The position numbers and the translations under genes were made by a program. A DNA stretch of 64,000 nt, from the IMG/VR virus record IMGVR_UViG_3300009151_000047, positions 1 through 64,000 of that record; one strand, 5' to 3'. The notes below the pieces were generated by a model, which made no database searches, was not told the origin of the DNA, and saw only the letters and a program-made list of their open reading frames with translations. Origin of the DNA: a virus. Of the stretch, positions 1 through 64,000 are shown piece by piece (position 1 is the stretch's first letter; every line of letters begins with the position of its first letter).

Positions 1-440
1 CAGTGGGTAGTGACCGAAGTGGAACTAGAGTAGGTGGTGCTGGAGGTATAGGAAATACAACTACAATAATAACAACATCTATAGCTACTGCACAATCAGT
101 TGGACAAGTAGTATCATCAAGTGTTTATTTTTCTGGTGGTGGTGGCGGTGGTGCTGGTCTTACAGGTAATGCTGGTGGTGCTGGAGGTTCTGGCGGTGGT
201 GCAGCGGGAGGAACAGGTCAAGGAGCAGGTTCTTCAGCAACAGCAAATACTGGTGGAGGTGGCGGCGGTGGTGGAGATTCTCCAGCTATTGCTGGTGGTG
301 CTGGTGGTTCTGGTGCAGTTATAATAAAATATCCAGATACTTATCCTTTAGCAAGTGCAAACACAGGATCACCAATTTACATATTAGATAGTAATAATAG
401 AATTTATATATTCAAATCATCTGGTTCTATAACATTTTAA
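1..440 (+). CDS. Glycine-rich fibre-type protein, C-terminal part (5' end outside window)
   Basis: The frame is open from the left edge of the window, so only the last ~146 residues are seen and the true start lies upstream. The visible part is dominated by Gly, Ala, Ser and Thr, with several runs of six to eight glycines, followed by a short ordered tail with a VIIKYPD segment and ending in KSSGSITF. Glycine-rich blocks of this kind closed by a VIIxYP strand are common in phage tail-fibre or adhesin proteins. It is followed 37 bases later by the tail-fibre gene at 477, so a role in host adsorption is likely. This is inferred from composition and position; no enzymatic motif is visible. Confidence 0.6.
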   Translation, partial: VGSDRSGTRVGGAGGIGNTTTIITTSIATAQSVGQVVSSSVYFSGGGGGGAGLTGNAGGAGGSGGGAAGGTGQGAGSSATANTGGGGGGGGDSPAIAGGAGGSGAVIIKYPDTYPLASANTGSPIYILDSNNRIYIFKSSGSITF

Positions 441-445
441 AGTTT

Positions 446-453
446 AATAAATA
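446..453 (+). promoter_or_regulatory. Variant T4-type late promoter (AATAAATA)
   Basis: AATAAATA differs from the T4 late element TATAAATA only in its first base and ends 23 bases before the tail-fibre ATG, the same distance as exact elements elsewhere in the window. The same variant precedes gp19 and the gene at 60774. Confidence 0.45.
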
Positions 454-476
454 CGAGAAACAACAGGAATATTTAA

Positions 477-3371
477 ATGCCATTAGTTAAAATAGAACCA
501 TACTCAGCAAATAGTTCAGCAGATTTTACTTTTAATAATTTAATAGTAACTGGCAATCTATACTCTAATTATTCAAATTCTGCATTTCAAACTGCTAACA
601 GTGCTGGTGTTTATGCTAATGCTGCCTTTGCTCAAGCAAATTCTGGTTCTGGCGGTGCTTCAGGTTCATATGCAAATAGTGCATATCTTCAAGCCAACTC
701 TGCTTATCTGAGTCAAAACTCTACAGGTAATTATGCTAACAGTGCATATGGTATTGCCAATAGTGCTTTCACTGCTGCTAATACTGCCAACACAAATGCT
801 ATAAGTGCTGGTTCATATGCCAATTCTGCTTTTGCTCTTGCTAATAGTGTTGCTGCGGGTTCTGTAGATTCATGGGCAAGAAATGCAACCAACGCTGCTT
901 CTTCATATGCTAATAGTGGTTTTGTTCAAGCAAACACATCCAATACAAATGCCATAAGTGCAGGTAGTTATGCTAACTCCGCATATGCATTTGCTAATAC
1001 AATTAATACTTATAGTTATGGTGTTAATGATTTACAAAATACAAATATAACATCCGCATCATCATATGCCAATGGTGCATTTTTAACTGCCAATGCATCA
1101 GCTAATTACATTACATTAGGTACTGCTAATAGTGCAGCTAGTTATGCTAATGCTGCATTTCAAGCTGCTAACAGTGCTGGTGTTTATGCTAATGCTGCTT
1201 TTGCTCAAGCAAATTCTGGTTCTGGCGGTGCTTCAGGTTCATATGCCAACAGTGCATACCAAGCAGCTAATAGTGCAGGTGTTTATGCTAATGCTGCTTT
1301 TGCTGCTGCTAATTCTGGTTCTGGAGCCGACTCGTGGGCAAGAAGTGCTGCAAATAGTGCTAGTAGTTATGCTAATAGTGCATATACAAAAGCCAATAAT
1401 GCATTAGCAAACACGACAGGAACATTTGCTGGCGATTTAACTGTCAGTGGTAATTTGGTTGCTAATACTATTACATCAACAGGAACTCTTGGAACTATTA
1501 GTGGTGTAAATGTCATTTACTCAAATACATTTTTAGCTAATGGTGGTATAATATTTTCTGATGGATCTACTCAGAATACTGCAGCTAGTAACAGTTATTT
1601 TTATGGTGTTAATGCACAACAAAATACAAACATATCAACTGCAAATTCAACCGCTAATGCTGCTTTTGCAACTGCTAACAATTCTAACGTAGTAAACATT
1701 ACGCAGAATACAAATATTACATCTGCAGCATCATATGCTAACGGTGCTTTTGCACAAGCTAATGTATCTATATCAGCAGCATCATATGCCAATGGTGCTT
1801 TTGCAACTGCTAACAATGCTAACGTAGTAAACATTACACAAAATACAAATATTACATCTGCAGCATCATATGCCAATGGTGCATTTCAAGCTGCAAACAG
1901 TGCAGGTAGTTACGCTAATAGTGCCTATGCTGCGGCAAATACAGGTAGTCCAGATTCTTTGGCTAGAAGCACAGCTAATAGTGCATCAAGTTATGCTAAT
2001 GGAGCATTTCAAGCTGCAAACAGTGCAGGTAGTTACGCTAATAGTGCATACTTAACAGCTAACAGTGCAGGTAGTTATGCTAATAGTGCTTTCTTAAAAG
2101 CCAATAATGCATTAGCAAATACCACAGGAACATTTGGTGGTACATTGACCGTTGCAGGCACATTAAATGCTGATGGTCTTAGTATTACAGGTACTGGCGG
2201 TACAATCAGTGCATTGAATTTAATTTACTCAAATACAATTTTTGCTAACTCTAATGTAGGTATTGGTGTAACAACTACTAGTGCTAAACTTGACCTTGGT
2301 GGAACTGGTGTAGAGATTCCACAGATAATTTGGTCAAGAGGAAGTGATGACTCTGCATTTATTTCTAAACTTAAAACAGGAAATACTGGAACTTCTGCGG
2401 TGCAAAGTTCTATTGGTTTAGATTACTTAAATGATTTTGCAGCTATTAAATTTTATAGAGCAAGTACCGCTGGTGAGATACACTTTTATACCGGTTCTAC
2501 TGGTGCAATTGGTACAGAAAAAATGAGACTTAATAGCACAGGTCTTGGTATTGGTACAAGTTCACCATCAACAATTCTTGAAGTAAGTTCCGCAACTCCA
2601 GTAGTTACGGTAACAGGCACAGGAACAACAGCATCTAGTCAAAATTTTACAAATAATGGCGCGGCTCAAAGAACAACCATTGGTGTAGAAAGAGCATCTG
2701 GTGGTGGATTGTTTGTTGGTTCAAGTGCAAATGCGGCAGTATTTGGTTCTGCCGGCGCTGCAGTTACTCAATTTGCCACAAACAATAATGTCAGAGTGAC
2801 TATTGATACATCAGGTTATGTAGGTATTGGTACAAATGCGCCTGGAATGCCTCTTGAAGTAGTTGGCGAAATAAAAACAGGTAGAGTAAATTCATCTGCT
2901 GAAGGTGGACAATTAAGTTTTGGAAGAAGCACTGATAACGCAAATGCATGGTTTATTGATGTATATGGATCTTCTGCAACACCAGATATAAGATTATTAA
3001 ATGCTTCTGGTGTCGGTGTTACTATTGTTAATGGTGCAAGTGCTTGGTCAACTTATTCAGATGAAAAATTAAAAACAAATTTAAAACCAATTGAAAATGC
3101 TATCTCTATATTAAATTCTATCAGATGTGTCACATATCATCGCAAAGATATTGATATACCAGAATCAAAAAGAAGGATTGGTATTATTGCACAAGATATT
3201 GTTGGAAAAATAGATGAAGCTTTAGATAATGTAACAAATGAAATTGACGGTATAGATTATCTTTCAGTTCGTTATACAGAATTAGTTCCACATCTAATTA
3301 AAGGTATTCAAGAACAACAAGCACTTATTGAATCATTAACAACAAGACTAACAGCACTGGAGAATAAATAA
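477..3371 (+). CDS. Repeat-built tail fibre with C-terminal S74 autoproteolytic chaperone domain
   Basis: A 964-residue fibre. Residues ~30-540 are made of short degenerate repeats of the type YANSAFxxANSA, in two blocks that each end in a longer module containing KANNALANTTGTF followed by a beta-rich spacer ending IYSNT. Residues ~590-840 are non-repetitive and beta-rich, probably the receptor-facing part. The C-terminus (from ~860) contains SDEKLKTN, GIIAQDI and a final coiled coil: this is the peptidase S74 intramolecular chaperone, which trimerises the fibre and then cuts itself off at the Ser of the SDEKLK motif. The ATG is preceded by CAGGAAT. The strong repetition suggests length variation by recombination. 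Confidence 0.9.
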   Translation: MPLVKIEPYSANSSADFTFNNLIVTGNLYSNYSNSAFQTANSAGVYANAAFAQANSGSGGASGSYANSAYLQANSAYLSQNSTGNYANSAYGIANSAFTAANTANTNAISAGSYANSAFALANSVAAGSVDSWARNATNAASSYANSGFVQANTSNTNAISAGSYANSAYAFANTINTYSYGVNDLQNTNITSASSYANGAFLTANASANYITLGTANSAASYANAAFQAANSAGVYANAAFAQANSGSGGASGSYANSAYQAANSAGVYANAAFAAANSGSGADSWARSAANSASSYANSAYTKANNALANTTGTFAGDLTVSGNLVANTITSTGTLGTISGVNVIYSNTFLANGGIIFSDGSTQNTAASNSYFYGVNAQQNTNISTANSTANAAFATANNSNVVNITQNTNITSAASYANGAFAQANVSISAASYANGAFATANNANVVNITQNTNITSAASYANGAFQAANSAGSYANSAYAAANTGSPDSLARSTANSASSYANGAFQAANSAGSYANSAYLTANSAGSYANSAFLKANNALANTTGTFGGTLTVAGTLNADGLSITGTGGTISALNLIYSNTIFANSNVGIGVTTTSAKLDLGGTGVEIPQIIWSRGSDDSAFISKLKTGNTGTSAVQSSIGLDYLNDFAAIKFYRASTAGEIHFYTGSTGAIGTEKMRLNSTGLGIGTSSPSTILEVSSATPVVTVTGTGTTASSQNFTNNGAAQRTTIGVERASGGGLFVGSSANAAVFGSAGAAVTQFATNNNVRVTIDTSGYVGIGTNAPGMPLEVVGEIKTGRVNSSAEGGQLSFGRSTDNANAWFIDVYGSSATPDIRLLNASGVGVTIVNGASAWSTYSDEKLKTNLKPIENAISILNSIRCVTYHRKDIDIPESKRRIGIIAQDIVGKIDEALDNVTNEIDGIDYLSVRYTELVPHLIKGIQEQQALIESLTTRLTALENK
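570..2105 (+). repeat. Degenerate in-frame repeats of the fibre shaft
   Basis: Units of about 39-48 bases encode YAN(S/G)A(F/Y)xxAN motifs. Some copies are identical over tens of bases, for example the units near 1880-1930 and 2005-2055, and the units near 1700-1760 and 1820-1880. They are coding repeats, not a CRISPR array. Confidence 0.85.
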
Positions 3372-3685
3372 TGGCAGTTACAAAAACATGGAATATTGAA
3401 CAAATGGATCGTAATGCATCCGATGGATTAGTTACTGTCGTTCATTGGAGAGCAAATGCAACTGAGACTGTAGGAGAACATACATATTATAGTAATGTAT
3501 ATGGTTCACTTTCACTCACTCGTGGTGATACATTTATTGCTTTTGACAGTTTAACTGAAGAAATTGTAGTTGATTGGGTAAAGAACACTTTAGGAACAGA
3601 ACAAGTCACTGATTATGAAAACTCATTAATTGATCAAATTGAATCGCAAAAAAATCCAGTTACATTAACTGGTAAACCTTGGTAA
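3371..3685 (+). CDS. Conserved phage protein of unknown function (104 aa)
   Basis: A small protein that starts in the TAATG junction with the fibre gene stop, so it is translationally coupled to it. It begins MAVTKTWNIEQM and is rich in Trp, Thr and beta-prone segments. Similar small proteins sit next to structural genes in marine T4-like phages (I recall the label DUF7936, which should be confirmed). No catalytic motif or membrane segment is visible. Its place between fibre and neck genes suggests a virion or assembly role. Confidence 0.6.
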   Translation: MAVTKTWNIEQMDRNASDGLVTVVHWRANATETVGEHTYYSNVYGSLSLTRGDTFIAFDSLTEEIVVDWVKNTLGTEQVTDYENSLIDQIESQKNPVTLTGKPW

Positions 3686-3708
3686 ATATAACTTTTAAAG
3701 GATGAAGT

Positions 3709-3864
3709 ATGTTAAAACTTGAATTGAATTTAGATGAAGTAAATATTATCTTAGCCGGATTAGGAAAATTACCATTTGAATCTGTGTTTCGTTTGGTAAA
3801 AAATCTTGAAGAACAACTTGGTCCACAGTTGAACGAACAACAAGGCCAACAATCTTCAGTGTAA
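3709..3864 (+). CDS. Small conserved phage protein (51 aa)
   Basis: A 51-residue protein with an AAAGGA ribosome binding site about 6 bases before the ATG. It starts MLKLELNLDEVNIILAGLG and continues as one predicted amphipathic helix pair, with a Gln-rich tail. Small proteins with an LNLDEVNxILxxLGKLP motif are frequent in T4-like marine phages and have no known function. It lies in the gap between the 104-aa gene and gp13. Confidence 0.65.
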   Translation: MLKLELNLDEVNIILAGLGKLPFESVFRLVKNLEEQLGPQLNEQQGQQSSV

Positions 3865-3890
3865 CTCTATTAGTAGTAAGAGTATTATGT

Positions 3891-3898
3891 TATAAATA
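3891..3898 (+). promoter_or_regulatory. T4-type late promoter upstream of gp13
   Basis: Exact TATAAATA, ending 25 bases before the gp13 ATG. This is the element recognised by RNA polymerase carrying the gp55 sigma factor, which is encoded at 22248. Confidence 0.75.
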
Positions 3899-3922
3899 GA
3901 TAATACTACTATAGGTGGAAAC

Positions 3923-4876
3923 ATGGCAAAACCAACAACAAGAGCCCAATTTAAAGATTATTGTCTACGTAGATTGGGTCATCCAGTCATTCAAATCAAT
4001 GTTGATGACGATCAGGTAGAAGATCGGATTGATGATGCTTTAGCATTTTTCCATGACTATCATTTTGATGGTTGTCAAAAAATGTTTATGAAACACAAAG
4101 TTACTCAAATAGATATAGACCGTAAATGGATTTATTGTCCTGATTCGGTTCTGTTTGTTACTGGTGTGTTGCCATTTGATAACTCAACATCATCTGTAAA
4201 TATGTTTGATATGCGTTATCAATTAAGATTACACGATCTCTATGACTTCACATCTGTATCTTATGTGTCATATGAGATTACAATGCAACATATTACCACA
4301 TTGAATATGTTGTTTTCTGGTATGCCACAGTTTAGATTCAATCGGCATATGAATAAGATATTCCTTGATATTGATTGGTCAAGAGATGTAATGTTAAATG
4401 AATATCTGGTAATGGAATGTTATAGAAAATTAGATCCAGATACAATGACAGTAGAAGGCACTGCAAATGTTGCTGCATCTAATGTTATGGTTGTAGGAAC
4501 AGGTACAACATTTACAAGAGATATTTTAATTGGTGATGAAATTAATTTTGGCACTCAAGTAAGAACAGTTGTTGAAATTAATTCTGATATTGCTTTAAAT
4601 GTTAGCAGTGCATTTACTACTACCAATACCGCAATAACACTGACTAAAGATGGCATCACAGATATTTGGAATGATAGATTTCTCAAGAAGTATGCTACAG
4701 AGAAAATTAAATATCAATGGGGTACCAATCTAAGTAAGTTTGCTAATGTGCAATTACCTGGCGGTGTTACTTTAGATGGACCAAGAATCATGCAAGAAGC
4801 ACAAGCAGAAATTGATAAAATAGAAGAAGAGATGCAATCATACAATGTGTTGCCCAATGAAATGTTTGTAGGATAA
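3923..4876 (+). CDS. 13: Neck protein gp13-like
   Basis: 317 residues, against 309 in T4 gp13. The N-terminus (FKDYCLRRLGHPVIQINV, then an acidic DDDQVEDRIDDAL helix) is the characteristic start of gp13-type neck proteins in T4-like phages. gp13 joins gp14 in the neck ring that closes the filled head and receives the tail. The order gp13, gp14, gp15, gp16, gp17 follows exactly. It has its own late promoter; the stop codon overlaps the gp14 start (TAATG). Confidence 0.85.
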   Translation: MAKPTTRAQFKDYCLRRLGHPVIQINVDDDQVEDRIDDALAFFHDYHFDGCQKMFMKHKVTQIDIDRKWIYCPDSVLFVTGVLPFDNSTSSVNMFDMRYQLRLHDLYDFTSVSYVSYEITMQHITTLNMLFSGMPQFRFNRHMNKIFLDIDWSRDVMLNEYLVMECYRKLDPDTMTVEGTANVAASNVMVVGTGTTFTRDILIGDEINFGTQVRTVVEINSDIALNVSSAFTTTNTAITLTKDGITDIWNDRFLKKYATEKIKYQWGTNLSKFANVQLPGGVTLDGPRIMQEAQAEIDKIEEEMQSYNVLPNEMFVG

Positions 4877-5769
4877 TGGCAACCAACTTTTATTTTAATA
4901 ATTTTCCAATCAATCAAATAACAAGTGAGCAATTACTTGTTGAAGATTTAGTTATTGAATCTATGCAAGTTAATGGCATGGATGTTTATTATATGCCTTT
5001 TTCTTCAAGAGATAGTATTGACCAAATTTATGGTGAAGATACTATAAAACAATTCCGTAATGCATATCAAATGGAAATGTATCTTGAGAATGTTACTGGT
5101 ATGGACGGTGAAGGTGACTTCATTTCTAAGTTTGGTCTAGAGATTAAAGATGAAGTTACTTTATTAATGTCACGAAGAAGATTTGCATCAACAGTACCAT
5201 TACATAGACCAAGAGAAGGTGATTTAGTTTATATACCTTTAGTTCAAAACTTTTTTGAAATAACTTTTGTAGAACATGAAAATGACCAAGCAATGTTTTA
5301 TACGTTAGGTCGTGGTCGTGGTGGTAACGTCTATGTCTATGCATTAAAGATGAAACAGTTTGTATTCTCTGAAGAAATTATTAGTACCGGTGTTCAAGAA
5401 GTTGATAATCAAATATTTGATTCTTATAAGAGAACACGATTGGCATTATCAAATACTGGAAGTGGAACATACTTATCAAGTGAAATTGTTTATCAAGGTG
5501 CAAACTTAGCATATGCAAATGCTCAAGCTATTGTGTATTCGTTTGTACCATACTCCACATTAAACGTAATTCAAGTTCGTGGTGATTTTGTTGCATCTGC
5601 TAATGTTATAGGTGTTACAAGTAATGCTCGTTACATATTATTAGCAGAAGATGATACCACACAAGCTAATAATAATATCTTTGAAGATATAGCAGACAAT
5701 ACGTTAATAGAAGGTGAATCGGATAGTATCATTGATTTCACTGAGCATAATCCGTTTGGAGAAGCATAA
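4876..5769 (+). CDS. 14: Neck protein gp14-like
   Basis: 297 residues, against 256 in T4. The N-terminal NFYFNNF segment, the QMEMYLENVTGMDGEGDFIS region and the position between gp13 and gp15 identify it as the second neck-ring protein. It begins in a TAATG overlap with gp13 and ends in another with gp15, so the block is translated as a unit. The C-terminal ~100 residues, from about 195 on, are the probable source of the extra length. Confidence 0.85.
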   Translation: MATNFYFNNFPINQITSEQLLVEDLVIESMQVNGMDVYYMPFSSRDSIDQIYGEDTIKQFRNAYQMEMYLENVTGMDGEGDFISKFGLEIKDEVTLLMSRRRFASTVPLHRPREGDLVYIPLVQNFFEITFVEHENDQAMFYTLGRGRGGNVYVYALKMKQFVFSEEIISTGVQEVDNQIFDSYKRTRLALSNTGSGTYLSSEIVYQGANLAYANAQAIVYSFVPYSTLNVIQVRGDFVASANVIGVTSNARYILLAEDDTTQANNNIFEDIADNTLIEGESDSIIDFTEHNPFGEA

Positions 5770-6563
5770 TGCTGGGTAATAGTCATTTTTATAATAGAAC
5801 AATTAGAAAAATAGTTGTTGCATTTGGAACACTATTCAATGACATCCAATTAGTAAGATATAATAAAGCAGGTACAATCGATTATGAAAAAATCAAAGTA
5901 CCTTTATCTTATGGTCCAAAAGAAAAATATTTTACGAGATTAACTACAGATCCGTCATTAACAAAATCTATTGCCACATCATTACCAAGAATGAGTTTTG
6001 ATTTGGATGGTTTAAGTTACGATTCATCACGAAAACATATTACACTACAGAATAACTTTTCAGCAAATACTGTTTCTGGTTCTTATAATAGTCAATATGC
6101 ACCTGTACCATATAGTTTTGATTTTTCATTATCAATATATGTTAGAAATATTGAAGATGGTACACAGATATTAGAACAGATATTACCATTTTTTACACCA
6201 GATTATACTGTTACTGTGAATTTTATTCCAAGTATGAATAGAACATATGACATGCCAGTAATATTAAATTCTGTATCACCTTCGATAGACTATGAGGGTG
6301 ATATGATGACTACAAGAATGGTTATGTGGAATTTATCTTTTACTGTTAAAGCATACATATTCCCACCAGTAAAACCTGCAACATTAATAACTACTGCAAA
6401 TACAAATACTATGATTGTTACAGATTCTACTGATATCGCAAATAGTAATAGTGTTAATGCATTTGCTACATCTACTAAACCATATCCAGTTAGTGCAAAT
6501 GCTTCATCACATTATGGATTCTCAGAAAACTTTACAGAATGGCCTGAAACTTTACCATCATGA
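5769..6563 (+). CDS. 15: Tail completion and sheath stabiliser gp15-like
   Basis: 264 residues, against 272 in T4. It has the typical start (LGNSHFYNRTIRKIVVAFGTLFND), the SYGPKEKYFTRL motif and the MTTRMVMWNLSFTVKAY segment near residue 190. In T4 gp15 forms the hexameric ring that caps the tail tube and sheath and binds the neck. The start overlaps the gp14 stop (TAATG); its stop overlaps gp16 by four bases (ATGA). Confidence 0.88.
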   Translation: MLGNSHFYNRTIRKIVVAFGTLFNDIQLVRYNKAGTIDYEKIKVPLSYGPKEKYFTRLTTDPSLTKSIATSLPRMSFDLDGLSYDSSRKHITLQNNFSANTVSGSYNSQYAPVPYSFDFSLSIYVRNIEDGTQILEQILPFFTPDYTVTVNFIPSMNRTYDMPVILNSVSPSIDYEGDMMTTRMVMWNLSFTVKAYIFPPVKPATLITTANTNTMIVTDSTDIANSNSVNAFATSTKPYPVSANASSHYGFSENFTEWPETLPS

Positions 6564-6955
6564 AAACTCTAGAAAAAAATCTATCAGAAATTTTTGATAT
6601 TGAACCTACTGAAAAATTGGTAGAAGAAATGCCTGTAGTTGTATCCACAAATAATGATGTTGAAACAGATTTTAATATTGCTAGAACAAATATCAATTCA
6701 TTATTACAAAAAGGTAATGTTGCAGTTGATAATTTATTAAATGTAGCAAAAGAAACAGAACATCCAAGAGCATATGAAGTTGTTGCCAATCTAATTAAGA
6801 CGATGGCAGACTTAAATAAAGATTTATTAGATATACAAAAGAAAAGAAAAGAATTAAATAACAATCAACCAACATCAGAAAAAACCGTTATAGATAAAGC
6901 AGTATTCATCGGTTCAACTGCAGAGATGGTAAAACTAATTAGGAGTAGTAAATAA
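6560..6955 (+). CDS. 16: Terminase small subunit gp16-like
   Basis: 131 residues, against 164 in T4. A mostly alpha-helical protein with the conserved central segment HPRAYEVVANLIKTMADLN found in gp16 of T4-like phages. It recognises or regulates DNA entry during packaging and stimulates the gp17 ATPase. It starts in a four-base overlap with gp15. Unusually, the next gene is not gp17 but a Dps-like gene joined by a TAATG overlap. Confidence 0.83.
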   Translation: MKTLEKNLSEIFDIEPTEKLVEEMPVVVSTNNDVETDFNIARTNINSLLQKGNVAVDNLLNVAKETEHPRAYEVVANLIKTMADLNKDLLDIQKKRKELNNNQPTSEKTVIDKAVFIGSTAEMVKLIRSSK

Positions 6956-7389
6956 TGGATCAACTAATCCAACAATTAAAAGTAATCTTAGCAACCAACT
7001 TTTGCCTTTACCTAAAGACACATAACTATCATTGGAACATTGAAGGTAAAGATTTTCCACAATATCATTCTTTTCTTGATGGTCTCTACAATGATATTTG
7101 GGCACAGACAGATGATATCGCTGAACATCTAAGAAGATTAGATTCATATGCGCCAGGTTCATTAACAAGATTTAAAGAGTTATCAGATATTCAAGATGCA
7201 ACAACAATACCAATGGCACTATCAATGATGGCAGAAATCAAAGCCGATAATGACAGATACATTTATCATCTTCGTGCAGGTATTGTTGCAGCCGATCAAG
7301 CGAATGAACCAGCAGTATCTAATTTCTTGCAAGACTTATTGGGTAAACATCAGAAACATGCATGGATGTTGAGAAGTATTATTAAGTAA
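6955..7389 (+). CDS. Dps-like mini-ferritin inserted between the terminase genes
   Basis: 144 residues forming a four-helix bundle of the Dps family. The ferroxidase residues of E. coli Dps (H51, H63, D67, D78, E82) are matched with exact spacing by H26, H38, D42, D53 and E57, in the segments YHWNIEGKDF and QTDDIAEHL. Dps proteins assemble into 12-mers that oxidise and store iron with peroxide and protect DNA. Both borders are TAATG overlaps with gp16 and gp17, so it is expressed late in the packaging operon. The product could protect packaged or replicating DNA from oxidation; that role is inference. Confidence 0.87.
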   Translation: MDQLIQQLKVILATNFCLYLKTHNYHWNIEGKDFPQYHSFLDGLYNDIWAQTDDIAEHLRRLDSYAPGSLTRFKELSDIQDATTIPMALSMMAEIKADNDRYIYHLRAGIVAADQANEPAVSNFLQDLLGKHQKHAWMLRSIIK

Positions 7390-9017
7390 TGCAAGGTTAT
7401 TTAGGTAATCCAAAACTAAAACCCACAGGAATTGAATTATCATACACTGAAGAACAAGCAATAGAAATTGCAAAGTGTATAGATGATCCTGTTTACTTCA
7501 TTAAGACGTATGTAAAAATCGTCAACGTGGACCGTGGTCTTATTCCATTTGAGATGTGGCCATTTCAAGAAGATATGGTCAGAAATTTCCATGAGAATCG
7601 TTTTAGTATTTGTAAGATGCCTCGACAAGTTGGTAAAACAACAACATCTGCGGGTTACATGTTATGGTGTGTATTATTCAAAGAAAACTTTTCAGTTGCA
7701 ATTCTTGCTAACAAAGGTAATCTCGCACAAGATATTTTAAGTAGAATACAATATGCATATGAATATTTACCAATTTGGTTACAACAAGGTATTGTAGTTT
7801 GGAATAAAAGAAGTTTAGAATTAGAGAACGGTTCTAAGATTGCCGCATTTGCAACATCAAATTCTGGTGTTCGTGGAGGAACATACAACTTAATCTTTCT
7901 TGATGAGTTTGCTTTCGTTCCACAGAATATGGCAAATGATTTCTTTACATCTACATATCCCGTTATCTCTTCAGGTAAAACAACAAAAGTAATCATTGTA
8001 TCTACACCTTATGGCCTAAATCATTTCTATAAGATGTGGGTAGATGCAACAGAGAAACGGTCATTATATAAACCACTTGAAGTTCACTGGTCAATGGTAC
8101 CAGGTAGAGATCAAAAGTGGAAAGAAGAAACAATTAGAAATACTAGTGAAGAACAATTTCAACAAGAGTTTGAAACTGAATTCATTGGTTCTTCTGCAAC
8201 ATTAATACCTGGTATTATATTAAGACAATTAGCATTTAGAGATCCATTAAGTTCTATTGAAGGATTAGATATACATGAAATGCCAAGACCAGATAGAACG
8301 TATGTAATGACTGTAGACTGTGCAGAAGGTGTAGGTCAAGACTATTCTACAGTTGCAGTTGTTGATGTAACAGATATACCATATAAACTAGTGGCAAAAT
8401 ATAGAGATAATAACATTGCACCTTTACTCTTTCCTACTATCATATATAATATTGGACAAAGATATAATGGTGCATTTCTGTTGGCAGAGACTAATAATGT
8501 AGGTCAACAAGTTGTTGACATTTTACATTATGAATTAGAATACGAGAATATATTCAAAATACAAAAACATGTTACAAAAGGTCAGCATTTATCTGCTGGT
8601 TATAAGAAAGCGGTATCATTTGGTATAAAGACCACAACACCCGTTAAGAAGATTGGGTGTGCAAACTTAAAGACTTTGGTAGAAACAAAGAAACTAATCA
8701 TTGAAGATTTTGATATTATATCTGAGTTAAACACATTTGTCAAGGTAAGAGATTCATATGAGGCAGAAGAAGGTAATCATGACGATTTGGTGATGGCATT
8801 AGTTCTATTTTCCTGGTTAACATCTCAAACTTTCTTTAGAGAAACTACAAATTCTGATATCAGACGTAGATTAATGGAAGAAAGCAAGATGCATTTAGAA
8901 GATGAATATATGCCAATAGGTATTTTTGATGATGGAAAAGAAGAAGAAAAGATGTATGATGGTGAGGACATATGGACCGTAGCGAAGAATCGTGGTTATA
9001 TGCCGTCAACATTCTAA
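7389..9017 (+). CDS. 17: Terminase large subunit gp17-like
   Basis: 542 residues, against 610 in T4. The N-terminal ATPase has Walker A MPRQVGKTT (K83, T84), Walker B NLIFLDEF (D172, E173) and the coupling motif IIVSTPYG. The C-terminal RNase H-like nuclease has its first acidic residue in MTVDCAEG (D310) and the last in NHDDLVMAL (D465/D466). It is the DNA-packaging motor and headful nuclease. The start overlaps the Dps-like gene stop; the gene ends before the gp18 promoter. Confidence 0.95.
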   Translation: MQGYLGNPKLKPTGIELSYTEEQAIEIAKCIDDPVYFIKTYVKIVNVDRGLIPFEMWPFQEDMVRNFHENRFSICKMPRQVGKTTTSAGYMLWCVLFKENFSVAILANKGNLAQDILSRIQYAYEYLPIWLQQGIVVWNKRSLELENGSKIAAFATSNSGVRGGTYNLIFLDEFAFVPQNMANDFFTSTYPVISSGKTTKVIIVSTPYGLNHFYKMWVDATEKRSLYKPLEVHWSMVPGRDQKWKEETIRNTSEEQFQQEFETEFIGSSATLIPGIILRQLAFRDPLSSIEGLDIHEMPRPDRTYVMTVDCAEGVGQDYSTVAVVDVTDIPYKLVAKYRDNNIAPLLFPTIIYNIGQRYNGAFLLAETNNVGQQVVDILHYELEYENIFKIQKHVTKGQHLSAGYKKAVSFGIKTTTPVKKIGCANLKTLVETKKLIIEDFDIISELNTFVKVRDSYEAEEGNHDDLVMALVLFSWLTSQTFFRETTNSDIRRRLMEESKMHLEDEYMPIGIFDDGKEEEKMYDGEDIWTVAKNRGYMPSTF

Positions 9018-9020
9018 AAT

Positions 9021-9028
9021 TATAAATA
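9021..9028 (+). promoter_or_regulatory. T4-type late promoter upstream of gp18
   Basis: Exact TATAAATA just after the gp17 stop. The element ends 51 bases before the gp18 ATG, giving a longer leader than at other late genes here. The leader contains AAAAAGGAGAAAATAAC, a strong ribosome binding site. Confidence 0.75.
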
Positions 9029-9078
9029 TACTATAAATTGAGTTATAAATTCCATGAATATAAAAAGGAGAAAATAAC

Positions 9079-10773
9079 ATGGCTTTTCAATTATCACCAG
9101 GAGTTCTGGTCTCCGAAGTAGATGCGACTACAGTTGTTCCTTCTGTGTCCACTACTATTGGTGGTTTAGCTGGTGCGTCTGTTTGGGGTCCTGCAAATAA
9201 CGTAGTTCTTATTAGCAGCGAATCACAATTTGCAGATACATTCGGTAAACCAGATGCAAATACATACGGGTCATTTTTTACTGCTGCCAATTTCTTAGCA
9301 TATGGTAGTAATTTTAAATTTGCTCGGTCAGTTGGTACTGCAGCTAAAAATGCTGCAGGTGGCGGTGCAGGTACTGCTCGTTTGATTTTAAACAAAGACG
9401 ATTACGAAGCAAATTACAGTGCAAACACAACAACATTGTTCCAAGCTAAGTATCCGGGTGCTTTAGGTAATTCACTAAAAGTATCAATGGTAGATTCAAA
9501 TAACTTTAGCACATGGGCATACAATTCTTATTTTGATTCTGCACCAGGAACATCTACTGCAGCATCGAATAAAAATTCAGCAAATGATGAAATTCATATT
9601 GTTGTTATTGATGAAGATGGTCAATTCTCATCAACAGCAAATACAGTTCTTGAAAGATTTTCTTATGCATCAAAAGCATCTGATATTAAAAATCCTGATG
9701 GAACAAGTAACTATTATAAAGATGTAATCAATTCTAAATCAAAATACATTTGGTGGAATGGTCATCCAGCTTCTAACATGGTTGATGGCGCTAATAACAA
9801 TTGGGGTTCTTCAATTGCTGGCGCAGTAACATTTAAAAATCTTTCCGGCAATTTAACTGCATCATTGGCTGGTGGTATTGATGATACACCAACCGCTGCA
9901 AACATTAGTGCAACATTAGATTTGTATGCTAATGCCGATTCAGAAGATGTATCATTCTTAATGGCAGGTGTAACAACGGGTACAACGATACCTAATAAAA
10001 TAATTTCACTTGCAGAGTCACGTAAAGATTGTATCGCATTTATTTCACCACAACTAGATGACTGTGTTGATAATTACAATGGTGAATTAACAAGTGTTAC
10101 TGCTACTGCTGCAACATTTACAAAATCTTCATATGCATTTGTTGATAGTGGTTGGAAATATCAATTTGACAAATATAACAATGTATATCGTTGGGTACCA
10201 TTAAATGGTGACATTGCTGGTCTATGCGCTCGCACTGATGCTGATCGTGATGCATGGTTTTCACCTGCAGGTCTTTCACGTGGTATTATCAAGAATGTTG
10301 TTAAACTTGCTTGGAATCCTACATCGGCACAAAGAGATACTTTGTATAAGAATTCTATTAATCCAGTAGTAACATTTGCTGGTGAAGGTACAATTCTTTA
10401 CGGTGATAAGACTCTTCAAACAGGTAAATCATCTGCATTTGATCGGATCAATGTTCGTAGATTGTTTATTGTTCTTGAGAAATCAATTGCTAAAGCTGCA
10501 AGATCAACACTGTTTGAATTCAATGATGAATTTACAAGAGCAGCATTTGTAAATCTTGTAGAACCATTCTTGCGTGAAATTAAAGGCCGCCGTGGTATTT
10601 ACGATTACAGAGTTATCTGTGATACAACGAATAATACCGCAAATGTTATTGATTCAAATCAATTTGTTGGTGATATCTACATCAAACCCGCCCGTTCAAT
10701 CAACTTCATTCAACTTAACTTTGTTGCAGTTGGCACTGGTGTTGCATTTGATGAAATTGTTGGTACATTTTAA
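9079..10773 (+). CDS. 18: Tail sheath protein gp18-like
   Basis: 564 residues, against 659 in T4. The start FQLSPGVLVSEVDATTVVP is the conserved N-terminal strand by which sheath subunits link to each other. The C-terminal part, with FVNLVEPFLREIKGRRGIYDYRVICD and a final INFIQLNF strand, is the conserved contractile-sheath core. The shorter middle probably reflects loss of part of the variable surface domains. It is followed by gp19 as in T4. High expression is expected from the strong ribosome binding site and its own late promoter. Confidence 0.95.
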   Translation: MAFQLSPGVLVSEVDATTVVPSVSTTIGGLAGASVWGPANNVVLISSESQFADTFGKPDANTYGSFFTAANFLAYGSNFKFARSVGTAAKNAAGGGAGTARLILNKDDYEANYSANTTTLFQAKYPGALGNSLKVSMVDSNNFSTWAYNSYFDSAPGTSTAASNKNSANDEIHIVVIDEDGQFSSTANTVLERFSYASKASDIKNPDGTSNYYKDVINSKSKYIWWNGHPASNMVDGANNNWGSSIAGAVTFKNLSGNLTASLAGGIDDTPTAANISATLDLYANADSEDVSFLMAGVTTGTTIPNKIISLAESRKDCIAFISPQLDDCVDNYNGELTSVTATAATFTKSSYAFVDSGWKYQFDKYNNVYRWVPLNGDIAGLCARTDADRDAWFSPAGLSRGIIKNVVKLAWNPTSAQRDTLYKNSINPVVTFAGEGTILYGDKTLQTGKSSAFDRINVRRLFIVLEKSIAKAARSTLFEFNDEFTRAAFVNLVEPFLREIKGRRGIYDYRVICDTTNNTANVIDSNQFVGDIYIKPARSINFIQLNFVAVGTGVAFDEIVGTF

Positions 10774-10779
10774 TAAATA
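10772..10779 (+). promoter_or_regulatory. Variant late promoter (AATAAATA) upstream of gp19
   Basis: AATAAATA overlaps the end of gp18 and finishes 22 bases before the gp19 ATG. Spacing matches the exact TATAAATA promoters. Confidence 0.45.
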
Positions 10780-10800
10780 AGAGAGATAGGAGAATATTAA

Positions 10801-11346
10801 ATGGCTTTTAATGTAAACGAGTTCCGCTCTCAGATGACAGGAGATGGAGCGAGACCAAATCTGTTCGAGGTTACGCTTCCCTTTCCTGCCTTCGCATTGC
10901 CTGGAAACGCACAAAGTAAAATGAGTTTTATGTGTAAGACAGCACAACTACCTGGATCAACAGTTAATTCGGTTCCCGTTCAGTATTTTGGACGTGAATT
11001 AAAATTTGCAGGTAACAGAACTTTCCAAGATTGGTCAGTTACAATCATTAATGATGAAGATTTTGTTATCCGTAATGCTTTTGAACGCTGGATGAGTGGT
11101 CTTAATAGTCACAATTTAAATGTAAGAACACCGGCTGCAGCTACACCATTGGGTTATAGTGTTGATGCTGAAGTTCGCCAATATGGTAAAGGTGGTAACA
11201 TCTTGAAAAAGTATAAATTTATTGGCGTATTTCCAACAGATTTATCAGCAATTGATGTTGATTGGGGTTCTAATGATACTATTGAAGAGTTTACTGTAAA
11301 CTTGAGTTATCAATGGTGGGAATCTGCCGAGGATTTAGTAGTATAA
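10801..11346 (+). CDS. 19: Tail tube protein gp19-like
   Basis: 181 residues, against 163 in T4. The start FNVNEFRSQMTGDGARPNLF and the segment FMCKTAQLPGSTV are hallmarks of T4-type tube proteins; the fold is a beta-barrel that stacks as hexamers inside the sheath. It follows gp18 and is closed by a strong terminator, so tube and sheath can be made in large amounts. A second, divergent tube-like gene lies at 18010. Confidence 0.92.
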   Translation: MAFNVNEFRSQMTGDGARPNLFEVTLPFPAFALPGNAQSKMSFMCKTAQLPGSTVNSVPVQYFGRELKFAGNRTFQDWSVTIINDEDFVIRNAFERWMSGLNSHNLNVRTPAAATPLGYSVDAEVRQYGKGGNILKKYKFIGVFPTDLSAIDVDWGSNDTIEEFTVNLSYQWWESAEDLVV

Positions 11347-11373
11347 GTATAGGGAGAGATCCTTATACTTTTT
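11346..11373 (+). terminator. Intrinsic terminator after gp19
   Basis: A 10-bp stem (11346-11355 with 11360-11369, one G-T wobble) with a GAGA loop is followed by a T run. It overlaps the gp19 stop region and precedes gp20. Confidence 0.8.
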
Positions 11374-11396
11374 ATAATGTTTAAAAGGAAATAATA

Positions 11397-13067
11397 GTGG
11401 CTATTAAGTTATTCGGTTTTACACTAGGGAATAAAGATGTTGTTCAGGTTGAAAAGCCTGAGCAACCTTCTTTCACACCTCCAAATCAAGATGATGGTGC
11501 GGTTGTCATCACTCAAAATGCTCATTACGGTACCTATGTAGATTTAGAAGGTTCTGTTCGGAATGAGTTAGAGTTAATTACTCGTTATAGAGAAATGGCA
11601 AATCATCCTGAATGTGACATGGCAATTAATGAAATTGTTAATGAGTCTATCACACATGATGAAGATGGTACAGTTGTTGATATTGTAATGGATAATCTTA
11701 AACAACCAGATTCAATTAAAAAGAAAATCCACGAAGAGTTTGATACTGTTCTAAAGATGTTAAACTTTAGTAATCTTGCTGATGATATTTACAAACGCTG
11801 GTATATTGATGGTAGAATTTACTTTCAAATTGTTTTAGATGAAAAGAAACCTAAAGACGGTATTCAAGAATTAAGATATATTGATCCACGAAAGATTAGA
11901 AAAATTCGTGAGATTAAAAAAGGAAGAGATCCAAAAACAGGGGCAGAAATTATTCAGTCTATTGCTGAATACTACATGTATAATGATCGTGGTACTATTA
12001 CACAAAGTTACACTGCAGGTGTATCTCAAGGATTAAGAATTGCACCAGAGTCTATTGTTAATGTAAACTCTGGATTGATGGATGCAAAGAATACTTTTGT
12101 TATTTCATATTTGCATAAAGCAATTAAACCACTCAATCAATTAAGAATGATTGAAGATGCTGTAGTTATCTATAGATTATCTAGAGCACCAGAACGTAGA
12201 ATATTTTATATTGATGTTGGTAATTTACCAAAAGGTAAAGCAGAACAGTATATGCGTGATGTTATGACTAAGTATCGTAACAAAATGGTATATGATGCCA
12301 ATACTGGTGAGTTAAGAGATGATCGTAAACATATGTCAATGTTGGAAGATTTTTGGTTACCACGTAGAGAAGGTGGTAAAGGAACAGAAATTACAACATT
12401 GCCTGCAGGACAAAATCTTGGGCAAATTGAAGATGTTCAATACTTTCAAAAGAAGTTATTACAATCACTTAGTGTTCCGTATTCAAGATTGGATCAGCAA
12501 AATGGTGGTGGTATGGCAGGTATTGGTAGAACAACTGAAGTAACTAGAGATGAATTAAGATTTAATAAGTTTATTAATAGACTTCGCAATAAGTTTTCTC
12601 AATTATTTGATCATGCATTACGTGTTCAACTATCTTTGAAAGGTGTATGTACCGAAGAAGAGTGGGATAAGTTTAGAGAAAATATCTATTATGATTATAA
12701 GAAAGATAATAATTTTGTAGAATTAAAAGAAGCAGATTTACTTCAACAAAGAATATCAATTTTAAATTTAGTTGAACCATATGTTGGTAAGTATTACTCA
12801 CAGGAATGGGTAAAGAAAAATGTATTGCAGTTGACTGATGAAGAAATTGAAGAGATGCAAAAACAAATTGATGCAGAACCACAACCTGAACAAACTGGAC
12901 CTGATGGACAATCATTAGATCAAGGTCAAGAACAAAATCAACAACAAACAACACCAGAACAATATGCACCAGTGGATAATGTATCAGATAAAGGTTCAAA
13001 CGAATCGGAAACACCTGAATTAGATAAACAGGTAGAAAAGTTTTCCAAAGTTATAAATATGAAATAA
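11397..13067 (+). CDS. 20: Portal vertex protein gp20-like
   Basis: 556 residues, against 524 in T4. It starts with GTG after AAAAGGAAATAATA. Conserved portal segments include RYREMANHPECDMAINEIVNE near residue 60, RLSRAPERRIFYIDVGNLPK near 260 and the SRLDQQNG/IGRTTEVTRDELRF region near 365. It forms the dodecameric ring at the vertex where assembly starts and DNA enters. The C-terminal ~70 residues are Gln/Glu-rich and look disordered. Its last codons contain the late promoter of the next gene. Confidence 0.95.
   Translation: MAIKLFGFTLGNKDVVQVEKPEQPSFTPPNQDDGAVVITQNAHYGTYVDLEGSVRNELELITRYREMANHPECDMAINEIVNESITHDEDGTVVDIVMDNLKQPDSIKKKIHEEFDTVLKMLNFSNLADDIYKRWYIDGRIYFQIVLDEKKPKDGIQELRYIDPRKIRKIREIKKGRDPKTGAEIIQSIAEYYMYNDRGTITQSYTAGVSQGLRIAPESIVNVNSGLMDAKNTFVISYLHKAIKPLNQLRMIEDAVVIYRLSRAPERRIFYIDVGNLPKGKAEQYMRDVMTKYRNKMVYDANTGELRDDRKHMSMLEDFWLPRREGGKGTEITTLPAGQNLGQIEDVQYFQKKLLQSLSVPYSRLDQQNGGGMAGIGRTTEVTRDELRFNKFINRLRNKFSQLFDHALRVQLSLKGVCTEEEWDKFRENIYYDYKKDNNFVELKEADLLQQRISILNLVEPYVGKYYSQEWVKKNVLQLTDEEIEEMQKQIDAEPQPEQTGPDGQSLDQGQEQNQQQTTPEQYAPVDNVSDKGSNESETPELDKQVEKFSKVINMK
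13052..13059 (+). promoter_or_regulatory. T4-type late promoter inside the end of gp20
   Basis: Exact TATAAATA within the last codons of gp20, ending 19 bases before the ATG of the 59-aa core gene. It would drive the core-protein block and gp21. Confidence 0.65.
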
Positions 13068-13077
13068 GGAGAATATT

Positions 13078-13257
13078 ATGGAACAGATTAGAAATTTTAT
13101 AGATTTAGTAGGTCAAGGAGATAACGTAGGTGCTAAAGATGCACTTGAAGAGTTATTGGCCGCTCGTGCTTTTGAGAATTTAGAAGGACGTAAACAAGAA
13201 ATTGCAAGTTCATTGTTTGGTAATCAACCCGAAGTAGAAACCGCAGAAACCGAGTAA
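13078..13257 (+). CDS. Small prohead core protein candidate (59 aa, gp67-like position)
   Basis: A 59-residue acidic helical protein with a TAAGGAGAATATT ribosome binding site and its own late promoter. It begins MEQIRNFIDLVGQGDN and contains ALEELLAARAFE. The position between gp20 and gp21 is that of T4 gp67, an essential small prohead-core protein degraded by gp21. The L-E-E in ALEEL fits the (I/L)xE cleavage rule of gp21. Assignment rests on position, size and composition rather than on clear similarity. Confidence 0.6.
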   Translation: MEQIRNFIDLVGQGDNVGAKDALEELLAARAFENLEGRKQEIASSLFGNQPEVETAETE

Positions 13258-13258
13258 A

Positions 13259-14089
13259 ATGAAATCATTACAAGAATTTAAATCAATCGTAGAAGAAGAA
13301 AAATCAGACTATTCAAAGTTTGACGTTTTAGTTCGTGCTGGTTTAGGTAACAAAGCACAGATACAAAGACTACATAAAATTCTTGGTAAAATGGAAGAAG
13401 AGAAACCAAATTTCTCTCCTGCCGATAGAGCAATCATTCAAAATATCTTTAATAGAATGGTAGATGTTATTACTAATAATAAACAAATCTTCTCTCAAGC
13501 ACGTAGAGCAGTAAGAGAAGATTTAGATGAAGGTGTTCTTGCAACATCAGATTATAAGATTGATTCTGCTGGTCACAAATATAAAGCACATCGTATTAAA
13601 GTTGGGCAAGATGCACCAGAAATTGGTGATGATCCAGATAAGATTAAAGAAGAAATTGAAATTGTAGAAGCAGATAATGTAATGAAAGGTGATCCACCCG
13701 TTACATTGTTACTGAAAAGAAAAGCAATTCGTTTGTATCCAGATGAAACAAAGATTGCACTATACTATAATGAAAGATTGAAAAAGTATTTTAGTGTAGC
13801 GTATTCAAATGAAAAACATATTGAAGGTGCTTCTATTCAAGCTGAAGAAGTAGAATTGGAAGAAGCAGTTATGGATACACTACATAAAATTGTATCTGAT
13901 AAATCCGCTAAATCGGTTAAATTTGCTTCTGGTCATACACGTAAAGTAGATCATTTTACAGCATCAGCATTAACACAAGTTCATAATGCATTAAATGATC
14001 AAAATAAAAAGAAGTTTGCAGATATGTTACATAAGAGTCCTGGTAACTTTCAAAAAGCAGCAGACTTTGCTTTTAAACGTGCCAAATGA
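13259..14089 (+). CDS. Probable prohead core or internal protein with gp21-type cleavage sites
   Basis: 276 residues. It begins MKSLQEFKSIVEEEKS, which resembles the capsid-targeting start of T4 internal proteins. Acidic linkers contain DLDE/G, EIVE/A and ELEE/A, all fitting the gp21 rule (I/L)xE. The C-terminal ~75 residues are basic and contain VKFASGHTRKVDHFTASAL and a NKKKFADMLHKSP segment, a module that recurs in T4-like phage proteins. The gene lies between the core protein and gp21, one base after the previous stop, and overlaps the next gene by four bases. A core protein cut into DNA-binding pieces is the best reading, but is inference. Confidence 0.6.
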   Translation: MKSLQEFKSIVEEEKSDYSKFDVLVRAGLGNKAQIQRLHKILGKMEEEKPNFSPADRAIIQNIFNRMVDVITNNKQIFSQARRAVREDLDEGVLATSDYKIDSAGHKYKAHRIKVGQDAPEIGDDPDKIKEEIEIVEADNVMKGDPPVTLLLKRKAIRLYPDETKIALYYNERLKKYFSVAYSNEKHIEGASIQAEEVELEEAVMDTLHKIVSDKSAKSVKFASGHTRKVDHFTASALTQVHNALNDQNKKKFADMLHKSPGNFQKAADFAFKRAK

Positions 14090-14511
14090 TTATAGATTTA
14101 ATTTTAAGTAATAGACTCAGTGAAGCAAAAGAACTAATATTTGCCAAACTAAATGAAATTACTGAAAAGAGATTAGAAGAAGCAAAGAGATATGTTGCTG
14201 AAGGTTCATTTGAAGAAGTTGAATTAGATGAAGCAAACATTATCAAGATGGGTAGAATTACAAAGATTAGACGAAGGATTCGTAGGAACAAAAAGAATAG
14301 AATAATTGTTCAACGAAATGTTCGTAAATCTGGTATTAAAGGTTATAGACTTTCAGGTAATACAGTTAAACGAATTCCTGCATCAACAAGAATTCATAAA
14401 GCTAGAATGTTAAAAAGATATTGGAAAACAAAAGGTCGTGCGAAGATTAATAGAGTTTTGTTGAAAAGAAAACAATCAATTCGCCGCCGCAACTCAATGG
14501 GGATAAAGTAA
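14086..14511 (+). CDS. Prohead protein precursor with protamine-like C-terminal part
   Basis: 141 residues. The first 49 are acidic-amphipathic and contain four (I/L)xE sites: LSE13, LNE24, LEE32 and LDE49. The remaining 92 residues contain 35 Lys/Arg and not a single Asp or Glu. Cutting after E49, followed by Ala, would release a protamine-like DNA-binding peptide. The N-terminal part (LSEAKELIFAKLNEI) recalls T4 gp68-type core proteins. It overlaps the previous gene by ATGA and is followed directly by the 120-aa gene. The role in DNA condensation inside the head is inferred. Confidence 0.6.
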   Translation: MIIDLILSNRLSEAKELIFAKLNEITEKRLEEAKRYVAEGSFEEVELDEANIIKMGRITKIRRRIRRNKKNRIIVQRNVRKSGIKGYRLSGNTVKRIPASTRIHKARMLKRYWKTKGRAKINRVLLKRKQSIRRRNSMGIK

Positions 14512-14874
14512 ATGGCATATGAAATAACAAATTCAAGAAAAGGTACTAGTATTGTTCGTGCTGAAGGTCCAGCAACTTATACCATTTTGTTAACCGATCT
14601 TTCAGCTTCTGTTCAAGAAACAATAACATCAGCTTCTCTTCGTAGAATTACTTGGTCTACTAATGGTTCTATTACCATTTCAAGAACAGGCGGACCAACA
14701 GTGTTATCATTATATCAAACTGGTGATATGAAATTTGATGAATTTGGATATGCGTTATCCAACACATCAACGGCAAACATTGTATGCACTATTGCAACAG
14801 GTGGATCAATCATTATGGAAGTATCTAAACATGCTAATTATGCTAACGATGTTTATAGCCAAGCATTTGCTTAA
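14512..14874 (+). CDS. Putative virion protein of unknown function (120 aa)
   Basis: A 120-residue, Thr/Ser-rich, all-beta-looking protein starting right after the previous stop codon. It has no Cys-rich or catalytic motif and no signal peptide. Its place between core protein and gp21 protease, and its composition, suggest a head or decoration protein. I do not recognise a named family. Confidence 0.55.
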   Translation: MAYEITNSRKGTSIVRAEGPATYTILLTDLSASVQETITSASLRRITWSTNGSITISRTGGPTVLSLYQTGDMKFDEFGYALSNTSTANIVCTIATGGSIIMEVSKHANYANDVYSQAFA

Positions 14875-14888
14875 TCGGAATAACTACT

Positions 14889-15539
14889 ATGAAACTAATT
14901 AGAGAAAATATTGAATCAGTAAATTATATTACTGAATCAAACGAAGCAGGTAAAAAATCATTGTTTATTGAAGGACGATTTTTAGTTGCTGAAGAACCAA
15001 ATAAGAATAGAAGAATTTATAAGATGCCTATTCTAGAGCGTGAAGTGCAGAGATATACTGAAGAGTTTATCAATACCAATCGTGCTTTAGGAGAGTTAGG
15101 ACATCCAGATACTCCAAGTATTAATTTAGAAAGAGTATCACACAAAATTGTTAGTTTGACTAAAGAAGGCAATACTTTTGTTGGTAAAGCAATGATCTTA
15201 GAAACACCTTATGGTAATATTGTTAAAAACTTTATTGATTCTGGTGTTAGTCTAGGTGTATCATCAAGAGGTATGGGTTCATTAGTTGCTAATAATGAGG
15301 GTGTCAATGTTGTGCAGGATGATTTTCGTCTTGCTACAGCAGCAGATATTGTTGCAGATCCATCAGCACCTGGTGCATTTGTAAATGGTATTATGGAAGG
15401 CAAAGAATGGCTATTTGTTGAGGGTCGTTTCGTAGAGATCGACATTGATAACTCAAGAAAGCAAATTAGAAAAGCCTCAAGTAAGCAAATAGAAGAAGTT
15501 TCATTGAGACTCTTCGAAAACTTTTTATCAAAACTTTAA
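14889..15539 (+). CDS. 21: Prohead core protease gp21-like
   Basis: 216 residues, against 212 in T4. It is a herpesvirus-type serine protease of phage heads: the catalytic His is in LGELGHPDTPS (H72) and the Ser in LGVSSRGMGS (S125/S126). LFIEGRFLVAEEPNKN and the IVADPSAPGAFVNGI segment are also typical. It cleaves core and capsid proteins after (I/L)xE during head maturation. It lies directly before scaffold and capsid genes as in T4. Its own start (MKLIRENIESVNYITE) contains an I-T-E that could be a self-cleavage site. Confidence 0.95.
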   Translation: MKLIRENIESVNYITESNEAGKKSLFIEGRFLVAEEPNKNRRIYKMPILEREVQRYTEEFINTNRALGELGHPDTPSINLERVSHKIVSLTKEGNTFVGKAMILETPYGNIVKNFIDSGVSLGVSSRGMGSLVANNEGVNVVQDDFRLATAADIVADPSAPGAFVNGIMEGKEWLFVEGRFVEIDIDNSRKQIRKASSKQIEEVSLRLFENFLSKL

Positions 15540-15543
15540 TTAT

Positions 15544-15551
15544 TATAAATA
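15544..15551 (+). promoter_or_regulatory. T4-type late promoter upstream of gp22
   Basis: Exact TATAAATA in the gp21-gp22 gap, ending 23 bases before the gp22 ATG; AAAGGAG follows as ribosome binding site. Confidence 0.8.
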
Positions 15552-15573
15552 AATAAACAAAAGGAGATTTTCA

Positions 15574-16554
15574 ATGGCAACAAACAAACTTTTTGAGGCA
15601 GCAGCCGAAATTCTTTCTGGCACCAAAGGAAAGAACGCTGCACCTATGGAAAAACCACAAGGCGTAGAAATCCATGATGCAGGTGGTCCAACACCACAAA
15701 ATGCAAAACCAGATGATGATTCACACAAGATTACACCATCATCAAAGTCTGCAACTGCACCAACAACAAAACCATCAGATGCTTCCTCTAAAATGGAAGA
15801 AACGGAAGTAGAAATCGAATTGTTAGATGTATCAAGTGATATTGATGCAATGTTTGCTGACTCAGCAATTTCAGAAGAATTCAGATCAAAAGTTTCAACC
15901 ATTTTTGAAGCACGAGTTCAAGACCGTATTTCACAATTAGAAGAAGAAACAGAAGCACGTTATGCTTCTATGTTAGAAGAAGCAGTAGAATCAGTTAAAG
16001 AAGATTTGACAGAAAAAGTAAATGATTACCTGTCATATGTTGTAGAACAATGGATTGCCGACAATGAAATCGCAATCGAAAAAGGTCTACGTGCTGAATT
16101 AACAGAAGATTTTATTGCTGGTCTTAAAAATCTATTCGTAGAACATTACATTGATGTTCCTACAGACAAAGTTGATTTGGTAGAAGAGTTAGCATCTAAA
16201 GTTGAAGAACTTGAAGGCCAACTTAACGAAGAAATCGAACGTGGTATTGAAATCAAGAAGTCATTGGTTGAATCACGTAAACAAGAAATTACCCATGCAG
16301 TTACCGAAGGGTTGATCGCTACTCAAGTTGAAAAAATCAAATCACTCGCAGAGGGTGTTGAATTCTCCACAGAGGACGAATACAAAAACAAACTTGAAAC
16401 TATCCGTGAAAACTACTTCCCATCAGGCAATGTTAAAAAAGCTGATGCTGACCAACTACATGAACAAGTAGAGGACGGTTCAGAAAAACACCAGGCATCA
16501 TTAGATCCTTATGTTAATTCCGTCATGCAAGCAATTTCAAAAAGTAAGAAATAA
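15574..16554 (+). CDS. 22: Prohead scaffold protein gp22-like
   Basis: 326 residues, against 269 in T4. It is very acidic and largely alpha-helical, with a Pro/Ser/Thr-rich disordered segment at residues ~25-75 and long coiled-coil stretches after it (EFRSKVSTIFEARVQDRI, EELEGQLNEEIERGIEIKK). gp22 forms the internal core around which gp23 assembles and is then degraded by gp21. Position between gp21 and gp23 is diagnostic. Confidence 0.93.
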   Translation: MATNKLFEAAAEILSGTKGKNAAPMEKPQGVEIHDAGGPTPQNAKPDDDSHKITPSSKSATAPTTKPSDASSKMEETEVEIELLDVSSDIDAMFADSAISEEFRSKVSTIFEARVQDRISQLEEETEARYASMLEEAVESVKEDLTEKVNDYLSYVVEQWIADNEIAIEKGLRAELTEDFIAGLKNLFVEHYIDVPTDKVDLVEELASKVEELEGQLNEEIERGIEIKKSLVESRKQEITHAVTEGLIATQVEKIKSLAEGVEFSTEDEYKNKLETIRENYFPSGNVKKADADQLHEQVEDGSEKHQASLDPYVNSVMQAISKSKK

Positions 16555-16578
16555 TTTATAACAACAAAGGAGATTTAA

Positions 16579-17913
16579 ATGTATCTATCGGAAGACCTAC
16601 AAAAAAAATGGGCACCAGTTCTTGAGCATCAAGAATTAGCCCCAATCAAGGATTCATATCGCAGAGCAGTTACAGCGTTAGTTCTTGAGAATCAACAACA
16701 AGCCATGCTCAAAGAAGCTGGCATCATGAATGAAACAATCACCAATGCTTCTGGTACAGGTGGTTTTGGTGGCGGTGCATCACCTGCAGGTCCTGTTGCT
16801 GGTTTTGATCCAATCCTTATCAGTTTGGTACGCCGTTCATTGCCTAACTTGATCGCTTACGATATCTGTGGCGTTCAACCAATGACTGGTCCTACTGGCT
16901 TGATCTTCGCAATGCGTTCAACATACGGTACAAACCGCAATGTTGCTTCTTCAGGCATCGAAGCATTCTACAATGAAGCCAATACCATGTTTGGTGGTGC
17001 TTCAACAGGCGCACAACAAGCATTGAATGTTACATACAATGCAGCTTACAACAGTAACACGTTTACTGCTAACGCTACTCCAGGTTATGCAATGGCTACT
17101 GCTGTTGCTGAAGATTTGACACCTGCTGAAATGGGTTTCACAATCGAGAAAGTAACTGTATCTGCTAAGACACGTGCATTGAAAGCTGAATACTCAATGG
17201 AATTAGCACAAGACTTGAAAGCAGTTCATGGTCTTGACGCTGAAACAGAATTAGCAAACATTCTTTCTGCAGAAATTCTTGCTGAGATCAATCGTGAAGT
17301 TCTACGCACAATTTATTTCTCTGCAAAAGTTGGTGCTCAAATTGGTACAACAAGTGCTGGTACATTTGACCTTGACACAGATTCTAACGGTCGTTGGATG
17401 GTTGAAAAGATCAAAGGTTTGGCATTCCAAATCGAACGTGAAGCAAATACAATTGCTAAACAAACCCGTCGTGGTAAAGGTAATGTTGTAATTTGTTCTT
17501 CAGACGTTGCTTCTGCATTTGCAATGGCTGGATTGTTAGATTACAATTCTGCTTTACAAGGTCAAGTTAACCTAACAGTTGATGACACTGGTAACACATT
17601 TGCTGGTACAATGTTTGGTCGTTTGAAAGTTTACATTGATCCATACTTTATCGCTTCTTCAACTGCAGAGTTTGCTGTTGTTGGTTATAAAGGTAGTAAC
17701 GCTTATGACGCAGGTTTGTTCTACTGCCCATACGTTCCTCTCCAAATGGTTCGTGCTGTTGACACCAATACTTTCCAACCAAAGATTGGTTTCAAGACTC
17801 GTTACGGTATTGTTGCAAACCCATTCGCAAATGGTACAACACAAGACCTCGGCGCTATCAATGTAACAAGCAATGTTTACTATCGTGGTTTCAAAGTCGT
17901 AAACATTATGTAA
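16579..17913 (+). CDS. 23: Major capsid protein gp23-like
   Basis: 444 residues, against 521 in T4. It has typical T4-type capsid motifs: FDPILISLVRRSLPNLIAYDICGVQPM, AEMGFTIEKVTVSAKTRALKAEYS, VHGLDAETELANILS and PFVPL-type C-terminal segments. Candidate gp21 cleavage is after E46 in MLKEAG (L-x-E/A), which would remove the N-terminal peptide. Codon choice is visibly less AT-biased than in neighbours, as expected for the most expressed protein. It is followed by two hairpins and a strong terminator. Confidence 0.96.
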   Translation: MYLSEDLQKKWAPVLEHQELAPIKDSYRRAVTALVLENQQQAMLKEAGIMNETITNASGTGGFGGGASPAGPVAGFDPILISLVRRSLPNLIAYDICGVQPMTGPTGLIFAMRSTYGTNRNVASSGIEAFYNEANTMFGGASTGAQQALNVTYNAAYNSNTFTANATPGYAMATAVAEDLTPAEMGFTIEKVTVSAKTRALKAEYSMELAQDLKAVHGLDAETELANILSAEILAEINREVLRTIYFSAKVGAQIGTTSAGTFDLDTDSNGRWMVEKIKGLAFQIEREANTIAKQTRRGKGNVVICSSDVASAFAMAGLLDYNSALQGQVNLTVDDTGNTFAGTMFGRLKVYIDPYFIASSTAEFAVVGYKGSNAYDAGLFYCPYVPLQMVRAVDTNTFQPKIGFKTRYGIVANPFANGTTQDLGAINVTSNVYYRGFKVVNIM

Positions 17914-17919
17914 TAAAAC

Positions 17920-17953
17920 GGTACCCAATAATAACAAAAATAATACGGGTACC
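17920..17953 (+). other. Inverted repeat after gp23
   Basis: GGTACCC at 17920-17926 pairs with GGGTACC at 17947-17953 around a 20-base loop. It stands just before the terminator and may stabilise the gp23 mRNA 3' end. Confidence 0.55.
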
Positions 17954-17960
17954 ATCTCCA

Positions 17961-17993
17961 AAGAGGACTTTCAAAAGAAGTCCTCTTTTTTTT
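17961..17993 (+). terminator. Strong intrinsic terminator after gp23
   Basis: A perfect 10-bp stem (AAGAGGACTT with AAGTCCTCTT, 17961-17970 and 17978-17987) with a 7-base loop, then six more T residues. Confidence 0.92.
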
Positions 17994-17996
17994 CTT

Positions 17997-18004
17997 TATA
18001 AATA
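17997..18004 (+). promoter_or_regulatory. T4-type late promoter abutting the tube-like gene
   Basis: Exact TATAAATA, but only 5 bases separate its end from the ATG at 18010. With T4 geometry (element at -13 to -6) transcription would start on the A of the ATG. Confidence 0.65.
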
Positions 18005-18009
18005 CACAT

Positions 18010-18543
18010 ATGACAGCACTCACTAGATCACCATCAAATACAAATTTATTACATCCAAATAAGTTTACTATGTCTTTTGGACGTGTTCCTAATATGGAAT
18101 ACTTTTGCCAAGGCGTAAGTTTACCTGGTATATCAATGTCTGAAGTACCTAGACAAAATCCATTTGTTGATTTATATTCACCAGGTGAAAAAGCAATATA
18201 TGATATGTTAAATGTTACATTCTATATTGATGAAGAATTAAAAACATGGTTAGAAATACATGACTGGATTAGAGGTATGACATTTCCTACAGATTTTGCA
18301 GAGTATGTTAATCTCAGAAATTTAAGTCCTAATATTTCCAATACGGCAACACCACAATACTCAGATGCAGTATTAACATTATATTCATCTGCAAATATAC
18401 CATATTTTAGATTTAAATTCTATGATTGTTTTCCAACTTCTTTATCTACCTTCTTTGTAACTTCTACAGATAGTCCCGAGAATCCTATTACTGCCGATTG
18501 TACCTTCAGATTTTCCTATTATAATGTTGACAAACTGTTTTAA
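18010..18543 (+). CDS. Second tail-tube-like protein (gp19/gp54-type fold)
   Basis: 177 residues. Like gp19 it has a short N-terminal arm, an early NKFTMSFGRVPNMEYFCQGVSLPGIS segment comparable to the FMCKTAQLPG region of gp19, and beta-rich remainder ending in FRFSYYNV. Such paralogues in T4-like phages serve as baseplate tube initiators or tail completion proteins. It stands alone after gp23, behind a terminator, with a late promoter but no ribosome binding site before the ATG. The end of the gene contains the uvsY early promoter. The exact T4 counterpart (gp54, gp3 or another) is not certain. Confidence 0.65.
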   Translation: MTALTRSPSNTNLLHPNKFTMSFGRVPNMEYFCQGVSLPGISMSEVPRQNPFVDLYSPGEKAIYDMLNVTFYIDEELKTWLEIHDWIRGMTFPTDFAEYVNLRNLSPNISNTATPQYSDAVLTLYSSANIPYFRFKFYDCFPTSLSTFFVTSTDSPENPITADCTFRFSYYNVDKLF

Positions 18544-18555
18544 CTAGTGTATACT
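18527..18555 (+). promoter_or_regulatory. Sigma-70 early promoter for uvsY-uvsW
   Basis: TTGACA (18527-18532), 17-base spacer, TATACT (18550-18555), lying in the end of the preceding gene. The uvsY ATG with AAGGAG follows at 18575. Confidence 0.75.
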
Positions 18556-18574
18556 CCTTTTAAGGAGATTTTTT

Positions 18575-19009
18575 ATGAATAAACTTGATGAATTATTAGA
18601 AATGTGGCGCAAAGATTCTGTCATTGATAGAACAGAACCTGGCAGAGAATTAATTAATATACCACAATTACATAGCAAATACTTGAATATGCTTTCAAGA
18701 CATAGGTTGTTGTCTAAAGAAGCAGAGTTTAAGTATAACAAAATGCGTAGAGTAAAGTGGGAATACTATACTGGTAAACTAGATGATGACCAACTTAAGA
18801 AGTATGGTTGGGAACCATTTCCTTTTGTTCTTAAATCTGAAGTGGCATCATATCTTGAAAGTGATGATGACCTAAACAAGTATGTTGCAATTAAAGTTAT
18901 GCATGATGAAATTGTTGAAGTGTGTCAGAGTATTATGAAAGAACTAAATAGTAGGACATTTCAACTGAGGGACTTTATAACATGGGAAAGGTTTATACAG
19001 GGTGTATGA
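18575..19009 (+). CDS. uvsY: Recombination mediator UvsY-like
   Basis: 144 residues, against 137 in T4. The pattern LLEMWRKDSVIDRTEPGRELINIPQLHSKYLN and YYTGKLDDDQLKKYGWEPF is typical of UvsY in T4-like phages. UvsY displaces the single-strand binding protein and loads UvsX recombinase. It has an AAGGAG ribosome binding site and an early promoter, and overlaps uvsW by eight bases. Confidence 0.92.
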   Translation: MNKLDELLEMWRKDSVIDRTEPGRELINIPQLHSKYLNMLSRHRLLSKEAEFKYNKMRRVKWEYYTGKLDDDQLKKYGWEPFPFVLKSEVASYLESDDDLNKYVAIKVMHDEIVEVCQSIMKELNSRTFQLRDFITWERFIQGV

Positions 19010-19772
19010 TTTAAGATTAGAAAAGGTCAACGAAGCCTTTATCAGAGTAGTATCAGAAAGAAATGTAGCACAAGAACTTTCTCAATATTTTGAATTTTAT
19101 GTTCCAGGTTATCAATACACACCCAAATTTAAAGCGAGAGTTTGGGATGGGAAGGTGAGGCTCCTAAATTTAAGAACCATGGAAATATACCATGGCTTGG
19201 TACCTTATATTGAAAAGTTTTGTAAAGAAAGAGATTACAAAATTGAGATTGATTCTGAGATAACAGTCACAGACAATTACTCCCTAAAAGAAGCCAATGA
19301 CTTTATACAGACACTTGGTTTGCCATTTGAACCTCGTGACTATCAAGTTAACTCTTTTGTTCATGCAATCCGTAATAAAAGAATTCTACTTCTTTCACCT
19401 ACTGCATCAGGTAAATCTTTAATCATTTATTTGATGTTGAGATATATTCAGCAAACACAAAGAAAAGGTTTATTGGTTGTACCAACAACTTCACTCGTTG
19501 AACAGATGTATACCGACTTTCAATCTTATGGATATAACTCAGAAGAGTTTTGTCATAAACAGTATGCAGGTAAAGATAAGGTCACAGATAAGTTTTTGAC
19601 CATCACAACATGGCAATCTATCTACAAAAATCCACCTGAATACTTCAATCAATTTGATTTTGTTATAGGTGATGAGGCACACCAATTTAAAGCCAAATCA
19701 CTCGCCACAATCATGACACAATTGGTTAATGCAAAATATAGAATAGGTTGCACCGGAACATTATCTAATTAA
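19002..19772 (+). CDS. uvsW: UvsW helicase, N-terminal half (gene split by insertion)
   Basis: 256 residues holding the N-terminal substrate-binding domain and RecA-like domain 1 of the superfamily 2 helicase UvsW. Walker A is SPTASGKSL (K138), the DExH box is GDEAH (D224-H227), and the reading frame stops just after motif III (CTGTLSN). In intact homologues this is followed at once by the VHRLVLEGLFGP segment, which here begins the separate frame at 20463. UvsW (recombination and R-loop helicase) should be ~490 residues; 256 + 231 fits a split of one gene. The two halves may associate, as other endonuclease-split phage enzymes do. Confidence 0.88.
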   Translation: MYDLRLEKVNEAFIRVVSERNVAQELSQYFEFYVPGYQYTPKFKARVWDGKVRLLNLRTMEIYHGLVPYIEKFCKERDYKIEIDSEITVTDNYSLKEANDFIQTLGLPFEPRDYQVNSFVHAIRNKRILLLSPTASGKSLIIYLMLRYIQQTQRKGLLVVPTTSLVEQMYTDFQSYGYNSEEFCHKQYAGKDKVTDKFLTITTWQSIYKNPPEYFNQFDFVIGDEAHQFKAKSLATIMTQLVNAKYRIGCTGTLSN

Positions 19773-19794
19773 CCTATTAGAAGGAACTAAAACG

Positions 19795-19802
19795 CATAAA
19801 TA
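19795..19802 (+). promoter_or_regulatory. Possible late promoter for the HNH endonuclease
   Basis: CATAAATA differs from TATAAATA in one base and ends 6 bases before the ATG at 19808. Freestanding endonucleases in T4 are often late genes. The short spacing and the mismatch make this weak. Confidence 0.3.
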
Positions 19803-19807
19803 GAAAT

Positions 19808-20470
19808 ATGGACTATCAAAAAATATATTACTCTATAATAGAAAAAGCTAATACTCGGACATTGACCGAGTATTTTGAGGAGCACCATATAATACCTAAA
19901 TCTTTAGGTGGTGACAATGGTAAAAAAAATAAAGTAAAATTGACAGCAAGAGAACACTTTGTGTGTCATTGGTTATTATGGAAATTTTCAAAAGGAAAAG
20001 ATAAAATTAAAATGGGTCATGCTTTTGGCATGATGAGATACCATGATTCTACTAATAGGTACTACACTTCAATTGGTTATGAAATAGCTAGAAAAGCACA
20101 CTCTTTATCAGCAAGTTTACATCATAAAGGTAAAACTCTTTCTGATAAAGAAATGAAAAGAATGTCAGAAAATAATCCAAATGCTAAAGAAATAGAAATA
20201 AATGGAATAAAGTATAAAAGTAGAAAAGAAGCTTGGGAAAAATTACAAACAACAAAAAGAAGGTTGTATTCTTTTATTGATGGAAAAATATCCTTTGAAC
20301 AATTAACATATAGTGGCAGATATCCACACACAGAAGAATCTAAGAAAAAAATTGGTGATTGGTCAAGAGGCAAAACATACGAAGAACTTTTAGGTAAAGA
20401 AAAATCTTTATTATTGATAGAAAAAAGACGACAACAAATGTTAAAAAATATTATGGAAAAAAATGAGTAA
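19808..20470 (+). CDS. HNH homing endonuclease
   Basis: 220 residues. The HNH core is EEHHIIPKSLGGDNGKKNK followed by LTAREHFVCHWLL (residues ~25-60), the usual form in phage homing endonucleases. The C-terminal half has NUMOD-type DNA-binding elements: INGIKYKSRKEAWEKL (helix-turn-helix type, ~120-135) and HTEESKKKIGDWSRGKT (NUMOD3-like, ~175-190). It cuts uvsW alleles lacking the insert so that the element is copied by recombination. The stop codon overlaps the start of the second uvsW half by eight bases, so that half is translated after it. Confidence 0.9.
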   Translation: MDYQKIYYSIIEKANTRTLTEYFEEHHIIPKSLGGDNGKKNKVKLTAREHFVCHWLLWKFSKGKDKIKMGHAFGMMRYHDSTNRYYTSIGYEIARKAHSLSASLHHKGKTLSDKEMKRMSENNPNAKEIEINGIKYKSRKEAWEKLQTTKRRLYSFIDGKISFEQLTYSGRYPHTEESKKKIGDWSRGKTYEELLGKEKSLLLIEKRRQQMLKNIMEKNE

Positions 20471-21158
20471 TGTTCATAGATTAGTATTAGAAGGTTTATT
20501 TGGACCAGTATATAAAGCAACAACAACAAAAGAATTAATGGATAACAAACAGTTATCTAAATTTAAGATTAAATGTTTAATACTTAAATATCCAGAAGAA
20601 GTTTGTAAGTTATCTAAGAAGTGGGACTACAAAGAAGAGATTGAATATATAGTATTGAACACAGCAAGAAATGCATTTATAAAGAATCTTGCCTTGTCGT
20701 TGAAAGGTAATTCATTAATACTATTTCAATTTGTAGATAAACATGGTAAAGTTCTACATAATATTATAAAAGAAGAAGCAGGTAAACGTAAAGTATTTTT
20801 TGTATATGGTGGTACTGATACCGAAGTTAGAGAATCTATTAGAGATATAACTGAACGTGAAACAGATGCCATTATTGTTGCTTCATACGGTACATTCTCA
20901 ACTGGTATTAATATACGTAATTTACATAATGTAATATTTGCATCACCATCTAAATCAAAAATTCGTAATCTACAATCAATTGGTCGTGGACTTAGATTAG
21001 GTGATAATAAAGAAGAAGCGGTTCTTTATGATATCTCTGATGATTTTAGAATAGGCAAACATGTTAATTATACCTTGACACACTTCGTTGGCAGAGTAAA
21101 GATGTATGACGATGAAAAATTTAATTATAAGTTTTATAATATAGAATTAAAAATTTAA
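20463..21158 (+). CDS. uvsW: UvsW helicase, C-terminal half
   Basis: 231 residues. It begins MSNVHRLVLEGLFGPVYKAT, the normal continuation of UvsW after motif III, and carries the second RecA-like domain with motifs IV-VI (VFFVYGGTD, ASYGTFSTGINIRNL, LQSIGRGLRLG). The start codon and ribosome binding site (ATGGAAAAAAATG) are supplied by the tail of the HNH gene. Alone it lacks ATP-binding Walker motifs, so activity would require pairing with the 19002 product. It converges with the GIY-YIG gene; the two stop codons overlap. Confidence 0.87.
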   Translation: MSNVHRLVLEGLFGPVYKATTTKELMDNKQLSKFKIKCLILKYPEEVCKLSKKWDYKEEIEYIVLNTARNAFIKNLALSLKGNSLILFQFVDKHGKVLHNIIKEEAGKRKVFFVYGGTDTEVRESIRDITERETDAIIVASYGTFSTGINIRNLHNVIFASPSKSKIRNLQSIGRGLRLGDNKEEAVLYDISDDFRIGKHVNYTLTHFVGRVKMYDDEKFNYKFYNIELKI

Positions 21159-21655
21159 TTTTTATTAAAAGTTTTTTTGGAATGTTGTAATTTTTCTTCT
21201 TTTGTTTTTTTATCCCAATACTGTTTCATTTTTTGACTATGATCTGGTCTAAGTTTACCTGTTTTATTAATTGATAATTTATTTTTAGATTCTGGTGTAT
21301 GATTATATCCACTTAAAAGTCTAGCTTTTTTTCGTTTTTGTATGTGTATTTCTGATTGTTTATAACCGGATGTTCCATCACCACCATCAGTTAAATTTCT
21401 AAGTATACCTGTACCATTATCAATTCTTCCATACCATTGAATCATTCTTCTTTCTATGGCAAATGCTCCAATTTCCGTTAAATTAGCTTGCATTATTATT
21501 ATTTTTGTGTTATCATTAGGTATGTTTATTGAATGATTTTTGTTCCATGCTCTATCTCTGCAACCTTTACCTATATAATAAGGTAAATTATTATCTCTTA
21601 GATAAGCATATACATAAAAATGATTAGGTCTGTTTTTAGAAGAATAAATAGTCAT
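21155..21655 (-). CDS. GIY-YIG homing endonuclease (freestanding)
   Basis: 166 residues from the ATG at 21655, chosen because AAAGGA lies ten bases upstream; the frame stays open to a TTG at 21697. The N-terminal GIY-YIG nuclease has HFYVYAYL and LPYYIGKG, with GCRDRAWN and the ERRMIQWYGR segment (the Arg and the catalytic region). The C-terminal half is basic with NUMOD3-like repeats (GYNHTPESKNK, LRPDHSQKMKQYW). It is the only gene on the minus strand in the window and lies directly behind the split uvsW. A minus-strand TATAAATA just upstream gives it an independent late promoter. Confidence 0.87.
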   Translation of the reverse strand: MTIYSSKNRPNHFYVYAYLRDNNLPYYIGKGCRDRAWNKNHSINIPNDNTKIIIMQANLTEIGAFAIERRMIQWYGRIDNGTGILRNLTDGGDGTSGYKQSEIHIQKRKKARLLSGYNHTPESKNKLSINKTGKLRPDHSQKMKQYWDKKTKEEKLQHSKKTFNKN

Positions 21656-21713
21656 ACTGATACGGTCCTTTCGTATTAGAGTAGGTGCGAGCTGCAACTC
21701 GGCGATCTACACT

Positions 21714-21721
21714 TATTTATA
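21714..21721 (-). promoter_or_regulatory. T4-type late promoter on minus strand for the GIY-YIG gene
   Basis: The plus strand reads TATTTATA, so the minus strand carries exact TATAAATA, 58 bases upstream of the GIY-YIG ATG. Predicted start of transcription near 21708. Confidence 0.65.
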
Positions 21722-21751
21722 ATTTTTTTTACCTAAAAGGGTATTTTTGAC

Positions 21752-22183
21752 ATGGATAACATAAAAATAATAAGGATGCAATCGGGTGAAGATATCATTG
21801 CTTCTATGATAGAAGATAAAGAAGAAGGTATCGTTACACTTAACAATCCTATGACAGTATTATTTAAAAGACAGATTACTGGTAAATCAGTTATGATGAT
21901 GGTACCTTGGTTACCTGTAGAGATTATTCAATATAATATGGCTACAGTTTATTCACAAGACGTATTAACTGTATTTCAACCTAAAGAATCTCTTGTTAAT
22001 TATTATAATAAGGCAGTGATTGATTTGAATGAATGTATCATTGAAGAGTCAGACCACATTGAACAATCATTAAACGAAGATGGTGATGAAGAAGATGTTT
22101 CAGAAGAAGAGTTCTCAGAGTATGTAGATAGTATTGAAACCATTAAAGAAGTATTAAGTAATAAGAAAAGAATATTACATTAA
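21752..22183 (+). CDS. Sm-like-fold phage protein with acidic tail (143 aa)
   Basis: The N-terminal ~90 residues (IKIIRMQSGEDIIASMIED, then VTLNNPMTVLFKR) have the strand pattern of Sm/LSM-type small beta-barrels found in many T4-like phages; the C-terminus is a highly acidic helix (NEDGDEEDVSEEEF). The function is not known; an RNA-binding or protein-ring role is only suggested by the fold. A second protein with the same N-terminal pattern is at 38263. An antisense consensus promoter lies just downstream. Confidence 0.6.
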   Translation: MDNIKIIRMQSGEDIIASMIEDKEEGIVTLNNPMTVLFKRQITGKSVMMMVPWLPVEIIQYNMATVYSQDVLTVFQPKESLVNYYNKAVIDLNECIIEESDHIEQSLNEDGDEEDVSEEEFSEYVDSIETIKEVLSNKKRILH

Positions 22184-22197
22184 AGAACGACAAAACC

Positions 22198-22226
22198 ATT
22201 ATAACAATGTATCACTAACCTGTCAA
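22198..22226 (-). promoter_or_regulatory. Consensus sigma-70 promoter on minus strand
   Basis: Read on the minus strand: TTGACA (22226-22221), exactly 17 bases, TATAAT (22203-22198). Transcription would run left, antisense to the Sm-like gene, and reach the GIY-YIG gene. Confidence 0.65.
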
Positions 22227-22247
22227 GCGAAATATAAGGTAAATATT

Positions 22248-22805
22248 ATGAGTAAGAAAAAAGCACATTACATTAACAATGCCGACTTCTTAAAAGCACT
22301 AACCGATTATACCGAAAAGTGTGTTGAAGCCAAAAAAAATGATAAACCAGAACCTATAGTACCAAACTATATCGGTGAATGTTTTATTAAAATTGCAGAA
22401 CATCTATCTAGAAAACCAAACTTCGTATCATATTCATTTAGAGATGAAATGATTGCAGATGGTATTGAAAATTGTATAATGTATTTCAGAAACTTTGATC
22501 CTGCCAAATCATCTAATCCATTTGCCTATTTTACACAGATTATTTACTTTGCATTTCTACGAAGAATTGCCAAAGAGAAGAAACAACTATATGTAAAATA
22601 CAAAGCAACAGAACAGTTTGGTTTATTAGATGAAGGTGAAATGTTTGAAGATGAGAATGGGCATATGCAACAATTTAAAATGTATGATAACATATCAGAA
22701 TTCATTCATACATTTGAAGAAACTAAAAAGAATAAAAAGAAAGTAAAGATTAAAGGTATTGAAAACTTTATTGAATTGGATGTGAAAGAACTACCAGAAA
22801 TTTAA
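22248..22805 (+). CDS. 55: Late transcription sigma factor gp55-like
   Basis: 185 residues, the same length as T4 gp55. The segment SYSFRDEMIADGIENCIMYF, FDPAKSSNPFAYFTQIIYFAFLRRI is the sigma region 2-like part that binds RNA polymerase core and reads the late element. gp55 directs the polymerase to TATAAATA; activation uses the sliding clamp gp45, encoded at 33937. The many TATAAATA sites in this window are its expected targets. Ribosome binding site is ATAAGGTAAATATT. Confidence 0.92.
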   Translation: MSKKKAHYINNADFLKALTDYTEKCVEAKKNDKPEPIVPNYIGECFIKIAEHLSRKPNFVSYSFRDEMIADGIENCIMYFRNFDPAKSSNPFAYFTQIIYFAFLRRIAKEKKQLYVKYKATEQFGLLDEGEMFEDENGHMQQFKMYDNISEFIHTFEETKKNKKKVKIKGIENFIELDVKELPEI

Positions 22806-22815
22806 GGAGATTATT

Positions 22816-23268
22816 ATGAGAGTTGGATTTACATGTAGTGCATTTGATTTACTTCATGCTGGTCACATATTGATGTTAGAAGAAGCAAAGACTCAATGTG
22901 ACTTTTTAATTGTTGGATTACAAACTGATCCAACAATTGATCGGAAAGAAAAAAATAAACCTATCCAAAGTGTAGTTGAAAGATATATTCAACTCAAGGC
23001 AGTTACATATGTTGATCAGATTATACCATACACATATGAAAGTGACTTAGAGGAAATATTCCGTTCATTCCCAATTTCAGTTAGAATTATTGGTGATGAA
23101 TATAAAGAAAAACAATTCACTGCAAAAGATATCTGTGCTGGTAGAGGTATTGAAATCTATTTTAATCGGAGAGATCATCACTTTAGCAGTAGTGAATTAC
23201 GTAACAGAACTTATAGAATAGAATATCAGAAAAAAGGTGAGTTTGATGAAGTTAGCCCTAATAAATGA
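22816..23268 (+). CDS. Cytidylyltransferase-like protein (TagD/GCT family)
   Basis: 150 residues with the nucleotidyltransferase signature FTCSAFDLLHAGHILML (HAGH, residues ~15-18), RKEKNKPIQS and the C-terminal HHFSSSELRNRTY, matching the (I/S)S(T/S)S-x-L-R ATP/CTP loop. The family transfers CMP to glycerol-3-phosphate or similar alcohols; small members have been seen in T4-like marine phages. The natural substrate here is not known. It precedes gp47 and overlaps it by 23 bases. Confidence 0.85.
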   Translation: MRVGFTCSAFDLLHAGHILMLEEAKTQCDFLIVGLQTDPTIDRKEKNKPIQSVVERYIQLKAVTYVDQIIPYTYESDLEEIFRSFPISVRIIGDEYKEKQFTAKDICAGRGIEIYFNRRDHHFSSSELRNRTYRIEYQKKGEFDEVSPNK

Positions 23269-24316
23269 CACCCATGCCGGTGCAAGAGGTGACAGTGCAA
23301 TATTCAATGAATTCTTTTTTAAGTTTTGGGAAAATGTATTCTTTCCATACTTAGAAGAAAATAACATCACACAGATTTGTCATTTAGGTGATGTTGTTGA
23401 TCGTAGAAAATTTATTAATTATGTTACATTGAATTCTTGGCGTAAAAGATTCTTTGATAGATTATTAAAGAACAATATTCAAATGGATGTTATTGTAGGT
23501 AATCATGATGTTACTTACAAGAATACAAATGAAATCAATGCCATGAATGAATTATTTGAGCATTACAATAATGTAAATGTGTATATTGATCCCGTTGAAA
23601 GAGTATATGATGGTATTAATGTTGCATTGGTACCATGGATAAATTCAAGTAACTATCAAAGTAGTTTAGAATTTTTAAATAATACACAGAGTCAAATTGT
23701 ATTTGGTCATTTTGAAATATCTGGATTTGAAATGGATCGTGGTAATGTTTGTCAAGGTGGTTTAGATTCTTCTCTATTCAAACGATTTGATACTGTATTA
23801 TCTGGTCACTTTCATCATAAATCAACTAATGGTAATATAACATATCTAGGCAATCAATACGAAATTACATGGGCAGACTATGATGACCAAAGAGGATTTC
23901 ATGTATTTGATACAGACACAAGAGAACTAGAATTTATACCTAATCCATATAAAATGTTTCATAGATTAAGTTATGATGATACTGTCCAAGACTTTACATA
24001 CTGGAAAGCATTTGATTATGATAATTTGAAAGATACTTACGTTAAGATTGTGGTAGTCAACAAACAAAATCCATATCTGTTTGATAGTGTGATGGATAAC
24101 TTATATAAAACTGGTGTTGCTGATATAGGTATAGTTGAAGATTTTACCGATAATTCAGTTACCGATGATGAAGAATTGGTAAATCAAGCGGAAGATACTA
24201 TGACTATCTTAAATAAGTATATTGATGGGTTGACATTGAATGTAAAACCTGATATACTTAAAGGTCTAATGAAAGAACTATACGTTGAAGCGGTAAATGT
24301 AGAGAGAGTTGATTAA
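23246..24316 (+). CDS. 47: Recombination nuclease subunit gp47-like (Mre11/SbcD type)
   Basis: The ATG at 23246 is preferred over an upstream GTG because GGTGAG lies just before it; 356 residues, against 339 in T4. All metallophosphatase motifs are present: NDTHAG (D8, H10), HLGDVVDRRK, VGNHD, VFGHFEIS and LSGHFHHKS. With gp46 it forms the Mre11-Rad50-type complex that resects ends for recombination-dependent replication. The stop overlaps the gp46 start (TAATG). Confidence 0.94.
   Translation: MKLALINDTHAGARGDSAIFNEFFFKFWENVFFPYLEENNITQICHLGDVVDRRKFINYVTLNSWRKRFFDRLLKNNIQMDVIVGNHDVTYKNTNEINAMNELFEHYNNVNVYIDPVERVYDGINVALVPWINSSNYQSSLEFLNNTQSQIVFGHFEISGFEMDRGNVCQGGLDSSLFKRFDTVLSGHFHHKSTNGNITYLGNQYEITWADYDDQRGFHVFDTDTRELEFIPNPYKMFHRLSYDDTVQDFTYWKAFDYDNLKDTYVKIVVVNKQNPYLFDSVMDNLYKTGVADIGIVEDFTDNSVTDDEELVNQAEDTMTILNKYIDGLTLNVKPDILKGLMKELYVEAVNVERVD
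24230..24258 (+). promoter_or_regulatory. Possible internal sigma-70 promoter ahead of gp46
   Basis: TTGACA, 17-base spacer, TATACT inside the end of gp47, with the same hexamers and spacing as the uvsY promoter; gp46 starts 58 bases downstream. It lies in coding sequence, so chance is not excluded. Confidence 0.4.
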
Positions 24317-26028
24317 TGATTGTATTTAAAAAAGTTAGATATAAGAACTTTATTAGCACTGGTAATTATTATACCGAGATTGATTTTCAAAGATCGTCTA
24401 ATACATTAATTATTGGTTCTAATGGTGCGGGTAAATCCACGATGCTTGATGCATTGTGTTTTACTCTATTTGGTAAAGCATTTAGAAGTATTAACAAACC
24501 ACAACTGATTAATGCCATCAATCAAAAAGATTGTGTTACTGAATGTGAATTTGATATTGGTAATAAAAAATATAAAATTATTCGTGGCATAAAACCTAAC
24601 ATCTTTGAAATATATCAAGATGGCGATTTACTGAATCAGGATGCCGCAAGTAGAGATTATCAAGAATACTTAGAGAAGTTTATTCTAAAATTAAATTATA
24701 AATCATTTACACAGATTGTTATATTAGGTTCTGCATCATTCGTGCCATTCATGCAGTTATCTGCATCTGATCGTAGGTCTATCATTGAAGATTTACTAGA
24801 CATACAAATCTTTTCTACAATGAATACTGTATTGAAAGAGAAGATGTCTGGTAACAAAGATCATGTTGTTGAAAACAATTCTAAGTTACAAATTGTAGAA
24901 GCAAAGATTGAAATCCAGAATACTCATATTAAGAGTATACAAAAAACTAATGATGAGAAGGTAGAAGAATATGATAATCAAATCAAATTGTATAATACTG
25001 ACATACTTGAGTTACAAGAAAAAATACAACAAACATCCAACTCAATCAACATATTACAAACCGACGTGGAAAACAAAATTGAAGTCGAGACTAGACTCAA
25101 GAAATTTACTAAAATTGAATCGCAGATTGAGAACAACTTATCCAAATATAAGACTGATATCAGTTTCTTTGAACAGAATGATAATTGTCCAACCTGTAAG
25201 CAAGAAATTGCCTTGGGGTTTAAAGAACAACAAATCAAAGAGAATAATGATAGAGTTACCGAAATAGAATCTGGATTGAAAGTATTAGAAGAAAAACTAT
25301 TGGCAGAACAAGAACGACTAAATGAGATTACAGTAAAACAAAAAGAAATACAGAAATTACAAATTAATAATGCCACCAACACAACTTCTATTACAGAAAC
25401 AAACAAGTATATTGCAAAACTAAAATCACAGATTGAATCATTGAAAATTAATCATGATAATTTGGATGCAGAGAATACTAAGTTAAATGAATTGAATAAT
25501 GAATTAGAAATAATTCTACAAAAGAAGAAAGAATTGATTGATGAAAAAACATATTATGAAGCCGCTTCAGGTCTACTAAAAGATACTGGTATTAAAACTA
25601 AAATTATCAAACAATATCTACCCGTTATTAATAAAGTTGTAAACAAACATCTTGCCACATTTGACTTCTTTGTTAATTTTAATTTAGATGAATCATTCAA
25701 AGAAACAATTAAATCAAGACACCGTGATGCATTTAGTTATGAATCATTTAGTGAAGGTGAGAAACAAAGAATTGATATGGCATTGATGTTAACATGGAGA
25801 ACAATTGCAAAGTTAAAGAATTCTGCAAATACTAATCTGTTAATATTAGATGAAATATTTGATTCTAGTTTAGATGCAAATGGCACAGAGTATTTAATGA
25901 ACATCCTACATATGTTAGAAGATGTAAATTTATTTGTAATCAGTCATAAAGGCGATATATTACAAGATAAGTTTAGGTCAGTAATTAAATTTGAGAAGGT
26001 AAATAATTTTTCAAGGATAGCAAAATGA
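24316..26028 (+). CDS. 46: Recombination nuclease subunit gp46-like (Rad50/SbcC type)
   Basis: 570 residues, against 560 in T4. Walker A is GSNGAGKST (K40), followed by two long coiled coils flanking a zinc hook CPTC (C291, C294), the ABC signature FSEGEKQRIDMAL and Walker B LLILDEIF (D512, E513). It is the ATPase partner of gp47 in end resection and host DNA turnover. It overlaps gp47 upstream and peptide deformylase downstream (ATGA). Confidence 0.95.
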   Translation: MIVFKKVRYKNFISTGNYYTEIDFQRSSNTLIIGSNGAGKSTMLDALCFTLFGKAFRSINKPQLINAINQKDCVTECEFDIGNKKYKIIRGIKPNIFEIYQDGDLLNQDAASRDYQEYLEKFILKLNYKSFTQIVILGSASFVPFMQLSASDRRSIIEDLLDIQIFSTMNTVLKEKMSGNKDHVVENNSKLQIVEAKIEIQNTHIKSIQKTNDEKVEEYDNQIKLYNTDILELQEKIQQTSNSINILQTDVENKIEVETRLKKFTKIESQIENNLSKYKTDISFFEQNDNCPTCKQEIALGFKEQQIKENNDRVTEIESGLKVLEEKLLAEQERLNEITVKQKEIQKLQINNATNTTSITETNKYIAKLKSQIESLKINHDNLDAENTKLNELNNELEIILQKKKELIDEKTYYEAASGLLKDTGIKTKIIKQYLPVINKVVNKHLATFDFFVNFNLDESFKETIKSRHRDAFSYESFSEGEKQRIDMALMLTWRTIAKLKNSANTNLLILDEIFDSSLDANGTEYLMNILHMLEDVNLFVISHKGDILQDKFRSVIKFEKVNNFSRIAK

Positions 26029-26606
26029 GTGAATTTTTAACGATTGATACTGGTTCAGGAATACAAACACAAAAAGAAGAAGAGATTCTTCCATTACCAT
26101 TAGTTGATACCGCACATAAAGTATTAAATGCACCGATACCGGAATATGATGAAACATCATTACCAAATCATTATATGTCCACTTTAATTAAACGATTGAA
26201 GATGACAATGAAACTATATGGTGGTATCGGTATTTCTGCCAATCAATGTGGTATTAAAGAAAGAGTTTTTATTATTGGTAATGAAAATTTCCAGATAGTT
26301 TGCATTAACCCAAAAATTGTTGAAACTGGTAAAGTTAATAGAATGAGAGAAGGATGTTTAAGTTTTCCTGGTTTAACTTTAAATGTTGCTAGACACGAAT
26401 CAATAAAAGTAGTATACTATACAGAATTGGGTGAGCAAAAGTCAGTAGATTTTGATGGTGTTACTGCTCAATGTTTCCAACATGAAATGGATCACATGGA
26501 AGGTATGTTGTTTACTAAACATGTTGGTTCATTGGCATTAAAGATGGCACAAGATAAACAAAAGAAATTGATCCGAAAGTTTAAGAAGATGGAGAAAATG
26601 TTATGA
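26025..26606 (+). CDS. def: Peptide deformylase
   Basis: 193 residues. The three family motifs are present: GGIGISANQCG (motif 1, GxGxAAxQ), EGCLSFPG with metal ligand C111 (motif 2), and QHEMDHMEG with H153, E154 and H157 (motif 3). It removes the formyl group from new proteins. Phage-encoded deformylases are known from marine T4-like phages and probably keep protein maturation going when host capacity is limiting. The first ~45 residues are longer than in the minimal phage enzymes. It overlaps gp46 and the next gene by four bases each. Confidence 0.93.
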   Translation: MSEFLTIDTGSGIQTQKEEEILPLPLVDTAHKVLNAPIPEYDETSLPNHYMSTLIKRLKMTMKLYGGIGISANQCGIKERVFIIGNENFQIVCINPKIVETGKVNRMREGCLSFPGLTLNVARHESIKVVYYTELGEQKSVDFDGVTAQCFQHEMDHMEGMLFTKHVGSLALKMAQDKQKKLIRKFKKMEKML

Positions 26607-26959
26607 GTGAGAATGAATTAAAAGTAGAAGTTGAAGAATCTGGTGAGTATGATAATTTTATTGGTAAGAGTAATGTATCAAAAGGTGTTACTGGTATTTT
26701 AGGTCTAGAAGAAGAGACTACAGTTGAACAAGTATATGAGAATCCCAATTCATGGAAAAAACACTGGAAAGGTATGCCGGAATTTGACCAAGATAATAAT
26801 CCACCATACAAAACAATCTATCTACACTTTAGAGATGAAGAAGATTATAAAGAATTTGCTAAATTGGTTGAACAAAATCTATCAGAGAAAACTAAAAGTA
26901 TATGGTATCCTAAATTAGATAGAGATGCTAATTCATTAAAGAGATGGATTGAGGAGTAA
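26603..26959 (+). CDS. Conserved phage protein of unknown function (118 aa)
   Basis: An acidic N-terminal ~60 residues is followed by a conserved-looking core: NSWKKHWKGMPEF, YKTIYLHFRDEEDYKEFAKLV and SEKTKSIWYPK. I recall this core as a recurrent phage module, sometimes attached to ParB-like or DNA-modification proteins, but have no function for it. It is coupled to the deformylase gene (ATGA) and stands five bases before the TET-associated-type glycosyltransferase. Confidence 0.6.
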   Translation: MSENELKVEVEESGEYDNFIGKSNVSKGVTGILGLEEETTVEQVYENPNSWKKHWKGMPEFDQDNNPPYKTIYLHFRDEEDYKEFAKLVEQNLSEKTKSIWYPKLDRDANSLKRWIEE

Positions 26960-26964
26960 TTGAT

Positions 26965-27801
26965 ATGCATAATCCGAGTTATCCAGTCTATATTGTTTCT
27001 AAAGGAAGAGCCGATAGTAGACTGACAAGCAGGTCATTAGAACGGATGAAAGTTCCATATTACATTGCAGTTGAACCACAAGACTATGATGCATATTGTG
27101 CAGTGATTGATCCGGCAAAAGTATTAGTATTGCCATTCAGTAATCATGGTGATGGTCCTGGTCGTGCTAGAAATTGGTGTTGGGATCATGCAATTAAATT
27201 GGGTGCAAAGAGACATTGGGTATTAGATGATAATATATCAGATTTTTATCGTTTGCAGAAAAATGAACGAGTTCGTGTAGAGACTGGTGCCATATTTAAA
27301 GCTGCAGAAGATTTTGTTGATAGATATGAGAATGTTCCTATCTCAGGCTTTCAATATAGATTTTTTATAGCACCAAATTCTAAATATCCACCATTCGTTA
27401 CAAATACCAGAATTTATTCTGTATTGTTAATTGATAATGAATGTAAACATAGATGGCGTGGTAGATATAATGAAGATACTGATATTTGTTTACGTGTATT
27501 GAAAGATGGTGATTGCACAGTTCAGTTCAATGCTTTTCTACAAGGTAAAGCCGCAACACAAACATTAGGTGGTGGTAATACTGAAGAGTTTTATGCCAAA
27601 GAAGGTACACTAAAGAAATCACAGATGCTTGTTGATATGCATCCAGATGTTACAAAATTAGTTTGGAGATTTGATCGTTGGCATCATTTTGTTGATTACA
27701 ATCCATTCAAGAAAAACAAATTAAGATTTAAACATGGTATTGAATTACAAGATAAAGTAAACAACTACGGTATGAAATTAATAAAGAATTATAAACCATG
27801 A
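26965..27801 (+). CDS. TET-associated-type glycosyltransferase (TAGT)
   Basis: 278 residues with the start YPVYIVSKGRADSRLTSRSL, the segment YYIAVEPQDYDAYCAVID and the acidic HWVLDDNISDFYRL (D88, D89), a GT-A-type glycosyltransferase fold. This pattern is characteristic of TAGT proteins, which are found with TET/JBP dioxygenases in phages and are thought to add sugars to oxidised 5-methylpyrimidines in DNA. No dioxygenase is visible in this window. It is followed in a four-base overlap by a methyltransferase. The family call is made from memory of its motifs. Confidence 0.75.
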   Translation: MHNPSYPVYIVSKGRADSRLTSRSLERMKVPYYIAVEPQDYDAYCAVIDPAKVLVLPFSNHGDGPGRARNWCWDHAIKLGAKRHWVLDDNISDFYRLQKNERVRVETGAIFKAAEDFVDRYENVPISGFQYRFFIAPNSKYPPFVTNTRIYSVLLIDNECKHRWRGRYNEDTDICLRVLKDGDCTVQFNAFLQGKAATQTLGGGNTEEFYAKEGTLKKSQMLVDMHPDVTKLVWRFDRWHHFVDYNPFKKNKLRFKHGIELQDKVNNYGMKLIKNYKP

Positions 27802-28625
27802 GTATTCTTAATGAGATATCAAAGAGTTCATTAAATACATATCTACAAAACTGTGCAAAGTATGCAGAGATTGATATTAATCGTGCATATAATATTACTT
27901 TAAACTTTATAAAAAAACACGATGGTGCAGAAGTTAATGATCCAGATATTCAAGAGATGTTAGATTTACAAAAAATTTGGTATGATTCTCTTGAAACAAA
28001 TGATCCTGCATATTCTGTTTATTCAAGTCCTTATTATTTTTGTGAAGTTTGGTTGTGTTGGGTAAAATATTCCAGAAGATATATAAAAGATATCAGTAAG
28101 AAAGATTCTTTATTTGATAAAAGTATAGTAGATGATATTAGAGGAATATCTACTATAATGGATTTAGGTTGTGGTTTTGGATATACAACTGTTGGATTTA
28201 AAGAGACTTTTCCTGAATGTAAAGTATATGGAACAAACATCGAAGGAAGTAGTCAATATAAGATGGCAACAGAATTAGGTAATCAATATGACTTTTCAAT
28301 AATACAAGATTACACCAATACAAAAGCCGATCTAATATTTGCATCCGAATACTTTGAACATTTCCAAAGACCAATTGAACATCTGTTAGATATTATTAAA
28401 CATTGTGATCCTAAATACTTTTTGATAGCAAACGCATTTACTGCCAGAGCTATCGGTCACTTTAATGAGTATTACTATAAGAACATAACATATACTGGTA
28501 AAGATATGAGTCGGTTATTTAATGAAACTTTGCGAGTTTATGGGTATGAAAAAGTGCATACATCATGCTGGAACAATAGGCCAAACTATTGGAAGAAAAG
28601 TTCTGGATTGGAAAAGTTCTTTTAA
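27798..28625 (+). CDS. SAM-dependent methyltransferase (class I)
   Basis: 275 residues. The SAM-binding motif I is MDLGCGFGYTT (D122 onward), then TNIEGSS as acidic loop, and an ASEYFEHFQRP segment at motif IV. The N-terminal ~115 residues are helical without a recognised domain. The substrate is unknown: no DNA-methylase catalytic motif (DPPY or PCQ) is seen, so it may act on a small molecule, sugar or modified base. Translational coupling with the TAGT gene suggests a shared pathway. Confidence 0.75.
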   Translation: MSILNEISKSSLNTYLQNCAKYAEIDINRAYNITLNFIKKHDGAEVNDPDIQEMLDLQKIWYDSLETNDPAYSVYSSPYYFCEVWLCWVKYSRRYIKDISKKDSLFDKSIVDDIRGISTIMDLGCGFGYTTVGFKETFPECKVYGTNIEGSSQYKMATELGNQYDFSIIQDYTNTKADLIFASEYFEHFQRPIEHLLDIIKHCDPKYFLIANAFTARAIGHFNEYYYKNITYTGKDMSRLFNETLRVYGYEKVHTSCWNNRPNYWKKSSGLEKFF

Positions 28626-28645
28626 ATCAATAACTTATAAAACGC

Positions 28646-28673
28646 TTGACATTTGATTCGGTTAGTGTATAAT
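28646..28673 (+). promoter_or_regulatory. Sigma-70 early promoter for the VWA peptidase gene
   Basis: TTGACA (28646-28651), 16-base spacer, TATAAT (28668-28673). The ATG is at 28700. Confidence 0.88.
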
Positions 28674-28699
28674 GATTGTATATTAATAGAGAGAGTCAT

Positions 28700-30928
28700 A
28701 TGGAAAACTATTCTACCGAATCAAAATCACAATTAGCAAAGTTACTTGCCACTGAAAACATCACGGTTCAACATGCTAAAATTCAAACTGCATCGTTTAA
28801 TCTGAAAACCCGTGTATTGAATTGTCCTATTTGGACTGATATGAGTGGTGATCTTTATGATTTATTGATGGGTCATGAAGTTGGTCATGCATTGGAAACA
28901 CCTGAAGAAGGTTGGCATGATGCAATTATTGAGAGTCAATCTAAAAACTTTAAAACATTTTTGAATGTTGTTGAAGATGCTCGTATTGAAAAGAAAATCA
29001 AACGGCGTTATCCTGGTCTTAAAAAATCATTTATCAATGCTTATAAACAATTAATTGATAAAGATTTTTTTGGTATTAAAAATCAAGATGTTAATACATT
29101 ACCTTTTATTGATAAGATTAATCTTTATACAAAAGGTGGTACATTTTTGGGTATTACTTTTACTGAAACTGAAACTGAATTATTAAATAAAGTAGAAAAG
29201 TGTGAAACATGGGAAGATGTTGTCCGTGTTGCTGAAGAATTATTTGGTTATTCTAAAAAAGAACAACAAGATAAACAAGAAAATACTTTTAGTAATTTTA
29301 CCAATGAATTTGGTAGTCATGAAGGATTTGATTCTGATTTTTCAGATGATCTAGAATTTGATGATGTTGAAGATGGTAAAGAAAGAACTACTACAATACC
29401 TTCTAATGAACAATCTGAAGAAGATGGTGAAAGCGAAGAAGATGGCAATACACCTAATCGTTTCAAAGAATCTAAAGGTTCAATGGCAGACCAATATGAT
29501 CCCGATTTTGAACCTATATGTGAAACTGACCAAAACTTTCGCAATAATGAAGCATCATTATTAGATGAAAAATGTAAAGAATATATCTATGTGAATATTC
29601 CTACTGCAAATCCTAAAGGTATCTTTACATCAGCAAAACGTGTTCATGAATTCTTAACACCAAAAGTTTTTGAACCTCTTAATTATAATCCTGAGACTGA
29701 ATTGAGAGAATTCAAGAATAAGAATGACCGATATATCTCATTGTTAGCAAAAGAATTTGAAATGCGTAAAGCTGCCAAATCATTTGCTAAAAAGAAAATA
29801 TCTAATACTGGTGATATTGATATTAACAGTATCTACAAATACAAATTAGATGATAATATTTTCCGTAAGATGATGCAATTGCCTAAAGGTAAATCACATG
29901 GTTTAGTATTATTATTAGACCGTTCTGGTAGTATGAGTTATAATATGGCAGCATCATTAGAACAGATTTTAATTTTAAGTATGTTCTGTAAGAAAGTAAA
30001 CATTCCATTTGTTGTATATGGATTTGGTAATGACATTACTGGTCGTATGTATGATACTGGTAATAGTTTCAGATTAAACGATGCATCATGTAAAGAAAAA
30101 TCATTTATTAAAAATGATAATGATATAGCATTTGAAGAAGTATTTTTACGTGAATATTTGAATTCTAGTATGAGTAGTTCTGAATATTTAAAATGTGTTA
30201 AGAATATTTTGATGTTAAAGAAAGTATATCAAAATGATAAAGAATATTTTCTTCCAAAATCTGAAGGATTATCTAATACACCTTTAACAGAATCAATGGT
30301 TGCATTACGTGATCCAGTTAATGAATTTCGTAAAAGACACAATTTAGATTTAGTAAATTTATGTATTGTGCATGATGGTGATGCCGATTGGACTAATAGA
30401 TATGTTCAAGAAGATAGTTCTAAAAGATTCTGTGCAATTACACAAAATGTAATTATTCAAGATAAGAAAACAAAATATCAAAAGAAGATGGATAATAATC
30501 ATTCATTACGTGCTGTTATATTTGATTGGTTTTCAAAAACCACTAATACTAAAATCTTTGGATTCTATATCACAAAGAAACCTAGTCGTAGTTTTTTCTT
30601 AAGTGATTACAGATATGAAGGTGGTCTTGATGTTGATGATATGGCAAAAAAATTAAATCCAGAATCACAATACCGTCAACGTGAAGAAATGTTAGATAAA
30701 CTAGTAAAAGATATGAAAAAAGATAATTTTGTTATATCTTACAATACTGGTTATGATGCTTTCTATATTATTCGTGGTGGTAATGATGCTTTGATTGGTA
30801 ATGAAGAATTAAAAGTTGAGGGTGATTTTACTGCCGGTAAGTTAAAGACTGCATTTTCTAAGTTAAATAAGGCAAAACAGTCTAATAGAGTCTTGGCAAC
30901 ACGGTTTATTGAGAGAATCGCTGCATAA
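28700..30928 (+). CDS. HExxH metallopeptidase fused to a VWA-type domain
   Basis: 742 residues from the ATG at 28700; the frame is open further up to a TTG, but that would sit at the transcription start. An N-terminal zinc-peptidase motif GHEVGHALE (H59, E60, H63) with a downstream NVVEDARIE helix is followed by a long acidic linker (~200-270) and a C-terminal von Willebrand A-like domain with MIDAS motif LLLDRSGSMS (D407, S409, S411), similar to CobT. Together with the MoxR-type ATPase encoded next it forms a MoxR-VWA pair, usually chaperone-like complexes that insert metals or remodel proteins. Such pairs occur in T4-like marine phages; targets are unknown. Confidence 0.85.
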   Translation: MENYSTESKSQLAKLLATENITVQHAKIQTASFNLKTRVLNCPIWTDMSGDLYDLLMGHEVGHALETPEEGWHDAIIESQSKNFKTFLNVVEDARIEKKIKRRYPGLKKSFINAYKQLIDKDFFGIKNQDVNTLPFIDKINLYTKGGTFLGITFTETETELLNKVEKCETWEDVVRVAEELFGYSKKEQQDKQENTFSNFTNEFGSHEGFDSDFSDDLEFDDVEDGKERTTTIPSNEQSEEDGESEEDGNTPNRFKESKGSMADQYDPDFEPICETDQNFRNNEASLLDEKCKEYIYVNIPTANPKGIFTSAKRVHEFLTPKVFEPLNYNPETELREFKNKNDRYISLLAKEFEMRKAAKSFAKKKISNTGDIDINSIYKYKLDDNIFRKMMQLPKGKSHGLVLLLDRSGSMSYNMAASLEQILILSMFCKKVNIPFVVYGFGNDITGRMYDTGNSFRLNDASCKEKSFIKNDNDIAFEEVFLREYLNSSMSSSEYLKCVKNILMLKKVYQNDKEYFLPKSEGLSNTPLTESMVALRDPVNEFRKRHNLDLVNLCIVHDGDADWTNRYVQEDSSKRFCAITQNVIIQDKKTKYQKKMDNNHSLRAVIFDWFSKTTNTKIFGFYITKKPSRSFFLSDYRYEGGLDVDDMAKKLNPESQYRQREEMLDKLVKDMKKDNFVISYNTGYDAFYIIRGGNDALIGNEELKVEGDFTAGKLKTAFSKLNKAKQSNRVLATRFIERIAA

Positions 30929-30957
30929 GTTGTTGATTTTTATGGTAAAAATAGTGG

Positions 30958-30986
30958 TTGACATTGGGTATCATTCGTAGTATAAT
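30958..30986 (+). promoter_or_regulatory. Sigma-70 early promoter for the MoxR-type gene
   Basis: TTGACA (30958-30963), 17-base spacer, TATAAT (30981-30986), in the 90-base gap. Confidence 0.9.
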
Positions 30987-31018
30987 AGTTGTATATTAAA
31001 TGATAAGGAGTTTACATT

Positions 31019-32350
31019 ATGAGTAAGATTAAAATTGAGGCACGTGAGAAGTTTGTTAAGTTGGCATTAGCAACAGGTAAGACCGCATTAACGCATCCTG
31101 AAATACATGAGATTTGCCAAAAAAACGATATCAAATTCCCACAATGGTTAATTAAAGGTAATGATTATCGTATCGGGCGTGGACTATATAAAATACCAAC
31201 CGATAATTCTACAGTGCAAATGGTCGCACAGGTCGTTAATATGAAAAAAGAACCAGTAACAGAAGTTAAACAAGGCAATCGGATTACTAATGTTATTACC
31301 GATTTGGAAAGTAATAATTTAGTACCTTCAATTTATAAGAATTTTGTACCATTTGGTCACTTCAATGATTTATTAAATATTGTAAGTTCCAATCAATTCT
31401 TTCCGTTATTGATTACTGGTCAATCGGGTAATGGTAAAACAATGTCGGCAGAACAGGCATGTGCCAAGATTGGTCGCAAGTTTGTTTGTATTTCAATGAC
31501 ACCAGAAACCGATGAAAGTGATTTGTTAGGTAACTATGTATTGATTAATGGACAGATGGAATGGCGTGATGGTCCAGTAACAGTTGCGGCACGACAAGGT
31601 GCAGTCTTGTGTATTGATGAGATTGATTATGGTGCAGCTAATCTATCATGTTTACAGCGTGTATTTGAAGGCAAACCATTCTTATTGAAAAAGAAAAATG
31701 AAGTAGTAACACCTGCAGAAGGTTTTACTGTAATTGCTACTGCAAATACTAAAGGTAAAGGTTCTGAAGATGGTCGTTATATGTTTACTAATGTATTGAA
31801 TGAGGCATTTTTAGAACGATTCTTGATTACAATCGAACAAGAGTGGCCATCTGTTTCAGTAGAGAAGAAAATTTTAGTTAAGGAAATGTCATCTGTTGGT
31901 AAAGATGATAATGAATTTGTAGATAAATTGGTAACATGGGCAGATATTATTCGTAAAACATTTGCCGAAGGTGGTGCTGATGAAGTTATCTCTACTCGCC
32001 GTTTGGTACATATTGTTAAATCGTTTGGTGTCTTTAATGATAAGATGAAGGCAATTGAATTATGCTTGAATCGTTTTGATGAAGATACAAAAAGATCATT
32101 CTTAGATTTATATACTAAGATTGATGAAGATGCAAAACCTACTATTGAAACAGTTGTGCCTGAAAGTAGTTTGGCTGAAGAGATGTCAAATGCAGTGAAT
32201 TCGGCTCAACAAACTCCTGCCGGAATACCTAATACTATGACAACTATACCAAATACTATGACAACTATACCAGATAGTGTTGCTGAAACTTTAAGTTCTG
32301 GATTGGTAATAAACAAGAGCAATTACCTTTGGACTAATGGCAATCAATAA
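31019..32350 (+). CDS. MoxR-type AAA+ ATPase
   Basis: 443 residues. The N-terminal ~70 form a winged-helix-like region (LTHPEIHEICQKNDIKFPQW). The AAA+ domain has Walker A TGQSGNGKTM (K140), Walker B VLCIDEIDYG and the sensor-like VIATANTKGKG, followed by LNEAFLERF. A linker near the C-terminus has two copies of the 7-residue unit NTMTTIP. It has its own consensus promoter and ATAAGGAG site. It most likely works on or with the VWA metallopeptidase upstream. Confidence 0.9.
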   Translation: MSKIKIEAREKFVKLALATGKTALTHPEIHEICQKNDIKFPQWLIKGNDYRIGRGLYKIPTDNSTVQMVAQVVNMKKEPVTEVKQGNRITNVITDLESNNLVPSIYKNFVPFGHFNDLLNIVSSNQFFPLLITGQSGNGKTMSAEQACAKIGRKFVCISMTPETDESDLLGNYVLINGQMEWRDGPVTVAARQGAVLCIDEIDYGAANLSCLQRVFEGKPFLLKKKNEVVTPAEGFTVIATANTKGKGSEDGRYMFTNVLNEAFLERFLITIEQEWPSVSVEKKILVKEMSSVGKDDNEFVDKLVTWADIIRKTFAEGGADEVISTRRLVHIVKSFGVFNDKMKAIELCLNRFDEDTKRSFLDLYTKIDEDAKPTIETVVPESSLAEEMSNAVNSAQQTPAGIPNTMTTIPNTMTTIPDSVAETLSSGLVINKSNYLWTNGNQ

Positions 32351-32368
32351 CATTTACCTGTTAAAGTG

Positions 32369-32397
32369 TTGACACTGTTATATAATTATAGTATAAT
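32369..32397 (+). promoter_or_regulatory. Sigma-70 early promoter for the small HTH gene
   Basis: TTGACA (32369-32374), 17-base spacer, TATAAT (32392-32397). Predicted start of transcription near 32404, directly before the pseudoknot. Confidence 0.9.
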
Positions 32398-32408
32398 AGT
32401 TGAAATTA

Positions 32409-32451
32409 ACAGAGAAGTGTCGCCTCTGTAAATTTAATTTAATTGCGACAC
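32409..32451 (+). ncRNA. Predicted H-type pseudoknot in the 5' leader of the HTH gene
   Basis: Stem 1: ACAGAG (32409-32414) with CTCTGT (32424-32429). Its loop contains GTGTCGC (32417-32423), which is perfectly complementary to GCGACAC (32445-32451), giving stem 2 of 7 bp. Loop 1 is AA, there is no base between the stems, and loop 3 is 15 A/T bases. These are ideal H-type pseudoknot dimensions. The GGAG ribosome binding site (32463-32466) and ATG (32474) follow. A role in mRNA stability or translation control is inferred; the structure itself is read directly from complementarity. Confidence 0.7.
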
Positions 32452-32473
32452 AAAACTAAATTGGAGTATTATT

Positions 32474-32740
32474 ATGAAATCAAATAGTTCACAAAACGAA
32501 AAACTACTTGACTTTTTCAAAACTGGTAAAGATATTACTGAGAATGTTGCTAAAAGCCGTTATGGTATTGAGCGATTCTCTGCTCGCATTGCTGAATTAC
32601 GTGCTGAGGGTTATAGTATCTACCGCAATAGCAAAAAGACAACCAACGGTGAAACTATCACTGTTTATCGTTTAGGTACGCCTAATCGTCAGATGGTTGC
32701 TGCAGCTTATAAGGAGTTGGGTGCTGCTGCATTTGCCTAA
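32474..32740 (+). CDS. Small winged-helix DNA-binding protein
   Basis: 88 residues with the pattern KLLDFFKTGKDITENVAKSRYGIERFSARIAELR and YRLGTPNRQM, a compact winged helix-turn-helix (HTH_39-like) seen in many phages. A consensus promoter, a structured leader and a terminator make this a monocistronic, probably strongly expressed early gene. It may be a transcription regulator or DNA-coating protein; the target is not known. Confidence 0.8.
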   Translation: MKSNSSQNEKLLDFFKTGKDITENVAKSRYGIERFSARIAELRAEGYSIYRNSKKTTNGETITVYRLGTPNRQMVAAAYKELGAAAFA

Positions 32741-32759
32741 ATCTGTAGTGTAATTATAT

Positions 32760-32796
32760 GAGGTGATGCATATATATTTGTGTCACCTCTTTTTTT
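32760..32796 (+). terminator. Intrinsic terminator after the HTH gene
   Basis: GAGGTGA (32760-32766) pairs with TCACCTC (32783-32789) and is followed by seven T residues; the loop is 16 bases. Confidence 0.85.
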
Positions 32797-32810
32797 AGAA
32801 TGGATATACT

Positions 32811-33626
32811 ATGGAAATAAAAGTTAAATTAGAAGATTTAAAACAGTTTAAGTTGTTTGTGGCAACACCGATGTATGGTGGTATGTCATATGGCATGTAT
32901 ATGAAATCATGCCTTGATTTGCAAGTAATGATGATGAAATATGGTGTTGATGTTAAGTTTTCATTTTTGTTTAATGAATCTCTTATCACTCGGGCACGTA
33001 ATTATCTTGTAGATGAATTTCTCCGTTCGGAATGCACTCATCTACTCTTCATTGATTCTGATGTTCATTTTAATCCGCAAGATGTAATTGCATTGATGGC
33101 ATTAGATAAAGAAGTAGTTGGTGGACCTTATCCTAAGAAATCTATCAATTGGAACAATGTAGCAGAAGCAGCAAGAAAACATCCTGATTTACCACCACAA
33201 GATTTAGAATATGTTGTTGGTGATTATGTGTTTAATGTTGTTCATGGTACCAAAAACTTTTCTGTAACTGAACCACTTCAAGTATTAGAAATTGGTACAG
33301 GTTTCATGATGGTTAAACGTGAAGTATTTGATAAGATGCGAGATGCATATCCTACTATTCGGTATAAGCCTGATCATGTTGGTCAAGCAAACTTTGACGG
33401 TTCAAGATATATTCATGCATACTTTGATACAGTAATTGATACTAAAGATTCTATTGTTGGTGGTGGTTCTGATCGGTATCTATCTGAAGATTATATGTTT
33501 TGCCAGATGTGGCGCAAGATTGGTGGAGAAATCTACTTGTGTCCATGGATGAAAACACAACATATTGGTACATATCCATTCACTGGTAACATGCCTAAAG
33601 TTGCTGAATTGACTGGTAAACTATAA
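32811..33626 (+). CDS. GT-A-type glycosyltransferase-like protein
   Basis: 271 residues. Features of a family 2-like GT-A fold: LFVATPMYGGM start, NESLITRARNYLVDEF, the metal-binding LLFIDSDVHF (DSD, residues ~83-85) and SEDYMFCQMWRKIGG (acceptor-base region). This protein type is frequent in T4-like marine phages. The acceptor is unknown: DNA, a virion protein and host glycan are all possible. It starts 15 bases after a terminator and lies in front of the DUF3310-like gene. Confidence 0.82.
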   Translation: MEIKVKLEDLKQFKLFVATPMYGGMSYGMYMKSCLDLQVMMMKYGVDVKFSFLFNESLITRARNYLVDEFLRSECTHLLFIDSDVHFNPQDVIALMALDKEVVGGPYPKKSINWNNVAEAARKHPDLPPQDLEYVVGDYVFNVVHGTKNFSVTEPLQVLEIGTGFMMVKREVFDKMRDAYPTIRYKPDHVGQANFDGSRYIHAYFDTVIDTKDSIVGGGSDRYLSEDYMFCQMWRKIGGEIYLCPWMKTQHIGTYPFTGNMPKVAELTGKL

Positions 33627-33628
33627 TC

Positions 33629-33922
33629 ATGAGATGTGATATAGATTACAAGTATAGTGAAGGTAGAATACTCGATGAATTAAAAGTCTATATTGATAAC
33701 ACTTACGGTGAACACTATTCACAAAATAAATTTCAGGCAACTGAGTTTATAATGGATAGTGGTCACGGTGAGGGTTTCTGTATCGGTAACATTATGAAAT
33801 ATGCACAAAGATACGGTAAGAAAGAAGGTCGTAACAGAAAAGACTTGCTAAAAGTGATTCATTATAGTATAATGGCTTTACACAATCACGATGAGTTATA
33901 TGGTTCTAAAACAAAAATTTAA
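33629..33922 (+). CDS. DUF3310-like small phage protein (97 aa)
   Basis: The central GFCIGNIMKYAQRYGKKEGRNRKDLLKVIHY matches the pattern of the DUF3310 family (xNxxKYxxRxxKKxGxxDLxKAxxY), widespread in phages near replication genes and of unknown role. It stands between a glycosyltransferase and the sliding clamp. A possible promoter for gp45 lies in its 3' part. Confidence 0.7.
   Translation: MRCDIDYKYSEGRILDELKVYIDNTYGEHYSQNKFQATEFIMDSGHGEGFCIGNIMKYAQRYGKKEGRNRKDLLKVIHYSIMALHNHDELYGSKTKI
33845..33873 (+). promoter_or_regulatory. Possible sigma-70 promoter ahead of the sliding clamp gene
   Basis: TTGCTA, 17-base spacer, perfect TATAAT inside the preceding gene, about 64 bases before the gp45 ATG. 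The -35 box is weak. Confidence 0.4.
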
Positions 33923-33936
33923 TTATGGAGTATATT

Positions 33937-34614
33937 ATGAAATTATCTGAACAAACAATTGAAATCTTAAAGAACTTTGGAACAATTAATGAAAGCATTA
34001 TGTTTCAAACTGGTAAAGTTATTCGCACAGTTAGTAAAACAAAAAACATCCTTGCTGAATTTAAATCTGAAGATGAAGTTACAAAAGATTTTAGTGTATA
34101 TGATTTGAATAACTTTTTGGCAGTTTTGACTATGTTCAATGGCACTGAAATTGAACTTGAAGAAAATGCATGTAAACTTATAAGTGCTGATGGCAGAAAT
34201 AAATTGAAATATTATTACTGTGATCCAGAGATGATTACTCTTGCACCATCAAAGCCAATTGCAATGCCTGAAGCTGAGATTCAATTTACATTCACAAAAG
34301 AAGATTACAATCATCTAAAGCGTATTACAAATGTATTGGGTACCAGTGATGTTGCAGTTAAATCTGATGGATCAAAAGTATCTATTCTTGCATTTGATAC
34401 TAAGAATGATGCATCTGCAACTAATGAATTAGTTATGTGTGATGGCAATGGTGATGTTTATAACATTCTATTTAAAATGCAAAACTTTGTAATGTATCCT
34501 GGTAATTACATTGTAAACATTTCATCTAAAGGTGTATCAAATTTTAAACATGCAGAATTAGAATTGAATTATTGGATTACATCTGAACCAGGTTCAACAT
34601 TTACAAAGGGTTAA
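33937..34614 (+). CDS. 45: DNA polymerase sliding clamp gp45-like
   Basis: 225 residues from the ATG at 33937, chosen because the GGAG site is 8 bases before it (an ATG at 33925 would include that site); T4 gp45 has 228. The start KLSEQTIEILKNFGTINESI and the DFSVYDLNNFLAVLTMF segment are typical of phage clamps. It tethers the polymerase to DNA and also activates late promoters together with gp55. It is followed by a 58-aa gene and the clamp-loader genes. Confidence 0.92.
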   Translation: MKLSEQTIEILKNFGTINESIMFQTGKVIRTVSKTKNILAEFKSEDEVTKDFSVYDLNNFLAVLTMFNGTEIELEENACKLISADGRNKLKYYYCDPEMITLAPSKPIAMPEAEIQFTFTKEDYNHLKRITNVLGTSDVAVKSDGSKVSILAFDTKNDASATNELVMCDGNGDVYNILFKMQNFVMYPGNYIVNISSKGVSNFKHAELELNYWITSEPGSTFTKG

Positions 34615-34615
34615 T

Positions 34616-34792
34616 ATGTTAATTTATTTTGAACGACCTGATGCTGGTAGTGTTGCAATCAATCCAAATTTTGTTATGTTAGTAGAAGCAACAATGGCAG
34701 GTGCTAATATTGTTATGGCAGATGGCGGTACTACTAAAGTTACGGGTAATTATATGGAAGTAATTGGTAGATTGAATGGTGAATTGAAGTAG
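34616..34792 (+). CDS. Small unknown protein (58 aa) between clamp and clamp loader
   Basis: A short frame starting one base after the gp45 stop (MLIYFERPDAGSVAINPNF) and ending 25 bases before gp44. AAAGGG in the end of gp45 can serve as ribosome binding site. It is predicted to be mostly beta. I do not recognise it; its compact placement in the replication block supports it as a real gene. Confidence 0.5.
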   Translation: MLIYFERPDAGSVAINPNFVMLVEATMAGANIVMADGGTTKVTGNYMEVIGRLNGELK

Positions 34793-34817
34793 TTTAATTA
34801 TATTATGGAGTATGTGA

Positions 34818-35747
34818 ATGAAACATTTATTATGGACAGAAGCATATCGGCCTAAGACGATTGAAGATTGCATACTACCTGAACGGTTAAAAACACCGTT
34901 TCAGGAGTATGTTAATCAAAATAGTATTCCTAATTTACTTCTATCTGGCGGTGCAGGCGTAGGTAAGACTACAGTTGCAAAAGCCATGTGTGAACAAATT
35001 GGTTGTGATTACATGATCATCAATGGTTCTGATGAGAATGGTGTTGATGTTGTTCGGCATAAGATTAAAAACTATGCATCTGCAATGTCATTTTCTGGAC
35101 ATCGTAGAGTAATCATTATTGATGAAGCAGATTATCTATCTGCAAATGCTCAAGCAGCATTTAGAAATTCTATTGAAGAATTTTCAAAGAATTGTTCCTT
35201 TATCTTTACTTGCAATTACAAAAGTAAGATGATTGAACCACTCCATTCTCGGTGTGCAGTCATTGATTTTGCATTAAAGAATGATGAAAAGACTGAGATG
35301 GCAGGTCAATTCTTTAAACGCATACAAACTATTCTTAAGACAGAAAAGATTGAGTTTGAACCTAAAGTTATTGCAGAATTAATCAAGAAACACTTTCCTG
35401 ATTTTCGGCGTGTAATAAATGAACTACAACGATTCTCACAATTCGGTAAGATTGATACTGGTGTTCTAGCACATATTACCGATGTATCATTATCACAGAT
35501 TGTTGGTTTCATTAAAGACAAAGACTTTGGTTCAATTCGTAAATGGGTTGCAAGTAATGATGTTGATCCACAGACAATTTATCGTAAGTTATACGATAGT
35601 TTATATGAAGTATTACAACCGGGCAGTATACCGCAAGCAGTAATTATTCTTGCTGACTATCAATATAAACAAGCATTTGTTGCCGATGCAGAGATTAATA
35701 TTGTTGCATGTTTAACTGAATTGATGGTTAATTTGGAATTCAAATAA
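34818..35747 (+). CDS. 44: Clamp loader ATPase subunit gp44-like
   Basis: 309 residues, against 319 in T4. AAA+ motifs: Walker A LSGGAGVGKTT (K50), Walker B IIIDEAD, sensor FTCNYK and the arginine-finger box LHSRC. It opens gp45 and loads it on primer-template junctions together with gp62. TATGGAG lies upstream; the stop overlaps gp62 (TAATG). Confidence 0.95.
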   Translation: MKHLLWTEAYRPKTIEDCILPERLKTPFQEYVNQNSIPNLLLSGGAGVGKTTVAKAMCEQIGCDYMIINGSDENGVDVVRHKIKNYASAMSFSGHRRVIIIDEADYLSANAQAAFRNSIEEFSKNCSFIFTCNYKSKMIEPLHSRCAVIDFALKNDEKTEMAGQFFKRIQTILKTEKIEFEPKVIAELIKKHFPDFRRVINELQRFSQFGKIDTGVLAHITDVSLSQIVGFIKDKDFGSIRKWVASNDVDPQTIYRKLYDSLYEVLQPGSIPQAVIILADYQYKQAFVADAEINIVACLTELMVNLEFK

Positions 35748-36130
35748 TGAATCCATTTGATTATGTTAACGAAATATTGAAAGGTAAAAAACAACTTATT
35801 GTCGATGAAGTTACTGAAAGTGAATATGTTCCTTTTCTAGTAAACCGTAGTCTTTCCTATCATATGGACTGTATTGCCTATGCTAATGAGATGAATCGTA
35901 GGCACCACTTAGATAAGAAGTTACAAAATGATTTTCTTATAAATACAATTAGGTCCAGAAAAAGACCATTTGCTAAGTGGATTAAACCTGAGAAAGTTGA
36001 AGATATAGAATGTTTAAAGAAATATTATGGTTTTTCAGATGCCAAGGCTATTGAGGCGCTTCGCCTACTTAGTGATGAACAAATCCAACAATTAAAAGAA
36101 AAAACCGATATCGGTGGATTGAGGAAATAG
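35747..36130 (+). CDS. 62: Clamp loader subunit gp62-like
   Basis: 127 residues, shorter than T4 gp62 (187) but of the length seen in marine relatives. The PFLVNRSLSYHMDCIAYAN and LLNTIRSRKRPFAKW-type segments and the place directly behind gp44 identify it. It is the non-ATPase member of the 4:1 gp44-gp62 loader. It begins in a TAATG overlap with gp44. Confidence 0.88.
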   Translation: MNPFDYVNEILKGKKQLIVDEVTESEYVPFLVNRSLSYHMDCIAYANEMNRRHHLDKKLQNDFLINTIRSRKRPFAKWIKPEKVEDIECLKKYYGFSDAKAIEALRLLSDEQIQQLKEKTDIGGLRK

Positions 36131-36131
36131 C

Positions 36132-36530
36132 ATGGTAAATATTTTAGATTTCGTTGAGGTTAAACTTGAAAAGAGTGATGACTTCTTAAAAGTAAAAGAA
36201 ACTTTAACACGTATTGGCGTATCTTCACGGAAAGATAAGATTTTGTACCAGTCTTGTCACATTCTACATAAACAAGGACAATACTACATTGTTCATTTCA
36301 AAGAGTTGTTTGATTTAGATGGCAAACCTTCTAACCTATCAGATAATGATATTCAAAGACGGAATGCAATCGCTAAGTTACTGCAAGATTGGGGATTGGT
36401 AAAGATTGTTAATCCTAAGATTATGGAAAACAATATTGCGCCTATTCATCAAATCAAGATCATTGCATACAAAGAAAAAGATGATTGGGAATTAGTAAGT
36501 AAGTATAATATTGGCAAAAAACGTATTTAA
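36132..36530 (+). CDS. regA: Translational repressor RegA-like
   Basis: 132 residues, against 122 in T4. FVEVKLEKSDDFLKVKETLTRIGVSS, HILHKQGQYYIVHFKELFDLDG and RRNAIAKLLQDWGL are the conserved RegA segments. RegA binds initiation regions of early mRNAs, including clamp and loader genes, and blocks their translation. The order gp45, gp44, gp62, regA is that of T4. Confidence 0.93.
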   Translation: MVNILDFVEVKLEKSDDFLKVKETLTRIGVSSRKDKILYQSCHILHKQGQYYIVHFKELFDLDGKPSNLSDNDIQRRNAIAKLLQDWGLVKIVNPKIMENNIAPIHQIKIIAYKEKDDWELVSKYNIGKKRI

Positions 36531-36544
36531 CATGGTGATTTATT

Positions 36545-36721
36545 ATGAACAAACAACCAATAAAACTAGAGAACATCTTCAATGGTGAAATTGTCTTTTG
36601 TGAAAACATAGAAGATATTAAAATCGTTGAAGGTTTAAATTTTATTAAAGTATTTACTCAGGAAAATATTGAAAGATTTTTTCTGGTAAATCGTGCTGCC
36701 TATAAAATTTTGAATAAATAA
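36545..36721 (+). CDS. Small unknown protein (58 aa)
   Basis: A short frame (MNKQPIKLENIFNGEIVFCE) 14 bases after regA and ending in front of a terminator. The pattern suggests a small all-beta protein. No family is recognised. Confidence 0.5.
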   Translation: MNKQPIKLENIFNGEIVFCENIEDIKIVEGLNFIKVFTQENIERFFLVNRAAYKILNK

Positions 36722-36724
36722 GAT

Positions 36725-36754
36725 TGTAATGCCTTCGGGGTTACATATTTTTTT
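36725..36754 (+). terminator. Intrinsic terminator with UUCG loop
   Basis: TGTAAT-G-CC, loop TTCG, GGGTTACA (one bulged base, one wobble), followed by TATTTTTTT. It closes the clamp-regA transcript. Confidence 0.75.
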
Positions 36755-36778
36755 AACTCGCTTAACAAGGAGTCTATT

Positions 36779-37234
36779 ATGACTTATACTTTTACACCTA
36801 TGCTTCATCGGTATGTTGGATTTGAAAAATTGTTTGAACAATTGCAAACAATGACAGATGCAACCTCTATTGATAAGTTCCCACCTCACAACATTAGTAG
36901 AATCAATGACAATCAATATCTAATTGAGATGGCTATTGCTGGTTTTTCTCAAGATGAAATTGATGTTGTTGTTACCGAAAATGTTTTAACAATCAAAGGT
37001 CAAAAGAAACCTGCTGTAGATTCTGGTGAATATCTGTATCGTGGTATTGGTACAAGATCATTTACTAAGAATTTTCAATTGGCAGATACCATTGAAGTAT
37101 GTGGTTCACAATACAGAGATGGTATTCTTAGAATTGGTTTAGAGAATATTATTCCTGAATCAAAGAAACCTCGTAGAATTGATGTTGGTACTAAAGAAAT
37201 CACATTTAGTAAACCACAACTTTTGACTGAGTAA
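36779..37234 (+). CDS. Small heat shock protein (Hsp20/IbpA type)
   Basis: 151 residues with an alpha-crystallin domain: PPHNISRINDNQYLIEMAIAGF, EIDVVVTENVLTIKGQKK and the RSFTKNFQLADTIEV and GILRIGLENIIPE strands. N-terminal arm of ~45 residues. Small heat shock proteins hold unfolding proteins; phage copies are common in T4-like marine phages and may protect virion assembly. It has an AAGGAG site right after a terminator, so it needs its own transcript; I see no good promoter in the 25-base gap. Confidence 0.92.
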   Translation: MTYTFTPMLHRYVGFEKLFEQLQTMTDATSIDKFPPHNISRINDNQYLIEMAIAGFSQDEIDVVVTENVLTIKGQKKPAVDSGEYLYRGIGTRSFTKNFQLADTIEVCGSQYRDGILRIGLENIIPESKKPRRIDVGTKEITFSKPQLLTE

Positions 37235-37302
37235 CAACACGGCTCGGGCCTCTGTGAGTTGATTATCATACGCTCGAGTTCTCTTTACAACATGGAGATA
37301 TT

Positions 37303-37470
37303 ATGAAAGCAGATAAAAATTTCAGGTTGAATAAACCTGCTAAACGTGTATTGGCAACTATCCTTAATAAAGATGAATACACAATGTATAAGAAGTTTGC
37401 AATTGAAAGTCAAATTGCTAAAGAACGAGCACGGTTCTCAACCAAAAAAGAAAAAGTGAGTGAAGAATGA
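37303..37470 (+). CDS. Small basic unknown protein (55 aa)
   Basis: A basic, helical 55-residue frame (MKADKNFRLNKPAKRVLAT, then NKDEYTMYKKFAIE) with a TGGAG site. Its stop overlaps the next start (ATGA), supporting expression. No family is recognised. Confidence 0.6.
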   Translation: MKADKNFRLNKPAKRVLATILNKDEYTMYKKFAIESQIAKERARFSTKKEKVSEE

Positions 37471-37985
37471 TTTACGAAAGTAAAGTATTAGAAGTATGTG
37501 ATAATGGTGATGCAATCATAGAATTAAATGAACAACTTTTAACTGATGTTGGTTGGTCTACAGGTGATGTTCTAGATATCAGTAAAAATGATGATGGTGA
37601 AATTGTCATCAAAAAAATTGGTAGAGAAATGCTGCATAACTCTGTAACTACATTCTTAGAGGCATGTGGTCAAATACCTTCAAAAGAAAATGCTGAATTA
37701 TATTCTAAACTCATATCTGAAGAATATGCAGAATTTATGGAAGCATTTTGGAACAATGATGATGTAGAACAATTAGATGCCTGTATGGATATGATTTGGG
37801 TAATACTTGGTTATTGTAAGATGAAAGGTTTTAATGTAGATGGTGCATGGTCAGAAGTTGCCAATAGTAATTTGGCAAAGATTGACCAGAAGTCTGGTAA
37901 AGTATTAAAGAGAGAAGATGGTAAAGTTTTGAAACCAGAAGGATGGCAAGAACCTAATTTTGGTAAACATGTGAATAAGTCTTGA
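37467..37985 (+). CDS. MazG-like pyrophosphohydrolase with N-terminal AbrB-like domain
   Basis: 172 residues. Residues ~1-52 form a swapped-hairpin AbrB/SpoVT-like domain (VLEVCDNGDAIIELNEQLL, DVLDISKNDDGEIVIKKI). The rest is an all-alpha NTP pyrophosphohydrolase of the MazG/HisE group, with metal-binding SEEYAEFMEAF and LDACMDMIWVILGY, then KIDQKSGKVLKREDG. Phage MazG-type enzymes hydrolyse non-canonical or signalling nucleotides. The fused DNA-binding-like domain is unusual for a MazG protein, though related forms may exist in marine phages. Confidence 0.78.
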   Translation: MIYESKVLEVCDNGDAIIELNEQLLTDVGWSTGDVLDISKNDDGEIVIKKIGREMLHNSVTTFLEACGQIPSKENAELYSKLISEEYAEFMEAFWNNDDVEQLDACMDMIWVILGYCKMKGFNVDGAWSEVANSNLAKIDQKSGKVLKREDGKVLKPEGWQEPNFGKHVNKS

Positions 37986-38011
37986 CATACAGACCTATTC
38001 GTTATATAATA
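37983..38011 (+). promoter_or_regulatory. Sigma-70 early promoter before the DNA polymerase block
   Basis: TTGACA (37983-37988), 17-base spacer, TATAAT (38006-38011), overlapping the end of the MazG-like gene. Confidence 0.9.
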
Positions 38012-38039
38012 GTATTTTAAACATTTAGAAATAAAATTT

Positions 38040-38270
38040 ATGAATATTAGAACATTGGCAAAAACAATTGCAATCAAAGAGAATTTGACTAAAGCAATTA
38101 AGTATGATCTTCATTATCGTGATTTTGATGATAAGGTTGAATTGGTTGGTCTAGTTGACGATCCTAACTATAGCATGAACGATTTTCGTGGTCGTGAGAT
38201 GTTGTTTCCAAAAAAATGGGTCACATTAGCAGTATTGGATCCTTCCTATAAGGTACAAGTATATGATTAA
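38040..38270 (+). CDS. Small unknown protein (76 aa)
   Basis: A 76-residue frame (MNIRTLAKTIAIKENLTKAIKYD) directly behind a consensus early promoter; the leader is only ~22 bases and has no clear Shine-Dalgarno sequence. It overlaps the Sm-like gene by eight bases. No family recognised. Confidence 0.6.
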   Translation: MNIRTLAKTIAIKENLTKAIKYDLHYRDFDDKVELVGLVDDPNYSMNDFRGREMLFPKKWVTLAVLDPSYKVQVYD

Positions 38271-38562
38271 AATTATTGCATTGAAAAACAGTATGAACTT
38301 GATTGCTGAAACTGAAATAGGTACAAGTTATATTAAGATTATTAAACCTGCAGCAATTGTTATGCAAAATTCTCCTAGTGGCGAAGCTATGATTGGGTTC
38401 TCACCTTTCTTACTTTATGCACAAGAGTTTGATACAGGTATTATAATTGACAATCAAAATTTTCTAACTTTAGCAACACCTGCAACCGAACTTCTAAATG
38501 CTTATAATAAGTATTTTGGTTCAGGAATTCAAATCGCAGATCCAAGTATTCTTAAATTATAA
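38263..38562 (+). CDS. Sm-like-fold phage protein (99 aa)
   Basis: 99 residues. IKIIALKNSMNLIAETEIG, IIKPAAIVMQNS and GFSPFLLYAQ repeat the strand pattern of the 21752 protein without its acidic tail, so the two are probable paralogues of a phage Sm/LSM-like family. It is joined to DNA polymerase by a TAATG overlap. Function unknown. Confidence 0.6.
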   Translation: MIKIIALKNSMNLIAETEIGTSYIKIIKPAAIVMQNSPSGEAMIGFSPFLLYAQEFDTGIIIDNQNFLTLATPATELLNAYNKYFGSGIQIADPSILKL

Positions 38563-41096
38563 TGGCAGATTTTTATACTAGTGTATTGGCTGTTGGCAAC
38601 AACATCCTGTATCGTGGTGTAAAGAATGGTAGGAGTGTATGTCTCAAAGTAGCATATACTCCTACTTTGTATTTACAATCTAATAAACAAACTAAATTTA
38701 AATCACTCAACGGTGAGACACTTGAACCTTTAAAATTTGAGACAATGAAAGATGCTCGTGATTTCATTAAGAATTACGAACAAGTAGAAAATTTCAAAGT
38801 ATATGGTAACTCACGATTTGAATATGCTTTCATTGCAGAGAATTTCAAAGGTGATATTGAATGGGATCAAGATAAGATAAAGATTGCTGTTATTGATATT
38901 GAAGTTGGATCAGAGAATGGATTTCCTGATCCATATATTGCATCTGAACCTATCACCGCAATTTGTATTAAATACATTGGTGGTAAAAGTAAAGTATATG
39001 GTTGTGGTAATTACATCAATAATGATGAGAATGTAAAATATATTAAGTGTCGTGATGAATACACTTTATGTAAAACATTTCTTGAAGATTGGCAAGTAAA
39101 TTATCCCGATGTTGTAACTGGTTGGAATATTAAATTCTTTGATATCCCATATCTTGTTAATAGATTTAGAAAAATACTTGGTGATGATACTGATAGAAAA
39201 CTATCACCATGGTACATGATTAATGAACGTGAAGTATATGCAATGAATAAAAAGAATGTTGCATATGAGATTAGTGGTGTTGCAATACTTGATTATATTG
39301 AATTGTATAGATGGTATGCACCTGGTGGTAAATCACAAGAGTCATATCGTTTAGATAATATTGCACAGGTTGAATTGGGTGAAGGTAAGATATCATATGA
39401 TGAATTTGAAAATCTACATCAACTATATCGGTTAAACTATCAAAAGTTTATTGAGTATAACATCAAAGACGTTGATTTGATTCTTAAACTGGAAGACAAA
39501 TTAAAGTTAATTGAATTGGGTCTTACTATTGCATATGATACTAAAACAAATTATAGTGATATCTTTGCACAGACTCGTATGTGGGATGCAATGACATATG
39601 GTTATCTATTGAATAGAGATATTATTGTTCCACCCAATCTACATACAAGTAAAGATGGAAGATTTGAAGGTGCATATGTTAAAGACCCACAGGTTGGTAT
39701 GCATGAATGGGTTGCATCATTTGACTTGAATTCACTCTATCCACATTTGATGATGCAATTTAACATTTCACCTGAAACAGTAATTGATCCTAAAGATTAT
39801 ACTTTAAAAATGCAAGATGTTATATCTAAAGGTGTAACTGTCAATAAGATGTTGAATAAAGAAATTGATTTGACTGATATTGAAGGCGTAACACTAACGC
39901 CTAATGGTCAATTCTTTAATACAAAGATTCGTGGTTTCTTACCTAATATGTTGCAAGATATGTATGAGGATAGAAAGAAGTTTAAGAATATGATGTTGAA
40001 AGCCCAACAAGATTATGAGAATGAAAAAGATGAATCTAAAAAATACGAAATTGAAAAACAAATTGCAAGATACAACAATCTACAACTGGCTAAGAAAGTT
40101 GGTCTCAATTCAGCATATGGTGCTTTGGGAAGTCAGTATTTTCGTTTTTATGACCTACGGATGGCATTAGGAGTTACATCTGCAGGTCAACTAAGTATAA
40201 GATGGATTGAGAACAAGTTAAATCAATACATGAATAAACTTTTGAAAACGGATAAAGATTATGTTATTGCTTCGGATACAGATTCGATATATCTCCGTCT
40301 TAGTGAGCTTGTTGAGAAAGTGCATCCTGAAACAAGTGATATTAAGAATGTCATTGCCTTCATGGACCGTGTCTGTGAAGATAAGATACAACCTTTTATT
40401 GATGAAAGTTATAAAGAGCTTGCTGATTATGTCCACGCCTTCGAACAAAAAATGCAAATGAAACGTGAAGCACTTGCAAACAAAGGTATCTGGACTGCAA
40501 AGAAAAGATATATTATGAATGTCTATAATAATGAGGGTGTTCAGTATAATGAACCTCACATGAAAGTTATGGGACTTGAAATGGTTAAATCTTCAACACC
40601 TCAATCTATCCGTGGTAAAATGTCTGATACTATTAAACTAATGATTAATGGTACTGAATCAGATGTGCAAGATTTCATTGCTCAATTTAGAAAAGATTTC
40701 AAATTATTACCACCTGAAGAAATATCTTTTCCAAGAGGTATGAATGGTCTTAAAGATTATTCTGATAAAACTACGATGTATAAGAAAGGTACACCAATTC
40801 ATGTTAAAGGTGCAATAATCTATAATCATAATCTAGAGAAGTTTGGTTTAACAAAGAAGTATCCATTAATACAAGAAGGTGAGAAGATAAAGTTTACCTA
40901 TCTTAAACAACCTAATCCATTTAAAGATACTGTTATATCTTATCCATCAAGATTGCCGTCAGAATTCAAGTTGGACAACTACATAGATTATGACACACAA
41001 TTTGAAAAAGCATACCTAGATCCCGTTAAGATTATTTTGAATTGCCTTAACTGGGAAGCAGAAAAAACAAATTCACTTGATAGTTTCTTTTTATAA
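38562..41096 (+). CDS. 43: DNA polymerase gp43-like (family B)
   Basis: 844 residues, against 898 in T4. Proofreading exonuclease motifs: AVIDIEVGS (D112, E114), VTGWNIKFFDIPYLV and YNIKDVDLI. Polymerase motifs: A FDLNSLYPHL (D388), B KKVGLNSAYGALGS and C IASDTDSIY (D572, D574). The C-terminus ends in NSLDSFFL, a clamp-binding tail like that of T4 gp43. No intron or intein interrupts it. It is driven by the early promoter at 37983. Confidence 0.97.
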   Translation: MADFYTSVLAVGNNILYRGVKNGRSVCLKVAYTPTLYLQSNKQTKFKSLNGETLEPLKFETMKDARDFIKNYEQVENFKVYGNSRFEYAFIAENFKGDIEWDQDKIKIAVIDIEVGSENGFPDPYIASEPITAICIKYIGGKSKVYGCGNYINNDENVKYIKCRDEYTLCKTFLEDWQVNYPDVVTGWNIKFFDIPYLVNRFRKILGDDTDRKLSPWYMINEREVYAMNKKNVAYEISGVAILDYIELYRWYAPGGKSQESYRLDNIAQVELGEGKISYDEFENLHQLYRLNYQKFIEYNIKDVDLILKLEDKLKLIELGLTIAYDTKTNYSDIFAQTRMWDAMTYGYLLNRDIIVPPNLHTSKDGRFEGAYVKDPQVGMHEWVASFDLNSLYPHLMMQFNISPETVIDPKDYTLKMQDVISKGVTVNKMLNKEIDLTDIEGVTLTPNGQFFNTKIRGFLPNMLQDMYEDRKKFKNMMLKAQQDYENEKDESKKYEIEKQIARYNNLQLAKKVGLNSAYGALGSQYFRFYDLRMALGVTSAGQLSIRWIENKLNQYMNKLLKTDKDYVIASDTDSIYLRLSELVEKVHPETSDIKNVIAFMDRVCEDKIQPFIDESYKELADYVHAFEQKMQMKREALANKGIWTAKKRYIMNVYNNEGVQYNEPHMKVMGLEMVKSSTPQSIRGKMSDTIKLMINGTESDVQDFIAQFRKDFKLLPPEEISFPRGMNGLKDYSDKTTMYKKGTPIHVKGAIIYNHNLEKFGLTKKYPLIQEGEKIKFTYLKQPNPFKDTVISYPSRLPSEFKLDNYIDYDTQFEKAYLDPVKIILNCLNWEAEKTNSLDSFFL

Positions 41097-41107
41097 ATGA
41101 GGATGAT

Positions 41108-42163
41108 ATGAGTTTACTTGATAAATTAAAAAAGAATACCACAATTAAAGATAGTGCTATTCTAGACAAATCAAAATTCTTTACTGAAAAAGATTTTGTA
41201 CCAACAAGAGTACCAATGATTAATGTAGCATTATCTGGTTCACTTGATGGTGGTTTAATTCCTGGTCTTACTATGTGGGCAGGTCCATCAAAACATTTTA
41301 AGACTGCATTTAGTCTATTGATGGCAAAAGCATACATGGACAAGTATCCAGAAGCAGTATTGTTGTTCTATGATTCAGAGTTTGGTACTCCAATTAAATA
41401 CTTTGAAACATTTGAGATTGACCAATCAAGAGTATTACATACACCTTTAACTGATATTGAACAATTGAAGTTTGATATTATGCAACAGTTACAAGATATA
41501 AATCGTGGTGATAAACTAATCATCATATTAGATTCGATTGGTAATCTTGCATCAAAGAAAGAAGTTGAAGATGCACTTGAAGGTAAATCAGTTGCAGATA
41601 TGAGTCGTGCAAAACAAGTTAAGAGTTTGTTTAGAATGATTACACCACATTTAAATCTAAAAGATATTCCAATGGTTGTCGTTAATCATACTTACAAAGA
41701 GATTGGTTTGTTTCCTAAAGATATTGTTGGTGGTGGTACAGGTTCATATTATTCTGCCGACAATATATACATCATTGGTCGTCAGCAAGAAAAAGAAGGA
41801 ACTGAAGTAATTGGGTACAATTTTATTATTAACGTAGAGAAAAGTAGATATGTCAAAGAAAAATCTAAAATTCCAATTAATGTATCTTTTGATGGTGGTA
41901 TCAGTCGTTGGTCTGGTCTCCTTGATATTGCACTTGAAAGTGGTCACGTAACAAAACCTTCTAATGGTTGGTATGCAAAAGTCAATCATGAAACTGGTGA
42001 AGTTGGTGATAAACATAGATTGGCAGCAACACAAAATGCAGAGTTTTGGGATGATATTTTATCTCATAAAAAATTCAGAGAATTTGTAAAACAAAAATAT
42101 GGGATTGCATATGGCAACATTATGGGACCGACTCCTGTTCTGGAAAAAACCGAAGAAGCCTAA
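41108..42163 (+). CDS. uvsX: UvsX recombinase (RecA-like)
   Basis: 351 residues, against 391 in T4. Walker A has the UvsX form AGPSKHFKT (K65, T66), with LLFYDSEFGTP and IIILDSIGNL as Walker B. It forms filaments on single-stranded DNA for strand invasion and works with UvsY (18575) and UvsW. AGGATGAT precedes the ATG. Its 3' end overlaps the next gene by about 50 bases. Confidence 0.95.
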   Translation: MSLLDKLKKNTTIKDSAILDKSKFFTEKDFVPTRVPMINVALSGSLDGGLIPGLTMWAGPSKHFKTAFSLLMAKAYMDKYPEAVLLFYDSEFGTPIKYFETFEIDQSRVLHTPLTDIEQLKFDIMQQLQDINRGDKLIIILDSIGNLASKKEVEDALEGKSVADMSRAKQVKSLFRMITPHLNLKDIPMVVVNHTYKEIGLFPKDIVGGGTGSYYSADNIYIIGRQQEKEGTEVIGYNFIINVEKSRYVKEKSKIPINVSFDGGISRWSGLLDIALESGHVTKPSNGWYAKVNHETGEVGDKHRLAATQNAEFWDDILSHKKFREFVKQKYGIAYGNIMGPTPVLEKTEEA

Positions 42164-42458
42164 AGAAGGTATTGATTACCAACTCTATAACTTTCCCGAT
42201 TCTGATCTCACTGGTATACATCTGTTAAAGGGTGTATATCAGGGAGTGATTTATTATTATAAGACGGCACAAGTTGTAGAAGAAGGTACTTTCGCAAGAT
42301 TAAAGTTTACCTATGGTATAGAATATTCTGGTAATCATGACGAAGAAACCTTGCGTAATGATCAGAATTTTGTTATAATTATGGGTGACATACTAACAGA
42401 ACTATTGGAAACAAATGAACAGACTAGAACAAACAATACTGAAGAATTTAGTTTATAA
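42111..42458 (+). CDS. Unknown protein between uvsX and gp41 (115 aa)
   Basis: The ATG at 42111 is preferred (GGGA eight bases upstream); another ATG is at 42099. The protein starts MATLWDRLLFWKKPKKP, then a beta-rich core with TGIHLLKGVYQGVIYYY. It overlaps uvsX by ~50 bases and gp41 by 44 bases. A gene at this site is common in T4-like marine phages. Function unknown. Confidence 0.65.
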   Translation: MATLWDRLLFWKKPKKPKEGIDYQLYNFPDSDLTGIHLLKGVYQGVIYYYKTAQVVEEGTFARLKFTYGIEYSGNHDEETLRNDQNFVIIMGDILTELLETNEQTRTNNTEEFSL

Positions 42459-43812
42459 CGAGGACTATACAAGAAAAGTATTACCATTTATATTCCATGA
42501 CTATTTCTCAGATAACAATGAAAAGAATGTATTCAAAGAAATACATGATTATGTAAACAAGTATAAGAATCTTCCTACCTATGAAGCACTAGTAATTAAC
42601 TTTACTGAAAAGAAAACACTTACCGAAGAACAAGTTAAATCTGCACTAGAACTTCTTAATGATATTCAACAATCAAAAGAAGAAGTAACACCTACAGATT
42701 GGTTGATTGAACAAACTGAAAAGTTTTGCCAAGATAAAGCAATCTATAATGCAATCATGGAATCAGTCCAGATTCTAGATAACAAATCTAAAACATTAAG
42801 TAAAGGACAAATACCTGAGTTATTATCCAATGCACTAGGTGTATCGTTTGATTCACATGTCGGTCATGATTATATCAATGATGCCGATTCACGATTTGAT
42901 TTCTATCATCGGAAAGAACAAAAGATTAAGTTTGATCTTGAATACTTTAATAAGATTACTAAAGGTGGTTTGCCACAAAAGACATTGAACATTGCACTTG
43001 CTGGTACTGGTGTAGGTAAATCTTTGTTTATGTGTCATATGTCCTCTGCATGTATATCTCAAGGTAATAATGTTTTGTATATCACTATGGAAATGGCAGA
43101 AGAAAAGATTGCAGAACGAATTGATGCTAATCTATTGAATGTAACGATGGATGAATTGCATGTAATCTCTAAAGATGATTATGAAAGAAAGTTTTCTGTA
43201 TTGAGAAACAAGACTCAAGGCAAATTAATCATTAAAGAATATCCAACTGCATCTGCACATGCTGGACACTTTAGGTCTTTATTGAATGAGTTGAGATTGA
43301 AGAAGAGTTTCTTTCCAGATATTATCTTTATTGATTATTTGAATATCTGTTGTTCATCAAGAATGAAGATGGGTTCATCTGTTAATTCTTATACGTATAT
43401 TAAAGCTATTGCAGAAGAGTTAAGAGGACTTGCAGTAGAGTTTAATGTGCCTATTGTATCTGCAACACAAACAACAAGAAGTGGTTTTAGTAATAGTGAT
43501 GTAGATTTGACTGATACAAGTGAGAGTTTTGGTTTACCTGCAACTGCAGACTTTATGTTTGCATTGATATCAACTGAAGAATTAGAACAGTTGAATCAGA
43601 TTATGGTAAAACAATTGAAGAATCGATATGGTGACCCTGGTACTAATAAGAAGTTTGTTGTTGGTGTAGATAAAGCAAAGATGAGACTATATGATGTTGA
43701 ATCTAATGCACAACAACTATCTGATTCTGGTCAAGATGATCCACCAATTAATAAGTTTGATTCTAATTCAAGACACAATTTCAAACAGAGGTTTGGTGGT
43801 CTTAAAGTATGA
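42415..43812 (+). CDS. 41: Replicative helicase gp41-like (DnaB type)
   Basis: 465 residues, against 475 in T4. An N-terminal helical domain (NRLEQTILKNLVYNEDYTRK) is followed by the RecA-like motor with Walker A LAGTGVGKSLF (K202), ITMEMAEEKIAERI, Walker B DIIFIDYLN and SATQTTR. It unwinds DNA at the fork and organises priming. It overlaps both neighbours, and the primase gp61 is not next to it. Confidence 0.95.
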   Translation: MNRLEQTILKNLVYNEDYTRKVLPFIFHDYFSDNNEKNVFKEIHDYVNKYKNLPTYEALVINFTEKKTLTEEQVKSALELLNDIQQSKEEVTPTDWLIEQTEKFCQDKAIYNAIMESVQILDNKSKTLSKGQIPELLSNALGVSFDSHVGHDYINDADSRFDFYHRKEQKIKFDLEYFNKITKGGLPQKTLNIALAGTGVGKSLFMCHMSSACISQGNNVLYITMEMAEEKIAERIDANLLNVTMDELHVISKDDYERKFSVLRNKTQGKLIIKEYPTASAHAGHFRSLLNELRLKKSFFPDIIFIDYLNICCSSRMKMGSSVNSYTYIKAIAEELRGLAVEFNVPIVSATQTTRSGFSNSDVDLTDTSESFGLPATADFMFALISTEELEQLNQIMVKQLKNRYGDPGTNKKFVVGVDKAKMRLYDVESNAQQLSDSGQDDPPINKFDSNSRHNFKQRFGGLKV

Positions 43813-44924
43813 TATTAAATCATGAACAAGCATTACACGTTGCTAAAGTATATGAAGATTACTTTGGCAATTTTAATCGCATTGACGAATACATGCGAGA
43901 TCAAAAATTAAATTCTTTGATGGAACTACCTACTAGTTTACCTGGATGTGGACTTGAAGAAGATTTGTTTTCTGATTTTAGTATGTTACCAGAAGATATG
44001 GAATTTCAGATAGTTGAATTGCCTGGTTCAACTTGGCAACAATATCTCAATATCATATCATCCCATATTAATAATGAGAGTCCTGGTAGAAATGTTAAAT
44101 TAGCAGTTAAAGAAAAAAATTCTGGTAAATGGGTAGGATTTATAAGACTTGGCTCACCTACTATAATGATGAAACCTCGTAATAATTTATTGGAATGTGT
44201 AATCACTAATGAAACAGAAACCACTAAATCATTTAATAAAGCATGTGCAATGGGATTTGTCATTGTTCCTGCTCAACCATTTGGATATAATTATCTAGGT
44301 GGTAAACTTTTAGCAGCAATTTGCTGTTCACATGAGATTCGTGATATAATGGACAAGAAATATGGAATGAATACTTGTCTATTTGAAACTACGAGTTTAT
44401 ATGGAACAACGAAATCAGTTTCACAATATGATGGAATGAAACCTTATCTTAGATTTGGTGGTATAACTGAGTCTGATTTTTTACCAATGATGCATGGTAA
44501 ACCATATGAAGATTTAAGAGACTATCTAGAAAATATAAATGGTGGTCCTTTTGTTCCAGAAGATGCATCCAATAGAAAATTGAGAATTAGTTCTGCCATA
44601 GTTTCAATCACTAAATCATCATTGAAGAGTCATAAAGATTCTTATAACATGTTTATGACAATCATTGATAAAGCAAAGTTATTAACTGAGAAGAAGCGAT
44701 ATTATTACTGTAATTATGGTATTAAGAATTACAAAGATATGGTCTTAGGTAAGACTGATAAGTATGAATATGATGAGAATTATGAGAAACATCACATGAA
44801 GAACATAGTAGAATGGTGGAAAAAGAAAGCAACTAATCGTTTCAACACTCTAAAACAAGAGTCTAGAATACGAACTGAGATTGAAGTGTGGACAAGCAAG
44901 AAAGATATTGACATTATAAGGTAA
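43809..44924 (+). CDS. DruA-like protein (DUF4338 type)
   Basis: 371 residues. The central region GKWVGFIRLGSP, NNLLECVITNE, MGFVIVPAQPFGYNYLGGKLLAAICCSHEIRD and YGMNTCLFETTSLYG follows the pattern of DUF4338, the family of DruA from the Druantia defence system. It starts in a four-base overlap with gp41. In a phage replication operon its role is not known; a domesticated nuclease-like or replication-linked function is possible. The family call is from motif memory and is moderate. Confidence 0.5.
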   Translation: MILNHEQALHVAKVYEDYFGNFNRIDEYMRDQKLNSLMELPTSLPGCGLEEDLFSDFSMLPEDMEFQIVELPGSTWQQYLNIISSHINNESPGRNVKLAVKEKNSGKWVGFIRLGSPTIMMKPRNNLLECVITNETETTKSFNKACAMGFVIVPAQPFGYNYLGGKLLAAICCSHEIRDIMDKKYGMNTCLFETTSLYGTTKSVSQYDGMKPYLRFGGITESDFLPMMHGKPYEDLRDYLENINGGPFVPEDASNRKLRISSAIVSITKSSLKSHKDSYNMFMTIIDKAKLLTEKKRYYYCNYGIKNYKDMVLGKTDKYEYDENYEKHHMKNIVEWWKKKATNRFNTLKQESRIRTEIEVWTSKKDIDIIR

Positions 44925-44936
44925 TAATGTTATTAT
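44908..44936 (+). promoter_or_regulatory. Possible sigma-70 promoter overlapping a late promoter
   Basis: TTGACA (44908-44913), 17-base spacer, TATTAT (44931-44936). Its -10 box overlaps the late element at 44934-44941. Confidence 0.5.
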
Positions 44937-44941
44937 AAATA
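44934..44941 (+). promoter_or_regulatory. T4-type late promoter before the 426-aa gene
   Basis: Exact TATAAATA ending 24 bases before the ATG at 44965; CTGGAG follows as ribosome binding site. Confidence 0.75.
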
Positions 44942-44964
44942 CTCTAAAACACTGGAGTATTTAA

Positions 44965-46245
44965 ATGTCATCTTTATCTCAATCCGAATTATACAAATAT
45001 GATTCTAGAAGAGAACTTTTTGTTTTCAAAATGACAAATGAGGAACTTTTTGAATTGAATGATGGTAGTAAAGTTGTGTTTGATATTGACAATCAGTTAA
45101 TTAAAAAAATTCAAGGTAAGAAAGATTTAAAAGGAACAATACTTATTGTTTCTAAAGGTAAAAAACTTGTTGCAACATACAAATTAACGGATTTAAAGAA
45201 AAACAAAGAATTTGGTGGTGGAGGTGGTTCTGGTGCTGGCGCTGATGTTACTAAATTAGGAGAATCTGCTCAAGCAGTGTATGCTCAAGCAAAATGGGCA
45301 GCGTCAAAAAGTTATAACAGAGATGACATTAAGAAAGCTTATTCTAAATCTGATACTGATGAATCACTTTCAAACATTGAAAATAAATTAACTGCAGATT
45401 GGAGAAGTTCTTCCATATTAGGTGCAGAAGAGTTGTATAAAGAATTTAAAGGAAAACAATATACTTTTCATCGAGGTTCTAATTGGGTAAATAAATTACA
45501 AGATCATTGGAAAAAATTAAATCAACAAGAAAAAATATTTTCAAATATAAACAAATGGAGTCCAGCTGATATCTATATGGTTTCTCCAAAAGGTGAGAGA
45601 ATAGATATCACTAAAGCAACAAATATGGTAGAATTAAATAATATAATGTTACAGAATATAAAATCAAAAGATATTATTGGTGTGTCTTTAAAATTAATGA
45701 AAGGTTCGGCTCATCTTTCATATTATAATGTGGGTAGTAAAAAGAAAGTTATAAAATTTGAAAGTTACACCACAGGCACTCAAAGTTTCTTTGGTGGAAA
45801 AGATGTATACATATATTTTACAGTAGATGGAAAAATACAATTTAGAACTTTTCCAGAAACATTTCAAGGTGAGATAAAAGGTAAAAATGCAAATCAAGGT
45901 AAATTATCATATGGACCAATTCAAGGTATATTGAGAAAAATGAAATTACCACAATTAATGGATATTAAAGTATTACGTTCTGGTTTAGAAAAAATAGATA
46001 TGAAAATATATGAAGAGTTTTACAACAATTATAAAAAATATTCTAGAGATAATAATCTTTCAATTAAAGATTTTATAAAACAATGTAATGAAAAAGGTGT
46101 CTCTTGGTGTTTCAGTAAATTTTTAGGTTGTCAATTAATTAATATAATTGTAACTAAAAAAGTTCAAGATGATTTTGTTACAGAATGTATTTCGTATGCA
46201 TCATCATCATCCGATTTATCTGGTCCTTTTGTAAAAGTAGAATAA
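44965..46245 (+). CDS. Candidate PD-(D/E)XK nuclease-like protein
   Basis: 426 residues. An N-terminal ~90 residues of beta type ends in a glycine linker (FGGGGGSGAGADVTKL). Near the middle, WSPADIYMV (D202) is followed after ~40 residues by IIGVSLKLMKG (S241, K243), the strand-D/strand-SxK arrangement of PD-(D/E)XK nucleases. It has a late promoter, with a possible early promoter overlapping it. The codon use looks more AT-rich than in the replisome genes. Late expression suggests a role in packaging or DNA processing, or a virion protein; all this is inference. Confidence 0.5.
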   Translation: MSSLSQSELYKYDSRRELFVFKMTNEELFELNDGSKVVFDIDNQLIKKIQGKKDLKGTILIVSKGKKLVATYKLTDLKKNKEFGGGGGSGAGADVTKLGESAQAVYAQAKWAASKSYNRDDIKKAYSKSDTDESLSNIENKLTADWRSSSILGAEELYKEFKGKQYTFHRGSNWVNKLQDHWKKLNQQEKIFSNINKWSPADIYMVSPKGERIDITKATNMVELNNIMLQNIKSKDIIGVSLKLMKGSAHLSYYNVGSKKKVIKFESYTTGTQSFFGGKDVYIYFTVDGKIQFRTFPETFQGEIKGKNANQGKLSYGPIQGILRKMKLPQLMDIKVLRSGLEKIDMKIYEEFYNNYKKYSRDNNLSIKDFIKQCNEKGVSWCFSKFLGCQLINIIVTKKVQDDFVTECISYASSSSDLSGPFVKVE

Positions 46246-46247
46246 AA

Positions 46248-47480
46248 ATGAAATTCATAGAATTTATAAACGAATCAAAAGAAGGTAAAAATGTTCACCT
46301 AGAACATTTAGAAGATGAAGTATTAAATAATGGTGTTGCTGGTTCTAAAGCAGCCATTAACTTTCTTCGTTCTCTTAAAGATATGCTTGCTAGTAGTTCA
46401 GAAAGTAAAGTGAATGTAACTACTAAATGGGATGGTGCACCCGCAATCATCTGTGGTGTCAATCCAGAAAACAATAAGTTCTTTGTTGGTACTAAAGGTG
46501 TATTCGCAAACAATCCTAAACTAAACTATACAAATGCAGATATAGATAAAAATCATCCGGGTGAAGGTCTCAATATAAAATTAAAGATTGCATTGAAATA
46601 CCTCAAGAAATTAAACATTGATGGTATTCTTCAAGGTGATATGATGTTTACCAAAGATGATATCAAAAAAGAAACTATCAATGGTGAAAAGTATATTACA
46701 TTTCAACCTAATACTTTAGTCTATGCAATACCTGAAGATTCTAAATTAGCAAAGACAGTTCTTGCATCACAGATGGGAATTGTATTTCATACTGCATATT
46801 CTGGTGGTGATACACTAGCAGATATGAAATCATCTTTCAATATTGATATTGGTAACTTAAAGGCATCTAAAGATGTTTGGTATCGTGATGCATCTTTCAT
46901 TGATGCTTCTGGTACTGCAACATTTACTAAACAAGAATCATTAGAATTAGCAGGACATATATCTGAAGCACAAAGAATACTCAGTCAAATTAATTCATTG
47001 ACATTGAATAGAATATCTACCAGTGAAACATTCTTAATGCAAATCAAAACATTTAATAATACTAAAGTTCGTGAAGGTCAAGAAATAAAAAACACAACAC
47101 AACATACTAGAGATTTAATTAAATGGGTAGAAGATAGACAGAATAAAGAAATTCTTGCCGCAAAGTTAGAAAAGACTAAAACAAGAAAGATTGCAGAGAA
47201 GAATGAGGTGCTTAGATTCTATCGTTCCAATATTGCACAATTAAAATTAATATTTGATTTACAGAACAAACTAGTTGATGCAAAGAATATGATTGTTCGT
47301 AAGTTAAGAGAGATTAAACAAGTTGCAGGTACATTTATTCGTACCGATGATGGATTCAAGATATCCAATCCTGAAGGTTTTGTTGCAGTAGATAAACTTA
47401 AAGGTGGTGCAGTTAAACTAATTGATAGATTAGAATTCTCACATGACAACTTTACTGCCGCAAAGAATTGGAGCAAATAG
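46248..47480 (+). CDS. Ligase-like covalent nucleotidyltransferase candidate with capsid-targeting-like start
   Basis: 410 residues from the ATG at 46248. Motif I of DNA/RNA ligases is seen as TTKWDGAPA (K60, D62, G63). Further matches are FVGTKGVFA, ILQGDMMF (G130, D131; motif III-like) and, near the C-terminus, EGFVAVDKLKGGAVKL (E376, K383, K385; motifs IV-V-like). It begins MKFIEFINESKEGK, like T4 internal head proteins, with I-N-E as a gp21-type site. Similar genes are conserved in marine T4-like phages and usually annotated as unknown. It lacks an obvious OB-fold tail. Confidence 0.6.
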   Translation: MKFIEFINESKEGKNVHLEHLEDEVLNNGVAGSKAAINFLRSLKDMLASSSESKVNVTTKWDGAPAIICGVNPENNKFFVGTKGVFANNPKLNYTNADIDKNHPGEGLNIKLKIALKYLKKLNIDGILQGDMMFTKDDIKKETINGEKYITFQPNTLVYAIPEDSKLAKTVLASQMGIVFHTAYSGGDTLADMKSSFNIDIGNLKASKDVWYRDASFIDASGTATFTKQESLELAGHISEAQRILSQINSLTLNRISTSETFLMQIKTFNNTKVREGQEIKNTTQHTRDLIKWVEDRQNKEILAAKLEKTKTRKIAEKNEVLRFYRSNIAQLKLIFDLQNKLVDAKNMIVRKLREIKQVAGTFIRTDDGFKISNPEGFVAVDKLKGGAVKLIDRLEFSHDNFTAAKNWSK

Positions 47481-47599
47481 TGTTATCCTTTAAAGAATAT
47501 ATAAAAGAGAAGCAAGAGTTTAAATCAAAAGCAGGTGCGGGTGAAGATGGGTCAGATGAGTTGAAAAAGAATTACCAGAAAGATACACCAGGACAGTAA
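47480..47599 (+). CDS. Short protein with FKEYIKE start (39 aa)
   Basis: A 39-residue frame starting with GTG in the stop codon of the previous gene. It begins MLSFKEYIKEKQEF and is otherwise polar and charged. The start resembles the capsid-targeting-like start of neighbouring proteins. Short size makes it tentative. Confidence 0.45.
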   Translation: MLSFKEYIKEKQEFKSKAGAGEDGSDELKKNYQKDTPGQ

Positions 47600-47627
47600 T
47601 ATTACATAATTTTTGAGGGAGTTTATA

Positions 47628-48467
47628 ATGAAAGATTTGATTATAGGATGCAGTACCAATTACACATGGGACACAATTAAATATTGGGTTCTTTCAATTA
47701 GACGATCAGGATTTGAAGGTGATATTGCCCTTATCTTAATGAATTGTGATTCAAAAACCGCATATCAAGTTGCAAGTTGTGGTGTAAACATCATAGGATT
47801 CAATCAAGATAAAGATGGTAATCTAGTTTACCAATCAAAATTACCTGTTCATGTAGAACGATTCCTACACATCTACGAACATCTATCTACACATGAATAT
47901 CGGTATGTAATTACTACCGATGTTAAAGATGTTATATTTCAAACCAATCCATCAAAGTTCTTAGAAGAACAATTAGGTCAACGCCAACATCTATTGTTTG
48001 CATCTGAAAGTATTTTATATAAAGATGAACCTTGGGGCGATAACAATCTACTAGAAACTTATGGTCCATATATCCATGAGAAGTTTAGAGATAATGAAAT
48101 CTATAATGTAGGTGTATTGGGTGGTAGACATGAAGCAATGAAATCACTTGCAATCAATATCTTTACTGCCGCAATCAATAGACCTATTCCTATTTGTGAC
48201 CAATCAACATTCAATTTTATGATATCACAATTACCATACAAAGATAATTCATATAGTCGTTATATGAAATCTGAAGATGGATGGGCATGTCAATTAGGTA
48301 CTACTGCAGACCCATCAAAGATTGATGAATTTAGACCTAAACTATTAGAACCAAGTCCTAAGTTTGAGAACGGTAAAGTTTTAACTAGCACAGGTAAAGA
48401 ATTCTGTATTGTTCATCAATATGATAGAACAGAATGGCGTAGAGAAATAGAGGCACAGTATGAGTAA
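47628..48467 (+). CDS. Glycosyltransferase-like protein (GT-A type)
   Basis: 279 residues from the ATG at 47628, which follows GAGGGAG; a TTG further up is in frame but unlikely. The start DLIIGCSTNYTWDTIKYWVLSIRRS and YVITTDVKDVIFQTNP (DVKD as metal-binding acidic motif) indicate a GT-A fold glycosyltransferase. It opens an eight-gene block whose members overlap by 4-11 bases. Confidence 0.7.
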   Translation: MKDLIIGCSTNYTWDTIKYWVLSIRRSGFEGDIALILMNCDSKTAYQVASCGVNIIGFNQDKDGNLVYQSKLPVHVERFLHIYEHLSTHEYRYVITTDVKDVIFQTNPSKFLEEQLGQRQHLLFASESILYKDEPWGDNNLLETYGPYIHEKFRDNEIYNVGVLGGRHEAMKSLAINIFTAAINRPIPICDQSTFNFMISQLPYKDNSYSRYMKSEDGWACQLGTTADPSKIDEFRPKLLEPSPKFENGKVLTSTGKEFCIVHQYDRTEWRREIEAQYE

Positions 48468-49416
48468 GATTTTATATGTTGTTCATAGATATGCACCATA
48501 TCCTGGTGGTTCTGAAAACTATGTTCGTGATATGGCAGATGAAACATTAAGTCGTGGACATGAAGTTGCAGTATTTGCAGGTGAACATCAAGGTAATTTA
48601 AATGGTGTTCGTGTATCTAATGAAGCATCTATACTATTAGAAAAGTGGGACTTAATTGTTGTTCATGGTGGTGATGTTGGATTACAAGATTTTGTATTGA
48701 ATAATTGTAATAAGATACCATCACCAATTGTGTTTATGCTTATTGTTCCATCTGAAAGTAATGTATATCAAAGAGCAATTCAAAATGTTAAGTATCTTGG
48801 TTGTTCAACACAAGAAGATTGGGAGTATGTTAAACGTAAATCTGTAATGAGAAAATCAGTTCAGATTAGACATGGCATAGATGATAAAGTATCAGTAGGA
48901 CAAAAAGGTTTTCGTGAGAAGTATGAAATCACTACTAAGTATATGTTTCTGTCATGTGGTGGATACTGGCCCAACAAAGCAATGAATGAGTTAGTAGAAG
49001 CATTTGGTAAAGTAGATAGAAAAGATGTAACATTAGTATTAACAGGTTATGATAATAGACATCAAATCAAACCTAATGATACTGATAATGTTAAGGCATT
49101 AATGATTGAAGATAGAAATGAAGTATTATCTGCACTCAGTGAAGCCGATCTATATATTATGCACTCACACAAAGAAGGGTTTGGTCTTGTGTTATTGGAA
49201 TCTATGTTGAATAGAACACCATGGGCATCAAGAGAGATTGCTGGTGCAAAGGTATTAAAAGAATTTGGATTTACTTATACCAATGATGATGAGTTGGTAG
49301 AGTATATGCAGAAGTTTAAAGGTGTCAGAAAGAAACAGATAGATGATGCACACGAGTTTGTAACGCTAAACCATTTAATTAAAAACACCGTTGACGATAT
49401 AATGAGGCTTGTATGA
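48460..49416 (+). CDS. Family 4-type glycosyltransferase (GT-B)
   Basis: 318 residues. The N-terminal domain has HRYAPYPGGSENYVRDMADE; the C-terminal domain has the nucleotide-sugar binding segment HSHKEGFGLVLLESMLNRTP (E-x7-E motif). These are hallmarks of GT4 retaining transferases. It overlaps its neighbours by eight and four bases. Donor and acceptor are unknown. Confidence 0.85.
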   Translation: MSKILYVVHRYAPYPGGSENYVRDMADETLSRGHEVAVFAGEHQGNLNGVRVSNEASILLEKWDLIVVHGGDVGLQDFVLNNCNKIPSPIVFMLIVPSESNVYQRAIQNVKYLGCSTQEDWEYVKRKSVMRKSVQIRHGIDDKVSVGQKGFREKYEITTKYMFLSCGGYWPNKAMNELVEAFGKVDRKDVTLVLTGYDNRHQIKPNDTDNVKALMIEDRNEVLSALSEADLYIMHSHKEGFGLVLLESMLNRTPWASREIAGAKVLKEFGFTYTNDDELVEYMQKFKGVRKKQIDDAHEFVTLNHLIKNTVDDIMRLV

Positions 49417-50036
49417 ATTTTACATTTGGAATAACAACTACCTATAAAAATATGGATCAGTTGAATGAAGTTTTTCAATCTATTGAAGCACTAAACATAC
49501 CTAACTATGAAATTTTATGTATTGGACCAACCAAACATGAAGATACTGATACTGTAAAATACATTTACTTTGATGAATCTGAAAAAGAAGGTTGGATCAC
49601 ACGAAAGAAAAATACATTAGTTCAATCTGCAAAGTATGAGAATGTAGTATTGATGCATGATTATTATGTATTTGATAAAGATTGGTATACAAACTTTCTT
49701 GAGTTTGGTGATGATTGGGATGTTGCATCGTGCCAACAGTTATTGATTAATGGTAAAAGACATTTCACTGATTGGGTTATCTGGGATTCACCATTCTTTC
49801 CACAGTATGCATCATTACCATATGATGATTGGTCACAGACATTATGCATGTATCAATCTGGTGGGTTTATGATTGTTAAGAAAGAGTTAGCAACTAAAAT
49901 ACCTTTCAATGAAGAATTAGTTCATCATCAAGCAGAAGATGTAGAATGGTCATTACGCATGAGAACACAATGCAAATGGGTATGTAATGGCAAGAGTATT
50001 GTTCGTCACAACAAGGTACATCGTGATGCACAATAA
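49413..50036 (+). CDS. Family 2-like glycosyltransferase
   Basis: 207 residues. FTFGITTTYKNMDQLNEVFQSIE is a GT2-type start; VVLMHDYYVFDKDWY provides an acidic metal-site region and HHQAEDVEWSLRMRTQ the acceptor-base (ED) region. It is small for the family, essentially the catalytic core. It overlaps both neighbours. Confidence 0.75.
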   Translation: MNFTFGITTTYKNMDQLNEVFQSIEALNIPNYEILCIGPTKHEDTDTVKYIYFDESEKEGWITRKKNTLVQSAKYENVVLMHDYYVFDKDWYTNFLEFGDDWDVASCQQLLINGKRHFTDWVIWDSPFFPQYASLPYDDWSQTLCMYQSGGFMIVKKELATKIPFNEELVHHQAEDVEWSLRMRTQCKWVCNGKSIVRHNKVHRDAQ

Positions 50037-51396
50037 GTTAATTATTTTTGATCTTGATGGTGTATTGATTGATAGTCGTGAATTACACTATGAAGCACTG
50101 AATGTTGCATTAAGTCAATTTGGTGAACAATACGTAATCAGTCGTGAAGAACACTTAAGTAAGTATGATGGATTAAATACTACAAAGAAACTTAAGATGT
50201 TGACAGATGATAAAGGTTTGAGTCCAAGTCATTATACTAAAGTATGGTCCGATAAACAAGAGATTACTTTTACACTTATCAAACAGTTTCCAAAGAATCA
50301 ATTTCTAATTGATACATTTCAGTTACTTAAGTTACAAGGTATTAAGATTGCAGTTGCTAGTAATTCAATTCGTGAAACTGTAAAGATTGCATTACTAAGT
50401 ATTGGTGTGTTAGAGTTTGTTGATTACTATATCAGTAATGAAGATGTAAAGAGAACAAAACCATTTCCCGAAATGTATTGGAAATGTATGACTGAGTTAG
50501 ATGTATTGCCTAAGAATACAGTAATCATTGAAGATAGTCATATTGGTCGTGAAGGTGCATTGAATTCTGGTGCTCATCTAGTACCCGTAAAAGATACAAC
50601 AGATTTGACCAAAGAAAAGATTGATGAAGCAAAAGATATACTTGATGGCGTGACGAGAAAAAAGATACCATGGAGAGATAATAAGATGAATGTATTAATA
50701 CCAATGGCAGGTGCTGGTAGTAGATTTGCTCAAGCAGGATACACATTTCCTAAACCATTAATTGAAGTTAATGGCAAACCAATGATTCAAGTTGTTGTTG
50801 AAAACTTAAATGTTGATGCACACTTTATCTTCTTGGTACAAAAAGATCACTACGAGAAATACAATCTAAAGCAGTTATTGAATCTAATTGCACCAGGTTG
50901 TGATATTGTTCAAGTAGATGGTATTACAGAAGGTGCGGCTTGCACTACATTACTTGCAAAAGAATTTATTGATAATGATCAACCATTATTGATGGCAAAC
51001 TCAGATCAGTTTGCAGAATGGAATTCAAATGAATGTCTCTATGCATTTACTGCAGATACAGTAGATGGTGGTATTGTTACATTTGAAGCAACACATCCTA
51101 AGTGGTCATTTGCTAAGTTAGGTGATGATGGGTTTGTATCTGAAGTTGCAGAGAAGAATCCTATTTCAAATATTGCTACTGTAGGTATCTATTACTGGAA
51201 GAAAGGTTCTGATTATGTTAAGTATACAGAACAGATGATTGAGAAGAATATCAGAACAAACAATGAGTTTTATGTTTGTCCAGTATTCAATGAAGCAATT
51301 GGTGATGGTAAAAAGATTCGTGTAAAGAACATTGACAAGATGTGGGGATTAGGTACACCTGAAGATTTGAATTACTTTTTAGAGAATTACAAGTGA
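50026..51396 (+). CDS. HAD phosphatase fused to sugar nucleotidylyltransferase
   Basis: 456 residues from the ATG at 50026. Residues 1-210: HAD hydrolase of the phosphoglucomutase/phosphatase subgroup with LIIFDLDGVLIDS (D9, D11), AVASNS, and VIIEDSHIG. Residues ~220-456: sugar-phosphate nucleotidylyltransferase with VLIPMAGAGSRFAQAGY (GxGxRF) and TFPKPLIEVNGKPMI. A single protein could dephosphorylate or isomerise and activate a sugar. It supplies an activated sugar to the surrounding transferases, by inference. Confidence 0.87.
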   Translation: MHNKLIIFDLDGVLIDSRELHYEALNVALSQFGEQYVISREEHLSKYDGLNTTKKLKMLTDDKGLSPSHYTKVWSDKQEITFTLIKQFPKNQFLIDTFQLLKLQGIKIAVASNSIRETVKIALLSIGVLEFVDYYISNEDVKRTKPFPEMYWKCMTELDVLPKNTVIIEDSHIGREGALNSGAHLVPVKDTTDLTKEKIDEAKDILDGVTRKKIPWRDNKMNVLIPMAGAGSRFAQAGYTFPKPLIEVNGKPMIQVVVENLNVDAHFIFLVQKDHYEKYNLKQLLNLIAPGCDIVQVDGITEGAACTTLLAKEFIDNDQPLLMANSDQFAEWNSNECLYAFTADTVDGGIVTFEATHPKWSFAKLGDDGFVSEVAEKNPISNIATVGIYYWKKGSDYVKYTEQMIEKNIRTNNEFYVCPVFNEAIGDGKKIRVKNIDKMWGLGTPEDLNYFLENYK

Positions 51397-52223
51397 ACAA
51401 ATCTTGTTTTCTTGCACCAATACATCCACCAAAATTTGATGAAGGTAGTAAATTAATAGAGAGTTATAATAAACACTTTAATGATGATCATATTTACTTA
51501 ATATTTTCATCTGAAGAAGATGCAAAAGAATTCAAAACAAAAAACAAAAAGTTAAAATATCGTTCAATTGTTAATCAAAGACCCGTAAATTATGGTGTTA
51601 TTACTCAAAAAAAATACAGTGGATTGATTGAGATTTTTACACAAGATGAATTTGATAAAGTTGGGGTAATTGATGTTGATACGTTATTTCTTAAAAATAT
51701 GGATTATGATACACTATTTTACCATAAAATAAAAGAGAATACATTATATTCAAATTTAATACAACAAAAGTATTATTATCAAACTGAACCATTGAAGTTT
51801 TTTACAGATTTTGAAAAACAGAAGTTAAGTGATATTCTTTCATATGGTATGTTTAATTCTGAAGTTAATGGCACTACAATGAATGTTTTCTTTTGGTTTA
51901 ATGATATACCGGTTTATAGCAAATTAAACTTCACAGATTTTTTAGAATATATAAACTATGAAGAGAATTGGATTAAAGTTAATTCACAAGATTTTGATTA
52001 CATCATATATGGGTTTTATTTACTATTGCACAAATCTGCTAAATTAAAAATATTAAATTTTAATGACGATGCAATTTATTGTAAAACAAGTTTTATAGAA
52101 AGTCAGGAATTGATTGATGAACATATTTTTCAACATGTTTATTCTTCATATAATCCTATGTGGATTAAAAATGAAATAAACACAATGAATAATACTTTTT
52201 TGAAAGTGCATACAGACAGATGA
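51393..52223 (+). CDS. Unknown protein, possible glycosyltransferase (276 aa)
   Basis: The GTG start overlaps the previous stop by four bases. A DVDTLFLKNMDYD segment (DVD as possible metal site, near residue 95) and the SCFLAPIHPPKFDEGSKLIES start fit a GT-A-like fold of the kind that copies or trims glycans. Codon use is more AT-rich than in its neighbours, suggesting separate acquisition. Function not assigned with confidence. Confidence 0.5.
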   Translation: MNKSCFLAPIHPPKFDEGSKLIESYNKHFNDDHIYLIFSSEEDAKEFKTKNKKLKYRSIVNQRPVNYGVITQKKYSGLIEIFTQDEFDKVGVIDVDTLFLKNMDYDTLFYHKIKENTLYSNLIQQKYYYQTEPLKFFTDFEKQKLSDILSYGMFNSEVNGTTMNVFFWFNDIPVYSKLNFTDFLEYINYEENWIKVNSQDFDYIIYGFYLLLHKSAKLKILNFNDDAIYCKTSFIESQELIDEHIFQHVYSSYNPMWIKNEINTMNNTFLKVHTDR

Positions 52224-52936
52224 AAGTTGCTATAGTATTAACTGGACATCTTAGGTGTTGGCGTGATGTATTACCTAATTTTAAAGAGAAGGTAATTGAT
52301 AGATACAATCCTGATATTTTTATTCATACATGGAATGAAGAGGGATGGTGGATACCTGGGGATAAACAAAATGAGAAAGGGTATTTTGAAGATACCCCAA
52401 AGATTGATAGAGAAGAGATTATTGAGGCATACAAACCAACATCATTAGTAATTGAAGATTGGAATAATTACAATGAGTTGTTTGAGTATCGTGGCAATCT
52501 TTATAAGAATTTTGCACATAGACCAAAGAATATCTTATCAATGTTTCATAAGTTACATGCGGGTATTAGTTTAGTAGAAAACTTTGTATCACATACTGGT
52601 ATGTTTTATGATTTAGTTATACGTATGAGACCAGATATGATTCTACATGAAGATTTGCCAGAATTTGAAACTGATAAGTTCTATACTATGGCACATCGTA
52701 ATCATCTCGGTCAAGGTACAGGTGATATGATTCAAGCGGGTAATATGTTTAATATGATGTTGTTTTCTAAGGCATCATGTTTCTTAACGCATTTGTATAT
52801 GAAAACTGATTTATTGTGTCCACATGTTTTATCTACACAATGGATATCTGATATGAGATTACCATGGAAAGAATTTAGCATACATAAAACATTACAACAT
52901 ACACCTAAAGGTGAATACGTGGAGATGGATAAATGA
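52220..52936 (+). CDS. Glycosyltransferase-like protein (LTGHLR type)
   Basis: 238 residues. VAIVLTGHLRCWRDVLPNF with DIFIHTWN and VIRMRPDMIL is a pattern seen in putative glycosyltransferases of phages, algae and large viruses. It overlaps both neighbours by four bases. Substrate unknown. Confidence 0.6.
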   Translation: MKVAIVLTGHLRCWRDVLPNFKEKVIDRYNPDIFIHTWNEEGWWIPGDKQNEKGYFEDTPKIDREEIIEAYKPTSLVIEDWNNYNELFEYRGNLYKNFAHRPKNILSMFHKLHAGISLVENFVSHTGMFYDLVIRMRPDMILHEDLPEFETDKFYTMAHRNHLGQGTGDMIQAGNMFNMMLFSKASCFLTHLYMKTDLLCPHVLSTQWISDMRLPWKEFSIHKTLQHTPKGEYVEMDK

Positions 52937-53613
52937 GTCAATTTGAAGAAATAGTAAAGTTTGAAGATGGACCAGTTCAGTATGAGAATACGGGTAGTGG
53001 TCATATTAAGATGAAACAACATCCATATCCATATTCTATAAAAGAAGAAGAATTTAATTTTCTTAGAGATTTGATTATTGAACATAATTTGCAGAGAGGA
53101 TATGAATGTGCTACTGCATTTGGTGTGAGTAGTTGTGCAATTGGATTAGGTTTCAAACAAACTGGTGGTAAGATAGTTACTATGGATGCATACATTGAAG
53201 AGAAATGTCAGAATCCTGGTGCATACAAAGATTTTGAAAGAACAGTATATGAAACATCTGATGGTTATAAATCTGTAAAATATCTTATTGAGAAGTTTGA
53301 ATTACAGAATACGTTATTTCCTGAGATTGGTTGGAGTCCAGATGATACGTTTAGATGCATTAAGAATCATTTTCGTGAGAAATTAGATTTTGTCTTTATT
53401 GATGCTGGTCATTTTGAAGAACAAATGATTAAAGATATTGATGCATTTTTACCATTATTGGCAGATAAGTATGTATTAGCATTTCACGATGTATATGAAT
53501 GGAGTTTTACACAAAAGGTACATGATCATTTATTTGAGAAGATAGGTAAAAAAGTTGAGATTATGATTCCTTCTGGTCGTGGAGAAAACTTAGGAGTTGT
53601 TATAAACCTATGA
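52933..53613 (+). CDS. Class I SAM methyltransferase-like protein
   Basis: 226 residues. GYECATAFGVSSCAIGLGF takes the place of motif I, GKIVTMDAYIEE provides the acidic residue binding SAM ribose, and LDFVFIDAGHFEEQMIKDI and YVLAFHDV are typical of the Methyltransf_24-type family that often modifies sugars. It lies inside the glycan block and may methylate a sugar. Confidence 0.72.
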   Translation: MSQFEEIVKFEDGPVQYENTGSGHIKMKQHPYPYSIKEEEFNFLRDLIIEHNLQRGYECATAFGVSSCAIGLGFKQTGGKIVTMDAYIEEKCQNPGAYKDFERTVYETSDGYKSVKYLIEKFELQNTLFPEIGWSPDDTFRCIKNHFREKLDFVFIDAGHFEEQMIKDIDAFLPLLADKYVLAFHDVYEWSFTQKVHDHLFEKIGKKVEIMIPSGRGENLGVVINL

Positions 53614-54062
53614 TACTGATTGCACACAGAGGTAATATTAACGGACCTAATATTGCAGAAGAAAACAATCCTTATTATTTGGATGATGCCATAGAACGTG
53701 GTTATTGTGTTGAAGTAGATTTACGAATGATTAAGAATGATTTATACTTTGGCCATGATTGTGAACAATACAAAGTAAAAGAGAATTACTTAATTGATAG
53801 AGTGGACCATCTATGGATTCATTGTAAAGATGTTCGTGCAATGGCATATTGTTTTAATCATCCAAAACTACATTATTTTTGGCATGAAAATGATGACTAT
53901 ACAATGACTAATTTTGGGTATACATGGGCATATCCGGGTAAAGAAGTTGTTAATGATATGACGATTATGGTAATGCCAGAAAAACATTGGAACTATGAAG
54001 AAATTAAACAAATTAACCCAATAGGTGTTTGTTCTGATTATGTGAAGATGTTAAAAGTATAA
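53610..54062 (+). CDS. Short PI-PLC/GDPD-like TIM-barrel protein (150 aa)
   Basis: 150 residues with LIAHRGNINGPN and YCVEVDLRMIKNDLYFGHD, the HR and ExD motifs of glycerophosphodiester phosphodiesterase-like enzymes. It is about half the usual length, so it may be a reduced barrel. It closes the eight-gene block; its stop region contains the next late promoter. Confidence 0.7.
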   Translation: MILIAHRGNINGPNIAEENNPYYLDDAIERGYCVEVDLRMIKNDLYFGHDCEQYKVKENYLIDRVDHLWIHCKDVRAMAYCFNHPKLHYFWHENDDYTMTNFGYTWAYPGKEVVNDMTIMVMPEKHWNYEEIKQINPIGVCSDYVKMLKV

Positions 54063-54065
54063 ATA
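54058..54065 (+). promoter_or_regulatory. T4-type late promoter before the nucleotidylyltransferase-kinase gene
   Basis: Exact TATAAATA over the previous stop codon, ending 31 bases before the ATG at 54096. Confidence 0.75.
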
Positions 54066-54095
54066 CAGTATAACTTGCTATAGAGGCGGGAGAAC

Positions 54096-56510
54096 ATGAA
54101 ATTTAAAGATTTTATTAAAGAAGAAAAAGAAAAGCATGCCGTTTTGGCATTTGGTAGAGTCAATCCACCTACAGTAGGTCACGAAAAACTAGTCAATAAA
54201 GTCAAAGAGATTGCTAAAAATGTTGGTGGAACACACCATGTTGTTCTCTCACATAGTCAAGACCCAGGTAAGAATCCTCTCACTTCTCAACAAAAACTAA
54301 AACATGCTAAACGATTCTTTCCAGATACTAATCTAACAGTATCAGATAAAGAACATCCTAATTTTCTAAGTCAAGCGGCAAAGTTACATAAAGCAGGTGC
54401 AACACATCTGCATATGGTTGCTGGTTCAGACCGCACAGACGAATATCATAAGTTGTTACACAAATACAATAATGTAAAAGGACCGCATGGACACTTCAAT
54501 TTTAAGAAGATTACAGTTCATTCTGCTGGTCAACGTGATCCTGATGCAGAGGGTGCAGAAGGTATGTCTGCATCTAAGATGAGAGGTCATGCAACATCTG
54601 GTAACTATAAAGAATTCAAACAAGGCATTCCTGGTCGTGTGCAAGATAAACATGCCAAAGAATTATATCATGATGTAAGAAAAGGTATGGGTGTTAAAGA
54701 AGGATTCAATCTATCATTAGATTTTTTATTTGAACAACAGTTAGATGAAGGTGTGCATGATAAGAGTATCTTCAAAGCAGTATTCTTATCTGGCGGTCCA
54801 GGTTCAGGTAAAGATTATGTATTAGATAATACACTTGCAGGTCATGGATTAACAGAATTGAATTCAGATAAAGCATTTGAATACTTGATGGACAAAGAAA
54901 ATCTTGATATGAAGATGCCTGCTGGTGAACAAAGCAAAAGAGATTTAGTTCGTGGTCGTGCAAAGAATGTCACTGAGTTGCGCCAAAGATTGGCATTGTC
55001 TGGTCGCAATGGTTTAATCATTAATGGTACGGGTGATGATTTTGAAAAGATTAAGAAGATTAAAGAGAAGTTAGAAGAGATTGGTTATGCAACATCTATG
55101 GTTGCAGTTCAAACTAAAGATGAAGTATCACAACAAAGAAACATTGAACGTGGTCAACGTGGTGGTAGAACAGTACCAGAGAATATTCGTAAAGAGAAAT
55201 GGGATGCAGTTCAAAAGAATAGAGCCGAGTTTGCTAAACTATTTGGACAAAACTATATTGAATTTGATAACTCTGAAGATTTACGCTCTGCAGATCCAGA
55301 AGTAGTGAAAGCAAAAAAAGAAGAGATGATGCAGATTTTTAAGAAAGTAAAAGAATTTACATCAAAACAACCAGATCATGAACAAGCACAACAATGGATG
55401 GCAACAGAATTAAATAAGAAAGATACAACAAAACCAAGTGAAAAAGGTTTGAATCAAACACCGCCTACCGAGTCTGGTGCATATAAAGAAGCAATGAAAC
55501 TTGGTTTACAATACTATGGTTTTGGTAGATATGGTAAAAACGGAACAACAACACATCACTCCATCAACGATAAGTTAGTTGCTGTTGGTAAGATTAAATT
55601 GAAAACACCTGATATTCCTACATCAAGTTCATCAATGTCCTCTGGAACACCAAGAGGTGGTGCATCAAATACACAGATACCAGCAAAAACAAAAGAAACT
55701 ATTCAGAAAACTAAAGAGACATCAAAAATTGCTAAATTAAAAAAAGAATCTGTTAATGAACAGTTCTTAGAATTTATAAATGAAACAGTTACAGTTACAT
55801 TCAGTGGAGATACACCAGAAGAAGTTGCAAAGGCAATCAAACTATTAAAATCTGATGAAGAACCAGAAGAAGAAGTTGAAGAGCATTATCAATTTTCAGA
55901 TAGAAGTGCCTTTAATGCATTGACATTGGGAACACCAATGCTTATAGAAAGTGTAGAGAAAAAGAATTATCTTAAAGATGGTAAAGGTAACACTAGAAAA
56001 TACATGATGAGGCGTGCCGCTGCCAAAGATGCACATCTCAAAAATGGTGAAGTTGAAAAACAAGGCAATTTTTATGTAGTTAAACTTAAGGAGAGTAATG
56101 ATGTTGAATTTCATAAAGAATATATTCAAGAAGAAGGAAGAAGTCAAAGTAGAAGTATCAGTACCAGTAGAGTCACCGAAGGAAGTAGTTGTGGAGGTGG
56201 CGCCAGTTGTGACTGCGGTTGTGGAAGCACCAGCACCAGTCCAAGAACAAAAATCTCCTTCACCCAAGCGAAGAAGAAGCTCAAAGAAAAAATAAATGAG
56301 ATTGACATGGGCATAGAACCTGGTATGGCCATGTCTGGTTGGAACCAAGAGATTATTGGTAAAGACGGTAAAGCAAAACCAAAGATGAAAGATAAATTAA
56401 GTGAATTAACTGGTGATGAAACTACTGCATCTATCGGGGATCAAAAAGAAGATGAATTAAAAAAACAAGGCATTAGTCTTGCTTCATTTAAAAAGAAAAA
56501 CTATCTATGA
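54096..56510 (+). CDS. Nucleotidylyltransferase-kinase fusion with long disordered C-terminal part
   Basis: 804 residues. Domain 1 (~14-205): nucleotidylyltransferase of the NMN-adenylyltransferase type, FGRVNPPTVGHEKL (TVGH) and SASKMR (158-163). Domain 2 (~222-420): P-loop kinase, LSGGPGSGKDYVL (G233-D240), related to zeta-toxin/polynucleotide-kinase folds. The remainder is low-complexity, with a second FLEFINE motif near residue 555 and a KKNYLKDGKGNTRKY module. The start MKFKDFIKEEKEK resembles a capsid-targeting sequence. Q-L-D-E218/G, of gp21 type, lies exactly between domains 1 and 2. A separate gene is nested at 56098. It is a late gene. Confidence 0.8.
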   Translation: MKFKDFIKEEKEKHAVLAFGRVNPPTVGHEKLVNKVKEIAKNVGGTHHVVLSHSQDPGKNPLTSQQKLKHAKRFFPDTNLTVSDKEHPNFLSQAAKLHKAGATHLHMVAGSDRTDEYHKLLHKYNNVKGPHGHFNFKKITVHSAGQRDPDAEGAEGMSASKMRGHATSGNYKEFKQGIPGRVQDKHAKELYHDVRKGMGVKEGFNLSLDFLFEQQLDEGVHDKSIFKAVFLSGGPGSGKDYVLDNTLAGHGLTELNSDKAFEYLMDKENLDMKMPAGEQSKRDLVRGRAKNVTELRQRLALSGRNGLIINGTGDDFEKIKKIKEKLEEIGYATSMVAVQTKDEVSQQRNIERGQRGGRTVPENIRKEKWDAVQKNRAEFAKLFGQNYIEFDNSEDLRSADPEVVKAKKEEMMQIFKKVKEFTSKQPDHEQAQQWMATELNKKDTTKPSEKGLNQTPPTESGAYKEAMKLGLQYYGFGRYGKNGTTTHHSINDKLVAVGKIKLKTPDIPTSSSSMSSGTPRGGASNTQIPAKTKETIQKTKETSKIAKLKKESVNEQFLEFINETVTVTFSGDTPEEVAKAIKLLKSDEEPEEEVEEHYQFSDRSAFNALTLGTPMLIESVEKKNYLKDGKGNTRKYMMRRAAAKDAHLKNGEVEKQGNFYVVKLKESNDVEFHKEYIQEEGRSQSRSISTSRVTEGSSCGGGASCDCGCGSTSTSPRTKISFTQAKKKLKEKINEIDMGIEPGMAMSGWNQEIIGKDGKAKPKMKDKLSELTGDETTASIGDQKEDELKKQGISLASFKKKNYL
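56098..56295 (+). CDS. Nested small gene in another frame of the kinase-fusion gene
   Basis: 65 residues (or 64 from the second ATG). A strong AAGGAG (56087-56092) lies right before ATGATG. The product looks designed: an amphipathic start LNFIKNIFKKKEE, a Val/Glu/Pro-rich middle and a basic end PKRRRSSKKK. In contrast the long frame here reads an odd Ser/Cys/Gly-rich string (GSSCGGGASCDCGCGS). This suggests that the small gene is real and that the long frame passes through it. Function unknown. Confidence 0.6.
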   Translation: MMLNFIKNIFKKKEEVKVEVSVPVESPKEVVVEVAPVVTAVVEAPAPVQEQKSPSPKRRRSSKKK

Positions 56511-56809
56511 TAACACTTAAAGAATTTATTGCTGAAGTTGCAGCATGGCAGAGAAAAGAAGGTAAGAACCCTGAGGGTGGTCTCAATCGTAAAGGTATTG
56601 AATCTTATCGTAGAGAACATCCTGGTTCACATTTATCATTAGCCGTTACTACTAAACCTAGTAAATTGAAGGCAGGTAGTAAATCTGCAAATCGTAGAAA
56701 ATCATTTTGTGCTAGAATGTCTGGTATGAAAGCAAAATTAACATCTGCTAAGACTGCACGAGATCCAGATAGTCGTATTAATAAATCATTGAGGAAGTGG
56801 AACTGCTAG
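56507..56809 (+). CDS. Conserved small phage protein with KSFCARM motif (100 aa)
   Basis: 100 residues, basic. KEGKNPEGGLNRKGIESYRRE, VTTKPSKLKAGSKSANRRKSFCARMSGM and a C-terminal LRKWNC are conserved in a common phage family (I recall DUF6321). The start MITLKEFIAEVAAW contains FIAE/V, close to the T4 internal-protein start MKTYQEFIAEA. It overlaps the preceding stop by four bases. DNA-bound or virion-internal location is plausible. Confidence 0.72.
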   Translation: MITLKEFIAEVAAWQRKEGKNPEGGLNRKGIESYRREHPGSHLSLAVTTKPSKLKAGSKSANRRKSFCARMSGMKAKLTSAKTARDPDSRINKSLRKWNC

Positions 56810-57925
56810 ATGGCGCAATATAATACTGAAACAACATCGTTAGACCCAAAGATATCGTCACGGTATGAAGTGATATATCTGGCTAATGGTGCTGCTGGTA
56901 ATTTGGTTACTATAGGTAATCCATTACCTGTTACATTAGGATCAAATAACATCACTATTACTGGTGATGTTAATGTTGGAACAACTGTGAATGTCACAAG
57001 TTCACCTTCCAATCCAGTTCATATTCATTTAACTGAAGTTGGTACATATGGCAATTTAACTACATTTGTTCCTATACAGGGTAATGTAACTGCTAACGGT
57101 ACAGTGAGTGTGAATAATTTTCCATCAACACAAACAGTTAATGGTTCTGTTAGTATTTCAAATTCAACAGTTGCAGTTACACAGAGTGGTACATGGAATG
57201 TATCAACCATTGGCGGTAGCGCTCAGGGCAAGTTGTGGACTATGCAGATAACACAGGGATTAATTGCAGGACACACTACAGAACAAATTACAGGATACAA
57301 TCCCTCTACTTCAGCTGGTGATGCTGTATGGTCAGGCGGCACATCATATCCGTGGAGTAGTTTTGCCACAGCACAGACATTATATGTAAAGAGTTCAACT
57401 AATAATGCTACTGATAGAAGTATGCCAATTCTTATTGATGGGCTAGATGCCAATTATGTTAATCAAAGTGAAGTAATAACTCTAGATGCGGCAGATTCAA
57501 GAACCCCCGTAGCTACATCTAACCATTTTTTACGTATTCATAAGGTCATGTGTTATGGAGCAAATACTAATGATGGTGACATTACTACACATGTTACATC
57601 TGGCACTGGTACTATAGTATCTAAAATAACATCAGGCAGAGGCGCAGCAAAAGCAGGCATTTATACTGTGCCCGCAGGTTATACTGGTTACTTGTTTAAA
57701 GGTGATGCTTCATCAACAGGTGCCACAGTGGTAAATTTTATGGGTAGATATTTTGGTAAAGCGTTTATGGTTCTTCACGTAGCTATTGTAGACAACAGCA
57801 CTTACATATATGACTTTCCGTTTCCATTAGTATTACCACAAAAAACCGATATGTATACTGTAATAGAAGTTGGAGCAGGAAAAACTGCTGTAAATTACGA
57901 GATACTGTTAGTGTCTAACACTTAA
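56810..57925 (+). CDS. Probable virion surface protein, beta-rich (371 aa)
   Basis: The ATG follows the previous stop directly. The N-terminal half is made of short beta strands with repeated V(N/S)V, GTVSVNNFP and TQSGTWNVST elements, typical of fibre or decoration proteins; the C-terminal half (from ~140) looks like a compact beta domain. No enzyme motif. A tail fibre, whisker or head-decoration protein is likely. Confidence 0.65.
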   Translation: MAQYNTETTSLDPKISSRYEVIYLANGAAGNLVTIGNPLPVTLGSNNITITGDVNVGTTVNVTSSPSNPVHIHLTEVGTYGNLTTFVPIQGNVTANGTVSVNNFPSTQTVNGSVSISNSTVAVTQSGTWNVSTIGGSAQGKLWTMQITQGLIAGHTTEQITGYNPSTSAGDAVWSGGTSYPWSSFATAQTLYVKSSTNNATDRSMPILIDGLDANYVNQSEVITLDAADSRTPVATSNHFLRIHKVMCYGANTNDGDITTHVTSGTGTIVSKITSGRGAAKAGIYTVPAGYTGYLFKGDASSTGATVVNFMGRYFGKAFMVLHVAIVDNSTYIYDFPFPLVLPQKTDMYTVIEVGAGKTAVNYEILLVSNT

Positions 57926-57968
57926 CTAAATGAATCATAATTAATAAAAACAAAAGGGAGAATCAAAG

Positions 57969-58919
57969 ATGTTTACAGATAAAACTACGCAGTCAGTAGC
58001 AGATGCAGTAAAAAAGATTATGGAAGCAGATGCACAGAAAAAAGTTGAAGAAGCACTAATTGGTGCTCAAAAGAATATTGATAAGAATCACAATAATAAA
58101 ATTGATGCACAAGATTTTAAGATTCTTAAAGGTCAAAAGAAAGAAGTTGAAGTAAATGAAATGGATAAAAGTCAAAAATCACAGGAACGAGGCGGTGATT
58201 ATCCTTTGGGTCTTAAAAATAAAGATGTAAACATGGTTAAACCAATCACTTCAAATAAAGTAAAGAAGGATACCTCTGAAATATTAAAGAAAGCATTTAA
58301 TAAAGAAGAAGTAGTTAAAGAAGAAGTTCAACAATTAAATGAAGTTAAGTTAGCAGATTTGCCTGTTCGTAAGATTGAAGGTAAATCATATGGTAAAAAC
58401 TATGTTGATCCAGAAGGTGCAGATGATGCAGCTGACATGAAATCCAAGAAAAAAGTATCTAAAGGTACATATGCTTCACGAGCAACAAGAGGTTTTGAAA
58501 CACCCGCTTCTAAAGCTAAAAGAGATGCTAAATTGGCAATGCGTGGAGAATCATTTACTAATTTATTGAATAGTTATCAAGAAAATGGTATCAAAGGTTT
58601 GTTTGAGAGTCTTGAAAAAATTGAAGAAGATTCAACTGAAGAAGTTAAAAAACAATTAGATGATGCACAAGCAAAATCTGAAGGTAAAAAAACACAACCA
58701 GATTTATCAAAAGGTTCTGTTCAAGCAGTAAAGAGTGAATCAGTTGAAGTGGAAGTTGAACAGATTGAAGAGCGCACATTAACTGGTGCTGAAACAGATA
58801 AGAAAGAAGAAATTGTTAAATCAATGAAAAAAGGTTTAGCCGGTTTCAAAGAGCGTTATGGTGATCGTGCAAAAGAAGTAATGTATGCAACAGCAACCAA
58901 ACAAGCAAAAAAGGACTGA
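57969..58919 (+). CDS. Charged probable internal head protein (316 aa)
   Basis: Lys/Glu-rich and mostly helical or disordered. Near the start KKIMEADAQ contains I-M-E/A and later QQLNE/V, both gp21-type sites. A calcium-binding-like DKNHNNKIDAQDF segment is near residue 45. The C-terminal module RTLTGAETDKKEEIVKSMKKGLAGFKERYGDRAKEVMYATATKQAKKD is a recurring phage domain. AAAGGGAG is the ribosome binding site. It ends three bases before the next gene. Confidence 0.6.
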   Translation: MFTDKTTQSVADAVKKIMEADAQKKVEEALIGAQKNIDKNHNNKIDAQDFKILKGQKKEVEVNEMDKSQKSQERGGDYPLGLKNKDVNMVKPITSNKVKKDTSEILKKAFNKEEVVKEEVQQLNEVKLADLPVRKIEGKSYGKNYVDPEGADDAADMKSKKKVSKGTYASRATRGFETPASKAKRDAKLAMRGESFTNLLNSYQENGIKGLFESLEKIEEDSTEEVKKQLDDAQAKSEGKKTQPDLSKGSVQAVKSESVEVEVEQIEERTLTGAETDKKEEIVKSMKKGLAGFKERYGDRAKEVMYATATKQAKKD

Positions 58920-58921
58920 TC

Positions 58922-60745
58922 ATGAAAAGATTCTCTAAGTTAAGAGAAATTAAAGAACCAACAGGTCAGTTAAAAGATGCTTGTTGGACAGGTTATACTG
59001 CAGTTGGTATGAAAATGAAAAATGGTAAGAAGGTTCCTAATTGTGTACCTGTTTCAGAAGCAAAAGAAAAAACAGAATACGATTATGAAGGTGATATGGC
59101 ACGTGGACAATTACAGAGTATTATCAACAATGCTCAAAGAGTTCATGATATGTTAGAAGATAATGATAATCTTCCTGAGTGGGTACAATCTAAGATTACT
59201 CTTGCAGAAGATTATATCTCTACCGTTTCAAATTACTTGATGAGTGAAGTTGATGAGTCAGTAGAAAAAATTGATGAAGAAAAACATTCAGTTCTTTTCA
59301 AAACAAATAAATCAGAACCAAAAATATCAGTAGCACACTATGATTCAAAAGAAACTGCACATAAATTTTTAGATTCAGTAAAATCTAAAGGTGGTAATGG
59401 TATTGTAAAAACAGTTAAAGAATCTGCCAGTAGTAGATTGATGACTATGTTGAAAAGCAAACAGTTGATTAAGAATCCACCTAAGATTCCTACTCCACAA
59501 GAACGTAGAGATGGATCATCACCAACAACTATTCCTCAACATGGTCCAGTGAAACCAGTTCAAGAAGCAGTTGTTATCAGTCACAAAGCACCTATTGGTA
59601 CTAGAGTTGCTGATATTGGTCCTGGTAATAAAGAATATAATGTAAAAACCAATAAGGCATGGGTTGAAAAACAACCAAGAGAACCAAAAAGTGATTATGA
59701 ACGCAGGGTTGACAAATACTTGAAGAAAAAATATGCCAAAGAAGAAGTTGAATCTAATGTAACTGAATCTGATGCTGCATATGGTGCTTCTCTTAGAGCA
59801 AAAGAAGAAAAACGTAAGATGAGTAATATTAGTGGTGCAGATAAATCTAAGTTGTCCTCAATTGTTTCTATGTTGAGTAGAGAAAAGAAGAAACAACCAC
59901 AGGGTTCTGACTTTGCTGCTCAAAGACGCAAAGAGAGACTTTCTTCCAATGGTCGTATGGATGAAGAGATTAATGAAGCAGTTGTTATCAGTCACAAAGC
60001 ACCTATTGGTACTAGAGTTGCTGATATTGGTCCTGGTAACAAAGAATATAATGTAAAAACTGATAAGAATTACGATTCTCTTAGTTCTCTATTAAAAAAG
60101 AAACAACCAACAACCAAATCAGAACATGGTCCAGTAAAAGAAGATACACTTGAAGAAGGTCGTCCATCACAAAGACATCCTTTAGAAGGTCATGAGTATC
60201 ATAAAAAATCTGATGAAGCACTGATTCATATTGCTAAAGATGCACATGCTGCCGCAGAAGCAATGAAGAGTCATAATACAGATGCAGAAAACAAATACCG
60301 TGACCAAGCAAATGATTCAGCAACAGTTAGACATTTCCGTAAGACAAGTGGAATGCCTACTTGGTACAAAAAGAAATATGGTCACATGAAAGAAGATGTG
60401 CAAATTGATGAAGCGGAAGGTTCATGGTCAAAAGATACAGGATGGAAGAAAGATGATCCAAAGATTCCATTCAATGGTCCACATGGGAAAATAGATAAAT
60501 CTGGTGCAGTTCATTCTCCAATGTCAAGAGTTAAACATCTAGCTAAACAGGCAATAAAGAAACAAATGAAAGAAGATAGTGAGATGGATGTTGAAAGAAC
60601 AAATACACCAGCAAAAAGAACAGTGAGTAAAACAACAATGATGGTCAAAGATATTGCTAAAAAATCAAAAGACCAAAAGGCATCAAAAGATAAATTTGAA
60701 CCGGAACCAGAGTTGTCAACACAAATTATTCGTAATAATTTCTAA
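58922..60745 (+). CDS. Charged modular probable internal head protein with duplicated segment (607 aa)
   Basis: Lys/Glu-rich modular protein. The start (MKRFSKLREIKEPTGQLKDACW, then GYTAVGMKMKNGKKVPNCVPV) is a recurring phage module. A 29-residue segment EAVVISHKAPIGTRVADIG... occurs twice (from about residues 215 and 352), encoded by 86-bp repeats. It has several gp21-type sites (EINE/A, QIDE/A, LEE/G). The C-terminus contains PTWYKKKYGHMKED and basic helices. It may be packaged in the head and processed; this is inferred. Confidence 0.6.
   Translation: MKRFSKLREIKEPTGQLKDACWTGYTAVGMKMKNGKKVPNCVPVSEAKEKTEYDYEGDMARGQLQSIINNAQRVHDMLEDNDNLPEWVQSKITLAEDYISTVSNYLMSEVDESVEKIDEEKHSVLFKTNKSEPKISVAHYDSKETAHKFLDSVKSKGGNGIVKTVKESASSRLMTMLKSKQLIKNPPKIPTPQERRDGSSPTTIPQHGPVKPVQEAVVISHKAPIGTRVADIGPGNKEYNVKTNKAWVEKQPREPKSDYERRVDKYLKKKYAKEEVESNVTESDAAYGASLRAKEEKRKMSNISGADKSKLSSIVSMLSREKKKQPQGSDFAAQRRKERLSSNGRMDEEINEAVVISHKAPIGTRVADIGPGNKEYNVKTDKNYDSLSSLLKKKQPTTKSEHGPVKEDTLEEGRPSQRHPLEGHEYHKKSDEALIHIAKDAHAAAEAMKSHNTDAENKYRDQANDSATVRHFRKTSGMPTWYKKKYGHMKEDVQIDEAEGSWSKDTGWKKDDPKIPFNGPHGKIDKSGAVHSPMSRVKHLAKQAIKKQMKEDSEMDVERTNTPAKRTVSKTTMMVKDIAKKSKDQKASKDKFEPEPELSTQIIRNNF
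59564..59649 (+). repeat. 86-bp direct repeat, copy 1
   Basis: Identical to 59975-60060 except for one base (T/C), in the same reading frame, with copies starting 411 bases apart. Confidence 0.95.
59975..60060 (+). repeat. 86-bp direct repeat, copy 2
   Basis: Second copy of the repeat at 59564-59649 (85 of 86 bases equal); both lie within the 607-aa gene. Confidence 0.95.
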
Positions 60746-60751
60746 TAAATA
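60744..60751 (+). promoter_or_regulatory. Variant late promoter (AATAAATA) before the 185-aa gene
   Basis: AATAAATA at the end of the 607-aa gene, ending 23 bases before the ATG at 60774; AAAGGAG follows. Confidence 0.45.
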
Positions 60752-60773
60752 ACAAATAACAAAGGAGATTCAA

Positions 60774-61331
60774 ATGGCTTTATGGGGAAACACAGACAAT
60801 GCAGCGGGTAACCTGAAATTTCCAGGTTTTGCTCGGTCTACTGCAAATGCAGTAACTACTACAACAACTTTAAGTAACACAAAAATTGGACAATTTCGGA
60901 CTGGTCAAGCATTAGGTGTTTTTGGTGTAGATCCTACCGAACAAAAAGTATCAGAATCATCAGCATCACATCCACAACATGCTGGATGGAATTTACGTAA
61001 AGCTGGTACAGGTGGTATTATTTCTATTACTGCTAATACAAATGCTTATACAACAAATGGTTCTGTTACATTTTCGGGCGGTGGCACAGGTGCTACACCA
61101 GCGGTTGCAACTGTAATAGTTAATGCCAATGGATCAGTTAATAGTTTTGCAATCACTAATCCTGGTTCTTTCACATCTGCACCTACTGCAGTTCCTCCAT
61201 CAGGTAATGCAGCATTTACAGTTACCGTAGGCGGTCGTGCTGGTCGGGCTCAGGTAGAAACTTTAGTTGCAATGGGTTCTATGAGTAATAGTGTTGCTGA
61301 TGATGAAGATACAATCTTCCCTGATACTTAA
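60774..61331 (+). CDS. Probable virion structural protein (185 aa)
   Basis: It starts MALWGNTDNAAGNLKFPGF and contains a Gly/Thr/Ala-rich beta segment (SVTFSGGGTGATPAVATVIV) and a GWNLRKAGTGG motif. Proteins with this start are common structural proteins in marine T4-like phages. Strong ribosome binding site and a variant late promoter agree with abundant late expression. It overlaps the next start (TAATG). Confidence 0.7.
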   Translation: MALWGNTDNAAGNLKFPGFARSTANAVTTTTTLSNTKIGQFRTGQALGVFGVDPTEQKVSESSASHPQHAGWNLRKAGTGGIISITANTNAYTTNGSVTFSGGGTGATPAVATVIVNANGSVNSFAITNPGSFTSAPTAVPPSGNAAFTVTVGGRAGRAQVETLVAMGSMSNSVADDEDTIFPDT

Positions 61332-61651
61332 TGGATAATTTTGATGAAGTAAATGATTCTTTGTCTGAAAATCTGGATAAGAATATCTTAACACCAGAAT
61401 CTGGCATACAAAGAATCAGAAGCATTTTATACAATCATCGTCTGGATATGCCTGTAATCTATGGGTTAAATCCAGATGATGATGAATTTGTATTAAGTGC
61501 AAAGAAGATTGAAACTGAAGAAGTTGCAGGACTTGTATATGTAATATATGGCAAAACAGATGATGGTTATTATGAATTCTATGCTGAGATGGGTAACAGT
61601 GAACGTATAGAAGAATTACTATCAGATGAGGAAGATACCGAAGAAACTTAA
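61331..61651 (+). CDS. Acidic unknown protein (106 aa)
   Basis: 106 residues, very acidic (LNPDDDEF and a DEEDTEET tail). No family recognised. It is coupled to both neighbours by TAATG overlaps. Confidence 0.55.
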   Translation: MDNFDEVNDSLSENLDKNILTPESGIQRIRSILYNHRLDMPVIYGLNPDDDEFVLSAKKIETEEVAGLVYVIYGKTDDGYYEFYAEMGNSERIEELLSDEEDTEET

Positions 61652-62043
61652 TGACTTTTGATTCGTTAAACAGTAACAATATATTATTGTATGCAGCAAA
61701 GGCCTATGACAAACCTAACTGCATTATGAGTGAATTTACTCAAGACATGAAAAAGTTTAATTACATTAAGAGACTATTGCTTCGGTATCGCAAGTATGGT
61801 GAGTTAAGAGAACGATTAGTTATTAATCATCTAGTAGTAATATATAATGTTTTTGGTGTAGAAGCATCAACGAGAATTCTATTTTATAAGATGACTCTTG
61901 ATGATTACCCTGCATTGAAAACGTATTTGTTATATTTGAATTATATGCCATCAGTTGTAAAAGGTATTAGAGACAAGAATATTATCTCTGCAGATATTCC
62001 TGTTGATATGGAAATTGCAGAAGTATTAAGGCAAATTAAATGA
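61651..62043 (+). CDS. Conserved helical phage protein (130 aa)
   Basis: 130 residues, predicted all-helical: YIKRLLLRYRKYGELRERLVINHLVVIYNVFG and ALKTYLLYLNYMP. I recall related proteins in T4-like marine phages as unknown (DUF7207-like). It is coupled by overlaps to both neighbours. No function assigned. Confidence 0.6.
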   Translation: MTFDSLNSNNILLYAAKAYDKPNCIMSEFTQDMKKFNYIKRLLLRYRKYGELRERLVINHLVVIYNVFGVEASTRILFYKMTLDDYPALKTYLLYLNYMPSVVKGIRDKNIISADIPVDMEIAEVLRQIK

Positions 62044-62504
62044 TATCATTCAAAGAACATATTGTAAAAGTAGATGGTGGTTATAGACTTGTTTCAAAGA
62101 AAACAGGTAAGAATCTAGGTACTTATCCTTCTAAAGAAGGTGCAGAAAAAAGAGAACGTCAAGTTCAATACTTCAAACATCTAGGTGAAGATGGAGAAGG
62201 CGCAATCACCAATAATGTTGGTGGTGGTCAGATTGCGGGTCTAGGTACAGGTAGATTTGCAGAACCTGGTATAGAAAAGAGAAAGAAGTTTGCTGGTTCA
62301 CAAGTATTTAAAGTTCCAACAAAGAATTTTGTAATGGCACGAATGTTAAAACGTAAAGGTATGAGATTTGAAGCATATCTAGGTGATGCAGAGATAAGTA
62401 AAGAGATTGCTGAATTTGCAAATAGAAATTGGAAAGAAGGTATTGTTCTTGAAGATGAACAAACTGGTGCAATGATGTATCTGAGATATGGTAAAGGTAA
62501 CTAA
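62040..62504 (+). CDS. Conserved phage protein with TGKNLG module (154 aa)
   Basis: It starts MISFKEHIVKVDGGYRLVSK and has the recurring phage module SKKTGKNLGTYPSKEGAEKRERQVQYFKH (residues ~19-48). The second half is a compact alpha/beta region with NFVMARMLKRKGMRFEAYLG. The N-terminus resembles the FKEFI-type starts nearby but lacks the I-x-E site. It overlaps the spanin gene start (TAATG). Confidence 0.6.
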   Translation: MISFKEHIVKVDGGYRLVSKKTGKNLGTYPSKEGAEKRERQVQYFKHLGEDGEGAITNNVGGGQIAGLGTGRFAEPGIEKRKKFAGSQVFKVPTKNFVMARMLKRKGMRFEAYLGDAEISKEIAEFANRNWKEGIVLEDEQTGAMMYLRYGKGN

Positions 62505-63094
62505 TGTTTTTGATGAGTCTAATACCAACTGAATCATTACTATGGGCAATTCATGGTATTGTATTGTTTGGTTTTGTAGTATTCATTGGTAGTTATTTTG
62601 CAGGACCATATAAGATATTAGTAATACCATTTGCATTAGTAATTATTCTATTTGGTGTATTCTATGAAGGTAATTATTACGGCACAAAAGATTATCGTGC
62701 CAGAATTGCAGAGATAGAAACAAAAGTAGAAGAAGTTAAAGTAGAATCTGAAAAAGTTAATACTGTTATTCAGACTAAATATGTTGATAGAGTTAAAATA
62801 GTAAGAGAGAATGCCAATGAAAATGTTAAAGTTATTGAAACCATTGTTACTAAGTATGACAATAAGTGTGAGTTGTCTAATGCTGCAATCGTGCTCCACG
62901 ACAGTGCCAGTCAAAATACCGTTTCCCCAAGTACCGGAAGCACTGTTGAAGGAACCTCCAAAGTTAAAATTAGTGATGTCCTACGAACTGTCACAGACAA
63001 CTACGCAACCTACTACCAAACCAGAGAACAAGTAATAGGTTGGCAACAGTGGTATAAAGAACAAAAGAAAATATATGAGGAAAAATTGAAATGA
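62504..63094 (+). CDS. Probable inner-membrane spanin (Rz type)
   Basis: 196 residues. Two hydrophobic segments near the N-terminus (LLWAIHGIVLFGFVVFIGSYF and ILVIPFALVIILFGVFYEG), then a long coiled coil (IAEIETKVEEVKVESEKVNT onward) and a C-terminal helical tail. The architecture fits an i-spanin linking inner and outer membrane at lysis; two membrane segments instead of one is unusual. The decisive sign is a lipoprotein gene nested in the +1 frame (62811). It is followed by another lipoprotein and the endolysin. Confidence 0.75.
   Translation: MFLMSLIPTESLLWAIHGIVLFGFVVFIGSYFAGPYKILVIPFALVIILFGVFYEGNYYGTKDYRARIAEIETKVEEVKVESEKVNTVIQTKYVDRVKIVRENANENVKVIETIVTKYDNKCELSNAAIVLHDSASQNTVSPSTGSTVEGTSKVKISDVLRTVTDNYATYYQTREQVIGWQQWYKEQKKIYEEKLK
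62811..63035 (+). CDS. Nested outer-membrane spanin lipoprotein (Rz1 type)
   Basis: Up to 74 residues; starts at 62811, 62817 or 62823 are possible, and AGAGAG upstream favours 62817. It has a basic start, a hydrophobic core (LLLSMTISVSCLML) and a lipobox LQSC (C28 counted from 62811), then a Pro-rich mature part (VPVKIPFPQVPEALLKEPP) typical of Rz1. It is completely inside the i-spanin gene in another frame, as Rz1 is in lambda. Confidence 0.78.
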   Translation: MPMKMLKLLKPLLLSMTISVSCLMLQSCSTTVPVKIPFPQVPEALLKEPPKLKLVMSYELSQTTTQPTTKPENK

Positions 63095-63516
63095 AAAACC
63101 TATTATGTGTGTTATTATTTGTATCTGGTTTGCCTTTAGTATACTTGTCAGGATGTTCTTCTATTGATAGATTCATGATTGCACAATATGATCCAGGCGA
63201 ATATAATTTAATCAATAAAGTAAGATCAACTGCAGAATTAGCACAACCATACTGTAATGATAGTGCCACAATCAAAGTTATATCAGAAAATCTAAACGAT
63301 ATGGCACATGAATTAAAGAATTACAGTCAGTATCTACCAAGAAACGAACAAACATTTAAACCTGTAGATTTACTTCATGTGCTTACTACAGATTTACAGA
63401 AACGATATAGCACATCAAAAGAAATTAATAAAACATATTGTGAGTTAAAATTAAAATCTATAGCATCATCCGCAGAAGAAATTCAGAAAATAATTGCTAA
63501 GAGGCCACGATCATGA
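63091..63516 (+). CDS. Lipoprotein of the lysis region (141 aa)
   Basis: A signal peptide MKNLLCVLLFVSGLPLVYLSGC with lipobox LSGC (C22), then a soluble helical part with LAQPYCND and KTYCELKL cysteines. It overlaps the i-spanin gene by four bases. It could be an additional outer-membrane lysis factor or a superinfection-exclusion lipoprotein; no family recognised. Confidence 0.65.
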   Translation: MKNLLCVLLFVSGLPLVYLSGCSSIDRFMIAQYDPGEYNLINKVRSTAELAQPYCNDSATIKVISENLNDMAHELKNYSQYLPRNEQTFKPVDLLHVLTTDLQKRYSTSKEINKTYCELKLKSIASSAEEIQKIIAKRPRS

Positions 63517-63719
63517 GTTTACAAGCACTAGCACAACAAGCATCAGATATTAAAGAAGCATACTCTGCAGGTACTATCTCTGCAGATGAATTTAAAGAGT
63601 TAATTGAAAGTATGAATGTTATGCAATCAATAGAAGATCAAACTGCATATCTAGATGAAAACATTATGTATAGAGAAATACTGGTAAATATTATTAACAT
63701 TGCAAGGGCAGTTGCCTAG
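63513..63719 (+). CDS. Small helical unknown protein (68 aa)
   Basis: 68 residues, helical and acidic (LAQQASDIKEAYSAGTISADEF). It overlaps the lipoprotein gene by four bases and ends eight bases before the endolysin. No membrane segment strong enough for a holin. Function unknown. Confidence 0.6.
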   Translation: MSLQALAQQASDIKEAYSAGTISADEFKELIESMNVMQSIEDQTAYLDENIMYREILVNIINIARAVA

Positions 63720-63727
63720 GAGATTTT

Positions 63728-64000
63728 ATGAGTGAATTTACATTTGATTTTACAGCACAAAAACTAGGACAATGTATTCAGGGTAATCCATATGTTGACC
63801 ATTGGTTTGATGCATTAAACATTCTATTACCTGATTATGAGATTAACACACCTAAACGTGCCGCAGCATTTATTGCTCAGTGTGCTCACGAGAGTGGTAA
63901 CTTTAGAGCATTGAAAGAGAATTTAAACTACACAGCTGCATCACTATCAAGAGTATGGCCAAGATTGTTTCCACCTGATATGCCATCAATCGCAGCACAA
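63728..64000 (+). CDS. Endolysin, GH19 chitinase-like (3' end outside window)
   Basis: The first 91 residues are visible. RAAAFIAQCAHESGNFRALKENLNY is the catalytic region of GH19 enzymes (E55 in AHESGNF as the acid), followed by ASLSRVWPRLFP. Phage GH19 proteins cut peptidoglycan at lysis. The TAGGAGATTTT sequence is the ribosome binding site. The gene runs past the window end. Confidence 0.88.
   Translation, partial: MSEFTFDFTAQKLGQCIQGNPYVDHWFDALNILLPDYEINTPKRAAAFIAQCAHESGNFRALKENLNYTAASLSRVWPRLFPPDMPSIAAQ

Follow-up and report, generated by a model that had tools for sequence, protein, structure and literature searches.

A probable gp68 counterpart with a gp67-like N-terminal module in the head gene cluster of uncultured T4-like phages

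We analyzed a stretch of 64,000 nucleotides of viral DNA (positions 1 to 64,000 of IMG/VR record IMGVR_UViG_3300009151_000047; here called the window) that contains a T4-like head gene cluster. The cluster runs in the order gp20, a gp67-type gene, a 276-aa open reading frame (ORF), a 141-aa ORF, a 120-aa ORF, gp21, gp22, and gp23, with Pfam matches for gp20 (PF07230), gp21 (PF03420), gp22 (PF25623), and gp23 (PF07068). The 141-aa ORF begins with an ATG that overlaps the preceding stop codon (ATGA). An initial annotation of this DNA had taken its product for a phage head protein, which is borne out by the position in the head cluster and by profile homology to gp67 and gp68. It had also placed the gene against that of the gp21 protease; the 120-aa ORF (14512-14874) in fact separates the two. 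The features of the locus are collected in Table 1.

Table 1. Head-cluster genes and features of the 141-aa protein, with positions in the window
Feature	Position	Strand	Basis
gp67-type core protein, 59 aa	13078..13257	+	PHROG 1064, E 3.6e-5
Probable gp68-type prohead core protein, 141 aa	14086..14511	+	ORF; gene order (gp20 and gp67 before, gp21, gp22, and gp23 after); homology of tail to gp68 tails
Residues 1-49, gp67-like N-terminal module, acidic and largely helical, with four (I/L)xE sites besides that at the junction	14086..14232	+	hhalign to gp67 set; PHROG 1064 via family member L061; AF2 helix 11-54
LDE49 junction, predicted gp21 cleavage site	14224..14232	+	(I/L)xE in 63/63 homologues; low-confidence model segment 42-57; gp23 propeptide ends
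Residues 50-141, basic tail, +35, acid-free, gp68-tail homologue	14233..14508	+	Charge counts, profile comparison
Residues 58-96, predicted beta-strand region of tail	14257..14373	+	AF2, pLDDT about 59-80
Residues 99-138, long basic helix	14380..14499	+	AF2, pLDDT about 80-95
Residues 120-141, C-terminal signature KRKxSxRRRxSMG[I/L], common to T4 gp68 (RKRKKALKRRKALGL)	14443..14508	+	hhalign E 8.8e-5, 22 columns
gp21 prohead protease	14889..15539	+	PF03420, E 2.7e-34
gp22 scaffold, net charge -34; proposed partner of basic tail	15574..16554	+	PF25623, E 1.1e-66; charge count

Confirming a sharp charge split noticed earlier at E49, all 13 acidic residues of the 141-aa protein fall within residues 1 to 49 (P = 3.3e-7 under random residue order), and the 92 residues from 50 to 141 contain 35 Lys or Arg and no Asp or Glu. 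This tail is 38% Lys plus Arg and uses 16 residue types. No other ORF of 60 aa or longer in the window has an acid-free run with 14 or more basic residues. We counted five (I/L)xE sites in the protein, ending at E13, E24, E27, E32, and E49, rather than the four previously listed, ITE27 having been missed. Because five sites compared with 2.6 expected on shuffling is an unconvincing enrichment for this ORF taken alone (P = 0.07), we built the argument on conservation of the junction site instead.

The 141-aa protein belongs to a family found in at least 562 confirmed IMG/VR stretches. We assessed conservation on 63 distinct full-length proteins among the IMG/VR loci that were fetched, which are mutually related and do not represent 63 independent events. 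In all 63, the acidic residues of the N half end with the glutamate of the junction (I/L)xE, compared with 21% expected when the front half is shuffled. Tails contain 34 to 41 Lys or Arg, and 62 of the 63 lack any acidic residue, with a single Glu in the other; the charge segregation is thus kept in the IMG/VR homologues. Mean identity in the family is 78% for the tail versus 57% for the N half, and the tail is under purifying selection (median dN/dS of about 0.10), with W113, G86, G91, N68, and T115 invariant. Furthermore, 31 tail columns hold only basic residues, with Lys and Arg alternating in 14 of them, indicating that charge itself is selected. A tblastn search of 50,697 phage isolate records detected no relative, nor did a scan of the bacterial genome collection.

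Gene order is also conserved. In all loci long enough to show them, gp20 lies upstream (111 of 111) and gp21 downstream (118 of 118) of the 141-aa-family gene, and the distance to gp21 is constant across loci and fits one gene in between. Because the gp23 propeptides of family loci terminate in [L/I/M]xE, the gp21-type protease of these loci probably keeps T4-type specificity. The earlier proposal of a precursor that releases its basic part therefore stands in part: a gp21-type site is invariant exactly at the boundary between acidic and basic residues, and from this we infer cleavage there, a plausible step for which conservation provides good support.

The two ORFs flanking the 141-aa gene have features of their own. 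The 276-aa ORF (13259-14089, plus strand) is kept between gp67 and the 141-aa-family gene in 111 of 111 loci and begins MKSLxEFKxIVEEE (MKSLQEF in the window); since this resembles the capsid-targeting start of T4 IPI (MKTFKEF), its product is a possible internal protein of the head. Over its last 72 residues, this product is 46% identical to a protein encoded elsewhere in the genome of Methylophilales phage Melnitz. The 120-aa protein (plus strand) has no family match; tblastn detected it in 99 of 118 loci, and in Melnitz the slot holds an 82-aa ORF. Its AF2 model is a confident all-beta fold (pLDDT 87, pTM 0.78) that matches many unnamed phage proteins, and a capsid decoration protein or another virion protein is possible. 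Farther along the window, the UvsW helicase gene is split (19002-21158, plus strand) into an N-terminal part (19002-19772; UvsW_N, ResIII) and a helicase C-terminal part (20463-21158), which are separated by a 220-aa ORF (19808-20470) with a weak, below-cutoff HNH match. This arrangement looks like a homing-endonuclease insertion. A 180-aa ORF on the minus strand (21155-21697), with a below-cutoff NUMOD3 match and a GIY-YIG-like start by eye, is possibly a second homing endonuclease.

Searches with the single 141-aa sequence did not identify it. BLASTP against T4 gp68 gave no match, Pfam and PHROG searches gave insignificant matches only, and PDB searches by sequence and by fold gave nothing meaningful. 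Likewise, hhalign of the single sequence to the K364 protein was insignificant and became significant only once a family profile had been built. With profiles, hhalign aligned the family to T4-type gp68s over 22 C-terminal columns with a score of 32.6, compared with a best score of 21.6 in 200 column shuffles that preserved the two halves. A bridging set of gp68-like proteins (PhiW-14 "gp68-like," Moby/Smp14 "GP68," pf16, K364, phiA8-29, BX-1, ACP17, and TM21B), the majority of which have their gene directly upstream of gp21 and several of which other authors have annotated as gp68 or prohead core protein, matched T4 gp68 with an E value of 3e-12 (97.6%). The family tail in turn matched the bridging set over 82 columns, which take in nearly all of the basic part, with an E value of 1.4e-6, 90% probability, and a score of 41.4 when 63 sequences were used (21 sequences gave E 7.3e-6). 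As controls, 200 block shuffles scored at most 21.7 and the reversed profile scored 13.6.

The N half matched a gp67 set with a score of 38.8 and 95% probability, compared with 17.7 for the best of 200 shuffles, and the family member L061 matched PHROG 1064 ("prohead") with an E value of 3.3e-7. In a Foldseek search, the 141-aa protein matched an uncultured-phage "Prohead core protein" with a probability of 0.93. We ruled out basic composition alone as the driver of the profile matches by the 200 shuffles made for each comparison and, for the tail, by reversed profiles. Because the front half matches the gp67 N-terminal module and the tail matches gp68 tails, the 141-aa protein is, as judged from sequence profiles, a composite of a gp67-like module and a gp68-like tail. 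Its homology to gp68 is profile-based and confined to the tail, and the front half is not homologous to that of T4 gp68.

The AF2 model of the 141-aa protein places strands at residues 58-60, 65-67, 73-76, 80-82, 87-90, and 93-96, ahead of the long basic helix. Its least confident stretch, residues 42 to 57, surrounds LDE49 and is probably flexible.

Comparison with known head proteins likewise points to gp68. The 141-aa gene occupies a slot between gp67 and gp21, as does gene 68 in the T4 order 20-67-68-21-22-23, and T4 gp68 is also 141 aa long, with an acidic front whose (I/L)xE sites end at the junction and a C-terminal KRxxxGL signature. In T4-type gp68s generally, the junction carries (I/L)xE or a similar site in most members and the tail lacks (I/L)xE. 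Most proteins of the bridging set share the acidic N part, the (I/L)xE or similar site, the basic tail, and a KR..GL end. The 141-aa ORF thus has the slot between gp20/gp67 and gp21, the acidic front, the junction (I/L)xE, and the basic tail of a gp68. It differs from T4 gp68 in its front half, which resembles gp67, in the charge of its tail (+35 and acid-free, versus +23), and in having one extra gene on each side, and the similarity between the two is visible only with profiles. The gp68-like proteins of Delftia phage PhiW-14, Stenotrophomonas phages Smp14/Moby, Pseudomonas phage pf16, and the Ackermannviridae (PHROG 3503 and 33445) have homologous tails over the 82 aligned columns and are mostly encoded immediately upstream of gp21, but many of these tails have CxxGYK...C where the 141-aa family has KGYRLSGNT. 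Their fronts vary from about 10 to 187 residues: the front is about 10 to 25 residues in PhiW-14 and the Ackermannviridae and up to about 163 to 187 in ACP17 and Moby, compared with 67 residues in T4 gp68. With T4 gp67 (PHROG 1064), the 141-aa protein shares an N-terminal helical module of about 45 residues; unlike gp67, whose tail is short or acidic, it continues into a basic gp68-type tail, and the cluster has a separate gp67 gene.

Considering these results together, we judge it likely, with a probability of about 0.75, that the 141-aa protein corresponds to gp68 in a large group of uncultured T4-like phages, and that its gp67-like scaffold-docking module and gp22-pairing tail are parted by gp21 at maturation. 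In this model, residues 1 to 49 would dock the protein in the scaffolding core, as suggested by their homology to gp67, and residues 50 to 141 would pair electrostatically with the acidic scaffold gp22, a partner proposed from the opposite net charges (-34 for gp22 and +35 for the tail). By analogy with T4 gp68, to which it is homologous, the tail would help to set core and head geometry. Once the shell is complete, gp21 would cut the N-terminal module at its (I/L)xE sites and at the conserved LDE49, freeing the tail in one piece that gp21 could not cut further because it lacks Glu. The freed tail would most likely leave the prohead with other core fragments, as reported for T4. Speaking against the gp68 assignment, the 141-aa ORF has no pairwise BLAST similarity to T4 gp68 and no clearly significant PHROG or Pfam family.

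The literature that we found on the fate of the gp68 tail consists of review statements that conflict with each other. One review tabulates T4 gp68 at 240 copies per prohead and 0 per mature head, as not cleaved, and as essential (PMC9026906 Table 1), and its text describes core-protein cleavage. A second review contradicts this table on both cleavage and essentiality, describing gp68 as degraded by gp21 and non-essential (PMC9958956). Mutations in T4 gp67 and gp68 change head shape, with mutants making isometric heads, and related cyanomyoviruses are reported to be without gp67 and gp68 (PMC2984593), so a need for the 141-aa protein in its own lineage is not obvious. Where gp67 would lie, cyanophages said to lack it encode an acidic protein (PHROG 683; L085:4706-5017 and L086:4685-5017), and T4 gp67 also matches PHROG 683, weakly (E 0.0011); cyanophages may have a diverged gp67.

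We also weighed readings in which the tail stays in the head. It is doubtful that cleavage at the junction acts as a charge switch across T4-like phages, converting a scaffold-bound precursor into a free, protease-proof basic domain, some of which would stay in the head here to organize or accompany the DNA. Unlikely, in our view, is the possibility that the basic 92-residue peptide remains in the mature head after gp21 cleavage and binds the genome in the manner of a viral protamine. The invariant junction site, the absence of gp21 sites from the tail, and the selection on charge seen in the always-basic columns all fit such a peptide. Furthermore, two peptides of a "prohead core" protein, gp154, were detected in CsCl-purified virions of the Kuttervirus-like phage Sajous1, in which gp154 is numbered next to the prohead protease gp155 (PMC10892097). 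In another Kuttervirus, the corresponding slot is occupied by a gp68-like protein, from which the identity of Sajous1 gp154 is deduced, and the peptides weakly suggest that some gp68-like material can remain in virions; the Sajous1 authors, however, regard a small number of peptides as compatible with either a virion protein or debris (PMC10892097). Against retention stand the 0 copies of T4 gp68 in mature heads (PMC9026906 Table 1) and a small charge offset, since 240 copies (a number borrowed from T4) at +35 would supply 8,400 charges for about 320,000 phosphates, or approximately 2.6%. The tail is also a conserved homologue of gp68 tails that appears folded, with strands and a helix in the AF2 model, and not the very Arg-rich, low-complexity, disordered chain of a protamine. 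The protamine likeness proposed in the initial annotation is consequently not supported, and it is less likely that the tail is kept in the head to bind DNA like a protamine than that it is lost.

A role for the tail like that of T4 IPI-IPIII, as an internal head protein that is injected along with the DNA and is active in the host cell, with the N half as a targeting and pro-sequence, is likewise improbable. Removal of an N-terminal targeting piece by gp21 is the known scheme for T4 internal proteins (PMC9026906), and these proteins, which are basic and bind DNA at low salt, share with the 141-aa protein a basic remainder. However, homology is to gp68 and we found no sequence similarity to an internal protein, the gene is not in the positions of internal protein genes, and internal proteins are poorly conserved between phages (PMC9026906), in contrast to the strongly conserved tail here. 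The N terminus, MIIDLILSN, is not a capsid-targeting sequence of the MKT..EF type, and the start of the neighboring 276-aa ORF is closer to that of IPI. It is very improbable that the 141-aa protein is an unrelated nucleic acid-binding protein located in the head operon by chance; it is very basic and has no significant named-family match by single-sequence search, but its controlled profile homology to gp67 and gp68 and a slot kept in all loci argue otherwise.

The assignment of the 141-aa protein as a gp68 counterpart would give a name to an abundant freshwater-phage protein family that no single-sequence search annotates. It also indicates that the tail of gp68 is mobile as a module and occurs behind various fronts, of which that in this family is gp67-like. 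As the related cyanophages are reportedly without gp67 and gp68, the freshwater group would offer a natural comparison for the link of these proteins with head shape. Finally, the question in T4 of whether gp68 is cleaved, and of what becomes of its basic half, becomes a precise one about a single conserved junction cut and a single Glu-poor product.
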